Source: Ricordea florida
Lineage: Eukaryota; Cnidaria; Anthozoa; Corallimorpharia; Ricordeidae
DNA length: 64,000 bases
Assembly: GCA_949710005.1 (NCBI GenBank)
Contig: OX453282.1
Span: 9,526,679-9,590,678, forward strand
Direction: 5' to 3'
A program made the translations under genes and the position numbers. The notes below the pieces were generated by a model. The model did no database searches. It worked only from the letters and a program-made list of their open reading frames with translations, and had not been told where the DNA came from. Positions 1-64,000 of the stretch are shown one piece after another (within the stretch, counting starts at the first letter, position 1; each line of letters starts with the position of its first letter).

Positions 1-1469
1 CGATTATTCAGTGATGAAACCTTTGTTGGCCCTAAAGAATGGGTTATTCCAACATTTTTTGTTTCAATGTTTAACGAATTATTTACTCCAAATTTCATGT
101 CTTCAGTGGCTTTCATGAGTTTGTTATTGTACCCAATCACGCTTTCTGTATTTATGATCATGTTACTTGGCATTAGCCAAACCCCCGGAGCTACAGCTAA
201 ATCAAGCCTCAATTTCGATTCCTGCACAGCCAATTGATACCTTTGAACGGAATTGGCGATATCATTTTCAACCACAGCGCTTTCAAATAAAGCTATGAAT
301 TCTTGCTGTGTTTCAATCGCCCCGCCTCCGTTACCAATAATTGAGGTCCTTGTGTTAACTTGTGCACCTAAAACGCAATAAACAAAAGCTTCTGCGGAAC
401 GATTTAATCTTCCAAGCCCTGCCTTTGTGAGGCCATGCCCGTTTATCGGGATAAACCATGCATATTTAAAATCAGCAAAGTCATCATTTCGTATGAAAGA
501 TATTAGATTGCCTTTTAGTTGCTTACCACCTTCATCTGAGAATTTATCTCCTGAACTTGGCCACATATCTGCTTTTTTATCATAACTTCTTATAACATGC
601 TTATTTTGATAATCATGGTCTGGTGCTAAAGGTCTATTCCCGTAATCGATAAATATATCCCCCAAACCATGATTTCTTCCTCCTTTCCACCTAAAGTCGG
701 AATTATTACTAATCCCAAATTCATCACACAATCTATTATACGCTACTTTGTTGTATGGGTTATTCTTTATGGAAAAAGGTTTTTCCTCTGGTAAGGGTAG
801 TTTTAATTCATACAATATTCTTCTTATTGTAAAGTATACGTGAAATGCAACAAAACTTCTAATAACTCTTGGGTAATTTAAACTTTCATTTAAGCTTATA
901 CCGCACCCAGATGTCGCGCACCAAACCGCGAAATTAAGTTGTTGCGGCCAATGATTGAAATCTGGTTTATTCAACCACTTTTTGCACTCCTTTGAGGAAT
1001 AAAATGTTACAACTTGTGATTTAAAAATGTTTCTCATGGGCGAAATGAAGTTCTCCTTATCTGAAGCGTAAATGTCTAAAATAGTTAGCATTTCTGTTAC
1101 ATTTTTTGCAGTTTCACCGAATTCAACACCAGGTAGTGGATATGCTTTGTTTGTAAATGATAAAATTTTTGGGAAAGCCGAGGATATCGCATGATGAGGC
1201 AAATTTTCAACAACTTTCCTTTTTTCGATTACCCCCAAATCTCTAAATAACAAGGTTTTCATATTGGTAGATAACTTGTTAATTAATGTTTGGTCGTTGG
1301 GATCTTTATTTGTGATAATTTTTGTATCATTGAATGCCCACTTAATGTATCCCCCATTGGAATCATTAACAAAAGTGAACCTATAAAGGTTGGCATTTGG
1401 GTATTTAGCTTTGAAATTCACCCATAAACCATGCCCGGCTTTGAAATCTGATAATACATCATCAAACAT
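1..1469 (-). CDS. Unrecognised long Polinton-element protein, partial at left edge
   Basis: An open frame of 489 codons runs from an ATG at 1469 off the left edge, so its C-terminus is missing. I do not recognise a catalytic domain. Visible features are an N-terminus starting MFDDVLSDFKAGHG, a Trp/Cys-rich stretch around FAVWCATSGCG near residues 185-195, and a later Gly-rich stretch. From memory, similar proteins recur in cnidarian Polinton-like elements, but I cannot name a function; a structural or DNA-associated virion role is conceivable. A TTTAAAG box (minus strand, plus coordinates 1499-1507) sits 30 nt before the start, as at the other element genes. Confidence 0.75.
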   Translation of the reverse strand, partial: MFDDVLSDFKAGHGLWVNFKAKYPNANLYRFTFVNDSNGGYIKWAFNDTKIITNKDPNDQTLINKLSTNMKTLLFRDLGVIEKRKVVENLPHHAISSAFPKILSFTNKAYPLPGVEFGETAKNVTEMLTILDIYASDKENFISPMRNIFKSQVVTFYSSKECKKWLNKPDFNHWPQQLNFAVWCATSGCGISLNESLNYPRVIRSFVAFHVYFTIRRILYELKLPLPEEKPFSIKNNPYNKVAYNRLCDEFGISNNSDFRWKGGRNHGLGDIFIDYGNRPLAPDHDYQNKHVIRSYDKKADMWPSSGDKFSDEGGKQLKGNLISFIRNDDFADFKYAWFIPINGHGLTKAGLGRLNRSAEAFVYCVLGAQVNTRTSIIGNGGGAIETQQEFIALFESAVVENDIANSVQRYQLAVQESKLRLDLAVAPGVWLMPSNMIINTESVIGYNNKLMKATEDMKFGVNNSLNIETKNVGITHSLGPTKVSSLNN

Positions 1470-1605
1470 CTTATTCTTTTTGTTTCAGAGAATCTGGTCT
1501 TTAAACTAGAAGATTTAGAATAAGATGTAAAGTATTAATCTTCGTTGGTATTTCTAATTCCTGCAAAACAATTGCAACCAACTTCAGTTTTCTCATATAC
1601 AAGTT

Positions 1606-2205
1606 TTAATGTTCTTTCTCTTCGATAAGTTCTTTTAATAGATCTTCGCGAACTTTCTTCTTTATAATTGACATGTCGAAGTTTTTTTGCGCGTCTCTCC
1701 TGAATTTTTGTCTGATTTCTAGTTTTAGTTTTTGAAACTTTTCCAATTCCGCCAAAATTATGGAAAATTCTTGATCGGATATAGCATTATCTTTCAAAGC
1801 TTTTGAAACCAAATCGTTAATTGTGTTTAATTTTGATTTTGCAATTGCCGCGGTTTGTTCATGTTTACTAACTTTGCCAGAAAGTTTTTTGGCGGTAATA
1901 CCAAATCCAACCGATAATACACCAAAAACTCCGCCTACAGCCCCCAAAGGCACACCAACAATAGCGCCAAAACCTGTGAGAGAAGTTCCAAGTCCGCCTG
2001 CAGATAGAATAACTGAAATCACACCCCCAAAAACACTAATTTTTGTACATATTCCTCTAGCCCTATTATATTTTTTCCTCACTTCTTCGTAATGTTTAAT
2101 TTCTTTCTCAAGATTTTGTAATACTTCGCTTGATTTTTGCAGTCTGAAATTAGCCGGATCTGTATTATTGGGTAATACGGGGTAAATTCTATTGTATTCA
2201 TCCAT
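1606..2205 (-). CDS. Glycine-rich hydrophobic protein with flanking helices (199 aa)
   Basis: The protein has a charged N-terminal helix (about residues 25-50), a long Gly/Val/Ile-rich hydrophobic core (about 55-105) with repeated GG and GxxxG spacing, and a charged C-terminal coiled coil ending in EEKEH. This suggests a membrane-inserting protein. Its place in the capsid-side block suggests a virion or membrane-active role, which is inference only. A TCTAAAG box lies 28 nt upstream of the ATG (plus 2233-2241). I cannot assign it to a named family. Confidence 0.7.
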   Translation of the reverse strand: MDEYNRIYPVLPNNTDPANFRLQKSSEVLQNLEKEIKHYEEVRKKYNRARGICTKISVFGGVISVILSAGGLGTSLTGFGAIVGVPLGAVGGVFGVLSVGFGITAKKLSGKVSKHEQTAAIAKSKLNTINDLVSKALKDNAISDQEFSIILAELEKFQKLKLEIRQKFRRDAQKNFDMSIIKKKVREDLLKELIEEKEH

Positions 2206-2249
2206 CTTGTATTTTACTACTCAACATGAAATCTTTAGATTGGCTTTTG

Positions 2250-3203
2250 TTACTTTCTCTTCTTTTTAAACTGTTCCACAAAATACAGAACTACAGCCAT
2301 TATCAAAAGCCAAGCATTTTCGCCTAAAAATCCAATAACCTGCCCAGCTGTTTTGAAAAGAAAGCTAACGATTGCTCCAATCATTCCGGGTAATATTTGC
2401 CCGAGTTTCTTACCAATGGTTTTCAATCCGTTTCCAACACCTTTTCCTAAAGTAGATAAGCCTTTCGAAAGTTGGGAAACAATAACCCCAATGATAGCGC
2501 CTACAGCGCTTAAAATCGCAAAAGCAGTAAATCCATATTTTTTGAAGATAGTCTTAACCCGCTCTCGCAACGACATTTTTTCCTGTATTTGCTCAGACTC
2601 GCGATCCCGGTTTGCTATTTCATTTTCATCTTCTTCAATTTGCCTATTTAATTCCTCTATTCGTGTTCTCTCCTCTGGTGTTTTCAATGGTTTTTCCTCA
2701 AGAAATTTTTTCTCCGCCCTCTTTTTGTTTTGTGATTCTTTTGTCTTTTCATTTTCGCGATTATTTTCTTCTACAATTTCTTCTGCTCTAGGGCCAAGGG
2801 CATTTTTCAATTGGGCACTAGTAAGTTTAGCCCCGTTTTTTTCATTTATGAATTCTCCATCTCTAAGAACATATTTAGCGGCATTATCTCTTTTTAGTTT
2901 AATGAAGGGTTCTTTGAATGCCTCGCTTAATCCTTTTATAAATTTTTGTAATTTTGCGCGCGGATAAAATGTTCTTATTTCATCTTCTGCAATTTTTTGT
3001 TCTTGCATCTTTTTTAAAAGGGGCTGATTTTCATTAATGCCACCAAATGGAGTTTCTTGCTCTTCATCTTCGCCATCATAATTAGGATATTCTGGTTGGT
3101 TTGTAGATGTAATCGTATCCATTTCAATACCAGCATCATCTTCTTCATCAACATCATCATCATTTAGCTCGGTTGGATCTAAATATTCTCCTCCTTCTGC
3201 CAT
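2250..3203 (-). CDS. Acidic/coiled-coil protein with amphipathic Gly-rich C-terminus (317 aa)
   Basis: Residues 1-60 are acidic (Asp/Glu runs). Residues about 130-215 are strongly charged and coiled-coil-like. The last 100 residues alternate hydrophobic and Lys/Gly positions (GKGVGNGLKTIGKKLGQ) and end in a membrane span plus FKKKRK. An acidic head with an amphipathic membrane-active tail is the kind of design used by minor capsid proteins that disrupt membranes; that role is inferred, not shown. A TCTTAAAGA box lies 27 nt before the ATG. The 86-bp gap to the right is shared with a divergent plus-strand ORF. Confidence 0.7.
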   Translation of the reverse strand: MAEGGEYLDPTELNDDDVDEEDDAGIEMDTITSTNQPEYPNYDGEDEEQETPFGGINENQPLLKKMQEQKIAEDEIRTFYPRAKLQKFIKGLSEAFKEPFIKLKRDNAAKYVLRDGEFINEKNGAKLTSAQLKNALGPRAEEIVEENNRENEKTKESQNKKRAEKKFLEEKPLKTPEERTRIEELNRQIEEDENEIANRDRESEQIQEKMSLRERVKTIFKKYGFTAFAILSAVGAIIGVIVSQLSKGLSTLGKGVGNGLKTIGKKLGQILPGMIGAIVSFLFKTAGQVIGFLGENAWLLIMAVVLYFVEQFKKKRK

Positions 3204-3289
3204 GATTTTTTACTCATCAGTAAAGAAATCTTTAAGACTTTTTAAAAATTGAATTATGATTTAAAAGATAAAAAAGTAAAATAAGAAAA

Positions 3290-3577
3290 ATGACGAGTAA
3301 AGAAGGACAAGAATACAAAACTATTAAAATTAGCACCGACGATTTTGTAAATTACGGTAAAAAAATAGGATTTGTTGTTTCGTATCAAGATGCCAATAAA
3401 ATTTTAAGTAAATTTCAAAAAGAATATGATCCAGATAGAGACATTGAAGAAGATAAAAGGAAAATGAGAGCTGAATTAGCAGAAAAATATGGAATAGAAA
3501 ATGATAATAGTATTAGTGATGAGGAAATGTTGAAAAAACTTGCCTCGAAAATATGTTGGATAACTTATTTCAATTGA
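3290..3577 (+). CDS. Small 95-aa ORF on the strand opposite its neighbours
   Basis: This ORF lies between two minus-strand genes. The protein is charged and helical, with no recognised domain. Two things support it being real: an ATTTAAAAG box at 3259-3267, 23-31 nt before the ATG and identical to the box before the polymerase gene, and the lack of any opposing minus-strand gene here. Its last residues (KICWITYFN) are read from the left arm and loop of a hairpin shared with the convergent gene, so its end may have been altered. Function unknown. Confidence 0.5.
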   Translation: MTSKEGQEYKTIKISTDDFVNYGKKIGFVVSYQDANKILSKFQKEYDPDRDIEEDKRKMRAELAEKYGIENDNSISDEEMLKKLASKICWITYFN

Positions 3578-3599
3578 CGTACACAAAGTTATCCAACAT
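3553..3599. terminator. Perfect 14-bp hairpin between convergent genes
   Basis: The arms 3553-3566 (atgttggataactt) and 3586-3599 are exact reverse complements around a 19-nt loop. The plus-strand stop codon (3575-3577) is in the loop, and the minus-strand stop (3599-3601) overlaps the right arm. This position suggests a shared 3'-end or termination signal working on both strands. Confidence 0.6.
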
Positions 3600-3991
3600 T
3601 ACAAGAATTTACTAGCCGCATACCCTAAAGCCAACATTCCTCCCCCTACATATACCATTTCACCTGTTTTTTGATCATCGCTTGGTTTGTAATAATCAGA
3701 GAATTTTGGTTTTTGCATTTGGCTGTACAATTCAAAAGCTTGATTTGTGGTTGAAAAATTTTTTGATGCTTGGTATTTTTCATCTTTTTTCTTCATTTTC
3801 CAATCAATCATTTTTTGTCTTTTTTCCTGATATTCTGCGTAATCTCTTTGGTATTTTTCCATTGCTTTATCGTGTCGTATTTTTTCTGTATCAACTTTAT
3901 TCCCTGTAAGATATTTTGCAAGAATATTTCCGCCAGTAAATGCCGTTGCATTCAATATAGCCCCACCAATCATCATCATTATTGTTGCCAT
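3599..3991 (-). CDS. Small two-span membrane protein (130 aa)
   Basis: An N-terminal hydrophobic segment (about residues 3-27) and a C-terminal Gly-rich one (about 113-130) flank a charged helix rich in Lys, Glu and Gln. The segment KPKFSDYYKPSDDQKTGE before the last span resembles a motif I recall from small proteins of cnidarian Polinton-like elements. It abuts the 72-aa gene, with one base between this start (3991) and the neighbour's stop, so the two are probably co-transcribed. A virion membrane protein is a reasonable inference. Confidence 0.7.
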   Translation of the reverse strand: MATIMMMIGGAILNATAFTGGNILAKYLTGNKVDTEKIRHDKAMEKYQRDYAEYQEKRQKMIDWKMKKKDEKYQASKNFSTTNQAFELYSQMQKPKFSDYYKPSDDQKTGEMVYVGGGMLALGYAASKFL

Positions 3992-3992
3992 T

Positions 3993-4211
3993 TTACTTTG
4001 GTAAAATCTTTTGATCCTCTAAATATGTTTTTAGATACATACTTCCAGATAATACAGCAACCCATTTTGCGTAATTTGTAATACTTGAGGATGGGTCGCT
4101 CAAAAATGATTCTTTCATCATCTTTTTTGCTACATAACCAACTCCCGCCCCCAATCCAATAAGTACTGCTGAATCAGTTACAGTTTTCACAAGTTTGTTT
4201 TCGCTTGACAT
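3993..4211 (-). CDS. Small membrane protein (72 aa)
   Basis: The protein has two hydrophobic stretches: AVLIGLGAGVGYVAKKMM (about residues 15-32) and WVAVLSGSMYLKTYL (about 50-64). It lies directly upstream of the 130-aa membrane protein. A 14-bp inverted repeat (4210-4223 and 4249-4262) begins at its start codon, and an ATTTAAAAG box (plus 4234-4242) lies in the loop. Function unknown; its size and place suit a minor virion membrane component. Confidence 0.65.
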   Translation of the reverse strand: MSSENKLVKTVTDSAVLIGLGAGVGYVAKKMMKESFLSDPSSSITNYAKWVAVLSGSMYLKTYLEDQKILPK

Positions 4212-4262
4212 TTTTTACTACATCATTAAGAAACTTTTAAATAACTTTATGTAGTAAAAAAT
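4210..4262. promoter_or_regulatory. Hairpin enclosing the promoter-like box of the 72-aa gene
   Basis: Arms 4210-4223 (attttttactacat) and 4249-4262 pair perfectly over a 25-nt loop that contains the ATTTAAAAG box. The left arm includes part of the 72-aa start codon. Confidence 0.5.
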
Positions 4263-4271
4263 AATTTATAA

Positions 4272-4712
4272 TTACATCATTCCAATTTTTGGACGATCTA
4301 GGGTCTGCGCTTGAGTATTTGGTTGTGGATTATGAATCTTTATGGGTGGGGCTTGAAAAGGTTGTGGTATTTGGGGAACTTGAGATAAATCAGGTATTCT
4401 ATTTTTATAATATCTCATAAACATATCAAATGCTGTAAAGCCTATTCCAACAATGGATAAAACAGTAGTAAAAGATAGCTCTGGAAGCCACGCTTTTGCT
4501 TCATTGTTTGACTTTTCTTCTTTATCTTCACTAACCACTTGTTCCCTTTCACGTTTCATTTCCCTAGCTAATGCTTCTTTTGCTTTTTTATTATATTCCG
4601 CTAATTTTTTACCAGCTGCTACTTTTTTAGGATCTTTCTCCCTCTTTTTAGTATCTTTATTTTCAGGTGCGGGATCAGCCGTAATTTGCTCAACTTCAGA
4701 TTGTTCAGACAT
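4272..4712 (-). CDS. Basic protein with single membrane span and Pro-rich tail (146 aa)
   Basis: Residues 1-70 are Lys/Glu-rich with the stretch KDPKKVAAGKKLAEYNKKA. A single hydrophobic segment follows (about 80-98, FTTVLSIVGIGFTAFDMF), then a Pro/Gln-rich tail. The N-terminal pattern resembles a small protein I recall from other cnidarian Polinton-like elements. The basic part could bind DNA while the span anchors it; this is inference. An AGATCTAAAAAC box lies 24 nt before the start (plus 4736-4747). Confidence 0.7.
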   Translation of the reverse strand: MSEQSEVEQITADPAPENKDTKKREKDPKKVAAGKKLAEYNKKAKEALAREMKREREQVVSEDKEEKSNNEAKAWLPELSFTTVLSIVGIGFTAFDMFMRYYKNRIPDLSQVPQIPQPFQAPPIKIHNPQPNTQAQTLDRPKIGMM

Positions 4713-4749
4713 TGTTATTTAGATGCTGCAAATAAGTTTTTAGATCTGT

Positions 4750-5280
4750 TTAATATACTGTATCAACACCCTCAGTAGATTGCTTATTTTCCTGATTAGT
4801 TGTGGTAGAATTTACTGTATTTTGTTGTATTTTTCCTATTTTAACGTGCTTAGCTACTTGAAATAATCCGCTAGCAAGTGCAGCCAGTCTTCCTGATTTT
4901 AATGCTAATAGACCAACAATGTTTGTTAGTTCACGATTAACTAAATCATCATTCTTCAAATCCTTACAAAGTGCATCAATGTCATCAACCGGAACTAAAT
5001 ATGAAATAATTTTAGAAATTAATTGAAGGGATGAATCTACCACCCCACCACTAATTTTCTTACCCATTACCGATTGATAACGATTAAAATATTTTTCTAC
5101 ATCGCGTTCCGCTAATTTTTTTACATCGCCCAGGCTCATATCAACCCCTAAATATTCCTTTGTTGTCCCAAGCACTGCGAGAATGGCTAGTGATTCTTGT
5201 TTAACTTCAAGATCCTCACTTTGATTAGTATCATTTTTTACCTCTGTCTTTTCTTCAATGTAATCTTCAACGTTTGTCAT
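4750..5280 (-). CDS. Helical element protein of unknown function (about 176 aa)
   Basis: The longest frame starts at 5316 and overlaps the ATPase end, but the internal ATG at 5280 (MTNVEDYIEE) gives a non-overlapping gene 5 nt after the ATPase stop, so I chose it. The protein has an acidic N-terminus, a helical middle (DMSLGDVKKLAERDVEKYF) and a hydrophobic segment LLALKSGRLAALASGLFQVA near its end. No clear TYTAAA box precedes it, which fits co-transcription with the ATPase. Function unknown. Confidence 0.7.
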   Translation of the reverse strand: MTNVEDYIEEKTEVKNDTNQSEDLEVKQESLAILAVLGTTKEYLGVDMSLGDVKKLAERDVEKYFNRYQSVMGKKISGGVVDSSLQLISKIISYLVPVDDIDALCKDLKNDDLVNRELTNIVGLLALKSGRLAALASGLFQVAKHVKIGKIQQNTVNSTTTNQENKQSTEGVDTVY

Positions 5281-5285
5281 CTTTG

Positions 5286-5912
5286 TTAAATCACCTCGGG
5301 AATCTCTAAATAGCAATTAAATGGGTAACGCAAACTCAAACAAAGTCTAGAATATTTTTCAGTTTTCAAGAGTTGGACAAACTTTTTACCTAATTCATAA
5401 TCCAAATCACCACCATAATCTTCAAAAAACATTTTCATACCTTTTTGTGATGGATTATGAAAAGTAACAACGCAGGCCACATTTTCTCGGAATGGTTTTG
5501 CTATTGATGTTAATTGTTGAGTTAAAACCCACATTGATAAACCATGATGCCTTCCGGAGAATGCTAAATCTATAAATTTATTAGATCTTTTCTTCAGATC
5601 AGTGGATACAGCGCAATCATCTAAAATTATTAGTGTATTTGTACCAGAGAATAAAGTTTGGCAATCATTTAACAATTCATTAATCTCATCTGTATTACTT
5701 GCATCGGGTGATAATACAAAGAATCTCTTATCCCCGATAGCAAAATTATGATATGTTTTATTTTTAGAATAGGTTGGGCAAATTAAAACAATATATTCAA
5801 AAACTTTTCGGAAAGTACCTCGTAGCTGTTCAATTAGGTACTTTGTTTTCCCACAATTTGTTGGTCCTGTTATAATACAATGAAATGGGGTTTTATCTCT
5901 TAAATCTTCCAT
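5286..5912 (-). CDS. A32-like genome-packaging ATPase
   Basis: This is a P-loop NTPase of the FtsK/HerA-type packaging ATPases used by Polintons, adintoviruses and large DNA viruses to drive DNA into capsids. The Walker A motif GPTNCGKT is followed by Walker B LIILDD about 75 residues later, then the conserved-looking GRHHGLSMWVLTQQ. The longest frame begins at 5927, but the second Met (MEDLRDK, 5912) places the TCTAAAAAC box 24 nt upstream, the spacing seen at the other genes, so 5912 is the likelier start. The 208-residue length suits this family. It sits next to the presumed capsid gene, the usual pairing. Confidence 0.88.
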   Translation of the reverse strand: MEDLRDKTPFHCIITGPTNCGKTKYLIEQLRGTFRKVFEYIVLICPTYSKNKTYHNFAIGDKRFFVLSPDASNTDEINELLNDCQTLFSGTNTLIILDDCAVSTDLKKRSNKFIDLAFSGRHHGLSMWVLTQQLTSIAKPFRENVACVVTFHNPSQKGMKMFFEDYGGDLDYELGKKFVQLLKTEKYSRLCLSLRYPFNCYLEIPEVI

Positions 5913-5947
5913 GATTTTTTGTATCATAACATTATGTTTTTAGATTC

Positions 5948-7189
5948 TCAGTACTTAATTGATCTCAAACTTGAATTCATTATTTCCATCATTGCATCAG
6001 CTACAACAAACATATAACAAGTTATTGTTCCTGAAACGCTTTGTTTCCTTTTAATTTCTATTTTTACACCATCGTGTGTATTATTTAGAGCTAGCCCTCC
6101 CCCATGAATGATATTATCTGGATGTGTTCTAGTATCAACCCAAAGAGCAAACTTATCCGCGTAAAATTCTTTTTCTTTCAATGAAATTTGTAAGCCATAA
6201 TCTCTATGAAATCGTTTTTTCACGGATTCCCAAAAATCAGACGGAATCATTCCCCTAGAGTATATTCTATTTGGCACACCATCAACATCAATTTCAACGG
6301 AAGATATACCTGGATTATAAAAATTTTCAGAATCCCTTGCTCCTGCAGTTTGAGGTAATAAAAACAAAAATAATACCCCAGTCATTGATCTTCTCGGTAA
6401 ATTAATATGCTGATTAATAACACCATCACCTCCAATGGAAAATGTAAAAGTTTTATGTAAGGTAATATTTTCATAAAAGAATCCTTTACCAACTTGATAT
6501 GTTGATTGTGCCTCTCGGGCTAAGTATTCGCTTGAAATTGAAGAATATTCTAACTCTAAGTTTTTGATTGAATATGATGGTGCTTTAGTTGTATCAGAAT
6601 AAATAAGAATATTATTGATTGGGGCAAGTGTAAGCTCAAATATTAGATGGTTTTCCAACGCTTTCGGATAAAAAACACCATGATCGTTTAAAATAGGGTG
6701 ATTTATTGGTATTCTATACTTTGAACCATGAACATTAGCTAGAGCAACTTCTTTTACATCTTGTGTTTTTGCATCTCCAGCTTTTGTTCTAAGTTTTCTA
6801 ATATTTAACGAAGAAATACCTTGTTTTAATCTATCTTCGCGCTCTTCTTCAGTTAAGAATAAATCATGATATGTTTGAAATAGATCATATCTTTGAGTAT
6901 CTTGTAATGTTTCACCTCCAAAAAGAACTTTTAGTCTGGTTACAAGATTACGGCCCACATTATTAACAACTGTATTATTAGCATGTCCCTCAACATCTAA
7001 ATCAAATAGAAGAGATACACTTCCAGGCACAATCACTAAATTATCTGAAAGTTTTGGAATATTTATGTATAATGTTTCTCCAGGACTGGCTGATGATGGA
7101 TTTAGAGTAATTCTGTTGAATGTTGATTCTGCCTTCAAACCAAAAGGTTCCCTTGGAATTCTGTTTGGATTAATTTTTTCAGACGTCAT
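5948..7189 (-). CDS. Probable major capsid protein (double jelly-roll type)
   Basis: This is a 413-residue beta-rich protein without enzymatic motifs or membrane spans. I assign it as the capsid protein from its size, its place between the packaging ATPase and the integrase, and similarity, from memory, to capsid-type proteins of cnidarian Polinton-like elements (for example LQDTQRYDLFQTYHDLFLT and the later NHPILNDHGVFYPKAL). The fold cannot be seen from sequence alone; a structure prediction showing two jelly rolls would settle it. A GGTTTAAAGG box lies 28 nt upstream, and AGTATCTTATAAAT lies just before the start. The frame is intact. Confidence 0.7.
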   Translation of the reverse strand: MTSEKINPNRIPREPFGLKAESTFNRITLNPSSASPGETLYINIPKLSDNLVIVPGSVSLLFDLDVEGHANNTVVNNVGRNLVTRLKVLFGGETLQDTQRYDLFQTYHDLFLTEEEREDRLKQGISSLNIRKLRTKAGDAKTQDVKEVALANVHGSKYRIPINHPILNDHGVFYPKALENHLIFELTLAPINNILIYSDTTKAPSYSIKNLELEYSSISSEYLAREAQSTYQVGKGFFYENITLHKTFTFSIGGDGVINQHINLPRRSMTGVLFLFLLPQTAGARDSENFYNPGISSVEIDVDGVPNRIYSRGMIPSDFWESVKKRFHRDYGLQISLKEKEFYADKFALWVDTRTHPDNIIHGGGLALNNTHDGVKIEIKRKQSVSGTITCYMFVVADAMMEIMNSSLRSIKY

Positions 7190-7219
7190 ACTTGATTTAT
7201 AAGATACTTTGGCTAACCT

Positions 7220-7408
7220 TTAAACCTGTGTTGTTCTATTATTCTCTAATTTATTAATATGTTTTAATAACTTTTCTCTCGCACTAGGTATTAAAATCAA
7301 AACATTAAAAATATCATCACCATCTTCCATATCTAGAATTTTTTTAATGATAATTTTTTTCATAATGTTAATTTGATATCCAGAAAAAATTATTTTTTCT
7401 TCCCCCAT
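7220..7408 (-). CDS. Small ORF between capsid and integrase (62 aa)
   Basis: A short Lys/Ile-rich frame lies 30 nt from the capsid start. It shares the element's promoter-like layout: a TTTAAA box 25 nt upstream (plus 7433-7441) and CAAGTATCTTATAAAT beside the ATG, nearly the same as before the capsid gene. That shared upstream DNA is the main support. No domain is recognised. Confidence 0.45.
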   Translation of the reverse strand: MGEEKIIFSGYQINIMKKIIIKKILDMEDGDDIFNVLILIPSAREKLLKHINKLENNRTTQV

Positions 7409-7439
7409 TTTAATTTATAAGATACTTGTTTATTTTTAA
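7409..7439. promoter_or_regulatory. 31-bp bidirectional promoter region
   Basis: Only 31 bp separate the minus-strand 62-aa start (7408) from the plus-strand integrase start (7440). It contains a plus-strand AATTTATAAG 22-31 nt before the integrase ATG and a minus-strand TTTAAA box that overlaps the integrase start codon. Confidence 0.5.
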
Positions 7440-8414
7440 ATGATGTCAAAAATATATTATTCGACTGAAGGGTATTGGAAAGGATATTCCGCGATTCCTA
7501 AATTAGCTGAGAAGGCTAGAGTAAGTGAAAATGAGGCAAAAAGGTGGTTAGAGAAACAGGCAATATGGCAAATCTATCTTCCAGCTCCAAAATATATACC
7601 TAGACCACACTGGACTGTGGATAAACCAAATCAGATTCACCAAGCAGATTTATTATTTTTACCGCATGATAGAGTTGGAAGAAAAACATATAAATATGCG
7701 TTAGTTGTGGTTGATATCGCCTCGAGATATAAAGATGCGGAGCCATTAACTTCAAAAGAAAGTCGAGAGATATCAGAAGCTTTTACAAAAATATATTCTA
7801 GAAGATTGGAATACCCTAAAACATTAATGGTTGATCCAGGAAAGGAATTTATGGGTGAAGTTAGTAAACTCATGAATTACCATAATGTAAGAATACAAAG
7901 AAGTGAAGCTGGTAATCATAGAGCTCAAGCATTTGTAGAAAATGCAAATAGAATATTGGGGGAAAGATTATTTAGTCATCAATATGCGCAAGAAATGATT
8001 AGTGATGGGCGATCTAGAGTATGGGTGAAAAGATTACCAGCTATTCTAAAAACTTTGAATAATACAAAAAAGAGAATAACCGGTAAAGAGCCTGATGAGG
8101 CTATAAAAATGAAAGAGGTTGATATTAAAACTAAAAATTACAAGCGGGTTGTAGGGCTTGATGAGGTTAGACTACCAACTGAAGTTAGGGTTAGATATTT
8201 ATTATCCCCGGGTGAGCTTGAGGGTGGTGAAAGAAGAAGAGCCACAGATCCTATTTGGAGTATAAAAGTTTATTATATTTCTGGAAGTAGAATTTCTCCT
8301 AATCAGCCTGTTTTATACTTTTTACAAGATGGCCCAAGACGAGGTTTTGTAAGGGAAGAGTTACAGGTTATTCCGTATGATACAGAGTTACCCCCTAATT
8401 CTGTTTTGAAATGA
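7440..8414 (+). CDS. Retroviral-type (RVE, DDE) integrase
   Basis: This enzyme inserts the element into host DNA. The RVE catalytic triad is readable: D70 (HQADLLFLP), D132 (LMVDPGKEF) and E167 (AQAFVENANRI), with 34 residues between the second and third, close to the canonical DD35E spacing. An N-terminal helical region precedes the core and a basic beta-rich C-terminal region follows. At 324 aa it matches Polinton/adintovirus integrases. The start could be either of two adjacent ATGs (7440 or 7443). It converges on the polymerase gene with a single base between stop codons. The intact triad suggests recent activity. Confidence 0.9.
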   Translation: MMSKIYYSTEGYWKGYSAIPKLAEKARVSENEAKRWLEKQAIWQIYLPAPKYIPRPHWTVDKPNQIHQADLLFLPHDRVGRKTYKYALVVVDIASRYKDAEPLTSKESREISEAFTKIYSRRLEYPKTLMVDPGKEFMGEVSKLMNYHNVRIQRSEAGNHRAQAFVENANRILGERLFSHQYAQEMISDGRSRVWVKRLPAILKTLNNTKKRITGKEPDEAIKMKEVDIKTKNYKRVVGLDEVRLPTEVRVRYLLSPGELEGGERRRATDPIWSIKVYYISGSRISPNQPVLYFLQDGPRRGFVREELQVIPYDTELPPNSVLK

Positions 8415-8415
8415 T

Positions 8416-11400
8416 CTAATACAATGGTTTTGTGTGAATTCCATCCTCATAAACCCATCTTTTATCATAATATGCATTAAATGCTTTTTTATTTTGTGTA
8501 TATGTCACAATTTGATTATCATTGACTCTAAATCCTGTATTTTGTGCCATATCATTTGCCCCTTTTAAAGCAGCCCAGTAAACATTCCAGTTTATTTCGT
8601 TTTGTCTATGAATTATACTTTTAGCACTATACTTTGCTTTTCCTTTCTCATCCTCCGCGTAATAACATTTTGAAGAAAGTGCAATCATTCGTACACCATC
8701 AAACTCTTTTTTGAACAAACCTGGGGTCCTTTCATGATATTTAGATGTTGATAGGAATTTTTCTTTTCCACCATTAAAGTATTCTTTTCTCATTTCAGGT
8801 TTTATAATATCATCCAAGTTTTCAGCTGAAATTGCCATGTACATAGAATCTGTATCCATTTGTATCAACTCAAAATCCTTTCTATCTATATATTTATCTA
8901 GAAAATCGTAATAGAATTCCAACATTCTTAATTTTGCTAGTTGATATACCGCAATTCCGCATTGATAGGGTCTGTCTATTTTTATTAATCTTTTTCGTTT
9001 TACTATTTCATATGTGTCATTTATTTCTGTAAGATCTTCAAAGAACGCAGATCTTAAGGCTTTTTCAACCTCTTCCTCATCCTGAGTATACCTTGTGTTC
9101 TTATGTTTTTCTTTATCTTCTATCATTTTCCCATAAAAAGAATTTCCCTTAAGTTTATTTGTGTCCGCTAATTCTTTACAACCTTTATACTTTGGTTTTA
9201 GTTTTTCAATTAATACTTTAATGTCTTTGTTCTCTTCAATAACTTTAAATATATCAGGAAATTGGTTTAATTCATTAGTAATGTTTACGACATCATCAAT
9301 CTTGTTTTCATCAAAAGCTTTACTTAATTTTTCCAATAAAATCTCAATATCTCCATCTCTTCTTGCGTCTGCCACCTCTTTTGGAAACCAGCCAAAGGGC
9401 CTTCCCGGTTCATACTTTAAAATATTATGAATGGCGGTAATCTCAAAACCATGATTAAGGTACCATTTTATCATAGGTGTATATAACAATATCTTTTTTG
9501 CCTTGGTAACCCCGAGTAATTTTTTATTATCTTTTAGGTGTTTTCTACCTGTCGCTCTTTGATATTCTTTCATGTGCTCTGGTACTAAATATTCAGGAAC
9601 GGCATCTACAATAAATAACGGCGAAAACTCCTCAAACTTTTCTTTTAGGTGATCAGGGGCGTGTATATCAACTTGGCAAAATCCGAAAAGATTACCATCA
9701 AGAATCTCTTTGCAAATCTTCTTAATAAATTTAGGATCTGATGGATTTTCAACCTCAATGCATTCTTCTTTTCCGCATGGCATTTCTTGTCCCGCACAAT
9801 ATAGATATAAACCATTTGCGTCATAACCAACAATTCGCACACAATTTTTTGGAATTTTAAATTTATGCGGGCGAATCTTTGTTTTATCCTTTTCTTCATA
9901 GCGCGTAAATATAATACTAGGCCCTCCAACCATACCCGTTTTCAATAGTTTATAAATCTTGTTTTTGTCGCATGTTTTACAATCTTTCTTTATTTTGTAG
10001 CATTTTTTGCAAATCTTGTTATTACAACAACTATGAATACAGTATTGTCCTGGGGCGTACAATTCAGGATCACCTTTCTTCTTCATTTTTTGATATTTAT
10101 TTAAAACATACCGCATTGAAACGCCTGGGATGGAAACAGCATCTTTTAATATATCGATTTCGTCTGGATAATATAAACGCCTTGTTTTTTCTAAAGCTTC
10201 TTTGAAAGGGATAACATCGTTTAAGTTATACTCTTTCAACCAGTCTAGCATTGTAACACACCCCCGTGTTTTAAATTCAATCAAATATTCTTCATATTCT
10301 TCTTTGGAAATGTTTTTCTTTTTCAAACTAGAGTAAAAGTCTTCATGTTTCACCGGTCCAACGTGAGAAAGCTTATCATAACTATCCAAAAATTCATAAG
10401 GAAGCACAAGTTTTTTGGCCTCACAATTGTTTGCTTTACACCACTTATCAAAAGAAACTCCAGGTGCAAGGTAAGACATTATATCCAAGAATTTGAAATT
10501 CGTTGTTGATAAAAACATATACCTATTCTGTTTCTTTGCAATAAAAATCTCCTTAGTTTTATCAGTCATATGTTTTATAAAATGTCTTTTAATCAAATTG
10601 ATATCATATTTTCCACTATTAAACCCAAAAACCGGTACTTGATTACACCATTCTTCATATTTTTCTAAAACACATTTTTGTAAAGAATCTTGATCAGGTA
10701 GCGGGTATTCTTCTTTAACTTTTTCAACTATGATTTTTCTTATTTCCTCCAATTTTTCAACGAATTCTTTTATAAGCTCATCAGGGTTTTGGTTGTAAAG
10801 AAAAACGCGTTTGTTTGTTAAATTATCGATTATTGCAACACTAACTGGAATGTGTATATTTGTAAAACTTAAATCATCAGTAATATGATTATCTTCTTTT
10901 TGTAATATTGACTCAAAATCGAAAATAATATTATATGGATATGGAAAAAATTTCTTTTTGAACCATATATTGGGTAATTCAGGATTTTCACACTCCCAAA
11001 CCGATACTACATTATAACCTAAGCTTTTTATCTTCTTTTCTCTTTCAATAGTTTCATTATATTTAATTTTGTCGGTTGTAGAACACGGACACCCGTGCCA
11101 TTTACACCCATAGAACTCAAAAACAGTATTTGTCTCAGGTTCATATCCATCAAACAAAATCTCATTCCCCCTTTCATCCCTATAACACCTTTCACCACCA
11201 TGACCACAAAGCCCATGATGAATATGTTTACCCATAATTTTAGATTGGTTTTCTATCCACCTACACGCTTTATAACTAAATTGGGTGTTGCCCCCATAAA
11301 ACACTTTTTCAGATTCATTCCTGATATGTTTTATCTTTTCTCCTGTGCATAATATTTTTGTCTTTCCTCCTGTACATGTTTCATTAGTAAAATGCCTTTT

Positions 11401-12834
11401 TAAATCTTCATGTCTGGTAAATTTTTGTTTACATCCTTGGCATACCCAGTTTTCAGCAAGAAGGTTAAGATTATTAATGAAAAAACCGTGCCCATCATAA
11501 AGCCCCAAATTTAGGGTTGGTAAATTATCTTTGAAATTGTTTTTTCCGAACACTAGTTTCCAAACTTTAAAATTTTCTCTTTCTTTTTGCTCATAAGCCC
11601 GAATGTTTATGGAAAAAAATTTGGCAATTTTCTCAAAATCAATGAGTTTTGTTTGTCTAACATCTGCTTTTTTCAGTTTTTGATTATTATAAAAATCTTT
11701 AGCTAGATTTAGCGATTGTTTCTCTATATCTTTTTCAGGTCTGTCTTTACCAGAAAGAATATTCATTAGAATAGCTAAACACCTCCATACACATAAATTA
11801 TCATCTTTATCATCCACCGAGTAAATACATCTTTTTTTGCGTAGCTCGTCCGGTAATCTTCCGCACCCAATTAAAGGTTGTCTAGTGTGAATGACTTTTA
11901 TTTTTACTTCTATAAACTCAACCCAACCCCCATGAACACCAGGTTTATGAATTTTCTTTTCTGCGGGCAAATATGCTCTACTCCAAGCGATACCCTCTAA
12001 ACTCAATCTTTGCCCCTCGCACTGCTCTATATAATCTTTTATTTCTGAAAGGGAGGTAAAAGTTCCTCCGCTTCTAAATGTGTGCGCGTGATAAGCTATT
12101 TCACCATTTCCCCTATGAACCGAAGCCGCAAAACTGAAAACAATTCTTGAGCCCATTTCTATGTGAGGTTCCAATTCATTATAAATTGTTTCTGTCAGAT
12201 CATTATTTAGATCTCTCCTAATTCGAATAATATTTTCATTTCTTTCGGTGATATTTTGAAGATAAGCTTCAGGTTCAGGCGGTCTTATTGGAAATATTCT
12301 AAGGGTTGTTGTTCTTTTTCGTTTTGTTTTAGATTTAGCCCCCTCCTCCACATTATTCCCTTCATTTTTTGTTTTAGGTTTAGCACCCTCCTTCCCATAA
12401 TCCCTTCCCTCAGATGAAGTTTCCTTTTTTCCAGGTTGAGGTTTTGATTTAGGTCTAGCACCCTCCTTCTCATAATTCCTTCCATCAGATGAAGTTTCCT
12501 TTTTTCCAGGTTGGGGTTTTGATTTAGGTCTAGCACCCTCCTTCTCATAATCTCTTCCCTCAGATGAAGTTTCCTTTTTTCCAGGTTGAGGTTTTGATTT
12601 AGGTCTAGCACCCTCCTTCTCATAATTCCTTCCATCAGATGAAGTTTCCTCTCCTTCATCTGCAGTGAAATATTCATCTTCTTCTTCAGCATCATTAAAT
12701 GCGCTGTTTATACTATTTTGAATAGGTTCTGGTAAGAATGATATAATCATATCCGAAAATTTTTTAATACCTCCCCTAACTGGGCTGCTGGCTCTTTCTA
12801 ATAAATTTTTGAATGAGTTAAATAATGATCCCAT
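8416..12834 (-). CDS. Protein-primed family B DNA polymerase with large N-terminal extension
   Basis: This 1,472-residue enzyme replicates the element. Order of parts: a helical N-terminus; 3.7 copies of a 25-residue repeat (about 63-155); a conserved Cys stretch NLCVWRCLAILMN near 340; a C2H2-like finger CQGCKQKFTRHEDLKRHF near 465; an endonuclease-like patch DGYEPETNTVFEFYGCKWHG near 560-580; 3'-5' exonuclease motifs FDFES (about 635) and FGFNSGKYDIN (about 735); a Cys-rich insertion (about 928-960); and polymerase motifs A (YDANGLYLY, about 1004), B (KGNSFYGK, about 1226) and C (MDTDS, about 1323). All catalytic motifs appear intact. An ATTTAAAAG box is 25 nt upstream. This layout is typical of Polinton and adintovirus polymerases. 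Confidence 0.93.
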   Translation of the reverse strand: MGSLFNSFKNLLERASSPVRGGIKKFSDMIISFLPEPIQNSINSAFNDAEEEDEYFTADEGEETSSDGRNYEKEGARPKSKPQPGKKETSSEGRDYEKEGARPKSKPQPGKKETSSDGRNYEKEGARPKSKPQPGKKETSSEGRDYGKEGAKPKTKNEGNNVEEGAKSKTKRKRTTTLRIFPIRPPEPEAYLQNITERNENIIRIRRDLNNDLTETIYNELEPHIEMGSRIVFSFAASVHRGNGEIAYHAHTFRSGGTFTSLSEIKDYIEQCEGQRLSLEGIAWSRAYLPAEKKIHKPGVHGGWVEFIEVKIKVIHTRQPLIGCGRLPDELRKKRCIYSVDDKDDNLCVWRCLAILMNILSGKDRPEKDIEKQSLNLAKDFYNNQKLKKADVRQTKLIDFEKIAKFFSINIRAYEQKERENFKVWKLVFGKNNFKDNLPTLNLGLYDGHGFFINNLNLLAENWVCQGCKQKFTRHEDLKRHFTNETCTGGKTKILCTGEKIKHIRNESEKVFYGGNTQFSYKACRWIENQSKIMGKHIHHGLCGHGGERCYRDERGNEILFDGYEPETNTVFEFYGCKWHGCPCSTTDKIKYNETIEREKKIKSLGYNVVSVWECENPELPNIWFKKKFFPYPYNIIFDFESILQKEDNHITDDLSFTNIHIPVSVAIIDNLTNKRVFLYNQNPDELIKEFVEKLEEIRKIIVEKVKEEYPLPDQDSLQKCVLEKYEEWCNQVPVFGFNSGKYDINLIKRHFIKHMTDKTKEIFIAKKQNRYMFLSTTNFKFLDIMSYLAPGVSFDKWCKANNCEAKKLVLPYEFLDSYDKLSHVGPVKHEDFYSSLKKKNISKEEYEEYLIEFKTRGCVTMLDWLKEYNLNDVIPFKEALEKTRRLYYPDEIDILKDAVSIPGVSMRYVLNKYQKMKKKGDPELYAPGQYCIHSCCNNKICKKCYKIKKDCKTCDKNKIYKLLKTGMVGGPSIIFTRYEEKDKTKIRPHKFKIPKNCVRIVGYDANGLYLYCAGQEMPCGKEECIEVENPSDPKFIKKICKEILDGNLFGFCQVDIHAPDHLKEKFEEFSPLFIVDAVPEYLVPEHMKEYQRATGRKHLKDNKKLLGVTKAKKILLYTPMIKWYLNHGFEITAIHNILKYEPGRPFGWFPKEVADARRDGDIEILLEKLSKAFDENKIDDVVNITNELNQFPDIFKVIEENKDIKVLIEKLKPKYKGCKELADTNKLKGNSFYGKMIEDKEKHKNTRYTQDEEEVEKALRSAFFEDLTEINDTYEIVKRKRLIKIDRPYQCGIAVYQLAKLRMLEFYYDFLDKYIDRKDFELIQMDTDSMYMAISAENLDDIIKPEMRKEYFNGGKEKFLSTSKYHERTPGLFKKEFDGVRMIALSSKCYYAEDEKGKAKYSAKSIIHRQNEINWNVYWAALKGANDMAQNTGFRVNDNQIVTYTQNKKAFNAYYDKRWVYEDGIHTKPLY
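12370..12648 (-). repeat. 75-bp in-frame tandem repeat in the polymerase N-terminus
   Basis: About 3.7 copies of a 75-bp unit encode a hydrophilic 25-residue repeat, ETSS(D/E)GR(N/D)YEKEGA-RPKSKPQPGKK. Units alternate between DGRN and EGRD versions, suggesting duplication of a two-unit block. The region is likely disordered and length-variable. Confidence 0.9.
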
Positions 12835-12886
12835 ATCTTTTTTGATAATACTTTTTTTCTTTTAAATCATTTTTTATTTTCTTGTT

Positions 12887-13070
12887 AAAAATCTCTGTTT
12901 AATTTTCTGATAAATCTCTGTTTAATTTTATGAATTTTGCGGATACTTTAATAAACGGTAAAAAATCTCTGTTTAATTTTCTGATAAATCTCTGATAAAA
13001 AGAAAGACGGCTCAAAAAAAATCTCTGTTTAATTTTCTGATAAATCTCTGATAAAAAGAAAATCGGCTTA
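12887..13070. repeat. Subterminal tandem repeats of the Polinton-like element
   Basis: Three copies of AAATCTCTGTTTAATTTTCT plus GATAAATCTCTG start near 12,887, 12,961 and 13,018. The last two share a longer unit of about 57 bp ending in ATAAAAAGAAA and CGGCT. TCTCTG occurs six times at regular positions. They lie between the polymerase start and the presumed element end, where replication or terminal-protein sites would be expected. Confidence 0.75.
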
Positions 13071-13071
13071 T

Positions 13072-13151
13072 AATCACGCTTATATACTACTACCCTACTA
13101 AAATCAAAGTATATATTATGAATTCACATAAACTACACCACTAGCGTGATT
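13072..13151. repeat. Short inverted repeat near the right end of the element
   Basis: AATCACGCT (13,072-13,080) and AGCGTGATT (13,143-13,151) flank about 60 bp. Host-type sequence resumes soon after, so the true terminus of the element is probably within or just after this interval. The partner terminal repeat is outside the window. Confidence 0.4.
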
Positions 13152-13190
13152 TATAGGTGACAAAAATAGTAAAGAGAATAGAACAATTGT

Positions 13191-14640
13191 CTAACCGAAA
13201 GAGCAAAAATTGTTTAAATAAGCGATAGCTATTAAACAATTTTCGCTGTAAGTACAGATAAGTCGTAAGACCATAAAATAATAACCCTGCCTCATAAATC
13301 CAGACGCACAAACGACAAATGCACGTACTGCTCTTCCTGACCTGGTCATACATGTCTTACTTACTACTTCCAAGTCACCTTCTTCGTCACTTCCTGTATC
13401 CGAATCAGTCTCGTATTCATCTAGTTGCTCTATGTCTTGTACCTGTACTTCGGGGACATCAAGGTCATTAACGAAAGTTAAACTGACTTCTCGCATTTCA
13501 TCATCGGCAGGAGAATGCCCATGCTGCTCAGACTGTTCAGTGGTCTCAGTAGTAGGAGCTGGCGTTGATGTGTTGTCAGGTAGTGTTGTCTCCCTATTAA
13601 ACTCTACATAGGGATGTTCCTTTTGTTTTCACTGAGTGTACACAGCTGGTGGTAGAGATCCCGCTTTATCTTTGGTTGTTTCGCTTCGTACAGTTCGTTG
13701 TCGCACAGGTCGAAAGTTCTCCACCCAGTACCTCATCACGACTTCATCCTGTTTTGTCATTCCTCTTTTTGCGCCGCAGCTCGCAGAGACATTGTGGAGA
13801 GTGCTGACAAAGGCATGGAAGTATCAGGCACGGGATAATAAGACCTTTCGTGAGTGTAATACTTTGCAGCCCACTTAGTAATTCTTGAAAGCGACTCTTT
13901 CACTATGGCTCCAAAGTCTTGCGCGTAGTTCAAAGCACTGAATGTTTTCGTGTTTGAAGTGGAAAACCGCATGTAGGGTTTCCACCTGTTAAAAGCTCGG
14001 CTAGGTCAACAAACAAAGGATTTATGGAACTGATATTTTCTATCAGCCTGTTCTATCCTTTACGTAACAGGATGAGAGAATCTTGGGTTTTCTTGGAAAT
14101 TGTATCCTCTGGACCATTTGTATCCTATGGTAAATTGAATCGCTCCATCACGCTAGCTACTGTTCTCTGCACCTTGCTACAGACTCTGTCGACGTTCTCC
14201 TCTGCCTCCCTCAATGTTACCTCTTTTCCAGGCTTTCCTTTTTCGTGAATTTCAAAAGTGTCATATAGGCAACCAAGGGTTTTAAGGAATAACAGTTTCA
14301 GAAAGGCCCGGGTTACGAGCTTGATAGTGCCAGCTGCAACATCGGTTACAAAGAGTGATTTTTCATAAGTGCAAATTCCATGTACTTGGATGAAAGAAGC
14401 TGATTTTTCTGAGCCATCTGAACTCCTTTCTTGGGTTGTACTCTTTAACCTGACGATCATCTGGGTCCGTGAAAACAATGCTTTTTCCGAACACAGAAAT
14501 CTTGTTCACATTGAAAGCTGAATTGTTGGTTGAATTGTCTACAACTAGTTCTGACGCTTTTTTTGGCTTTCTTTCTTTTGATTTGTAAAAAGCAAGATAT
14601 TTCGAGTGGTAAAACTGAGCTCTTCAATTTTAGTGGATGG
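13191..14640 (-). pseudogene. Decayed NHL-repeat-type protein gene
   Basis: Pieces in several minus-strand frames read in order as one protein: ISVFGKSIVFTDPDDRQV and VHGICTYEKSLFVTDVAAGT are NHL-like blades (about 14,300-14,520). Then comes a charged region ending near 14,125, then KTFSALNYAQDFGAIVKESL (13,757-13,972), then VRQRTVRSETTKDKAGSL and an acidic tail with DEYETDSDTGSDEEGD ending near TRSGRAVRAFV. It resembles a coral gene family I recall with NHL blades and this kind of tail. An in-frame TGA (13,629-13,631) and several frameshifts show it is broken. The Polinton-like element ends directly beside its 3' end. Confidence 0.55.
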
Positions 14641-15600
14641 AGAGGCAACTACTCTCGCGCCAAGAGATTAACACGGTAGAATTGTTTGTTTTTCTTTTTT
14701 TCAACTAAGGTGTCACGGTTTTCCCGAAACTGACATTCCTCTGTATGAAAAGTGAGGCAATACAAAAAATTTCTTGCAGCTCGAAAATCCACCTCAGCCC
14801 TCTCCTTCTCCTCTCCCATTCAATTTTCTTATTTCCGTCCATTAAAAATCATAATGGTAATGATGATTTAGATAATTATTGCTTCACATTGCTTCACATC
14901 TTCATCATTTGTTATGGTTTTGTACAATATAAAATTGAATGTGTAATTAATAGTTATCAACAGCTTACTAATAGCTACGAAGTTCGTTCCAAAAGCAGTA
15001 ATTTTTGGTTACTCTTTTTCGTTTTCTAAAAAAGTGCAACAACCTTATTACATAGCACGATGATCTACATTTAAAGCCTAAGAACTAAACGTAATGTAAA
15101 GTAACAACAAATCAAAAGTGTTCCAAAACTTGGTGATCAAAAACATTTTCTTGGCACACATTAAAAAAGGCCATTTTACTAAATGTAGTGTTTGTTAATG
15201 TTTATAATACTTATACCCTCCCCACCCATGTAGAATTCTTGTTCTGTATAAAGCCCGAAGTGTGAATGTCATGATTGTTCTGATTCAATCGGAATCAATC
15301 CTTGGTTAAATCCGTAAATATACTACATTTTGGCGACTAGGACGGTCGTTCGAAGGGTTTTTGTTCGAGATGTCAAGTATCTATTTGAACGATTCACAAG
15401 GACGCACACTAATTCTATGAAGACCAGCTTATTAGCTGCAGTAATTAATGTCGAGAGAAATGACCTTATCTTCTCTTGTTTAACTCTGGTCACTACGAAT
15501 TATAAGGTACTCTTATGAGGTCATTGTGTTTGTAACCTCCCAATCAAAATGCGTTCGTGACAAAATTGTTATTAAAAAATTACAAATTATCTTAGGAAGA
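14641..15600. other. AT-rich intergenic stretch, nothing recognised
   Basis: Only short random frames are present. I see no conserved coding signal, RNA gene or clear repeat. Confidence 0.6.
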
Positions 15601-15609
15601 TTAAGAAGA

Positions 15610-15836
15610 AAGATACTACCGATACTCGAGCGATACTCGAGCGATACTTGACCAATACTTGACCGATACATCACCGGCAGGCGATAGCTACATATCGACC
15701 GATATGTAGGTCGATAGCCGACCGATATATCGGGCGACTATCGGTCGAATGTCGGTCAACTGTCGAACGGTAATCGGTCGATAGTTGACCGACTGTCGGT
15801 CGATAGTCGACCGATCTATTAGTCGACCATCGACCG
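15610..15836. repeat. Degenerate CGACCGATA-type minisatellite
   Basis: A short unit based on TCGGTCGATAGT and its reverse complement is repeated with many substitutions over about 220 bp. The unit itself is nearly palindromic (TCGGTCGA), so both strands show the same words. Confidence 0.8.
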
Positions 15837-15887
15837 AGTCCACCTATAGTACACATGATCCATCTTCCCTACCGTAGTTTCCCAATC

Positions 15888-16103
15888 TCTGCTTTGAGTC
15901 GCCGCTTCCCGTGTGCTGATTTTTGCAGCATTCAAACTTACACGACGACGATTTCTCGCCGCTCTTGTATATCTCGGAGATGTTCTTACTGGAATGTACT
16001 TCCAGGATTAGTGAAATCGGTTTCCACAAAATGACATTATTTTAAAAACATCATTTACATGCAGTAATGTTGCCAGGTAACCAGGCCTGCGATCGGACAC
16101 CTT
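15888..16103. repeat. Dispersed repeat, copy 1
   Basis: This stretch (ctgctttgagtcg through ggacacctttaatatag) matches 44,364-44,620 in the same orientation at most positions, including GTACTTCCAGGA and GAAATCGGTTTCCACAAAAT. It is a non-coding dispersed repeat of unknown class. Confidence 0.75.
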
Positions 16104-16438
16104 TAATATAGAAAGAAATAGAAATCTCGAGCTCATAATCTAATTGTTTAATAGAAACACGAATGGAAGTTTCGGAGAACGGGAAATGCTGTGGGAAAAC
16201 GAGCCGATAGGCGAGTGTTTCCACAGCTTTTTCGAGTTCTCGCAAACTTTCACGAGTGTTTCTACACCTCAATAGAAACACGAAGAAAATCTTTTCTATT
16301 TCTTTTAGAAAATGACCCAAGGAAAAATAACGAACAACGAAGAAACATTGATCGTTTTATTTATCTTCAAAACGTAGATTCTCTACACCACGCGATTCAC
16401 ACGTCATTAACTTGACAATTTTTTTGTGTTGCTATCGA
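16104..16438. other. Intergenic, with one arm of a foldback repeat
   Basis: The segment near 16,120-16,160 (GAAATCTCGAGCTCATAATC then TAATTGTTTAATAGAAACAC) is one arm of the palindrome found complete at 16,917-16,985. I see no coding signal. Confidence 0.5.
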
Positions 16439-16985
16439 GTTTTAGTATAAATCTACTAGCGTTCTATCAAAAATGCCGCGCTCTGATTAATTAGCTACGT
16501 GACCCACTATCTATTTAACAATTAGACCCGTACCCCTTGAGGGCGAAGGGTCTAATTGTTTTAGTATCACCCAACTAGTCGAACAGAAAAAGCAATAATA
16601 AAGTTAGCAAATGCAAGTTGAAGAAAGATTTATTTGGGAATAAAACAAAAGAAAGCGCCACGAATTTTGCTACTCGATGACTATTACTAATAGTCCTCTA
16701 GTAGCGTAGCCAATTAAAATGCAGGAGTTGCATTAGTCCACTAGTTGGGTGATACTTATCTGTGATAGATAGTGAGTAGCGTAGCAGTGTGCCCTTGTTA
16801 ACAAAATGGCGGCAGCTTCACGTTTTCGAAGTGTCCGTGAAGAAGATTTAGACAATTAACTGGTCTAGACTGTTCTAGAAAAGACAAAGTTTTGAACGAC
16901 TAGTAGATTTATACTAAAACAATTAGATTATTCGCTCTCGATTTCTATGCGATAGAAATCTCGAGCTAATAATCTAATTGTTTAA
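16439..16985. repeat. Cluster of nested foldback (MITE-like) repeats
   Basis: Perfect inverted repeats are 16,439-16,459 with 16,900-16,920 (21 bp) and 16,563-16,579 with 16,740-16,756 (17 bp). Hairpins with AACAATTAGA / TCTAATTGTT ends occur near 16,517-16,563 and 16,917-16,985, the latter almost entirely self-complementary. These look like non-autonomous foldback elements inserted into one another. Confidence 0.75.
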
Positions 16986-17927
16986 TAAAAACACGATTTT
17001 TAACCAATCAGCGCGCGAATTTGCCTTGGGATATTTCTAAAGACACCTTCATGTGAGGTATTGTGCATCTTCTCATAGTTTATTTCTTCTTTTACCAAAC
17101 TCGTTTAAAGAACCGCATAACAAAAATCCAAGCGGCTTCGACTTCTTTCTACCATCAACTTCATTGTCGTACCCCAGCTTAGCTCCGCCAATGAAGTAGA
17201 TCTAGATTTGCGGCCATTACAGAGTAAAGCTACTTGGTGCACGACACATTAAGATGTACATGTAGATGCTGTGTGAAACTTAGCTCTACGTTGATTCACA
17301 GAGTTAGCTATTCGTGTCTGTACGTTTATTCCCACACCAAACACCTCGAATACCGTTAGAGATACCCGTTATTAACTTCTTTGTAATTTGTAGTACGTGA
17401 TGAAACAATATTGCTCGTGTTTAATGTATTATGTCGACGCGTATTTGAAGGTTACAGTTCTGGGTGAAAACAGAACAATGTTTTGTGAAAGCAAATGCCG
17501 TTGTAAATCAGTTGTCCCTTGTCTTGTCAGACTTCAATGCGAAGAGCTACTGCGCGTAAGGATGTCTGGAATATCTATTTAGTTAAGAGTTCTAAGATTA
17601 TTTAGTTAAGTTATTTGTAAAAACAAGAAAAAGACGAACAAAAGAACTACTCTTGTGGCTTCATTCTCTTCAATCGAAGTGGACTTCAGCCCTCATCCTA
17701 TTATTTGTTTTTCCAGTTTAGTTATACCTTGATTTCGTCCTTGAAGATACGGTCATTATCAGCGTGCTTTCAAAGATATTGTTCTTTAAGGCCCTCTACT
17801 GGTACAGGAAGGGGAGGAAACTCATCCTCTGACTTAAAACCTTGAATGTAAGCAAACACGAAAAAAAATTAAAAGGTCTGGGCATTACTGATAATAGTTA
17901 TTCTTATAGGGTTCTAAATAACAATTA

Positions 17928-17975
17928 GATTATTCGACTTCTATGGAGTGAATAATCTAATTGTTTTATTAAAAT
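17928..17975. repeat. Solo AACAATTAGA hairpin
   Basis: AACAATTAGATTATTC and its reverse complement flank a short loop, the same family as the hairpin at 16,917-16,985. It is followed by sequence with the AGCCAAT...TGCATTAGT pattern also found at 16,700-16,740. Confidence 0.65.
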
Positions 17976-19623
17976 CATAATAAATGAATCATGTGTAGTT
18001 GAAAAAAATTCCAAATACTTAATCTTCCTGCGAAAATCCGCTAAAGCGCGAAGACGTCGCCATTTTGAAAACGGTCTTCAACCAAGTGCTACACTCTAAT
18101 GGCTGAGAGTGTGCGGTAGCTCAGCCAATCAAATTGCGAAATTTGCATTAGTGTATTAGCAGATTGTTGCTAATATTGCAGAGTTTTACTATGTAAGCAA
18201 ACGAAACGATAGTGTTTCGACGGGAGAATGGAGACTAAGCAATGAACTGAAGAAGTCTCGCAATCGTATAATATAAATGGTTTATTCGATCTGAAAGTAA
18301 ATAATAAAGAAATTCTTATTTGCCAGTAACTTATTAGAAAGGGTATAAACGAAGCAGAAATTGAAGAGGAATTCCGCTTTACAACCTCATTGCAACAAAC
18401 TGTGTTCCACGGTATCACATTTAAGCTCGAATTCTAAACTTCTATTGACTAATAGACAGAGAACATAAACGAATTGATTCCAAGATCAATCGACTTACTT
18501 CTGTGGCGAGATTTCCTTTAACTTAGGTATCCTTTATCTGGTTAGCTGTCCCATAATTGTAACTTTTAAATGGCAATTCGTGTGTGTCCGTGTTGCCCGT
18601 AACACTATACTGACTATGACTAAACTTACTAAGAGCAACAACAACGCTTTTCTGCGGTATTCTAGGTGTTAACATTTCTCACTTCAACTGCATATTTTGC
18701 ATTCTCGAGGTAGCTGTTTGGTTACATCAACATCGATAGAAAAAATCTTGAAACACAACAGATCAAACGAAAAACGTAACGTTCAGATTTCTAATTTTGA
18801 CGAAGGTGGACGTGGCCGCCTTAAATTCAGTGACTAAAAGTAGATAGGGTGAAACCAAAAAAAAGCTAAAAACATGTCTACAACCGATCGACTAATACTG
18901 CATAACACCACAGATGTTGGTTAACATTCTGCTCAGTAACTTTCCTTAGAAGATGAAGGCTTTCTTCGAATTTTAATGATTTTTAAGAGGACTTAGTTAA
19001 GAAGATCAAGATGACCCGACACCGATTTACCTCGCACCAAGTTAAAAAGTGTAAAAGATCTTACTTTCTTCTTTATTTCGCGAAAAGCCACACACACACA
19101 CACACAGACACACAAAAAAAAAACATAAGATGTAACATGGGATATACAGCGCGCAAAACACTAATTAATGATTAGATATGTAAGATATGGCTATGGCAAG
19201 GAAGCCCATATAGAAACCGAGGGCTTATGGACGGTACGTAGGCTTCCTAACTTGACAGTTTGCATCTGTTTCCAATTTACTCTTGCTAAACGGATACTAA
19301 ACAACATTCTGACCAATCACAACCATTGGACACAGTGCAAGTAATCAATCAAAACATGCCATCCGCAATAAGCAGAGGCGCATGCGAGCTCAGCTCGTCA
19401 CGATTAGTCCTACCAATGTTTGTTTCTTAAGCGACCCCTGTCATAAAAATACTCGCAGCTTCATTTCTTTAGAAAGTGGCGCGAGATATTTTAGCTAATG
19501 ACCTATCGTAGCCATGCAAAAACAAGCAAAAGAGGTAATGACCTTGAGCAAGAGGATTACAAAACATTCTAATGATACAGCCAATTCGTGAAAAAATCGT
19601 TTGTGTAATACCATTAGTAGTAC
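17976..19623. other. Intergenic or intronic stretch left of the receptor exons
   Basis: No coding exon was recognised. A CA microsatellite with a following A-run is at about 19,087-19,122. If the receptor gene continues to the left, this is intron; no phosphatase or other catalytic motif was seen on either strand. Confidence 0.5.
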
Positions 19624-19721
19624 CTTCGTTCAATGTGCTTCCTTTTCTATTGTCCATCATTTCAAGAAGTTGTTTGAGCTCATTTGCATCTGCTTCTTCT
19701 TCAACATTTTCTCTTCTTTTC
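19624..19721 (-). CDS. Receptor gene: cytoplasmic juxtamembrane exon
   Basis: This is the last exon I can place. It encodes KRRENVEEEADANELKQLLE followed by MMDNRKGSTLNE, a charged helical stretch expected just inside the membrane. Its phases (start 2, end 1; 98 nt) match the transmembrane exon, with donor GTACTA at the left. The acceptor AAAAAG is ordinary but its pyrimidine tract lies about 10 nt away, so the right border is less sure. Confidence 0.5.
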
Positions 19722-20117
19722 CTTTTTCGTTTCGGAGAGAAAATTAGAAGTTCAATCAATTTACTTATCAAGTCATTAATCATACTTTTTTTGCAACAGA
19801 AGTAGCGGAGAGATCACAACGCGGGGCTTTTAGCCATATCATCCAAGGTTCTATTCCCTCTCTAACCACCAATCCTCAGCTACTTTTCACGATTGCCAGT
19901 ACAAATGAACTTGTCACTCTAACACCATTTAGGTCTCCTACTAAGATGGCATGTACTAGCGCTTATGAAAGAGATTTATTATAATTATCTTATGTTTTTA
20001 AATATAAATATTTTTTAATATTACTTATTAGGGCGCGATTCGAGCAAACTTCCTTCACCAATAAAAAGTAATCTGCAACTCATCCAGAGCGCATCGAAAC
20101 ATAGAACAGCAACTTAC

Positions 20118-20202
20118 CGTAGAATACAAACAACTACAACAGAGCATATTAACACAAGCAGAACAGCGCCAACAATCCCAGAAATGACACCACCTGGTGA
20201 GG
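20118..20202 (-). CDS. Receptor gene: transmembrane exon
   Basis: The exon encodes SPGGVISGIVGAVLLVLICS then VVVVCILR, a clear single span with an Arg stop. It is bounded by acceptor CCACCCTCAG and donor GTAAGTT, 85 nt, phase 1 to 2, agreeing with both neighbours. This defines the protein as a type I membrane receptor. Confidence 0.8.
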
Positions 20203-20605
20203 CTGAGGGTGGAGAATGGCTTGGTTAAATATGAGAAGCTGTAGAGAAGAATTCAAACATTAAATAAATATACAGAAATGACTAGTTTATAAAGGCCAAG
20301 TTTCTTAAGGGAGGATTTACTCTCCCCTGGATGGGATTCTAATCCATCGCAGGGTTACTCCAGCATTTTATCTCCGGTATACATTTATACACCAGGGTGG
20401 AGAGAGACAGTGTGGAGTTACGTTTCTTGGTTTGGAAAACAACACAGGTTATACCCAGTATTATATCTCTGGTACCATTTATACACCTGGGTGGAGAGAG
20501 ACAGTGTGGAGTTAAGTTTCATCACCAGGGCTTAAACTCTAAAACCACTTGTTTGGAAGCGCCAGAATTTTGCATCAATTACTAAAAAATGGTAAGATTT
20601 CTTAC
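20203..20605. repeat. Intron with a tandemly duplicated dispersed repeat
   Basis: Two similar blocks, 20,360-20,427 and 20,456-20,522, share CATTTATACACC(A/T)GGGTGG and AGAGAGACAGTGTGGAGTTA. They look like a duplicated piece of a short interspersed repeat. Confidence 0.6.
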
Positions 20606-20648
20606 CTTTGGTTAAAATCTTTGCATATTGGCTTTGGCTGTATGTGGT
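20606..20648 (-). CDS. Receptor gene: small exon closing the membrane-proximal domain
   Basis: This 43-nt exon reads TTYSQSQYAKILTK, the shape of a fibronectin-III G strand. Acceptor TTTGTAG and donor GTAAGA are good, and its phases (0 to 1) join the exons on both sides exactly. It would be missed by ORF-length filters. Confidence 0.7.
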
Positions 20649-21187
20649 CTACAAAACAAATAAAAAATACCTAACAGTTACCGCGCGAGATTTCGTGGAT
20701 TATGGCCAGATTTTGTGCCATAATACACGTCATAGGAAGTTAATAATGACAACATTATTGAGTGGAGTCCAGCTCGATCTATGATGATACAAGTGATATC
20801 AAAATAAGACCATCACTTGACGGGAGTCCGATTTGTTTATGAGTATGATTGCAAACAAAGTTAAAAGACTCACGGTTATATTACTGGTGAATAGCCATAA
20901 AGAGTCTATATAAAAAAGATTTCATAAGATTCATACAAAACATACCAAGCAATAAAAACGTGCAGACCATGAATGAAAGTTGTTGATACCATAGTTATTG
21001 TGACCAATGTTGAGATTGGAAGATTTAGCTGAGAGGTATGAAAGTGATTGGCAGATGTAACTGTCCAATTGCGGCACACGATTAATGGTGACTGCCCATT
21101 TATATTGATTAATTAGTGAAGAATAAAGACGTTTTTGGCCAATCACATTTAATTGAGATTCTGATAGTTGATTAAACAGGAATCTAC

Positions 21188-21488
21188 TTGTACCGGACTG
21201 CTAAACGCTCGGATGAACGCTCGATACTCAGTTTTCGGATGGAGTGGGCCATTGTAAAACTCGTCAACATCTCTCCTTTGTCTGCGACATCTTTCCTTTC
21301 TTCCCAGGGTAAAGATTTTATATTTGTCAAATTCCTCTCCTTTAAACTGAAATGCCATGTATGGTGCAGGGTTGTCTGACTGATGAGCATCGTCATACGA
21401 CATGATGTCATCTGGCTTTATGTCCTTGGGCTTTGGTATTGCGTCTTCCCTACCCTTTGGAACCCTGAGGTTAACCACTTGGTAAAAC
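21188..21488 (-). CDS. Receptor gene: membrane-proximal domain exon with basic cleavage-like site
   Basis: The exon encodes FYQVVNLRVPKG, then NPAPYMAFQFKG, then RKERCRRQRRDVDEF, then YNGPLHPKTEYRAFIRAF. The order of PY(M/I)A, a short loop and YNGPL-x-P-x-TEYR matches, from memory, the membrane-proximal domain of receptor-type tyrosine phosphatases. RCRRQRR looks like a furin-type site; such receptors are often cleaved here. It is 301 nt, phase 2 to 0, with acceptor TACTACAG and donor GTAGAT. Confidence 0.75.
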
Positions 21489-22158
21489 CTGTAGTACAAC
21501 AGTAAGAAAGTCTCAGCTGGTGTAATAACGTAAAAGTGCTGCACAGAAGCTTTCCAAAAGCATTGTAACATTATAATAAACAATTAGGAAAAAGCTGAAA
21601 CCGCATTTCGTAGCAAACCAAACGGGTCCATAATATGGCGTTACTGTGTTTCATAGGATGACAACATTACGCGGTCTCGTAAAGCTATTACTATTCTGCA
21701 TTAAATGCTATGTTTACTAACAATGTACCAAAATTGCTTATTGCCCACGCATTAAATTTTCCTATAAAAATAGGCCCGGGACGCTGTGCAATGTTTTTTG
21801 AGTCACTTCCTTAGAATTTCTGTCCAAATTAAAAGTCAAATATAACAACTGAGAGTATATACTGGACATGTGACAGTTTGCTTCCATGTTTTCTTTCATA
21901 GTCTGGAAATCAACTGGTGATCTTTCTATTTAAGGGTCCGTATCGGAAAATTAGGATCACACAAAGAACCAATGAGAAGGCTCTTTTACGCCTTGAATTA
22001 TGTCAGCCATATAATAATACGGAATATGGTGTTGATAAAAGGGTCAGAGCTGTCTTTTGTCTCAAGTCGACTTTATTTCATCGTTGACAACCACTGCCCT
22101 TGAGAATAATACCACTTTTTTAACATTCACGAAAAACCTGCAATAGAACTGAACGTAC

Positions 22159-22264
22159 AAGATTTCCCCATTGATATTAGAGAACTTGACTAGTGCAATA
22201 ACTGCTGTTGTTTCTGTGGTTTCGTTCTCAAAGCACCGGAGAGGATGTAAAGGCTCCGGAGGTG
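22159..22264 (-). CDS. Receptor gene: first half of the membrane-proximal FnIII-like domain
   Basis: The exon reads PPEPLHPLRCFENETTETTA, then VIALVKFSNINGEIL. The NGEI-FYQV motif across the junction with the next exon is typical of this domain. Acceptor TGTACAG and donor GTACGT, 106 nt, phase 1 to 2. Confidence 0.7.
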
Positions 22265-22438
22265 CTGTACATGTAGGACAAAAGACAATATAAGAACATG
22301 TTGTCAGAGATATAATAAGAACGCTAAATACCGTACCATGACTACAGTGGAGGAGAAACTCAGACAGTTTTAACAATGAGAAGCTTTGGTTGGGAGAGTT
22401 TACAACAAACTGGTGTAACGATAAGATCCATTCCTAAA

Positions 22439-22527
22439 TTAATAATATACATGCAAACATTTCAACGCGGTCATCGGCTGAGAGCATGTCAATTAATCCC
22501 AAAGAGTGCAGAAAGTTGAAACTAAAT
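22439..22527 (-). mobile_element. MITE, truncated copy of the 63,440 family
   Basis: It begins TAATAATATACATGCAAA and continues GGCTGAGAGCATGTCAATTA, matching the reverse complement of the full copy at 63,440-63,586 for about 85 bp. The second terminal repeat is missing. It lies directly before the LINE at 22,528. Confidence 0.75.
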
Positions 22528-24670
22528 AACTCTCATCTACTGCGTTTGTATAATGATTAATGAAGTTTGATTAATGAACTTGCATCTCGCCGTAAAAGCA
22601 ATGAGATTGTGAAAGAACTAAAAGTAAATGACGTTGTAATCAATAATTCTAGTGAAATTTCAGATACTTTTAATGACCATTTTTCAACAATCGGGCCTAG
22701 ACTTGCAAATGAAATACCTCCAATAGGTCAAAATGATGATTCGAGCTACACTAACTTTATCACTTGTAACAACAAAACATTCCATTTCTGTCCAACTAGC
22801 AGTAATATTGTTTTTTTCTCATCTAAACAAATTATCTAGATCTAAAGCAACAGGTCTTGATAACATTTCTGCTAGATTAATCCGTAAATTTACTGATCCT
22901 ATTTCGGTCTCTTTATCTGACCTCTTTAACAAGTCTTTGACTTTTGGTATATTTCCTGATGATTGGAAATGTGCTAGAGTTACTCCGTTGTTTAAGCAGG
23001 GTGAGCGATCTGATTTAAATTATTATCGACCAATTTCAGTCATTCCAATAATTGCTTGAGGTATTCGAGAGGATCGTGTATGACCAGCTATAAAGCTTTT
23101 TAACTAAAGAGGACTTAATTTCTAAACAACAGTCGAGCTTTCGCTCATTGCATTCAACTGTTACTGCTCTATTAGAAGCTACCGATAGTTGGGCGTTTAA
23201 TATCGATCGCGGAATGTTAATGCTGTAGTTTTTCTCGATTTAAAAAAAGCGTTCGACACTGTTGATCATGAAATTCTGATAATAACTAAAATGAACCTTT
23301 ACGGAGTTCAAGGAATAGCTCTTGCCTGGTTCAACTCATATTTAACTAGCCGTACGCAACGATGTCTTGTTAATGGTTCTCTTTCTGAAACCTGTTTGCT
23401 AAAATGTGGGGTACCTCAAGGAACAATCCTAGGTCCCCTATTATTTCTTATTTACATTAACGACTTGCCCAACTGCTTATCATCATGTCAGTCTCGGATG
23501 TATGCTGATGACACCCACATCACATATGCAGGAGCGGATTTGAGCTCTATACAGTCTAATCTAAATCATGAACTAAGTAATTTAAACAAATGGCTTACTT
23601 CTAACAAACTTACTTTAAACGGGACAAAAACTGAATTTACGTTGATTGGTTCTAGACAAAGACTGAGTACCCTTCCAGATACACTTGAGCTCTCAATTAA
23701 TAATGTTCCAATAAATCGTGTCTCCTCAGTCAAATCGCTCGGTGTGTTGATCGACGAAAACCTAACTTGGCAAACCCATATTGATAAATTGTCTAAAAAG
23801 ATTACATCTGAGATTGGTGCCATAAAACGAGTTAGGCCTTTTGTTCCACCAGCTACACTGCTTTAAAGATACAGTGCTCTAATTCAACCTCATTTTGACT
23901 ACTGCAATCTTGTCTGGGGTAATTGCGGTAAACTTTGTCGGACAGGCTACAAAAGCTTCAGAACCGCTCCGCTCGCGTGTTAACTTTCTCTAGTTATGAT
24001 AATGATGCCAAAGGTCTAATACGACAACTGGGTTGGAAAGATTTGTGTACCCAGCGTCAAATTCAGAAAGCCTTAATGATATATAAATCTTTAAGTGGCT
24101 TGGTTCCTGAATACCTATCGTCTAAATTTCTAAAACGTAGTGGAATGCGCTATTCTTTAAGGGATTCCGAAAACAAACTGGTTGTACCTCATCCACGAAC
24201 TAAGTATATGAGAAATAGCTTTAGTTACAGTGGTGCAACTCTACCCTGCAATCTCAGGATGATAAAATGCTTTAGTCAATTTAAAAGCAAAGTTAGACAC
24301 GGCATTCATGGAAAACAGGATTAGTTTAATTATTTAAATTCGGATTTACTACTTCAAATTTTTATTAATTAGTATTTAGCATGGACTGTTTATTAGTAGT
24401 TTATTAAGCAATAGATCACACTTTCTATGGGTTTACCGGCGTGATAACCCACGCGGGATATTGGGAGAACACGAGAAGAAGCTCTTCGAATGGGTTTACC
24501 GGTATAATAAACCATAGGTTTTTGACCAATCAGATCACACGTACTATCTCAGTTATTTTATATTTAGTATTAATTTTTAAATATTAAATTTTAGTATTAC
24601 CTGATGATTTTTAACCGTGTATAAAGAAATGTTAAATCAATAAACAAATAAATAAATAAATAAGTAAAAC
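22528..24670 (+). mobile_element. 5'-truncated LINE (CR1/Jockey-like) with decayed reverse transcriptase
   Basis: Reverse transcriptase blocks appear in order in several frames: KATGLDNISARLIRKF (about 22,840), WKCARVTPLFKQG (about 22,970), [20 protein letters not shown] (about 23,410), YADDTHI (about 23,500), and the C-terminal LQNRSARVL and YNLRN-like region to 24,324. Frameshifts and early stops are present. The 3' end carries an (AAAT)n tail at about 24,640-24,668. It was inserted in an intron in antisense to the receptor gene. Confidence 0.85.
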
Positions 24671-24883
24671 CTGCTCGCGGATTCATCCAAACGCAGCTGG
24701 GTTTGTATAGAACACAGTGGATGTCTTATTTTTTTAAGAATTGGGTTGGAAGAAAATTGGTATATCCACGAGTTTCTTCTACTAGAAGTAAAAAGCTCCC
24801 AAAGAACTTCTCCTGAATATCACCCAATAAGAACTCGTTTTCGAGGGACTTTCTGTTGATGACGGCTCTCCAAAGATACTTAC

Positions 24884-25085
24884 CAGTTTCTGGTGTTTTT
24901 ATGACCACTTTTTCTGTACTGTTTCTTCCAAACCCTTTACTAGTCCTTCCTTGAACAAGGACTCGGTATTCTTTGCCTCCATTTAGCTCACTAAGGCTAA
25001 CCAACTTGTATGTCGACCACCCTTCGATCTGAAACACTTTGCTCTTTGCGTTCTCGGTGCCTTCACTTTCTAATACCAGATAAAC
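24884..25085 (-). CDS. Receptor gene: FnIII domain 3, second half
   Basis: The exon encodes VYLVLESEGTENAKSK, then LSELNGGKEYRVLVQGRTSK, with the FnIII hallmark Leu/Tyr pair (L-x-x-G-x-x-YRV). It is 202 nt, phase 0 to 1, with acceptor TCCTTCAG and donor GTAAGT. Confidence 0.75.
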
Positions 25086-25470
25086 CTGAAGGACAAAGCA
25101 CAAACACTTGATAAACCTATGGTCAGCGGTGTCCTTAGCTCGTAACCTGTTATTAACAATATACATGAAAAATTACTCCATTGTGATTGGCTAAGAGTGC
25201 AATTCAAGTATAACACCAGTGTTTAAAGTGTAACATCGGTGCAAATTACGAATCAATTATTTTATGTGCGTATAATTATTAACAAGTAATCATAGGGTTT
25301 TTTCTTTCAACTTGAGATTAAATTTTACCCTTTGAACGTACCTGAAAGTGCCAAAGCGGCTAGTAAAGCTTAAACGTTTTGAAAAAAACTTGTACAAATA
25401 AATCACAAATTGAAAGACGCAAGTTATTAGGTTAAATCAGCGATACTAGGATAATGTGCTATGCTAGTTT

Positions 25471-25755
25471 AGGGACGGACCATTAGAAAAGTGATGGAGG
25501 GGCAGGTGGGGAAAAAACCAAAAAAAGAATTAATGCAAGGGAAAATGCCAAGAAAAAAAATTCATGTAAAGAAGGTAAAAAAAATTCATGCAGAAGGAAG
25601 GTCCAATTGTGACTTTTTCACACGTAGTAAAAAAAATTCGTGCAGAAGGATTCACCTGAAAAAAAAATTCCTGCACAAGCAGTGAGCGAAAAAAAAAATT
25701 CGTGCAAGCTGAAAATTTCCCCGCCCCCCCATCACTTTTCTAATCGTCCGTTCCT
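25471..25755. mobile_element. MITE with about 27-bp terminal inverted repeats and A-rich internal repeats
   Basis: The ends GGGACGGACCATTAGAAAAG and their near reverse complement at 25,729-25,753 differ at about two positions in 27. TTA flanks both sides and may be the target duplication. Inside are several copies of AAAAAAATTC(A/G)TGCA(G/A). Confidence 0.8.
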
Positions 25756-25763
25756 TACTAGAC

Positions 25764-25873
25764 CTTGTATCCTGTGATTTTTCCGTTGGGCTTCAAAGGA
25801 TGGCTCCAGCTGATGTGGACCTCCTTTTTATCGTCCTTCCATTCTTTCCTTATGTCTCGGGGTTCTTCGGGAA
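25764..25873 (-). CDS. Receptor gene: FnIII domain 3, first half
   Basis: The exon reads PEEPRDIRKEWKDDKKEVHI, then SWSHPLKPNGKITGYK, with the conserved Trp and NGKI-x-GY of FnIII. It is 110 nt, phase 1 to 0. The donor is a weak GTCTAG; a MITE terminus begins 8 nt beyond it. Confidence 0.7.
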
Positions 25874-28288
25874 CTGAAAGTGATATTGCAGAAATACAAA
25901 CAAACAAAACAACGTCAACAACGTTTACAGTGCAGATCTTAATTATTTACCTCAAATTCAGTGATTCCAAAAAAAGTCTTTTTAATAACCTTATTGACAT
26001 TACACAGACAAAAAGGACAACACGACAGTATACAAACATACAACTTACGGATTATGACAGAACATGCACACTAGAGTAAGAAAAAAAAAATAAAACCTCT
26101 AACTTGCGGAGCTGGTCATTTTTTTTAAATCGGTGTCGAAATAAATAGTTTTAGTGGTAATAAAACTAGTTCAAGAAATTACTTTGCTGGCCACAACTAT
26201 TTCTGCAACATAAAAAATCAATTAGAATTAAATTACAAGGAGCTAAGTCCAGTAAATTTTTACTCTATAATGTTCTTTGTATACTGCGATTTTTTTATCG
26301 AAACTCCCTTTCTTGTACCAACCAATCAAGTGGCGTATATCACTTTTAGCATGTTTGGCCAAATTTGCAGCAGTACAGCAGCTCTCCTAAACCTCTTATT
26401 TGAATGAACCTCTATGTGTGACTTTTCCATTCTTTCAGGGCTAGGGGCATTTTATTGTTCTTTGCTTGGGTATCGCACCAATAGTACAAGACCTTGCGAC
26501 AGCTACTACATCGCCCCAAATCTAAGATATTGGTATACCCCAAATGACAACCTCGCGTTTTCGCTGCCTCACGGTCACACGTTTCATAAAAACCCCTATA
26601 AAGTGTATATTTTCTGAAAGGTTAGGGATTGTAGATCACGATTATTAGTTGATTTAGGGAGAGAAATAAAATTTCCTAAAATACGGAGTCAATTTCCAAA
26701 TAACAATAATTTCAAAATAACACACAACGGATCGAGAATTGTGCGTATAATTAATAGGATAATGCCTACAACTGATTGAATAAAACGCAAAACTGATGGA
26801 GTTTGGTGCGCACAACTTATCGGATAATGTGTACAACTGATTGTATAACAGACACACAGACAACTGATAGAGAATTGAGCGTACAACTGATGGAATTACA
26901 CACAAAATTGATCGATATTAGTGCGTACAACTGATCGAAAAATGCAAACAACTGATCGATTGATATACACTCAACTGATGCAGTTATGTGTTTACAACCG
27001 AACATGAATTGGGGGGGACTGATTGAATAACTCGCGCGACTGATCTAGGAGTGTAAACGTAAAGCCTGTACAACTGGTTAAGGTCACTGATTGAGTAACA
27101 TTTCGGAACTGACTGAATGACATGTACCGCAAATGTTTCACACCATTGCAAGGTTGGATAAAGGAGGGCAAAGAGCCTGTGTTTGACAATTGAGGGTATG
27201 TGTCTCTACGTTAGTCATTCAATGAAAGTAAAAAGTTGTGAAATAACCAAAAAATAATAATTTTGAAACAAACGGCGCGCCATAACTCGAGACTAAATCG
27301 CGCGATGCAAAGCAAAACATGCTGCCCTTCTATCACGTTACTTTCAGTGGCGGTTTAATTACAACTTGTTGTTGACAGCTTTCATTTAGAGATAACTTAT
27401 TAACAGAATACTCTTTTCTTTATAGCTACGTCTAGAATAAACCTTTTTTCGTGAAACGTTTTGCTATTAAAAGAACTCAATGAAATGTCTTTGGGAATAT
27501 CAATAACAAAAATGTGGCAAAATTGTCAATTTTGGGGTATAGTTGTACCTTAATTGTGAGTCTCGCGTTCGCTTGCAAAGGATCTAAAAAAATACCAAGG
27601 GAAATTGATTTGATGCCACCCTTTATTTGCAAGGCGTTTTTAATTATCATGCCTAGAGATTCTTATCGTATCAGCTTTCCTTCGGGCAAACTGATTTGCA
27701 CTCACATATGAGTAGTGGGAGGCACGTGACCTGCCCTAACATTGCATAAAGTGCACCTAACCCCAATTTTTTTGACTAAATAAGTTTGCATATTTTTTTC
27801 AAGTACACTGGTGAGGAAATTATTTGATTTGCTCAAATCTACGATTTTTTACGCCCCTTCAAAGTTCGAAAAATTGCACCAATTAATTTCAGAAAGTAGA
27901 GAGATTTATTCAAGCTACAATTGTACTTCGGAGTTAGGTGCACTTTAATATTGGTTATTCTGTGTATAGACACCTATATTTTCTGGACTTTATTTTGGAC
28001 TTAATCGGCCTGGCATGATTTGTTTTCTTGAACGTTAGTCGATCATACTCAAAATCATGTATCCCATACCATTTGCTCTTGTACAGGAGCTATAGATCGG
28101 CATTTGCAGGCGCCATTCTTTATGTTAGTATCTCCTATAAGCCTTGTGGTTCCCTGAAGTCTCCTCGCCATTAACTTAGGTGTATTTATAGCAACTATTA
28201 TGTAAATGGCAAATAAATAAATAAATAGTGTTCGTGCTTGTGGCGTACGTACTAAAAAGCAATCACAGCAACATATAACAGTTTTTAC
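25874..28288. other. Intron with dispersed repeat and degenerate tandem array
   Basis: Segments at about 26,540-26,620 and 27,270-27,420 match 32,725-32,810 and 32,040-32,185 in the opposite orientation. Between them, 26,700-27,120 is a degenerate array of roughly 28-30 bp units built on ACAACTGAT(T/C)GA. An (AAAT)n run is near 28,207-28,226. No exon recognised. Confidence 0.6.
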
Positions 28289-28594
28289 CTTCTTCGTCAG
28301 TGAGCACAGGACCAAACGTTGCACTGCGATTTCCACCGCTGACCATGGTGAATGCTTGAACCTGTATTGTGTAGTTAGAAAATGGCTCCAGCCCTTCAAT
28401 GACAGACCACGTTGTGTTGGGGGGCAACGTTGTGTTAAAACGAAGAATGCTCGAACCCAAGAATGCGTCAGAGAGGTCGTAGTACAACACATATAGTGTC
28501 ATGCGACCATTGGTGACTTTACGGGCGGTCCAGTTACAGAATATTGATCTAGAACTCACTGTTAGCGCTGTTAAATTTCTCGGGGCTTCAGGTT
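28289..28594 (-). CDS. Receptor gene: FnIII domain 2
   Basis: One exon, one domain: EPEAPRNLTALTVSSRSIFC, NWTARKVTNGRMTLYVLYY, then GLEPFSNYTIQVQAFT. The Trp, the Tyr in YVLYY and the L-x-P-x-x-x-Y pattern are as expected for FnIII. 306 nt, phase 1 both ends; acceptor AATTGCAG, donor GTAAAA. Confidence 0.8.
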
Positions 28595-29522
28595 CTGCAA
28601 TTTGCACAAACAGTTACAGAACGAGGTTAAAGGATTTCGTTGGCATATTAAATAATTATTAACCCTAATGAAGATATTATGTAACTACCACTAAATGTAA
28701 AAGTCACGATACCTAAATATGACAATAAGAGGTCGCTTATCGATGCACTATAATCTATAACTTCAGAATAGCTTGCCCCACTTGAGAGAATGCAAACCTA
28801 GTGTATCATTTGATTGAGCTATCTTCCTGACAATATTACAAATTTTGATAAAACACAAGCAATCAAGCGATGTTTTTAGTTTCATGCTATTAAAGTGGGA
28901 AAACAGTTTCTTATTTTTCTTTCTTTTGAGACGGCATGATAGAGAATAAGCGGAGAGCAGAAGTAGGTTAGTTTTAACAAAGATAACAACATCTACCTGC
29001 TTACAGATTTTCCTTGCTTTATTATGTATCAAATTTAACATCGCTCGCCGTTGCGCAAAAGTACTTAATCGCTGTATCGCGGTAAAGTTCATTTTAAGAA
29101 CGAAAGAAAAACAGAAGCCAACAGTGGAAAGTCTGATGATAATGATGATGAACATTTGTCACAGAGAATTCACTCTGATTAACGATAGCAGAGTAACTGT
29201 GTTTTTTTTCAAATAAAAAAGACATCAGTAGTGGTTGATCAGAGCTGAAGCCTACAGGAGCGTTACTATATGTGCATGTGGCAGTGTCTGGCCAGTGACT
29301 GGCAAATAAGGCAAGTCATATTTATAGAAGAACTCTCTTACAGACCAAGAAGACTTAAAGACCTCAGGGGAGACTTAAAAACTTTGGCTACAAGTAACCT
29401 TTCAAAAATAATTTACTTAGCAACAATGTTATGTGGCATAAAATCTGAATAATAATGAACTATAAATAGCTGTCTTGCTTTCAGTTTGCTTGTGTTTTAC
29501 CTCGCTTGTAAAAGTGCCCTAC
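28595..29522. other. Intron, nothing recognised
   Basis: Only short frames without family resemblance were seen on either strand. Confidence 0.5.
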
Positions 29523-29801
29523 CTGCTTCAAGGGTAGCGTTATACACCACCGCTGGAAGGCTGGTGCCTAATTTGTTCGTGGCAGTTACCCACAATGCGT
29601 AGAGCGTCGCAGGCTTAAGTCCTGATAACTCATATTGCTGTTCAGTAAAGCTGACATTGAAATTCATGTTACCACCAGAAGTGTTGTGACCGATCAAATA
29701 ATACAGAACCGGCAGGTTTCCGTCGAATATCACATTCCATTTGAGTTCTACTGTTCTTGCGCTAGAAGATACTACGCCCAAATTCACCTTATCTGGTTTT
29801 T
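29523..29801 (-). CDS. Receptor gene: FnIII domain 1
   Basis: The exon reads KPDKVNLGVVSSSARTVELK, WNVIFDGNLPVLYYLI, then LSGLKPATLYALWVTATN. The Trp and L-x-P-x-T-x-Y are clear. 279 nt, phase 1 both ends; acceptor GTTTCTTAG, donor GTAGGG. It marks the change from Ig to FnIII domains. Confidence 0.8.
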
Positions 29802-30236
29802 CTAAGAAACGAAAGAGAAGGGAGAATCATGATATACATGAAATTGAGAAGTGTGTCAGAGCAATCCTCATATACTGAATTTCTTGATACGTGCTAAGCT
29901 ATATAGTCGCTTTTAACTTGCAATTTAATAGTCACACCACAATTTTAATTAATTCGAAACTCTCTTCGAACTGGCTTGCTGGAAGAATCCTATCGATGAT
30001 GCGAAAAGATCTATATTACAATCAAGCGCACGTTTCAGATCCTTTCTCTATTATTGTTACGAGCTCTTATTATTGCAGACGACTCGCACTTAAGTGACAG
30101 AGTACCCATGCTGATGGTCAAAACAATACAAGAATCATTTCAAGAGACTGCAATCACACCGTGGCCTTCGTGTCTTCACGTGTGGATCACCCCACATATG
30201 CAAACATAAACGCAGCATACCGCGTGGGATTCCTAC

Positions 30237-30533
30237 CTAGGACCGTCAGGTTTGCTGTCTCTAACGACGTCCATGCGAAGTTGGTCGCGTTGCACAAATA
30301 CCTCCCTGTGTCTTCTCTCATTAACGAATGGATTGTCAAAGAAGAGATGCTTTCAATTTTTCCCGGTATCTGCGATTCCGATATCTCTATACGTCCTGAA
30401 CCTGTCAGTAGAATGCCATTTTTCGTCCATCTCAGGGAAGGGGACGGAAACGCCCTTGCCGTACAGTTTAATGTCACCATTGATGCAATCCTTCTGGTAG
30501 CAGATGCTGGTGGCTTTGTTATATTTGCTGGCA
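30237..30533 (-). CDS. Receptor gene: Ig domain 16 (type E)
   Basis: The last Ig before the FnIII block. The Cys is in VTLNCTARAFPSP, the Trp in LRWTKNG, and the second Cys in TGRYLCNATN. 297 nt, phase 1 both ends; acceptor CGTTTCAG, donor GTAGGA. It does not belong to the repeated C-B-A module and is longer than the C and B types. Confidence 0.8.
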
Positions 30534-31447
30534 CTGAAACGAAAATAGGAATAAAAACTTTATGTTACTATTGTTAAACAAACAGTCCTGATATAGGTCA
30601 CTTATTACCATCCTCACTATCCTTTGGTTTCAGCATCAAGTCTGAGGCAGTTGATTACACCAAATGCCGGCGCGCCTCTTGTAAAGGAACTTGAAATAAT
30701 GAAATGAGGACTGTGGGGATCATTGGCAATAGGTAACATCAGAACAGTCTCAAGAATATTCTGTGAGACGCTATCACTGGTTTGTTACTGCATGTGACGT
30801 AAAAGAACAACTTTGTTCTGATTGGACGGTACAATGCATTCGCGGGAATTCGAACGACTAAAAATAGAAAGAAACAGGCAAAGGTTGTCTCCTAGGGTTT
30901 ATAAGGGAGATGGAGGCTCCGGGTGATGGGCTCCTGGTAACATTTAATTCTTCTATTAGGCCACAAAAGAAAACCAAAAGATATCCTTTTTGTTGTTATT
31001 GTTGTAGAGTGTCGCGAGAAAACCAGGTTAGCCTTTCTAGAAGATACCAAGCACACCACAATACAAATTATACGAGCTATCAATGGGATTTGTCTGGAAA
31101 CAAACAGAACTATATGATAGTACTCTTCTAAGGGATGGTCATGATCACGCTGTGGGGTTTCATTCTCTGATACATGATTAAGAACCAAGCCGTAGAGTTA
31201 CATGAACCGAATATCATAGGACAGTACATTTCAGTAGCCTTAAAAAGAATGGCTTGATCCACAGATGAAAAAGTTGGGGCTATGTCCCATAGCAAAACAA
31301 ACAGTACTACAGTGCAGAACTGTTCAGTAGCTTTCCACCGAATGAAGACTGAGGATGGTCTTGAATTGGTTGGTCAGAATCACTTTGCCATAGTGGAGAT
31401 CAGATATTGATGCTGGTAGATAAATGCCAGTGTTATAAATAACTTAC

Positions 31448-31744
31448 CATATACAACTAACCGTCCAGTTCCATTAACATTTCCTCTGTAATTAGAATAG
31501 AAACACGTGTACTCCCCAAAGTCATTATACTTTACAGAGTTTATAGTTAAATTAGAGGTTCTTGTAAATCCTTCATCTGTTGTTATGACAATATGTTTAT
31601 TCTCCTCAGCAGTGATCGTCTCATTGTCCTTGAACCAAGTGACAGAAGGGGACGGGATTGCCTCCGCAATACAAGTGAGAATAACTGGGTTTCCTTCAGT
31701 TTTTTCGACCTTTTTAGGAAAAACTGTGGCAATGGAGGGTCGAG
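31448..31744 (-). CDS. Receptor gene: Ig domain 15 (type D)
   Basis: I-set-like domain: VILTCIAEAIPSP, VTWFKDNET, FGEYTCFYSNYRG. 297 nt, the same length as the next Ig, with phase 1 ends; acceptor TGATTGCAG, donor GTAAGT. Domains 15 and 16 form a pair distinct from the upstream repeats. Confidence 0.8.
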
Positions 31745-32039
31745 CTGCAATCATAGAAAAGGCAGAGAGAACTGGTTAAATTTACATTATGTAAAGGGTA
31801 GCTTTAGAGTGAAGTGTGTACAAATCTGATTATAAGCTGGCCCTTTGCATCGTCTCTGAGCCTGTTCGTTATAACACCAACAAAGTCCAGAGCCTTTCAA
31901 GTAGCTAAACCTAAGGTATCAGCATACCCAAAAATTAACAATTTTCCAAATTTTAGTTATTGAAATAATCACGTACATCTGTTACATGTTTTAATTCAAA
32001 ATTTTCCAAGAAAAATGATCATTATAGACAAAGTTATAA

Positions 32040-32820
32040 AGTAAAAACTATTCCGTGAATAACTATCTCTAATTGGAAGCTGCCAACAAGTTTTCATGGT
32101 CAATTTAACTGCAACTAAAAGTAATGTGATAGAAAAGCATCATGTTTTGCTTTGCATCGCGTGATCTAGTCTCACGTAATCGATCGTTTGTTGTGGGAGC
32201 TGTCTTACAAAAAGAAACGCAAGACATCATATCCTTTTTTAAGTGCGAAGAAGGCACCGAAACGGAAAAAATTAAAAGTATTTTATATTGAATGAGCCAA
32301 AGCGCTCGCCGCCAGTGATAAAGGCTCATATTTGAAGCAAGATAAATTGCTTGAACTGGACGGTCTGGACGAATAAGAAGACCAAGCGGTTCCCATTTTC
32401 AGTGCCAGCCGTTTGAAACTTTAAGAAAAGCGTAACAAGGATCCAAAAGAGACATCGAATCACAAGAGTCCGAATCAGAAGAGATGGAATCACAAAGAGG
32501 CATGGAAAAAACAAACCAGACAAGTAATCAAAATTTCCGGCATGGTTTTTTATATCAAGATGTGAAGAAAACGTAACGATGTCTCTCGCTTTCACCCGTT
32601 TAATTCTGACCGGAAACGAACTCAATTTGTGAAATTTTGGTAATTGATCTCTATTTTAGGAGAGGTTTTTATTTCTTGCATTAAATCGACAAATAATTGT
32701 GATCTACAACCCCTAAACTTTCAGAAAATATATACGTTATTGGAGGTTTTATGAAACGTGCGACCGTGAAGCAACGACAACGCGAGGTTGTCATTTGAGG
32801 TATACTGATACCTTAAGCTA
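32040..32820. repeat. Dispersed repeat, copy inverted relative to 26,540-27,420
   Basis: The stretch TTTTGCTTTGCATCGCGTGA (near 32,143) and the block ACGCGAGGTTGTCATTTGAG (near 32,780) both have reverse-complement partners in the earlier intron, in reversed order. This is what two copies of one element in opposite orientation would give. Confidence 0.65.
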
Positions 32821-33106
32821 TAGAGCTCGCTCCCAAGCAGGATACGTTTTAAACGTTTCTTTTCTTAAAGTATTTTTCGCCGTTATCAACCGACATATTT
32901 TGGTTCTAGAGGTGATGGCATGGAAATAGAGATTCTTGTATAATTCTCCAAATGCTTGTTGTCAATATCATCATCAAACATATCATTATCAGCAACATTA
33001 TTTTTATGTACTACATCCTTGCATTTTTTACATAACTTTCGCTTTTCTTTCCTTTATTGTGTTCTATGAGTAATGTAACAATGAAACTTTTATGTATGGT
33101 GCTTAC

Positions 33107-33376
33107 CGTGGATGGTAACATTACTTGAGGTAAAGTTAGTGCCAGCATCATTCTCAACAAAGCAAGCATAAACACCATCATTTTTAGAATCCGCACTTCT
33201 TACTCTCAGTGTTTTGTTGGAATTCTCGAACTCTGCGTCAGGAAACACGAAAGAATCATCCTTTGTCCAGTAGTAACGAGGCTCGGGGTCACCACTAGCT
33301 AAACATGATAAGATGACGGTGCTTCCTCGCTCTGCCACCACAGTTTCGTTCAAAGCAGTGATGATCTGAGGGGGAA
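33107..33376 (-). CDS. Receptor gene: Ig domain 14 (B type, module 5)
   Basis: The domain shows VILSCLASGDPEP, YYWTKDDSF and DGVYACFVENDAG. The GDP-x-P followed by (Y/V)W-x-KD is the B-type signature shared with four other exons. 270 nt, phase 1; acceptor CATTCTCTAG, donor GTAAGC. No A-type exon follows it, so the fifth module is incomplete. Confidence 0.8.
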
Positions 33377-33739
33377 CTAGAGAATGCAATTGCTGTGTTA
33401 GGAGACGCAATTTGTTTCCTTAATAGCTTTCACTTCCATGGATGATAAGAATATAAGTTTTCTTGAAAATATCAACAGTGTTAAGCAACCAAATGGGAAG
33501 AATGAAGCATTTTATTAATTTGAGGATCTTGAGTTGATATAACATCACTGAATTCTCCAAACCAAGCTTTTTAAGAAAATATATGAGGCTACTTATGAGA
33601 ATTGCTACAAAGATCATAGGAGTCTTGAGTTGTCACTTATAATTGACCAGGCTGAATGCCTAGTGTTAGCAGTGACCATAAGCTGCGTACAACTCTTTTT
33701 TGATTAGGTAGAGAACGGATAAAATGCACCACAATAAAA

Positions 33740-34385
33740 CTGGACTTTAAAAGAAATGCCTGATGAAGAGAGAAATGACGGTGACTTTGTTGTGCCACAT
33801 TAAGTCTAAAACCACTTTTTTATACCGAGTGAAATCAAAGGCTCCTTCGAGCTACCTCATGGTATGTGGTAATTATTCCATGAAGAGCTGTCCTTTCCCA
33901 GACCATAAGGCGTTCATTCCGAAAAGTTCGTTTTGTGCACTCTTGCTACGGCTGATCGGTTACTCGTTGTCCAAATTGGAGACATGCGTCACTTTTAGGA
34001 CTTTAAAATCCATTTCTTTCCACTCGAGCATTCTTGAACACATTTCCTGTTCGTTCGCGAGATCTTCAAAAGTGTATTTTGATCAAAGATGGAGCGAAAG
34101 GAACGAAAACCCGCCTTGACAATCTTTGCGTCGGGCTCGACACAGCAGACGCCATTTTGTAAAAATGTGCTGCCGCTTTGTTTCACCCCCTCCCCCCACA
34201 TATGTGAACATAGAACAATTGCACGCCTTTGTGGACAAAACCAAACCTAGTAGGGGAGACAGGGGTAAGCCTGTTTAATTCACATTTAATGCAGATTTAA
34301 TGCATAAATTAATTGTCTAACGGGAATGGAGTGACCAATCCAACCATCACTATACCTCATGGTATGACGTACATACCATGAGGTA
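33740..34385. repeat. Intronic repeat region ending in a perfect palindrome
   Basis: TACCTCATGGTATG (34,353-34,366) pairs with 34,372-34,385 over a 5-nt spacer. The same 14-mer also occurs near 33,849. The stretch between looks like a non-coding dispersed element, but its borders are unclear. Confidence 0.45.
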
Positions 34386-34549
34386 AAAAGAGAAAGAAAA
34401 AATCTAAAAACTAGCAAATTGTATTTTCACATTCGGCTTACGTTCTCTGGTAGCCAAAAATAAAGCCATAATAATAATAAAGCTTATTCGTTTTCAATTT
34501 TAACCAATGCAAAAACTTTTACCAAGTTCTAAGGCCCTTGAACGCTTAC

Positions 34550-34813
34550 CATGAATTGTTAAAGCGACAGCAAAGATTGCAACACCGGCTCTGCTTGAGG
34601 CCACGCATGAGTACGTCCCCTCGCAGCTTGCATCATTCTTAACGGAATTAATTGTCATGTTTCCGTTAGAGAACGAATTAGAGGGAAGCTTGCCACGATC
34701 CTTCTTCCAGGATATCTCTGGCTCCGGGACACCTGATGCCTCGCACGAGAACGTAACCGATTCGCCCTCATTAACAGTTTGATTTTGAGGTGTGAGATCA
34801 AACTCAGGCTTAA
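34550..34813 (-). CDS. Receptor gene: Ig domain 13 (C type, module 5)
   Basis: This exon has a short open frame and is easily missed. It reads VNEGESVTFSCEASGVPEPE, ISWKKDRG, then CEGTYSCVASSRAG. CxASGVP-x-P is the C-type signature. 264 nt, phase 1; acceptor TTTCTTAG, donor GTAAGC. Confidence 0.8.
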
Positions 34814-35150
34814 CTAAGAAAAAAACGACACATATTAGTAGAAACAGATACTTTTATGCAAAGTTATAGAAACGTTGTACACAGCCTATTTTAGTGTGTG
34901 AAGTGCGACTCCAAAGTCAGGTTTAACTAAAATCAAACGACACGTACGTAGAAATAATATTGTTTACTTAAACGGAAAGTTATAGAAAAGGTGTTCACAG
35001 CCTATATTAGGATATAAAATGAGAAATCAAAACCAGGCTTAGCTAAGGAAAAATGACACATGTTAGTAGAAATTCGCACTTTTTATTTTATAAAAAAAAG
35101 ATTGTACACAGCCTGTATGACGTGCGAAGTCCATCTCGGGCACAACTAAG
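34805..35150. repeat. Tandem repeat that duplicates a splice-acceptor region
   Basis: Four roughly 103-116-bp units start near 34,805, 34,918, 35,034 and 35,137. Each contains (on plus) a CAGG(C/T)TTA(A/G)CTAA-like border followed by GACACA...TAGTAGAAA. The first unit is the genuine acceptor of Ig 13; the others are copies within the intron. Confidence 0.7.
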
Positions 35151-35347
35151 TAAAAAGAAGGAATTTTAATAGCTATGACAGAAAACATAAAATTCAATCA
35201 TCTATAAGAAAGCTGTTTGAAAGCATTTTCTTGTTATTGTGGTTCTGCTAAATTATTCTGAGGAAGAGTGACTTTCATTTCATAAATTTCCGCGGCTTTT
35301 CATTTTTGCATGGTTAATACGTGAAGTGGTGGAGACTCAGTACTTAC

Positions 35348-35686
35348 AAAGGACCTCTATCCCTGTGGAAGCTGGTTGCTTCTTCACACGATTGTCAGCA
35401 GTACAGGAATAATTGCCTGCCTCGTCGTATGTTACACCAGTAATACGTAGGTATAATCGACTCGTAACATTGTCCATTGGATGGGTGACATTATGCGATG
35501 TTACTTGTACTACTCTAAGCGTGTCATCGGTGGTAAAAAGAGTCACATTTGGTATGATGTTCTCCCTTTTGTTCCATACAACCACTGGTGCGGGATGGCC
35601 TTTGCCGTAACAGTCAATGGTAATATTGGCTTGCCTCTTCTGAAGGATAAGTGTCCTATTGCCCACGATGGTTACCATCGGTGGAA
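35348..35686 (-). CDS. Receptor gene: Ig domain 12 (A type, module 4)
   Basis: Long-form Ig: ITIDCYGKGHPAP, VVVWNKREN, NVTSRLYLRITGVTYDEAGN, then YSCTADN. The (L/I)YL(R)-x-x-GVTY segment before the second Cys defines the A type. 339 nt, phase 1; acceptor CGTTATAG, donor GTAAGT. Confidence 0.8.
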
Positions 35687-36450
35687 CTATAACGAGAAAG
35701 CCATGATACATTTCTTAAAAACCCGACAAAATGATTTAGAGAAGATGTGTCTGCTGTAATATAAATATTTATGAGTGATCTCTTGGATTTCAAAAAAAAA
35801 AAAAAAAAAATTGTCCGGAATAATCTCAGAATTTATTCAAAGGTATGGTGCTCAATAAAAGCAACATTGCAGGAGAAACCGACTCTTGTTTTCTACAATT
35901 AAAAAAAAGAGGAGCAAATGCTACGATTTCTTATTGTTATTTTGTAAGTTATTTGTTTACACTACCATAACTGAAATTCACCCACACACTGAAAAATAAT
36001 TTGTAAATTTTGACTGCTTTTTAATCTTTTTTTTCATATTCTGCTATATGGACAGAAGAATTACAAATGTATTAGGGTCGTCAAAACTAAATGTGCTAAG
36101 ATGCATCTTTTGTAGTAGCATATATAAACAGCTTAAAGAATTTTTAATTGTAGATTTGATTTCTTAATACTACTCGTAAAGCACATTTGAAAAGTGATAA
36201 CTTACAAAAGAGTTGAATTTGCCCTTTGCCAAGTTATTTTATTAGTATTAAAAATAACATAATAATAATAGTAATTATTATCATTATCATTGTTATTATT
36301 TAGTATATTTCTCATTCTCTATCTGATGCTATGAAAATGAAGTTTTGGTATATTTTTATATATTTATACGAAATATAATTGTGAATATTATTTCTAGTAT
36401 TTTAGCAGATGATAAATTGAAAATTAAAGTCTGTTTGAGAATTTGTTAAT
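35687..36450. other. Intron with poly(A) and AT-rich simple sequence
   Basis: An A-run of about 18 is at 35,792-35,810, and AAT/ATT-rich simple sequence is near 36,245-36,305. No exon recognised. Confidence 0.5.
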
Positions 36451-36463
36451 CATTGTTATTATT

Positions 36464-39011
36464 AATGTTATTATTATGTCCATTTCTTGTAGACTCAGGC
36501 AGGATATTCGGCCTGGTTTATAGTCCTTGGGAGCCGGTTACAACTGGTCACCACGGGTCCCAGGTCTCTTCCTTTTGTTTTTCTTATATGGACAGTACTT
36601 TCCTTAGAACCTTTGATGTCGCCAGCAATGCTGTTTTCTGGATAACTTCCATCCTCACGCTTACACCGATTTGCTTCATGTACTCTTTAAGGTTTACTGA
36701 TATGGCTCCAAGGGCCACAATAACCACAGGCACTACAATGACTTTTCGCATGCGCCAGACTTTTTCGATCTCATCTTTTAATAGTTGGTATTTTTCTAAC
36801 TTCTCAAGTTCCTTATCTTTCACCCTGTCATCACCTGGGATAGCAACATCGATTATGACAGCCTCTCTCTCCTTCTTATCAATAAAGACAATGTCTGGTC
36901 TTTTTGCCTTGATTTTCCGATCACACTGGACCGTGAAATCCCACAGTATCTTGAAGTTTTCACTTTCCACCACTCCCTTAGGCTTCAGTTCATACCAATT
37001 GTTAGCTCTTTCCAATCCACATTTACGGCAAGGTTGCCAGTAAATATACCATGTCACGTTATCGTGCCTTCCTTTATATTCTGTCTGCGCCAGTGTGCCA
37101 CACTCACTCACCACACGGGCCACCGTTTCTCCCTTACATCCGCACATTCTGCACAAAGGGGTTTCTACTGTGTGGTCAATATGAAATTTCATGTAATTTG
37201 TTCCTAGTCTTTTCATATCACGGCCTCAGTAAGTCCTTTCAAATTTCCTTCTGCAATCCACTGCCACCTTCTATCCCAGTCAATACCTTTCTTTTCTATC
37301 ACATACTGCCCATGCATTCTTTTCTGCTTCTATTCATTCTCCGTTTCCTTGACTTCATTCACTTTGTACTCCTTTGGGTCCACAGCCACTGGGATGTTGA
37401 TTACATTGCTTTCTCCAACTTTCTTGATTAATGCCTCTTCACTATTTCTCATATACCAACTCAAGTTGTTCTCTTGTCTCCTCACGCAGCTATCACAACT
37501 GATCAGACCTCTTCCTCCCTTCCTTCTGGGTACTTTTATTCTGGCAACATCACTTCTTGGGTGTAGCTCCTTATTCGTTGTCTTGATTTTTCTGGACTTC
37601 CTATCCGTTTCCTTAAGTTCCTTCTTATTCCATTTAGTTGTTCCTGCTCCATACCTCAGGAGCGACACAGTCCAAGAGTTTGCTGCTTTGATCTTTTCTT
37701 ACCATTGAGCTGAAATTTCATGACAATTTTGAACCACCTTATGTACTCTGTTCGAAGTATGTCTTTCATTTCCCTCTCCTTAAACTTGTCCAACTCTAAA
37801 ATGCCCAGATACTTGTAACCTTCGTCATCAACTTCCTTGATTGTCTGTCAATTTATCAACTTAATACCCTCACATTTACACCTTTCCCCCGCTTCAGCAC
37901 AGCAACACCACCGTTCGTTATCCCAAGTTTCATTCCTATTTCTTGGCTAATCAACTGGACTGTTGATACAAGGCTTTCAATCTTTGCAGACCTTCAAGTA
38001 AAGATGAAATGGTTTATTTTGAGTTCTCCATCCTAAGGTCCATCCTGCCTTGGCATCCTGTAGGATCTAGGTCAAAGGTACCAAACAAACCACGAATATA
38101 AGGGGGGGGGGGGGGGACAGGCTGTCTCCTTGAAAGATACCGCGTCTAATATCAACTAAAACAAGTGTCACTCCACCAGATGTCTGTTCTGTCTTGGATT
38201 TCTGCAGGAAAGTTATATTTTCTACTACCTGTGCCATTTTAAGATTGCAATAATCCGAGAGTGAGGCACCATGCCGTATGGTTTCTTATAGTCCACCCAC
38301 GCCGTAGCCTAGTTCTTGTGCTTTCTTTTGCAATCAGCAAGGACCATATCATCAACCAACAAGTGATCTTTAGAGCCTCTGCTCTTTCTCCTACACCCCT
38401 TCTGTTCTATAGGCATTACTTCATCTACTGTAGTCAATATTCCCCTGATCTCATTCAACTCAAAGGAAGTAAACCACTCATTCTTTCTAATCGCCCTAGC
38501 TTGATTACATAGTGTCTGCTCTGTTATCTTTGGTAAGCCACTTTCCTTCCAGACAGCATGCATTCTCTGTCTATATCCTCTCACTGGTCTGCCACTTTCA
38601 TCCACTGGTTTACTCAGATAGTAGCACTCCATTACAGCAATGTTCATATCTCTGCTCCATTTCATTCTGACAGTAGCTGGGTAACGACCGGGCCCACCCT
38701 GCCATGCAGTGGGACACCTGCCGGGCGAGGCAGCATCACCAGTTTCCCCGGTTCCACTCCCATTCACGCCGTTCATGGATGAATCATAATCACTCATTAT
38801 GAGGGTGGTACTTTAAAGGTGCAACCAGCACCAGTGTTTTTATCGAGACACTTTCTCTGGAAGGGCTGTCGACCAAGACTGAAGGGTCCTCCCTACCCTG
38901 TGTTGTTACACCAACAAGGGTGGTTTTGGGGTTACCGACACTTGCCAAGGGTACCACCTCAGACTCTGTTGGCGGGAGCGTCCAATTTCCAGTGGTAGGC
39001 TGATGTACCAA
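36464..39011 (-). mobile_element. NeSL/R2-like retroelement with restriction-like endonuclease, decayed
   Basis: Minus-strand pieces read, 5' to 3': an N-terminal region with KWSRDMNIAVMECYYLS and RGYRQRMHAVWKESG (38,309-38,797); reverse transcriptase traces YKKPYGMVPHS and RGIFQGDSLSP (about 38,110-38,300); GYKYLGILELD (about 37,820); then the Cys region CRMCGCKGETVARVVSEC and an endonuclease patch RPDIVFIDKKEREAVIIDVA (36,584-37,216). A G-run at 38,103-38,116, frameshifts and loss of the YxDD box show it is inactive. The usual His of the C-C-H-C motif appears replaced. The 3' end has an AAT-rich tail. Confidence 0.8.
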
Positions 39012-39054
39012 CCTGTCCTACCCTAGTGCCCATATTATTAGTAGCATAATTATT

Positions 39055-39304
39055 GTTATTATTATGTCCATTCCTTGTAGACTCAGGCTAAACTAGGATG
39101 TTCAGCCTGGTATATAGTCCTTTGGAGCGGGTTACAACAAGTCACCACAGGTCCCAGGACTCTCTTTTCCTTCTTTTTTTACAGAGTCAGTACTTTCCTT
39201 AGTATCTTTGCTGTCCCCAACAGTGCTGTTTTCTGGATAACTTCCAGCTTCACGTTCACGCCGATTCGCTATTATTATTGTTATTATCATTATTATTATT
39301 ATTA

Positions 39305-39337
<33 letters not shown>

Positions 39338-39350
39338 GAATCATTATTAT
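39055..39350 (-). mobile_element. Second 3' end of the same retroelement plus ATT microsatellite
   Basis: 39,057-39,268 matches 36,478-36,690 (the 3' end of the adjacent element) across about 200 bp, including GTAGACTCAGGC and CTGTTTTCTGGATAACTTCC. It is bordered on the right by a long (ATT)n run at about 39,268-39,348. The copy is 5'-truncated to its last 200 bp. Confidence 0.75.
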
Positions 39351-39689
39351 CTTCTCTTTCAGACGGCCCATCCCATAGTGATGCTGGGTGATATTTAACA
39401 TTTTTCTAAGTAATATTCAAGCTTGATTTGATAGATATTTGATAGATAGTTTATTAAAAATCACATCGCAGCCTAGAGGCTGAATTAAGCAATTTGTACA
39501 ACTTTTACATAACAATTTGAATCTAACACTATTTACTGAATTATGTTTATATGAATACTAAATAAAAATATATTAATATTAATAATAGTAAGGAAACGAT
39601 AAAAATATTAAGACAATATAATATACACCATTAAGATCCATTCATACCGGCAGCCAATCAATTAGAAAATCTGTCGTATAAAACTAAAA

Positions 39690-41380
39690 AAATAACCTAT
39701 GTTTGGATCGTATTTCGGGCCATTGCGTACACAAGGGTGTTTTTGGTTCTTTTTGTTTTCAAATTCGGGAGGGCAAAAGGACGATGGTTGCAAAGATTAT
39801 ATCGTGCTTCGTTCTTTGGGGGTAGTAAGCTGCTCAGTTTGTGATTTGGCTCAGAACAAATCTCATTAAACAGCTTACTGCATAGTCGACTATGCTGCTC
39901 CGTAATAGATGTAATGCCCAAGAAACCGCATGCACTATTGTAGCTCGTGCGGGGCAAAATTATCGAAAGCGCCCTTTTTTCGATACGCACAAGCTCATTT
40001 TTAGGTACTGCTGCAGGGCGTTATAAAAAACTGGCACATTATAGTAAACACACGAACGAACACAGGCCTTATAGAAAAGAACTAAGTCTGAAGGAGGCAG
40101 TCGAGCCCGCTTAAGTTGGACAAAAAAGTGCAACTTCTAGCCAGCTTTCTTGACTACCTCCTCCACATGAGCGTTCCACGTCAGGTTATCGCTTATTGTT
40201 AATCCTAAAATTTTTGCGCTTTTCACAACCTCGAGCGCTTTGCCATCGATAGTTATGGCATCGATGCATTCGGGATTACGGGCAAGCGAGATTTGCATTT
40301 CTTTGTACTTATCAGGTTTAAAAACAACTCTATTTTTGCGGGACCACTCAATGATGTGATCAGGCACCCTGAGCGTTGCTGGTACTTTCTTCATCGATTA
40401 CCTCAGAGGTCGTGGTATCATCCACGAATTTCCATAAATGTGGTGAATTTATATCCAAATCGATGATAAATAATATGAATAACCATGGCCCAATTTGGTA
40501 CCCTGTGGTACCCCGGAGGGGACTGGACCACACTGGGAGTAACAGCCTTTAGCCAACTTAATCCGTTGTGATCGATTAGAAAGGAAATCAATAATCCAAT
40601 TCACAACACTCCAGGGAATGGCCAACCTACTTAGCTTGTTGATTAAAATCTTGTGGTCAATAAAATCAAACGCCTTGCGATAATCGAACAAGATCGTTCT
40701 AACTGTTGCCCCGTTCCCATCAGTCCCTTTAACCCAAGCATGCAACATGCTTATAAGTGCCATGGTGGTAGAGGACTTTGGAATCGCCCCATACTGGTCA
40801 CTGCCGACCACGTCGAGAATAGCAGGCTTTAGAAAGTCCCCCACCACAAACCCCTAGGCTACCTTAGATACGCATGGTGTTAAAGAGACTTGTCTTAACT
40901 CCTTTTTCAGGTCGAGAACAGGCTTCCTTTTTGGAAGGGGGGGACATCGGCCATCTGCCAAATGGTGGGCAGGCACTGTTCGCGATAGGACGCATTAAGT
41001 ATATGTGCGATGGGAAGAGCCAAGATGTCTGCGTATTCCTTTAGCAGCCAGTTAGGCACATTATCAGGGGCGCACGCCTTTCGGTAAAGCTTAGGAACAC
41101 AGGCTCAGCAAAAGACGCGCAAGTGGCTCTTGTAATTTATACTGATCTAGAAGATCTAGAAAAGACGCATTGGTAGTGTTGGCCTGCTCAAGTTTAGAAA
41201 GGTCGGAAAACCAGTCGACATTGATATGACTTATCAAGTCCCCACTACTCGATTTGGCGCCACTAATCCGTGGCATAGAACCAAGGACTGCCATAACTAC
41301 TCGGATTACTTTGGATTTCTTTTCCCATAATCTTGTTAATTCCGTTCTCAAGATGGAGTAGCACATTATCATTATCATTA
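39690..41380 (-). mobile_element. LINE (CR1/Jockey-like) fragment, decayed
   Basis: Minus-strand pieces read IRVVMAVLGSMPRISG (about 41,300), then reverse transcriptase RTILFDYRKAFDFIDHKIL and PVPSGVPQGTKLG (about 40,500-40,720), a FVDDTTTSEVI catalytic block split by a frameshift (about 40,400), ITIDGKALEVVKSAKILGLT (about 40,230) and a C-terminal region near 39,700-39,990. The 5' part is missing. It lies in the receptor intron in the sense orientation. Confidence 0.8.
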
Positions 41381-41492
41381 TTATTACTGTTATAATTACT
41401 TAGATTTCTATTATTATTACTATTATTAATAACATTTTGAACAGCAGAGAAAACCTTCAGTACTTAAGTCAACAAAACTATTTTCTACTTAC

Positions 41493-41759
41493 TCTGCACG
41501 TTCACTCGTGCTTTTGAGGAAACATTTCCAGCTCTGCTTTGGGCAGTGCATCTGTAGGACCCTTCATCGGATATTTTTACTTCTGGAATCACCAGCGTAG
41601 CGTTTCCCTGTGAAAACTGAGCACGTGGAATAATAGGGTTTTGATCTTTGGTCCAGTAAAAAGCTAGAAGGGGGTCACCCGAGGCAGAGCAGGTTAGGTT
41701 CAACGTGGTGCCATTCAGAACCTTAACATCTTGTAAACGAGACTGAAGGAATGGTGGTA
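41493..41759 (-). CDS. Receptor gene: Ig domain 11 (B type, module 4)
   Basis: LNLTCSASGDPLL, FYWTKDQNP and EGSYRCTAQSRAG follow the B pattern. 267 nt, phase 1; acceptor TTTCCTTCCAG, donor GTAAGT. Confidence 0.8.
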
Positions 41760-42256
41760 CTGGAAGGAAACGAAGAAAAGAGTATAACAACATAAGATGA
41801 CTCGGGATTGGCGGCAAAACACTCACGTTTCAGAATGCGAAAATAGTGCGCCAGTGACGATGATGACGTGAATATGGATTGATTGATTGATTGATTGCAC
41901 TAATGGGGTTGTCGATGTTGTGTTGTCAGTGCTTCACTGTGTTCTGAAGTTATGTTCTCTTATTGCTTTTCATGGTATTATTGTTGAGGCAAGTACTTTC
42001 AATATCTCCAATTGCGATTCTTTGCTTTCACTCTGGCGCTTTGTTTAAGATTAAACAGTGTTCGCTTACTCCTGCCGAACGCCATGACCATATAGTTGCG
42101 TTTTTTAATGCGATTCCTTGCCCACTGCAAATATACGATTCATTCCACACACGAAATAATTATATCATGGCCAGCCTTGAAACGTCAAAATGTGCCTGCA
42201 TGGACACTAAATTGTAGGTGTACTTCGGAGTGAATGTAAATAAATCGATACATTAC

Positions 42257-42520
42257 CATCAACAGTTAGCAGGGCAGTATCCTGGTCATATCCAGCTCGG
42301 TTTGATGCCATGCAAGTGTAAGTCCCTTCGTACTCTGCATTGTTCTGTACCAGATACATGGTTAGACTACCACCATGCGTGGAATGTGATGACAAGTTTC
42401 CCCCTCCGAACACCCATGAGAAGCTGGGATCCGGGACACCGCTCGCGTTGCAATGGAATGTTGCATTTTGGCCTACGTTTACAATTTCGTCCTTTGGTCG
42501 CTTCGAAAGTTCAGGTCGAA
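42257..42520 (-). CDS. Receptor gene: Ig domain 10 (C type, module 4)
   Basis: ATFHCNASGVPDP, FSWVFGGGNL and YEGTYTCMASNRAG give the C pattern, with several N-glycosylation sequons. 264 nt, phase 1; acceptor CTTTCTAG, donor GTAATG. Confidence 0.8.
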
Positions 42521-42677
42521 CTAGAAAGTTGAAATGATAAATCAGCATTTTAAAACAACTCCGATCTCATTAATTATAACGATAAATTCGTAGGATTAGC
42601 TTGCCAGCAAAGTTCTTGGCTCAGATCTTTTTTACAATATTTATTGCCGTCCTAATTATTCTTTTATTTAACAAATA

Positions 42678-42844
42678 AAGAAGCCTAAGCCGCGTATTAC
42701 ACTGTGATAAAACACGGCGAGCACTTAAGAACATGAGTGAAATGTAGAAAACACGAGTCGCAGGCGAGTGTTTTCTTCCCTTCTCGAGTGTTCTCATATG
42801 TCTGGAGTGTTTTATCACAGTGTAATACATGGCTTAGGCTTCTT
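42678..42844. mobile_element. Foldback element with 38-bp inverted repeats
   Basis: Arms 42,678-42,715 and 42,807-42,844 match in 36 of 38 positions (for example TATTACACTGTGATAAAACA). The flank TTTTTACAATATTTATTGCC (about 42,627) recurs near 45,270, so part of the family is dispersed. Confidence 0.75.
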
Positions 42845-43146
42845 CATTTGCTTTATGATATAGATTTTACACGCCGCGAGTAGAAACAACAAAGCACACA
42901 GATCGACAAACTGACTCCATTTAATACCAACTTCTGGACTGTTTTCGCTTCTTCCTCTTTATTTGTCAATATCAATCTCAGCTTCAAAACTTTCTGCTGC
43001 TTCGTAGAGAATTCCATCATGAATTATTTCAAAGAAAATAATTTTCGCCATGTCTAACAAAAATGTCGATTAGAGGTAGTGTAGAATCCTCACACAAATA
43101 CCATAGAGAACGTAATACGTTCCAAAGGCTCAACTCTTAATACTGT

Positions 43147-43300
43147 GGATGCATGTACTTACAAAAGACTTGCAGAGTTTCCGTCTCTGATTCATTAACT
43201 CCAACTCCATTGTATACTTCACAAGTGTAGTTCCCAGCATCTTCATACGTCACTCCATTTACACGTAGATATAAACGACTGGTTACATTCCAAGGCGAGT
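43147..43300 (-). pseudogene. Truncated duplicate of an A-type Ig exon
   Basis: This segment matches 46,038-46,191 almost base for base. It encodes NVTSRLYLRVNGVTYEDAGN and the second Cys, and it keeps the GTAAGT donor. Its 5' half, with the first Cys, the Trp and the acceptor, is missing beyond 43,300. It cannot make a complete Ig domain and lies in the intron between Ig 9 and Ig 10. Confidence 0.8.
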
Positions 43301-43619
43301 GGAAAATCATTATTGAAAGCATAGGGCATTTAGGAAACTTGAAACACTTGTTACTACATACAGCACACTTGCAACGAATATATGAGAAAGATCATAAACA
43401 TTTTGGCATTACAAAATTTATTTTCTTCTTTATAAAGTTTTTCCAATGTAAAAGGTTAATTGCATGTTGTGGTTGTTATGAAATATTGATATTTGACATA
43501 AAAATAAAGTAAACGGCAGAAAGTAACAAAGTTAATATGTTATGTCTAACTTTGCAAATTAAGGCTTGAATTAACATTTCATTTGTGAAAAAAGGGCAGG
43601 GGTTCTAGATAGCAATATT

Positions 43620-44040
43620 ATCAGGGGGGGGGGGGTCATTGCACTCTAAGGTAAAACTGACCCATTGTGAAAAGGCTATGAAACTTGTCTCTACACAATA
43701 TTATTGAAACCTTTCAATCAGAGAATACATACATATATATATATATATAGCAAAGAGAAATACTACTCAGAATTCAGTAATCACATTTGCTTTATTTTAA
43801 AATGATCACATTGATCACTGATAATATTGCAGAACCAGTACTTTATAGTGACACAGGGTATACATTCTGTTGAAAATGTTTAACATAACTGCTAGATCAA
43901 GAAAATTTACAATATTTTCACTGTTGCAATGATATCAGATCACATCGTTATAAATGATTGCTATAACAACTGCAACTCTCTGTGTTGGAAATTACTTCAA
44001 ACTTGAAACGCTATCGTTTTATTATGAAAAATACCTATTT
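43620..44040. other. Intron with G-run and AT microsatellite
   Basis: A run of about 11 G is at 43,624-43,634 and a short (AT)n at 43,733-43,749. No exon recognised. Confidence 0.5.
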
Positions 44041-44363
44041 ACATTCTCTTGTAATCTGTTGGTCGTCTTCCGATTCCGGTTTTAGACTAATAGAATTATT
44101 TTCCAGAGACATCTCCAATCGTTGAAGTCGTTCTTACTCGGCGTCCCTTCTAAGTCGTTTTGCTAAATGTAGTACACCAATATATTTCGTTATGTAATCG
44201 TTCACTCATGTCCTGTATTTCTATCAATAACACATTCAAATTCAAAACTAACTTGATTGAATTCCTGGTCCTTTTCCCTGCTGTTTCGTTTGCCTTTTTC
44301 TGGAGCGAGCAGTTGTTGTCTTGGCTGCGATTTCTGTTGTTATTCTCCCTGCTGTCGTTTCTC

Positions 44364-44672
44364 TATCCCTGCTTTGAGTCGTGCTTTCCTCGTGTTGATT
44401 TTCACGGTATTCGAACTTACTCGGCGACGATCTCGTGCTAATATTTCTTGAATATCTTGGAGATCACCTTGCTGGGATGTACTTCCAGGACGAGTGAAAT
44501 CGGTTTCCACAAAATTTACATTACTTTCAAAAAGGCATCACCGAATAATGGCGGAAATTCAGCGCTCTCAAGTGCGTTACTATTGCCAGGTAACCTGGCC
44601 TGCGAACGGACACCTTTAAAATATAGATATATATAAACATATATATAAATATATATATATACATATATAAAA
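44364..44672. repeat. Dispersed repeat, copy 2, with AT microsatellite
   Basis: It matches 15,888-16,103 in the same orientation, with a small extra segment (about 44,536-44,572). It is followed by an (AT)n-rich run at about 44,620-44,672. Confidence 0.7.
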
Positions 44673-46053
44673 ACTCTCGGCTCGATTTACTCGGGCTTGC
44701 GAGCCACGTGGTCTGACCGGAACCGACACGATTAGTAACCTCGCTTCGCGAGGAATAATTAAGAATTTTAAATTGAAAATCCCTTGAATATGTTTCCATA
44801 CAGATTTCAATAGGTTGAAGGGAGATTTCATATAACTCTTTATGATTGTAAATGTTGGTTTGCTTATTGCACGTAGTTGTCTGTGCTTAGTAGAAGACAT
44901 AATGAATACTCTTGATAACTGTGATCTTCTCAAAAAAGTTGCCAATATGACTCATGTACATGAACAAAATGATGTTACATTGTCAATAAAAGTACAACAA
45001 TTCAGATCTCGTTAGGCAAAGTATGTAAAATATAATTGTACTCGTGTTTTGTGTGAGCGGCTGTACACACGCAAACCACTGTACACATTGTTTTTCACAC
45101 GAGTAATTAAACTGACTGTTGGCACAAATAACCATCAAAAAATGGAACTGGAGTGACCGATATCGAGAATACCTCACCCGGACCCGCAAGTAGTTTCGTA
45201 TACATTAATTTTACGCGTGGTAAATTAGAATGCTCAAGTAAAACGAAGCCCGAGCGAGTGCACACGAATCTTTTTACAATATTTATTGCCATTCTGATTA
45301 TTCTTTTATATGTGATTAAATTGGTCTGGTAGCCATGCTGGCACTTGAAAAAAATATGAAGGAGTCTTATATAAATGATTTTCACATTTAAACGAGGTCA
45401 GAAAGACTTACTTGATAATAGGAAAAGAAAGGTATTGTAGAAAGTGTCTGTCAAGCGTGATACACTGAGAGAAAAAAGCGATCCGCTGCGCAAAAGCGTT
45501 TCTATCTGCCATTTATTCCTAAATCCAGGTAAAAAGCTGCTGTGTTTCATTTAAGGAATATTTCAATTGACGAGATTATGTACTGTACAGTACTAAATAA
45601 AGGAACAGGGGCAGTGAATCTTAGCCCTCCGCTCAATCTAAAAATGGTGAGCAATAATATTAATATATAGTTATAGACTTGACTGATTTACTGATCTCCT
45701 AAAAATCCTCACACAAATACCATACAGGACATATTATGTTCCCGGATGCCACAATCCCCGTCAAAAACCTTGACACCCATACCACACTTTTGCAGTGTTT
45801 ACTAGAAGAAGTCAATTATCTTTCGAAGTATGTAGTTTTATTCCGCTCAAAGCCCCTTCCCCGGAGCAATGTTGGAGTGTCTTTCAATTGACATTCCACT
45901 GGCGTTCTATCAAACAACATTGACCCTGGGAAGGGGGTTTGAATATAAGGGAATCGGGAGGGGACATTGTGGTCATTGTCTTAGTACGGTGTCAAAGTAT
46001 ATTGACGGCGATTGCAGACTCTAATTTTAAATTTTGTTGATGCATGTACTTAC

Positions 46054-46395
46054 AAGAGACTTGCAAAGTTTCCGTCTCTGATCCATTAACTCCAACTCCA
46101 TTGTATACTTCACAAGTGTAGTTCCCAGCATCTTCATACGTCACTCCATTTACACGTAGATACAAACGACTGGTTACATTCCAAGGCGAGTCGTCGCTTT
46201 GTCCCTCTACCACCTGAACAGTCTTGTCCCCGTGCCCAACAGCAATACTGCTCACGTTTGTGACGTATTTACCATTTCTTGACCATATCACTGAGGGTGT
46301 TGGCTTTCCGTATCCATGGCAATCAACAATAACATTTTTCTCGCCTCTCAGAAGCCTCAGTTCACGAGGCGATGTGATATAAACACGAGCAGGAG
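46054..46395 (-). CDS. Receptor gene: Ig domain 9 (A type, module 3)
   Basis: VIVDCHGYGKPTP, VIWSRNGKY, LYLRVNGVTYEDAGNYTC: a full A-type domain and the parent of the truncated copy at 43,147. 342 nt, phase 1; acceptor TTTGCACAG, donor GTAAGT. Confidence 0.85.
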
Positions 46396-46699
46396 CTGTG
46401 CAAACGAAAACTGAACTGTGAATCCTTTGTCTCTTATTCCCTTAAAATTACTTCCAATTAAGTTGATAAAACAAGCGCACCAAATAGAAGCAAAGAAATG
46501 TTAGTTTTGAAACGCCTCGTCCATTTTTTCTAAGTACCCTCTGATTAGTGAATACAAGCAACTATTTTTTAGCAAAACGCGCTTAACACAAAAGGACGCA
46601 TTGGCTAGAGAATTTGTATTTTCTCGCTTATCTTACCACTAAGTCCGCCGATAGGAAATAGAGTCAAGTTAAGATCACCTAAAGTCGACGACCTAAAAG

Positions 46700-46906
46700 G
46701 AGGGTCTCAATGGGGTGGTGACTTTTACGGCTAACCGTTAATATTTAATTTTTACTGTTTTACGGCTAACGGTTAATATTTCTGACTGTTTAACGGCTAA
46801 CGGTTAATATTTTTCACGGCTAACGGCTAAAATTATTCAATATTTACGCCTAACGGCTAACTTTTTGCCCGTGTTACGGCTATCGGTTAACGCCATTGAG
46901 ACCCTC
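46700..46906. mobile_element. Short MITE carrying a TAACGGTTA minisatellite
   Basis: Terminal 14-mers GAGGGTCTCAATGG (46,700-46,713) and its exact reverse complement (46,893-46,906) enclose repeated ACGGCTAACGGTTAATATT units with spacer variation. Confidence 0.8.
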
Positions 46907-47800
46907 TAAACAGAAGCACGTAGTACAATGTAATAAATTGGGCTTGCATCTGTTGTGAGCAAGTGGTAGTTTCTCGCTACCGTGCAACGATCACTGGACC
47001 CATTACTACTCTTCTCCGCTACTGTTTGGTGCGAGTGGTCGACCAAAGTGAGTTTTTAAGTTCTTGTCATTTAGCTAGTGGCGCCGATGTTATCGAATAC
47101 GTATCTGTTCTCGAATGAATTGTAGGAACAATGACGCGAAGTTGATGATTATTGTGTCATGCTCATGGTCCAGAAATTCACACGATCTATGAAAGTTCTT
47201 TCTGTATCACAAGCATCTAGTTACTTCACACGAGCAATACTGGGACCGTTGCTTTGTTATAGCTTTCTCGTATTCTCGAATGTTGTTAGATTTCAATCTA
47301 GGGAATCATTATCTAAGACAACAATTAGTTTCTCTACAAGTGTTATTATCACGTCTTAGTGGTATATGATCACTATGCTGTTAAATTGCTTAGTCTAAGA
47401 AGCAAATGAATGTACTTTAATGTCACGTTTCAGTTCGAACCCAACGCTACTACTACCACCTTCAATATTGTCGGTACTACTATCTACCCTACTCGACCGT
47501 TCGACTACAGCTGCAATCGTCTCTACTAGTATTACTGGATTCTGGGCTGGACGCTGGACTGGGCCCTGGACTGGATCCTAGACTGGACCCAGGACTGAAC
47601 TTTATCCAACGACGCTAATACTTAACTCATATTATAACGATTACCCATTTCTATTTAAATACTAACCAACTCCCCTGTAAATGTTTAAGACTGGAGTATC
47701 ACGCAACCTCCAGGGTCTTAACAATTACAAGAAACAACTAATATAGGATCTTTTCGTTGAGTAAAAGAAGGAAGATATCAAGACTTGGAGATACCATATT
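46907..47800. other. Intron, nothing clear
   Basis: A short run of CTGGACTGG-like words is near 47,540-47,600. No coding or element signal was recognised. Confidence 0.45.
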
Positions 47801-50800
47801 CAGCCAGGACAGAAAAATGTGATACTTAGCGATAATAAGGAAATGATTCAGGGCATAAAAAACTGCTTGATTCTGGTTTGTAACCGTAAAAAATATCTGT
47901 ATCAATTAAGGTGACTTTTTCTGATCGTTTTTCATTCCACCATGCAATAACGTCTTGCCAGATTGTTCGTACAGTCGAACATTCATAAAGCAGATGAGAT
48001 AAGGTTTCATATGGAGAGCTACAACGATCGCAACTTGGAGAAATTTTCAAATTCATTTTATGAAGTCTGCTTTTGGTGGGTAGAATGTTATGTATGATCT
48101 TATATTGGAAACATCTGAGTTTGTTTTCTAATGTAACCTTGAAAGGCAATTCATAAATGGCTTTAATAGGAAGACATTTTTCGATTAGTTTAGTTTCTAC
48201 GTTTGGAGCTTTGAACACTTTTAAAACAAGCAATTCGCGGACAGATTTGGCAGTGACATTCACAGGAAGAAGGTCTTTACTGTCAACATCAGTAAGCATT
48301 CGTTCAGAATTTACAATTGATCTTTTCCATACCTCAGGGATCGCGGCAAGAAGGCCATCATATGTTAAGAAATTTACTGTCATACCATATTTATGTTGAA
48401 ACTCGGATCTTGATAAAAACTTCCTGTTCTCGTTTAACAGATGACCAATTTTGATTATTCCTTTTCTATGCCAGGATGGGTAGAAGACTGATTTCCCATC
48501 TATTTTAATAAAGCGGTTGTTCCAAATAATTTCATTTTCATATTCTTTAGCAGATGCAGGGTCTTTGGAGTGTAGCTCCTGCCAGGCAGTCAATATTTCC
48601 TTATAAAAAGACGGCACATACGAGGCAAAATTTAGATCGGGTGCATTAAAATTGCATTCCAAAAGAAAAGAGCCACCATATTGAGATGTAGCCAATGAGA
48701 AGAGGGTGCTTCATATAAACGTTTAACCCATGCTGCTTTTAAAGACTTGTCCATCATGGTGAAATCTACCATGTTAAGGCCACCTTTCTCTTTTGGACCT
48801 ATAAGCGTGTTGCGTTTGACCTTATCAGGCTTGAAGTTCCATATGAACTTGAAGCAAATATCATTAACTTCACTAGTAAATTTCGGTGGAGCTGTAAGAA
48901 CGGAAGTATTATAAACAAGCTTGGAGATTTTTAATGATTCTTCCCATTAGCGTTAGGCCTCTGGTCGTCCATTGGTTTAAAATTTTCTTTAGCGCAGCAA
49001 GTTTTTCCTCGAAATTTATTTTGTAGCTAACAGAAGGATCGTATGCGAAGGCCACACCTAGCACGATTACATATTTTTTCAGGCCACGAAATATTGAATG
49101 GAGAACGTTTACCTAAATTGCATTTGAGACTGCCAAGCCACGTTTCTTCCGTTTTAGAAATATTTATTTTTAGACCTGAAAAGGCTCCAAAATCATTTAA
49201 AAGATTGAAAAAGTGATTAGCAGAGCAATCATCTTTTATAAATGCGGTGATATCATCCGCGCACATACTTAATTTTAATTCGGTGTCATTAATTTTCAAA
49301 CCACGGATATTTTCATTTTTCCTAATCGCTTGGCCTAGTACCTCAATTGCCAGGACAAATAAGAGCCCCGATAAGGGGCACCCTTGTCGGACTCCTCTTT
49401 GAAGCAGAAAGAAATTGGACGCAAACCCGTTATTTATCACACAGCTGGTGATATTGGAATAGAAGGTATGGATCCATTTTTGGAACATTGGCCCAAAGTT
49501 CATTACTTCAAGGACTTTGAACAGATACTTCCAAGGAATCAAATGCTTTTTCAAAATCTATAAAGAGTAACATGCCAGGTAGTTGTTTTTTCTCATACAA
49601 TTCAATTACATCCGATATTAGCCGAATGTTTTCTCCTATAAAGCGGTTTTTAACATACCCTGTTTGGTCACTATTTATCAACCTAGGTAAGACTTTCTCT
49701 AATCGTTTTGCTATACATTTCGTAGCTATTTTGTAGTCAATGTTCAACAAAGAAATTGGCCGCCAATTCTTGAGGAGGAGGGTGTCTTTCAATGAAATCA
49801 CACCTCTCCTTTGCGAGATCGACATTTCACCTCTGCGATAGGCGTCATTTAAACAGTCTATTAAAGGAGTTACTACGAATTCCCAAAAGCACAAATAAAA
49901 TTCTGCAGTTAGTCCATCTGTACCTGGAGTTTTATTTTTCTCGAACGTTTTGAGAGAGGATAAGCTTTCTTCTTCGGTGATGAGGCCCTCGCAGGATTTT
50001 TGCTGCTCGTTATCAAGTCTCTGTACATTGTCAGGGTTTAAGAAGGATGAGGCTGAAGCATCAAATGTGTTATCTGTTATTTGCGAGGCATATGAAGCTT
50101 TATAAAATGTTTCCATCTCGCACAAGATCCTTTTTGGTTCCTTGACATACTCGTTTTGATCGGTTTTTAATTTAACAATATGCTTCCTTTCATGTGAACG
50201 CTTCTCTAGATTCATGAAATATTTCGTATTTCTTTCGCCATGTTCGTACCACCGTGCTCTGCTTCTTATAATCGCGCCTTTTTTTTGTGTTCAGCGATCC
50301 TTTGAAGATCAAGCTTGACACGTTCAATTTCTGTTACTAAATTGGCTTCTTGCGGATTTTGATCAAGACACATATTTAAATGTTTTAACTTGCAGAGTAA
50401 ATTTATTTCTCTCGACTTTTTACTTTTAGCAAGACGTTTAGAGAAACGGATACAAAAGTCTCTGATCTCCATTTTAATCATTTCCCAATAAAGTCTTTTA
50501 TCGTTTGTTCCACTATGTTTTTCCTTGGCTTGTAGTAAAAAAAAAAATTTAGGTTTGTTACAAATTCTTCATTATTAAGACGAGAGTTATTAAATTTCCA
50601 AAACCCTGGACCGGCTGTTTTTTGGTTATTTTTATATGCGATTTCGGCGTAAATTGGCGAATGGTCTGAATCGTAATATGACAACACATCCGTTTTACTA
50701 GTACGAGGAACTAAAAGTTTTGAAATAAGCCAATAATCTAATCGACATCTTATTTTTCCTGAGCTGTTCTGCCACGTAAAGCGCTTATCACTCGGGTGGT

Positions 50801-51090
50801 GAAGTCTCTATATATCGTTGAGACTTAAATTGTCGCTCATTTCCTTTATGCTGTGCATTACATTTTTCTTGTTTCTCATGTCTTTTCCACCTATTTTATC
50901 AATATTTTCGAGTGGGCAATTATAGTCACCTCCCCTTATGAGATTTTCATTTGCATAGGGACGTAACTTGCTTGTTAATTCGTTATAGAAATTTATTTGT
51001 TGATTTTGGTCGTTGGAAGCGTAAACATTGACTAAACAAAATTCTTCATCAAAATTCATCAAGTGTGAGTACGAATATGTCATTCAGTAT
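47800..51090 (-). mobile_element. LINE of L1/Tx1 type, 5'-truncated, decayed
   Basis: From the 5' side: an apurinic-endonuclease remnant RGGDYNCPLENIDKIGG (50,808-51,083) and DSDHSPIYAEI (about 50,660); reverse transcriptase with PGTDGLTAEFYLCFW, WRPISLLNIDYKIATKCIA, DQTGYVKNRFIGENIR and MLLFIDFEKAFDS (49,508-50,215); GVRQGCPLSGLLFVLAIEVL and SMCADDITAF (49,027-49,554); and a C-terminal region with CDRCSSPYETLSHLLYEC (47,826-48,695). Frame breaks between these pieces make it inactive. It sits sense-oriented in the intron between Ig 8 and Ig 9. Confidence 0.88.
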
Positions 51091-51556
51091 TGAAATAATA
51101 ATAACATAATGACAACACAGATAAGGTGTTTGTACATCTTAGAAGAAACATAAGGAATACGGTGCAAGTTTTGAACAAACAACAGTATTCGAAACTCCTA
51201 TCGCCATTGGGCTGGGATGATAAACCATTAGCCTTGCCTCCCACACCTTCTCATACTACATTATTGGGAAAGTTAAATGACGCACGCCACTGTTCACAAA
51301 GATTAGGGAGTTTAATCTCCTCTCCCACTTCTTTCCACGAGAAGTGGAGTTCTGCCTGCTTGGATGAAGGGTGACAATGATATGAAATCACAAAAGGGCT
51401 GATAAAAAATGAAGGAAATTGCTTTGACGTCCGACTAAATGCGCATTTCAACTGAGAAATGCTCTTGAGCAATAATATGAAAAATATGCAAAAAAATCGA
51501 ATCATCTTCACCAAACAAGAAATTTTACAGACCAAAACTTTGTACTTGAGTGGTAC

Positions 51557-51823
51557 CTCTGATTTCAAAGAAGACGTTTGATGATGTATTTCCAGCTCTG
51601 TTTTGCAGGACGCATTTATATCGTCCTTCGTCAGCAATTTTAACAGTACTGATGATCAGGGTCTTGTTTCCATTCAATAAAACCGCTCTTGATATGTTAT
51701 CTGATTCATCTTTGTACCAGTGGATTGAAGGGGTCGGGTCTCCCTCTACTTCACACGTCAAGTTGAGTTGAGAGTTGAGCAATAAGGAAACATTCCTTAA
51801 TGGCGACACAACCTTCGGTGCAA
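51557..51823 (-). CDS. Receptor gene: Ig domain 8 (B type, module 3)
   Basis: LNLTCEVEGDPTP, IHWYKDESD, EGRYKCVLQNRAG. 267 nt, phase 1; acceptor GCTTTGCAG, donor GTACCA. Confidence 0.8.
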
Positions 51824-52214
51824 CTGCAAAGCAATTGTAACATTATTATGCAATTTGAACGAATCAAATCAAAATTACGAAAATGATTCTAATTATTACT
51901 TTTTTTATAATAATCAAAATACTAGTAACAGAAAGCAAACTCTGGAAGGGAACACTTGCTTACCTTGTCTACGTCAAACTAGAAAATTGTAGTACAGCGT
52001 AGTGATTGTCTAAATTCTCATTATCTTATCAGCTATTTGATATTAAAAGAAGTTGTTTGTTCGCTTCTGTAGCACACCTCAAGCAAGTAAGCCCTGCATG
52101 ATTATTGCTGGTATTATTATAATTATTATTATTATTATTATTTGTTATTATAATATTGTTTACTTTTATTGTCATCGTATTATGGTCATGTTATTAAAAC
52201 AAGTTTGAGCATAC

Positions 52215-52496
52215 CGTCCACAACAATCTCAGCAGTTTTAAGTTCTGCTCCAGCAATACTTGACGCATTGCAAGTGTAATTCGCTTCATATTGATGAGTG
52301 TTTTTCACCATGTAGATGGTCAGCGTGCTATTGGTAGAGTCAACATCGGTGATCACGTTTAGATTTGTTAATGGAACGGGAGGGTGAATCCATGCAACTG
52401 TTGGTCTGGGAACTCCACTGGCATAGCATGATATTGATGCGTTTTTATCCTCCAGAATGATCTGTTGCTTAGGAGAAACGAGCACCTCGGGTCGAA
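52215..52496 (-). CDS. Receptor gene: Ig domain 7 (C type, module 3)
   Basis: ASISCYASGVPRP, VAWIHPPVP, YEANYTCNASSIAG. 282 nt, the longest C-type exon, phase 1; acceptor GCATTCTAG, donor GTATGC. An (ATT)n run lies just downstream at about 52,110-52,145. Confidence 0.8.
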
Positions 52497-53263
52497 CTAG
52501 AATGCGTATGCAGAATAAAAACAGACAAAAAAAATTACTGATAACAAAAAATGGTACGTATATACAACTGTCCATGTAAATCCTGTGTCTTTTTTAATCA
52601 CTTAAAAGTGATAAACGTCTCTTCCAGCTCCTGTTCTACCCGAGTAGAATAACTTAATGTAGTCTCTGGGATTGTCAAAAAAATGAAGACAGTGCATTAT
52701 GCTGAGCGTAGTGAATCGGTGAAGGATGTAGTTTTCGCATGACAAAATTAAAGCACACTCGAGCGAAACAAATCCAAGTTGTTGTTTAGTGGCCGTGTTT
52801 CCAGTCCTTTAGCTAAGGATACATAGATACATGACTTTGTTCAAGGACGGTGTCTATTCAGTCAAGGGAGCAAACAGTTTTCTGGGGAGTATGGTTTGAT
52901 ACCATACACATCCCCAAGTTTAGCTTGAGAATATTTCTTCGCGTGATACATTCGGACAAATCGCGAGTTGGAGAAATTCTTGATGAATTTTAAGAAAATT
53001 TTGCTTATAATAATATGTACACTACATACATATAGTACATATATACATTAGTGGCTCATCCCCACAGGGCTTTTCGGAGTCACTTTTTACACTCAACACA
53101 ATGTTAACTCTTTGCTAAGAATCCCAACTGGCGGAAGGCAGACCAGTTGGCTATTTAATTTACACTGTACATAGAGTTTGAATAAGATGAGTATCACCAC
53201 AGTCCTTTATATACCTTTGATTAAAGAAACAAATATGCTAATTCTACTTCATAATTTACTTAC

Positions 53264-53563
53264 ACAGCACTTGAATGGTCTCATTCACCGTAGATTTTCC
53301 TTCAACTCCATTATACACTTCACACGTGTACATACCAGCTTCTCCGTACAATGCACCACCAGGAGCAATATATAATCTGCTAGATACATTCAGCAAAGAA
53401 TGTGGTGTTTGAACTATGCTGACTTGGAAAACACGGACGCTATTGTTAGAAACGTTTAGACTAATCAATGTTGGAATTTCTGCACCATTTTTCAGCCATC
53501 TGATAATAGGTGTCGGTTTGCCGTATCCACGACAATCGACAGTCGTGTTCTTTCGATTCTGTG
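53264..53563 (-). CDS. Receptor gene: Ig domain 6 (A type, module 2), 5' part damaged
   Basis: TTVDCRGYGKPTP, IIRWLKNGAE and AGMYTCEVYNG are intact. The expected acceptor near 53,619 gives a wrong length (355 nt) and an in-frame stop, because a 16-bp word (TAGTATTAACACGTGA) is duplicated at 53,565-53,580 and 53,588-53,603. A downstream AG gives 300 nt, phase 1, and an open frame, so I used 53,563. This would drop most of the first strand. The exon may be damaged, alternatively spliced or mis-assembled. Confidence 0.6.
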
Positions 53564-53819
53564 CTAGTATTAACACGTGACGTTAAATAGTATTAACACG
53601 TGAACATTCCAGGTTTTACTAAAAAGAGACAAAACCCGAGAAGAAAATATAAGTAAAAACTTCGATTTCAATTGAAACTGATCCAAAAACGTTTAACACA
53701 AAGAGAAGATATTCTGACATATCGTATTGTGAATTGTAAAATGCCTTTTAGTGTGATATTAGTAATCATCGTTGTGACAGGGCCGGGGAGGAAACTTGAG
53801 CTTTAAAGTCATAAAGGAC

Positions 53820-54300
53820 TTTATTATATAGATATATATACTGATGAAATACCAGGATTTTTCCTTTTACTAAAAAAATCATCGCGTGCAGTGAAGATAT
53901 TATTTTTATCTTTCACGTGTGAGGATATTGGTATCGCCATGGTTACCAACATGATTAGCCAATTACAAGAGAGCTTCCCGCTCAGGCACGTGGCCGGTTC
54001 ATTTGAAATTTCATTCAAAAAATGTCTTCGAGGTGCGAAGACGGTACGGTTACCGGTGACTTTCTCGATGAGCAACCAAAATTTAACGTCGACATTTTTT
54101 CCGAGCTTGTAGAACATCCAGGAAGATTTGTCGAAGTTGTTTTATGTGGAAATTTCATCAGTATCTACAAAATAAACAGAACATTACATGGCCGCTTGGG
54201 GATACGTATTTTATCTTCTCGTGAGACATACTTTCAGCTCTCGAAGATAAAATTCGTATCAACGCGCGGCCATGTAATATCCTCTATATAATTCACATGA
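53820..54300. repeat. Non-coding repeat with terminal foldback
   Basis: Imperfect arms 54,183-54,218 and 54,244-54,279 (ATTACATGGCCGC ... TTTTATCTTC) form a hairpin. The stretch before it resembles a dispersed non-autonomous element, but I cannot define its left border. Confidence 0.45.
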
Positions 54301-54339
54301 TTCGTGAATGTCTTTGAATATCTATTTATCGAAATTTGC

Positions 54340-54760
54340 TTTGGTAATGGGGAAAATTGCTGCTGAAGCCGTTATCTATCTCCCCCCATCTGTAAAATTA
54401 AATACTTTAACGTTTCTGGAAAAATTTGATGAGCTGTTATCTAAATTGGCAAGGAAAGGGAAAGTATGCTATAATACTGGCGATTTTAATTTAGACTTGC
54501 TGCAATTTCAAAACTACAATTTGTGGAAAACCTATTCTCTTTCTTTTTCCTGCCTCTGATAACAAAAAGCCAACGCGTATCACTCAGTATTCTGCCACAA
54601 ACAAAACTTCGATCGCTGCCAAAAACGGTCTTATTGTTACAGATATTTTGGACCATTTTCCGATATTTTCAGCTCATTGTTCTCTATTTTGTATATCAAT
54701 GACCTCCCATATACATGGGATTTGAATAGTCTTCAAGCTGTACACACAACACTGAACACC
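54340..54760 (+). mobile_element. LINE endonuclease fragment, internally deleted
   Basis: The plus strand reads AVIYLPPSVKLNTLTFLEKF, then CYNTGDFNLDLLQFQNYNL and LIVTDILDHFPIF, an AP-endonuclease end. This is joined abruptly to a reverse transcriptase scrap (INDLPYTW, about 54,697). It has frameshifts. Confidence 0.7.
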
Positions 54761-55206
54761 AAACTCTAACTTACAAATAAGATGTCAGGTAAGTTATAGT
54801 GAACTTATTCGAAGTTTAATAGGAAGGCTAGAGAATATAACAGGAAATTTTTTATTCTCCGTTCCTTGCATTTGGGAGAGTTTGGTCGCTGAAACATTAA
54901 AATGAAAGTTGAATAATCTAGAATTCTTCCAAACATGCCAAGATGTTTATATAAGCCTTGACAAACACAAGTGAAGAGTTTTATTAAATTACTAGGAACT
55001 AAAATTATACTGCTATTTGCTTTAAAGGTGACCTATGTTTGTACAGACCAACCCTACTAGTAACCAATGACAACACACGTGCGATCTCTTATATTTCATA
55101 GCCAATAATGATGGGTGTACTTCATGTGTCTAGGGTATTTTGTTAATGTGTATACAGTCAAACTCCATCTTAACAGCCCATTGTAAAATAAGCTATACTC
55201 TCTTAC

Positions 55207-55470
55207 CTAACACTTCAACAGTGGAACCTGATGAGGAATTTCCCGCCCTGTTGCTTGCCACGCAAGTGTACGTCCCATCTACATCTATGTCCACAGTATT
55301 AATCAGTAATGTTCTATTGTCATTAACAAACTGACTGTTCGGTATGTTTGTTGTTCCATCTTTCGTCCAGTAAACCACTGGGAATGGATCTCCATATACA
55401 ATGCACGTAATATTCAGGTTTGAGTTGATCAAAAGTGACACATTCTGTAGTGGGGTGATCCTTGGTGGTA
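55207..55470 (-). CDS. Receptor gene: Ig domain 5 (B type, module 2)
   Basis: LNITCIVYGDPFP, VVYWTKDGT, DGTYTCVASNRAG. 264 nt, phase 1; acceptor ACATCTTAG, donor GTAAGA. Confidence 0.8.
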
Positions 55471-56235
55471 CTAAGATGTAAAACATTGAATCAGCTGTTA
55501 ACTAAGGCTGGTAGCCATTAAGGAAACAAGATTATTTACTTTAGTAGGTTCTGTTGTGAACGTTGAGGTTTTCCCTATTTTTTTTTGTTTGTTTTGCTTT
55601 AGGAATTTCCAGGTTTTTTTCCCACAGAAACCAAATCAATCTGGTTTGCCTTTGTGTTGAACAAGAAAAATCGCTAATAGAGAATGTAAACATCCTTTTA
55701 AATTTCCATCAAAAACAAACTCTTTAACCACATGACTTAAGAATCCCTCTTGAAACGCTATGAACACAAAACGAGTTTGAAGGGTATTGAAGAATAGCAT
55801 AATACAGTTGTAATCAGATTAAAACAACTCTCCCTTTTTGCGTTAGTTTCTCATATAAAATATATTAATAAATTCACTAATTCGCCGACAATTTATCTTT
55901 CCCATGAGTGGGGCTCATATCTTGCACCGTATCGGCGAAGTTCCGGGCCCTAAAATAATGACCTGAAAACGAAATTCTATATATTCTTATAATTATCGCT
56001 TGTTTCTATCAAAAATTAAACGAAAGATAAAAGCGTTTTGACCACGGAACGCACCTACAACTCAAAGTAAGCAAAAGAAAAAAAAATCAATAATCACAAG
56101 GTTTTTGGAAACAAAGGAAACATAACCCTTTGTTTCATTTTGAATTGAGAAGCTGTCAGTGAAAACAGTGTTTCATCACATTTAACTCTCGAAACTTTGC
56201 AAATGCGTTTTCGATCTTTCACTACGGAAACTTAC

Positions 56236-56499
56236 CGTCAACCGTTAGCGTTGCAGTTATGGACTTCACTTCTGCTCGACTGGAGGCTTTACAGGTGTAA
56301 TTTCCTTCATATTCACCTGTGTTCTGCACCAGGGACACTGTTAGTGTATCATTGCTGGCGACGGACCATGGCAAAGGACCTCCACTGAATGACCATGTGA
56401 TAACAGGTTTCGGTACACCGCTTGCGTTGCATACAAAGGTGACGTTGGAGTTGATCGGGGCTATCGTATTTTTGGGCCTCAGGTGGAATTCAGGAATGA
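56236..56499 (-). CDS. Receptor gene: Ig domain 4 (C type, module 2)
   Basis: NVTFVCNASGVPKP, VITWSFSGG, YEGNYTCKASSRAE. 264 nt, phase 1; acceptor TTATTCTCAG, donor GTAAGT. No long open frame covers it, so it is easy to overlook. Confidence 0.8.
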
Positions 56500-56921
56500 C
56501 TGAGAATAAAACAGAAATGGTCTTTTCAGGGACCTCGTGCCGATGGAGCTAAGACCATCGTGCCGATGGGGCAGAATTTGAAATCAAACATTTCTCTAAT
56601 TAAGGGCCACCCTCTGTTTAACTGATGTACTCTTCTCAAAGACTCTAAATAGTTATCGGTCGTTTACCATAAAATAGCCCTTTGATAAGCAGTCAAATCT
56701 TAACTCTGAACACTACTATAGCCTTCAGCGAGATTTGGAGATCACTGCATCACTACATCACGGTGTTAGACAGTCTTAACGTCTTGCTGGTGTTAATCAA
56801 TCTTTTTTCTTTTTCTAGAAACTGAATTTCCGAAAGTCACATTTTCTGCAACTTCCCTAATAAAAGCTTTTCCAAGCGGAAAAAAAACTCGTCTTAATAG
56901 AAGTTCAGTGACGCAACTTAC

Positions 56922-57263
56922 AAACAATTTCCACTGTCTGTCTTGCTGTACTGTTCCCAATTGGTTTGTTGTACACTTCACAGACGTATTCTCCTGACTC
57001 AGCATACGTTATTCCACTGGTTCCAATATAAAGCCGACTGGTGACATTCCAAGGTGTGGAATTCTGGTTCATTCTGATGACTTGTACTGTGCCGTTGCCG
57101 TAGCTGGCATCAAATGCAAGAACAGTTGCAATACTGACCCCATTTCGTTTCCATGCCACTTTCGGCATAGGCTTTCCGTAACCGCGGCATTCAATAGAGA
57201 CATTACTCTGTCCTTGGTTCAGCTTGATGAGACCGGGTCCAGGCACGAAGACTTCCGATGGAG
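56922..57263 (-). CDS. Receptor gene: Ig domain 3 (A type, module 1)
   Basis: VSIECRGYGKPMP, VAWKRNGVS, SRLYIGTSGITYAESGEYVC. 342 nt, phase 1; acceptor TTTTTATTTAG, donor GTAAGT. Confidence 0.82.
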
Positions 57264-57739
57264 CTAAATAAAAATCAAAAATCTTAAACTCTGGTTCAGT
57301 TATAAATAAATAAGTAGATTGTTTTATTAGTATTGTGGGGATAGTTTCTAAAGAAACTGGTGCTGCGTCGGTGGGAAATTGAAACACAACAAACTGGGTA
57401 AATCAAACGAGTTGATTGAGTAAGTTATACCACAGAGGTAAGTTATACCACCGTAAGGTAAAAGGGAGGTGCTGTTGACACCATTTCAAAATAACTTGTG
57501 ATCCAGGAAAATCCAGGAAAATCCAGGAGAAATCTGCGGGTTCTCATTGCAATTCCTTAACAACTGAAAACAAAACCAGATTAAGCACAACATGGAGGAA
57601 GCTATTTTCGACTTCGGTCTGACCTGTTACATTTTTTGTGGTTACCGTATGTCTGCAGGCCCAAGATATTGTCACGGCCGCACCAGAGAGCACTGCGTTT
57701 TGTCAAGCAGCTAAACACGCGCTAACGACGCAAACTCAC

Positions 57740-58006
57740 CATTGACTTTAACGGAGGCATTCGAAGAGTCATTCCTTGCTCTGTTGGTAACAAGGCACTC
57801 ATAAACACCCTCATCTTTGAGCTTCACATCTGCTATAACAAGAGCCATTTTCCTTTGGACAAAAATTGCACGGGAGATATTATTCTGTCCGTCTTTAAGC
57901 CAAGAAACGTTGGGTAAAGGATCGCCAATGAAAGAACATGTCAGGTTTAATACAGAACCCACTGTAAGAACGACTTTGTTAAGGGGAGCAATAATCTTGG
58001 CAGGAA
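57740..58006 (-). CDS. Receptor gene: Ig domain 2 (B type, module 1)
   Basis: LNLTCSFIGDPLP, VSWLKDGQN, DEGVYECLVTNRA. 267 nt, phase 1; acceptor TTACTTTTCAG, donor GTGAGT. Confidence 0.82.
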
Positions 58007-58742
58007 CTGAAAAGTAAACAGGAGAAGTCACTATTGACATAAAACCAAACTATCAGAAAAAAAAACTAATGAAAGTTGCACACGGGCCATAGGAGTTCCA
58101 GAGGGCCGGAGCTATCTCGGTTTCTGTCCCCAAGAATTGTTCCAGCTCTCACTTGTTTATATAGTCATTTGCCCCCAAAGTAGGAGGGAGGGAGAATGAG
58201 ACAGCATGGAGTTTCTTGTCTAAGGAAACAACGCAATCCCATCACCTGGGTTCGTAGCCCAAAACTCCTTAACAGTGTGAAATCAGTATGAGTATTGCTT
58301 GAACGGCCTTTGTAACTTAGGTAAGCTACCAAGAACTACCAGAGTAACATTTATCTCAAATTAGCTATAGGCCTGCAATTTTGAATTTATTTCAAGTACA
58401 ATCACATGCAGCGCCCAAAGCAAATGAACCAATCAGCTAACACGTGCGGTCAGCACTGAACGCGGGAAAACACGAACGAACTGGCAACGATTTGTAACAA
58501 GTTTACTTGCTACTGGCTGAGAACGTGACTGGAGATCTAGCACAGCAATGCAAGACTGCGGCAACGCAAAATACCTTCACTACTTAAGTAAATTAAGCCC
58601 ACTATAATTTCATTGCTGCGCTTTCAACATGGCGGCCAAGCACAAGCGAATACTAAACGAGCAATCATACACCAAAGAAGGCCTACTTCCTATTCTATGA
58701 GTTACTGCATTGCTAATAAGAACTAAGAGTGAGATCACTTGC

Positions 58743-59009
58743 CATCAACAGTTAGGTTCACATCTGATTGGATTGTTCCCGCGATATTGACAGCACTGCA
58801 CGTGTACACGCCCTCGAAACTCCTGTTGTTCTGCACGGAGAAGATCTTTATGTCGCCTTCCTTTTGTTTGTTTGGAGGTAACGTTCCACCACTAAAACTC
58901 CAGGAAATGGTGGGTGGAGGTACCCCTGACGCATTGCAAGGGAAGGTAACGTCATTTCCTCGCACAGCAATAGTAGAGTTTTCTGGTTTCCTTATAAACT
59001 CAGGAAGAA
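58743..59009 (-). CDS. Receptor gene: Ig domain 1 in this window (C type, module 1), GC donor
   Basis: VTFPCNASGVPPP, ISWSFSGGT, FEGVYTCSAVNIAG. 267 nt, phase 1; acceptor TTTCAACAG. The donor reads GATG|GCAAGT, a GC instead of GT but with otherwise perfect consensus. This is the most N-terminal exon seen; its phase-1 start means more exons lie to the right, outside the window. Confidence 0.8.
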
Positions 59010-59538
59010 CTGTTGAAATTAAATTAAGGACGGCAACGTAACCACGTAAGGGACAATCGAGCTCTGGGAACAGTATACATTAATGTTCGGATCTCTGACC
59101 AAGATTAGGGTAGACTGTGGCAACCCGAAAATTCACACTGCAAAAAATGTCCAAGGGTGCAAAATAATTATCTTTTGAATTAATATCTTTTTTGTATACA
59201 ACTGTGGGCTTTGCGCTTTTTACAGAGTTATTAACAAAAATAATAGATATTGCATATGGTAAAAAATTCTATGAGAAATTTTAGGACAATTGAATCACGT
59301 GTCAAATCCCGAAAAATTCCTTCATTTTGTGCCACCAAACGCAGATCAATATTTTACTTTCCACCCACCCCTTAGTTCGTCATTGTGTCGAGCAAAATGC
59401 AACTAGATTGGAGTCCAATGGGGAAATGACATTTGTCTTCGCTGAAGTTCCCTCTACGCAGATTGCCGAAATTTTGAAATTTAAGGATTTTTTTGCCAAA
59501 CAGCCTGGCGATTACATCTGATCATACTATAATTGCAC

Positions 59539-59806
59539 GCAAGAGAAAATGAGGAAAGAGAACATAACCACGTCTGATATGATGAGGGGACAGAGTCTAT
59601 TCTTAGCGTGGAATCTATTTATATCTCCTTCCACGGCTGCGCGGTTTCCACATGGCGTATTGAAATTACAGCCACGTGATGAGAAGGACATCACCCATTG
59701 GTCACTTAAAATAGTTTCCGGATCTAAAAATAGATTGTGTCCTCTTATCAAAGTAAGAGAACCCAGTATGGAAGATGCGTTCTCTTACCTCATTTTCTCT
59801 TGTTGC
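59539..59806. mobile_element. MITE with about 26-bp inverted ends
   Basis: CGCAAGAGAAAATGAGGAAA at the left and its near reverse complement (TACCTCATTTTCTCTTGTTG) at the right bound about 270 bp without coding content. Confidence 0.65.
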
Positions 59807-60099
59807 GCGTCAATTCATGTCAACTGCTTTTGAAATTGTTATGTCTTTATAATTCGCTTGCTACGTGCTTGATCTCGTGAAAAAATACACTTTCTTTTAT
59901 CACTTCTTTCACACCCTGTCTCTTATTGCAAAATTGTTTTATATGTAACGCAATCATATACAGTTCACACGCACCTAAAATTATTGTCATAAAAAGTAAT
60001 TTCATATGATCCGTAGCAAAACAGTTTCCTTTGAGTTCAGAGTCTTTTGTGAAGAAGGATTCTCACAATGGTCCAAGGTATAAAGTACAATGAGGTCTT

Positions 60100-62960
60100 T
60101 TCTTAGTCCTCAGTCATCGCCATCCTCCAGCATGACGCGCAATTTCCCGCGCGCATCTTGTATAGCTCGTCGGACTCGTTTCACGTTAGTCACCTTCACA
60201 TCGCTAGATGGTCCTTGTTCTATGTCCGCACTCGATGCTTTGATCCCTAAGGGATACACCAAAGACAGAGATCTCTGCTTGTGACGTTTATTTTTATGTA
60301 AGAGGGTTATCCCCCTCACTACGCCGTCTCTTCCGCGCACGTGCTAAAGAACTTTCCTCAACATCCCTTTACCTCTGTCCTTCTCGTCTGTATCAATGAT
60401 CACCACTTCACCTATATCTGGGTAACTGCCTCCTTCCCGAGTGATGCGATGGCTCTCCATCAGACTGTGTATATAATCTTTCCTCCATCGTTGCCAAGCA
60501 TGCTGTCTCTTCTTCTGTGTATGTGGGTGAGTAGTTTGCGGATGTCATCGCCGTTAACTTCGATATTCTTCAGAATGTGTGAGCTTTGACTCCACATCAA
60601 GATATTAGGCATCAGGACCTGTTTGTCACCAGCTTCACTCTCCACAAAAGTCAGCGACGATTGCTGAGGAGCTTCTCGATTTCAATGACATCGAAGATGG
60701 TTAAACGATAGGTTGGTGTCTTCTTGATGGCGGGTAGCAATTTTTCATACATGCCTCCACACCAAGGGGATCTGGAAAGGTTGAACTGTCATCTTATCTC
60801 TTGACGGGCTAGATAGTCTTGTCGCCTCTCGTTCTGGCGGAGTTTCCTTATCCACTTTGCTGTAGTCTCTGTAACTCTGGTGTGTTGTCTGAAATGAGTC
60901 GCCGTGGCCTTGTGCGCCGAACGATAAACGTGTTAAATTTTGTTGAAACTCGTCAGCTGTACGTGATTTCGTTTCAGCTGTATGTGACTTTGTCAACTAT
61001 AAGTGTACCACTCGTGATGTTACACAAGTGAAGATTAGCACATAGAGATCTTGTACTGCAGTGGGCCAGCAAGGTCGACTCCTGTTGTTTCGAACGGTAT
61101 CGCGGGACTTTCCGTACGAAAGGACGGTAGGATGGCTGTCGCAGCTTGGCTAAATGGTCAAGTACTGAAGACCCTCCTGATTACCTTCTGCGCCTTCGAC
61201 CTCAGCTGCGGTATTCACCATACACCTCTTACCCCTGCAATAGTACTGGGTACGCTCAGGTGCCTTATCGCTTCCTGAGTGTGACGTATGAGCTACTCTG
61301 CGAAAACGCCCCCTCAATATGCACTGACTGATATTCCTGTATTCTCCCCTTAAATCTTAAAACTCCTGTGGTGTCTTCTTCTACGAGCTGCCACCCGGGA
61401 GCTTCGAGTGTGGGCTGCACACCCGCTTGTACTTAACACATTTTGTGGTTCTTCTCACTTAAAAGCTCTTCCGTTGTTAAGGGACCCTTGGCTCTTTTCT
61501 TCTTTCTTGAGCGAGCTAGACTATTTTTCACAACGCGTTACCCACGCTGTTACCCATAGTGTTCTCCAGTAATCCCGCCTTTCAATTAGGGCGTCCCACT
61601 TATCTGACCCTTGCTTTCCGGACATAAGGCTTTTCTCTACGAGCCCGTGTTCATCTTGGACCTCCTTTTTTCTGAAGCAGTGGTTGTTCAGGCCACTCAT
61701 TTTCGTTAAGCAGCCATTCTGGTCCTTGAAACTAGCCTCCTTTCTCCATCTTGTCCAACGAGGCGCCACGTGTCCCCAGGTCGGCCAAATTCTTCTTGGT
61801 CGGACAATACTTCCACTTAATTCCTGCCTTCTGAGTGATCTCAGCTATCTTCCTGACTCGGTTTCTTACGAAGCTTTCCATGATTTCCCAGGGTTAGTAA
61901 TCTAATACAATATCACCATAAAGTTCATCCACACAGTCACTGATTCTATTGGCTATCAAGGTTGAAAGAAGATTAATAACCACGTTTGCGGCCATACGAT
62001 CAAGAACTAGCTCTAGCCTTGGTATCGTGGTGTTTCGCTTGGATATTCTACTTTTAGACGTTAACATCCCTTTAACTACTTCGCTTGAGTGTTCAGTGAA
62101 TGCTATGGTGACAGCAGAACATGCCATGTTGCTGGCATCGTCAAAGATGTGTGTATGGACTTTGTCTATATTTCGTATGTCCCTTACTAAGGTCCTTAGC
62201 ATTTGTACGTTTCTCAGCTGATTGTTCCATTTCATCCAATTTCTCTTTACTAACCTCAGTGTTCCAGCCAGCGTTCTCATCACATGCCTCTCTGTATTCG
62301 TCAGTCCTCCTTGGATCTTTACTACTACCGGACAGCTCAGCTACAGGTACTCATGGTACTGACACCTCGTACCTCCCATCAATTTGTCTCCATAAACGTC
62401 AGGCTCATTATTTTCTCCTCGATCTTCCACCCCTAGTACGGTTAGGGAGTACAGTCCCTCGTAATCGTTAGTGTCTCGAATGAACATACATCTGCCGTCT
62501 GTGAATTCTTTGGCCCCGAGTATAACCCAGCAAACGTACCTTATACAACCGGGTCATTTTGTTGCCCTTTGAAAATATTCTCCTCCGGATCTTACAGTAC
62601 AGGACATCTCCAAGAATAATGCGACTGTATAGGGTACTCTTCGGTCTCCGTTCGATAGAAAGTATCCCCTTGAATATGTGGGTACTTGTCCTTCAGTTCT
62701 GAAATCGCCGGTCTCTTTATGGTGGTGAAGTTATTTATTTTACTTTCGGTTAGCTCGATCTGCTCAATTTCATTTCCTTCCACGGTCTCCACCTTCACGT
62801 TGTAGATCGGCACTGACCCTTCGTTTCGTTTATGGTCAGGATATGGCGCGTTTCATGTAGCCTTAACTAGACTCAGCTGCGTCTTCTCGCGAAACAAAGT
62901 TCCTCCCCGAACCAGAGTCTAGATAAGCCAGGAAGGTTTGGTTGTTGATCTTTATCGGGA
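60100..62960 (-). mobile_element. BEL/Pao LTR-retrotransposon pol, decayed
   Basis: Minus-strand pieces in order: a protease-side region ISELKDKYPHIQGDTFYRTE (62,592-62,813); an RNase H-like block HIFDDASNMACSAVTIAFTE and SKSRISKRNTTIPRLELV (61,894-62,283); an integrase-region scrap WDALIERRDYWRTLWVTAW (about 61,540-61,600); and an integrase tail GRDGVVRGITLLHK (about 60,300). The reverse transcriptase core is not seen and frames are broken. No LTRs recognised. Confidence 0.75.
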
Positions 62961-63439
62961 CTATCGTTGGCAAGGATTTTTCTTCATTAGAGGGAGAAAA
63001 TACATTTAAGAGCCAATGTCGGAAAATATCGAGAATCTCAAATCAGTTCCAAAAATTCGAATTTTGGCTGATCCCACCCAAACATCCCTTTGGGGGAACT
63101 ATTTCAAGAAACGGTATTAAGAAATCCCCAAGCGCTTTACATTTTGAGAATTTTAGAAAAGTTCCAAAATTCGCCAAAAATACATTTTTTAGTTCGGGAA
63201 ACGGGTGCAAATTTCAACATATTTCAACGAAATAGTAAAAGCGCGCAAAAGCTCCTATTGACTTGATATTACTCATGTATTTAGTAGACATCCACAGCTT
63301 CAAGACCCCGTAAAAAGGTTTTGCAAAATAAGCTAACCAAATTGCATGAGCCCGTAGGGCGAGTGCGATTTGTAGTCTTTGAAAAATTTACGAGTGCTAG
63401 TTTATCCCAAATTGAACGAGAAATCATGTGATTACTTGT

Positions 63440-63586
63440 TAATAATATACATGCAAAAATTTAATGTCAACTTTCTGCACTCAATTTCAACTTTTTGCAC
63501 TCAATTTCAACTTTCTGCACTGTTTGGGATTAATTGACGTGCTCTCAGCCAATGAGCATGCTGAAATTTTTGCATGTATATTATTA
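63440..63586. mobile_element. Complete 147-bp MITE with perfect 23-bp terminal repeats
   Basis: TAATAATATACATGCAAAAA and the rest of the 23-bp arm (63,440-63,462) pair exactly with 63,564-63,586. Inside is a threefold repeat of TCAACTTT(C/T)TGCACT. A truncated relative is at 22,439-22,527. Confidence 0.88.
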
Positions 63587-63589
63587 GTT

Positions 63590-64000
63590 CTTAAACTTTT
63601 TATATTTAGCCTCATTTATAGAAGAAGGATCAGAAAGATACTGCTTATAAAGTCTATTTTTCTTATTAATTGATTTGAGTAAGCCTTTGGAAATCCAGGG
63701 CTTATTGAGACGATGCTTTCTATTTACTTTTCTAAGCGGGAAACAGGATTAAAAAAACACTATTGTATCTTTTAAGAAAACTATTATAGCAAGTGTTGGG
63801 ATCGTTATATCCGTGTACGATGGATCTAATGTTTCTAAGAAAGCTAAAATGTTACGTTCACTTTTATCACGTACAAATATACCCTCCTCAGAATGTTGAA
63901 TACGTGTGTTGTGTCCAAAATATCTGTAACTAATAGACCAGATCTTAAATGACCATGCTCTATTTTTTTAGAAAAAATATTACCAATGAGAGTTGCGGCG
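63590..64000 (-). mobile_element. LINE fragment (endonuclease to reverse-transcriptase linker)
   Basis: The minus strand reads ATLIGNIFSKKIEHG near the right edge, then NRKHRLNKPWISKGLLKSI and SDPSSINEAKYKKFKN up to the MITE border. This is the linker region of CR1/Jockey-like LINEs. It continues beyond the window and has frame breaks. Confidence 0.65.

Follow-up and report, generated by a model that had tools for sequence, protein, structure and literature searches.

A conserved TYTAAA box and an apparent second promoter element before the genes of an adintovirus/Polinton in Ricordea florida

Introduction

The window, a 64,000-nt stretch of the 538-Mb genome of Ricordea florida, contains genes of an adintovirus/Polinton (Maverick) element of 15.9 kb, most of which are preceded by a similar AT-rich hexamer. 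A sequence-only reading of this DNA had described the hexamer as a common TYTAAA box. This raises the question of whether the box is part of a promoter and, if so, which polymerase reads it. Transcription of Polintons and adintoviruses is little described, and among the best literature matches, judged by title and abstract opening, none had the core promoter of a Polinton or adintovirus as its subject. One grammar shared by most genes would help to map start sites, to distinguish early from late genes, to correct gene starts, as for the ATPase below, and to ask which polymerase reads the element.

Results

The element and its genes

Terminal inverted repeats of 236 bp, 99.2% identical by blastn, were found at 12857-13092 of the window and, inverted, at G000:C11:9523891-9524126. 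A 5-bp target duplication, ACCCT, lies at 13092-13096 and was observed by eye at both element ends. The integrase and the packaging ATPase matched Pfam rve (E 2.3e-9) and Pox_A32 (E 1.7e-12) above the cut-off, and the capsid ORF, a putative double jelly-roll protein, matched Capsid_N below it, at E 2.9e-4; searches with the capsid in PHROGs and in the phages collection gave no match. The polymerase ORF has 1107 homologues that match residues 880-1472, among which the blocks KGNSFYGK and DTDS are invariant. We take these blocks to be family-B DNA polymerase motifs, and the label depends on them since the ORF had no sequence match in Pfam, PHROGs or PDB. No Pfam match was obtained for orf62 or orf188, nor for an element-encoded RNA polymerase among 20 protein queries from the window element and two other copies. 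No locus was confirmed in viral_contigs with the capsid, the capsid alignment, the PolB alignment, the ATPase or the integrase as query, and none in genome_contigs with the capsid alignment. Across the genome there are at least 101 close capsid copies, the window copy included, and at least 100 more distant ones. All counts of box conservation given below refer to copies inside this one genome; protein homologues exist beyond it.

Table 1. Genes, boxes and candidate second elements in the window.
Feature	Position	Strand	Remarks
pol box TTTAAA	12861..12866	-	TGR class (ATGA before box); YAAA-type element 12841-12844 (offset 22)
DNA polymerase, 1472 aa	8416..12834	-	ORF, homologues
rve integrase	7440..8414	+	Pfam rve; no YYTAAA at 26-38
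orf62 box TTTAAA	7435..7440	-	YAAA element 7414-7417
orf62	7220..7408	-	ORF
capsid box TTTAAA	7219..7224	-	overlaps orf62 stop codon; YAAA element 7196-7199
major capsid protein, 413 aa	5948..7189	-	Capsid_N below cut-off; 939 homologues
ATPase box TCTAAA	5939..5944	-	YAAA-type element 5918-5921
A32-like packaging ATPase	5286..5912	-	Pox_A32; start moved to second ATG (5912)
orf188	4750..5280	-	ATG 5280, 5 nt past ATPase stop; box absent in window copy
orf146 box TCTAAA	4739..4744	-	gene 4272-4712; YAAA element 4718-4721
orf72 box TTTAAA	4236..4241	-	gene 3993-4211; YAAA element 4214-4217
orf130	3599..3991	-	ATG 1 nt past orf72 stop; without box
orf95 box TTTAAA	3260..3265	+	gene 3290-3577; ATGA before box (TGR class); no YAAA in expected range
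orf317 box CTTAAA	3231..3236	-	gene 2250-3203; YAAA element 3209-3212; sister copies TCTAAA
orf199 box TCTAAA	2234..2239	-	gene 1606-2205; YAAA element 2213-2216; sisters TCTAAA or TTTAAA
edge gene box TTTAAA	1500..1505	-	ATG 1469, gene exceeds window start; YAAA-type element 1479-1482
right terminal inverted repeat	12857..13091		blastn; edges read by eye

Position of the box

The sequence-only reading had placed a box before ten of twelve genes, 23-30 nt upstream of the start codon. All ten boxes were found at the positions it gave; the total was revised to thirteen genes, as the 130-aa ORF had been omitted. The near-fixed spacing was likewise confirmed except for the ATPase, where the box ends 11 nt from the first ATG (5927). 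As that ATG is lost in the sister copy L003 and out of frame in L004, the true start is likely the second in-frame ATG, 26 nt from the box end and 32 nt from its first base. With this start, the distance to the ATG spans 24-30 nt from the box end and 30-36 nt from its first base. The absence of a clear box at the 188-aa gene and the integrase holds in the window.

Comparison with chance

In 8 of 13 upstreams the first base of T[TC]TAAA falls 30-36 nt from the ATG, a count that none of 5000 dinucleotide shuffles reached (maximum 5); the ATPase was here measured from 5927 and hence scored as a miss, and the CTTAAA of orf317 is additional. When every 6-mer containing no more than one Y, R or W was scored blindly in each 7-nt band, TYTAAA at 30-36 ranked first, tied with TTTARA, and none of 300 shuffles reached 8 (two reached 7). 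A box at 29-36 was present at 21 of 1704 host-flank ATGs (1.2%), and 18 of all 485 ATGs in the element, genes included, carried one. The host control, a single histone H4 upstream of 179 nt (L084) and so of little weight, held no TATAAA, TTTAAA or TCTAAA. Occurrences at 31-35 were counted over 209 unique upstreams of non-overlapping ORFs of at least 65 aa in 35 stretches, which gave 60 for TTTAAA, 28 for TCTAAA, 2 for CTTAAA, 1 for TATAAA and 0 for TGTAAA, with TTTAAA outnumbering TCTAAA about two to one.

The element is 63-70% A+T, and two boxes (capsid; orf188 in sister alleles) overlap an upstream TAA stop, so the words could in principle reflect AT-rich DNA, stop codons or A-rich start contexts. 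This is extremely improbable. Shuffles and host-flank ATGs fail to reproduce the box, all 20 distant capsid upstreams sampled carry TTTAAA, and position 2 alternates between C and T in alleles of orf199, the ATPase and the edge gene as the other five positions hold. On the evidence of the shuffles, the host-flank ATGs, the distant capsids and the peak in the 209 upstreams, neither chance nor overlap with stop codons nor the context of start codons was accepted as the full explanation.

Conservation among copies

The box is kept at a near-fixed distance in sister and distant copies, which supports its reading as a shared promoter-like element. Among unique close alleles it was observed in 12/12 for the capsid (window included), 15/16 for the ATPase, 10/10 for orf146, 16/16 for orf72, 11/11 for orf199 and 12/17 for orf62, the remaining five lacking it. 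The edge gene carries TCTAAA in nine sister copies. Absent from the window copy, the orf188 box was nonetheless found in 6 of 16 unique copies, with 10 without it. No unique allele of orf130 carried the box (0/11), and none of the integrase had YYTAAA at 26-38 (0/14).

TTTAAA lies at 33-39 before all 20 sampled distant capsids. In 20 unique segments out of 21 sequences, window included, TTTAAA, a T at +23 and an A at +26 were invariant and the spacer between them variable. Among the 20 distant ATPases sampled, YYTAAA at 31-34 was present in 6 (as CTTAAA in four), ATTAAA or GTTAAA at 30-32 in 5, and short gaps in 9. Among genes located to the left of the window or belonging to other copies, the distance to the ATG was 33 for orf120, 35 for orf164, 28 for orf208 and only 20 for orf254. 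It was 33-35 in other polymerase copies, and 25 and 33 for the alternative polymerase, the latter with CTTAAA. Three loci of orf317 (L013, L033, L019; two copies) have an in-frame ATG that precedes the usual one and is just 18 nt away from the box.

A probable second element

The box appears to be one half of a bipartite core promoter in which TYTAAA is followed by about 17 nt, YAAA and the ATG. A search range taken from pGKL promoters was applied to 25 promoters, chosen from 16 gene families and several of them orthologous. [TC]AAA was found in range in 18 of these, as compared with a mean of 5.6 and a maximum of 13 in 5000 single-base shuffles, and at least one member of 12 of the 16 families was in range. 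In the 18 promoters the distance from the first base of the box to YAAA is 22-25 nt, YAAA starts 2-12 nt before the ATG, and its first A lies 18-21 nt after the hexamer. Strict TAAA was weakly above shuffles (8/25, P 0.03).

The offset between box and second element is constant in orf72 (16/16, AGTAAAA at 22), the ATPase (15/15, ATACAAA at 20) and the capsid (12/12). The box-to-ATG distance spans 30-37 in orf72, 28-33 in the ATPase and 34-35 in the capsid; in orf72 and the ATPase the spacing of box to YAAA is fixed and the ATG distance drifts. In orf188, orf62, orf199 and orf317 the offset shifts by one or two bases, and across different genes anchoring on the box beats anchoring on the ATG only modestly. 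The drifting distances fall in A-runs, which mutation alone lengthens or shortens, and A-rich sequence is common before ATGs anyway. As YAAA lies 2-12 nt before the ATG in 18 of the 25 promoters, transcription would begin very near the start codon. The earlier suggestion that it begins almost at the ATG remains the best reading of the YAAA position.

Probable promoter classes and the gap rule

Judged from these upstreams, two promoter classes probably exist. TGR directly precedes the box in all nine boxed polymerase-type upstreams, with which orf120 clusters, and in none of 20 capsid and ATPase upstreams. Over six clusters it was found in 26/30 upstreams versus 0/96 in nine others, and the TCTAAA form showed the reverse (0/30 versus 42/96); class members beyond polymerase, capsid and ATPase are of no known function, and they were assigned to their groups once the split had been seen. 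The alternative polymerase of L028, boxed at 25, is an exception in having no TGR. ORFs that start at most 14 nt after the preceding stop are without a box in 39 of 39 cases. Neither the two-part structure nor the two classes had been part of the sequence-only reading.

Discussion

Our favoured reading, at a probability of roughly 0.7, is that each gene, or each pair coupled stop to start, has its own compact two-part promoter with transcription starting at YAAA, and that unboxed ORFs are coupled to the gene before them. The promoter would consist of TYTAAA, about 17 nt of free sequence and a YAAA (YA) element. The most likely start of transcription would be the first A in the YAAA element, 23-26 nt past the first T of the box, leaving a predicted mRNA leader of about 2-12 nt that is mostly A-rich. 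Unboxed ORFs at most 14 nt from the preceding stop would probably be translated from the mRNA of the upstream gene. TGR with TTTAAA marks the polymerase and some other, probably early, genes, and TYTAAA without TGR the capsid, the ATPase and some other, probably late, genes. By default the reader would be host RNA polymerase II, and the near absence of TATAAA suggests that whatever recruits it is not a TBP with a preference for TATAAA.

The proposed arrangement has its nearest likeness in the yeast linear plasmids pGKL, which in PMC6831550 and PMC6211774 are described as having one promoter per gene, tightly packed genes and very short leaders. On pGKL1 a hexamer lies about 30 nt before the ATG, and transcription starts at an A, which for genes with a leader lies within TAAAN; the start is usually 17-22 nt (median 19) downstream of the hexamer, and poly(A) leaders are a further pGKL trait. 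The geometry of upstream conserved sequence and initiator resembles that of the element, where genes are also tightly packed; the single promoter per gene and the short leaders would likewise be shared. However, the pGKL hexamer is ATNTGA rather than TYTAAA, and the plasmid encodes an RNA polymerase and a capping enzyme, neither of which was found here by Pfam. Early, intermediate and late vaccinia promoters, as outlined in PMC6211774, likewise combine an upstream core with a TAAAT initiator, and the early NTGA resembles the TGR class, but the core words differ and vaccinia is a cytoplasmic virus with its own polymerase. The late promoter word of Mavirus and CroV, TCTA, also lies in AT-rich surroundings and precedes the genes of a related virus that integrates (PMC8547959, PMC10945749). 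In the present element, in contrast, TTTA exceeds TCTA, AA follows, a second element is present, and no giant virus is known for the host. A metazoan TATA box is also an AT-rich hexamer whose distance to the start is fixed. This distance is usually about 30 nt, whereas the apparent start here would lie about 24 nt from the box and TATAAA is nearly absent.

A reading of lesser but real plausibility sees in the box an ordinary TATA box that serves host RNA polymerase II and TBP, and its odds overlap those of the two-part promoter. For an integrated element in which the 20 queries gave no Pfam RNA polymerase, reading by a nuclear polymerase of the host is the simplest assumption, and the box is rich in A and T and for the most part 28-37 nt upstream of the ATG. 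TATAAA is the best TBP site and TCTAAA a poor one; at 31-35, TATAAA occurs once against 88 occurrences of TYTAAA. With a TATA box the start is expected some 30 nt further on, which would be at the ATG or within it, and starts inside or downstream of it would lose the start codon; a start at YAAA is possible as well. A study of Amoebidium (PMC11244446) cuts both ways, since demethylation alone activated 32% of adintovirus genes and no reactivation of a capsid gene was seen.

It is unlikely that an RNA polymerase of giant-virus type reads the box, in which case the element would be virophage-like and need a co-infecting virus at least for its capsid-type genes. TCTA is the Mavirus/CroV late promoter word, according to PMC8547959, and the geometry of box and TAAA together with the TGR class recalls the poxvirus and pGKL promoters described in PMC6211774 and PMC6831550. 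The link to virophage and giant-virus late promoters drawn by the sequence-only reading remains tentative: the match is limited to the opening TCTA of the form TCTAAA, which TTTAAA outnumbers. The genome contains four VLTF3-like stretches, two of them with stops. VLTF3 genes occur in adintovirus-like elements too, as noted in PMC11244446, so these remnants need not be of giant-virus origin. No NCLDV capsid was found in the genome, by a search unable to show absence, and no helper virus is established. A shade less probable still is a poxvirus- or pGKL-like grammar of upstream box, YAAA start and NTGA-type early class that was not built for Pol II and TBP, with the capsid-type genes or all genes read by the polymerase or late factor of another virus. 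Should this be true, an abundant endogenous element would be virophage-like.

Descent of pGKL and poxvirus elements from Polinton-like ancestors has been proposed (PMC6211774), and the likeness of the two-part promoter to theirs bears on that proposal. At the level of the whole element, the pol box sits inside the right terminal repeat, whose inner edge is reached 4 bp further downstream; both terminal genes therefore share one repeat-borne box.

A positioned box upstream of most element genes

The window opens with 13.1 kb that form the larger part of an adintovirus/Polinton, which carries a polymerase, an rve integrase, a capsid (weak Capsid_N match in Pfam), an A32-type ATPase and several small genes, named here as ORFs by their length in amino acids. 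A T[TC]TAAA hexamer with its first base 30–36 nt before the ATG was found in 8 of the 13 genes, a number reached by 0 of 5000 dinucleotide shuffles. An exhaustive blind scan, covering 6-mers with no or one degenerate letter across each 7-nt band, ranked TYTAAA at 30–36 first, tied with TTTARA, and 0 of 300 shuffles reached 8. All ten boxes listed by the sequence-only reading were recovered where it had placed them; its total of twelve genes rose to 13 because a 130-aa ORF had been missed. The equal density before random ATGs that it had named as a counter-explanation was not seen, as just 21 of 1704 host-flank ATGs had a box at 29–36. The distance for the ATPase fits from the second ATG (5912) only. 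Sister copies point to this ATG as the likely start, since L003 has lost the first one and L004 has it out of frame (L numbers denote loci read elsewhere in the genome).

Conservation of the box

Alleles were collected from the window, the eight first loci and 15 sister copies around the capsid, nine of which also supplied side pieces, and unique upstreams with [TC][TC]TAAA at 26–38 were counted. The conservation in related elements on which the sequence-only reading had staked its claim was observed at most genes, orf72 and the capsid among them (table); all counts refer to one genome and one lineage of elements, and several include orthologous rows. Nine further homologues of the edge gene, which runs off the window start, had TCTAAA at 36–37. 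In alleles of orf199, the ATPase and the edge gene, position 2 of the box alternated between T and C with the other positions constant, and the orf317 box reads CTTAAA in the window and TCTAAA in sister copies. The orf317 start is ambiguous in L013, L033 (one copy with L013) and L019 because of an earlier in-frame ATG 18 nt from the box.

In a second set of at least 100 capsids, TTTAAA was present 33–39 nt before the ATG in 20 of 20 sampled (for L054, counted from the first ATG that follows the match start), which are not 20 independent events because the copies are related. Across 20 unique capsid segments, the window's included, TTTAAA, T at +23 and A at +26 were invariant and +11 to +18 variable. 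The alternative polymerase described below had TTTAAA at 25 and CTTAAA at 33 in the two starts read.

Features, their coordinates and box counts; box distance runs from the first box base to the ATG
Feature	Location	Box, unique upstreams	Box distance (nt)	TGR directly before box
orf72		16/16
capsid		12/12
orf199		11/11
orf146		10/10
ATPase		15/16
orf317		5/6
orf62		12/17
orf188		6/16
orf130		0/11
integrase		0/14
edge gene		1/1
orf120	left of window		33
orf164	left of window		35
orf208	left of window		28
orf254	left of window		20
polymerase + orf120 cluster				8/8
alternative polymerase cluster				1/1
231-272-aa protein cluster				11/12
131-164-aa Rho_N/zinc-repeat protein cluster				4/5
orf95 cluster				1/2
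174-209-aa protein cluster				1/2
capsid, ATPase, orf72, orf146, orf199, orf208, orf317, orf62, edge clusters				0/96
terminal inverted repeat	window 12857-13092; C11:9523891-9524126
tandem repeats AAATCTCTGTTTAATTTTCTGAT	window 12880-13060; L042 4430-4600
polymerase N-terminal repeats	window 12256-12695
orf188 promoter presence/absence alleles	window 5281-5290; L010, L012, L013, L016, L019
inverted repeat at orf72	window 4200-4260
164-aa protein	L042:5049-5543
Pox_VLTF3-like stretches (G000)	C15:18661274; C8:15643102; C12:7234181; C6:16806129

A second element between box and ATG

Of 23 promoters (25 less two with distances below 27), 21 had a pyrimidine-A step at offset 22–24 after the box, an offset first noticed in these same data; single-base shuffles averaged 11.8 and 0 of 5000 reached 21. 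The start A of pGKL plasmids is usually found 17–22 nt past the hexamer, according to an excerpt of PMC6831550. Within the range taken from this literature, [TC]AAA occurred in 18 of 25 promoters (single-base shuffle mean 5.6, maximum 13) and strict TAAA in 8 of 25 (P 0.03); the 25 represent 16 gene families, in 12 of which a member has [TC]AAA in range.

The offset from box to second element was constant in orf72 (16/16), ATPase (15/15) and capsid (12/12), while the ATG distance in the same alleles varied by 7, 5 and 1 nt, respectively, and in one orf317 allele, which contains a long A-run, the ATG is at 42. A fixed offset with a drifting ATG is support and not proof, because A-runs alter length by mutation alone. 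The offset varied by one or two bases in orf188, orf62, orf199 and orf317, and the second word was absent from one orf199 homologue (L036). TYTAAA would set the position of a polymerase, and transcription would probably begin with the first A of YAAA, just ahead of the ATG, giving a predicted leader of 2–12 nt. Excerpts of PMC6211774 and PMC6831550 describe a similar promoter architecture for pGKL plasmids and late poxvirus genes, although the hexamer is not the same. By eye, the orf72 box is framed by a 12–13 bp inverted repeat (TTTTTTACTACAT...ATGTAGTAAAAAA), whose left arm is gone in L021-L023, where the box is retained.

Two probable promoter classes

Clustering of 140 unique boxed upstreams by protein gave 21 clusters. 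TGR directly preceded the box in 26 of 30 upstreams in six clusters versus 0 of 96 in nine, a division in which a role is known only for the polymerases, the capsid and the ATPase, and the other clusters were assigned after the split was seen. TCTAAA was found in 0 of 30 versus 42 of 96. The polymerase and orf120 are not independent, because the terminal repeat gives both one shared box. Excluded were orf188 (5/5 GTGA), because these letters are ATPase codons, and five more clusters (9 upstreams) whose ORFs have no support as genes. The alternative polymerase of L028 (box at 25), outside the count, has no TGR. The classes may be called early and late by analogy with poxviruses. The 164-aa protein of L042, which begins with Rho_N and repeats C-H...C-C zinc-like units (GGSQICEH...CKEC), is of a kind known from giant viruses and a candidate DNA-binding factor.

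Genes without a box

The orf130 ATG, without a box, lies 1–4 nt past the preceding stop, and the stop-to-ATG gap of orf188 is 5–8 nt in box-less alleles versus 25–26 nt in boxed ones. Among 20 distant ATPases sampled, gaps measured 7–14 nt in the nine without a box, 33–86 nt in the six with YYTAAA (four CTTAAA) and 30–76 nt in the five with ATTAAA or GTTAAA at 30–32 instead; the sister ATPase of L018 has no box despite a 27-nt gap. Because a box takes up about 30 nt, this link between short gaps and missing boxes is partly geometric, but it suggests stop-start coupled translation at genes that lack a promoter. The real exception is the integrase, which faces orf62 across 31 nt with no box.

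Ten of 16 unique orf188 alleles, the window's among them, lack the box; about 20 bp extra converts the ATPase stop (ATTTAA) into a TTTAAA box. By eye, variable inserts precede orf188 in L010, L012 and L013, and short hairpin-like GC-rich words, e.g. CCGCTTCGCGG or CCGCAAAGCGG, lie between stop codon and next box, before the ATPase (L019, L070) and before orf199 (L025 and others). These words and inserts are possibly transcript 3'-end hairpins or mini-insertions.

Candidate readers of the box

The reader assumed by default is host Pol II, because in Amoebidium 32% of adintovirus genes, no capsid gene among them, were expressed after demethylation alone, as an excerpt of PMC11244446 reports; 20 proteins queried against Pfam yielded no RNA polymerase gene. 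Plain reading by TBP is argued against by the near absence of TATAAA: in a pool of 209 unique upstreams, taken from non-overlapping ORFs of at least 65 aa (some surely not genes), positions 31–35 held TTTAAA 60 and TCTAAA 28 times versus TATAAA 1, TGTAAA 0 and CTTAAA 2. Four Pox_VLTF3-like stretches above the Pfam cut-off, two of them containing stop codons, would allow for a viral late factor; VLTF3-type genes also occur in adintovirus-like elements (excerpt of PMC11244446). No NCLDV capsid was found in the genome search, which does not itself show absence.

The element and its copies

The window (G000:C11:9526679-9590678) belongs to a genome of 538 Mb in 48 contigs, and four more ORFs of the element (orf120, orf164, orf208 and orf254) lie to its left. 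The terminal inverted repeat of 236 bp, 99.2% identical, and ACCCT flanking both ends (by eye) give a length of about 15.9 kb and an insertion that looks recent. Close capsid copies number at least 101 at 94–100% identity, the window's own counted. The second set is 65–70% identical to P0081, a related query capsid (63% identical to the window capsid); the start of L051, sampled from it, resembles the window's own family.

The polymerase, presumably of family B by its motifs, matched nothing in Pfam, PHROGs or PDB sequences. In 8 of 15 copies (L011, L015, L017-L022, versus L009, L010, L012-L014, L016, L023) an alternative polymerase is present, 21–30% identical to the window polymerase over aligned parts, in copies with capsids 94–98% and integrases 88–98% identical. 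Judging by these identities, two polymerases on one structural module represent a swap of the replication gene.

By eye, tandem repeats lie within both terminal inverted repeats, and near-identical repeats of some 23 aa (DYEKEGARPKSKPQPGKKETSSEGR) occur several times in the polymerase N-terminus, which is quite different in sister copy L024. Histone-fold matches in the genome form an array at about 5.2-kb steps, compatible with an animal though no proof of one, and a match of this array was identified as histone H4.
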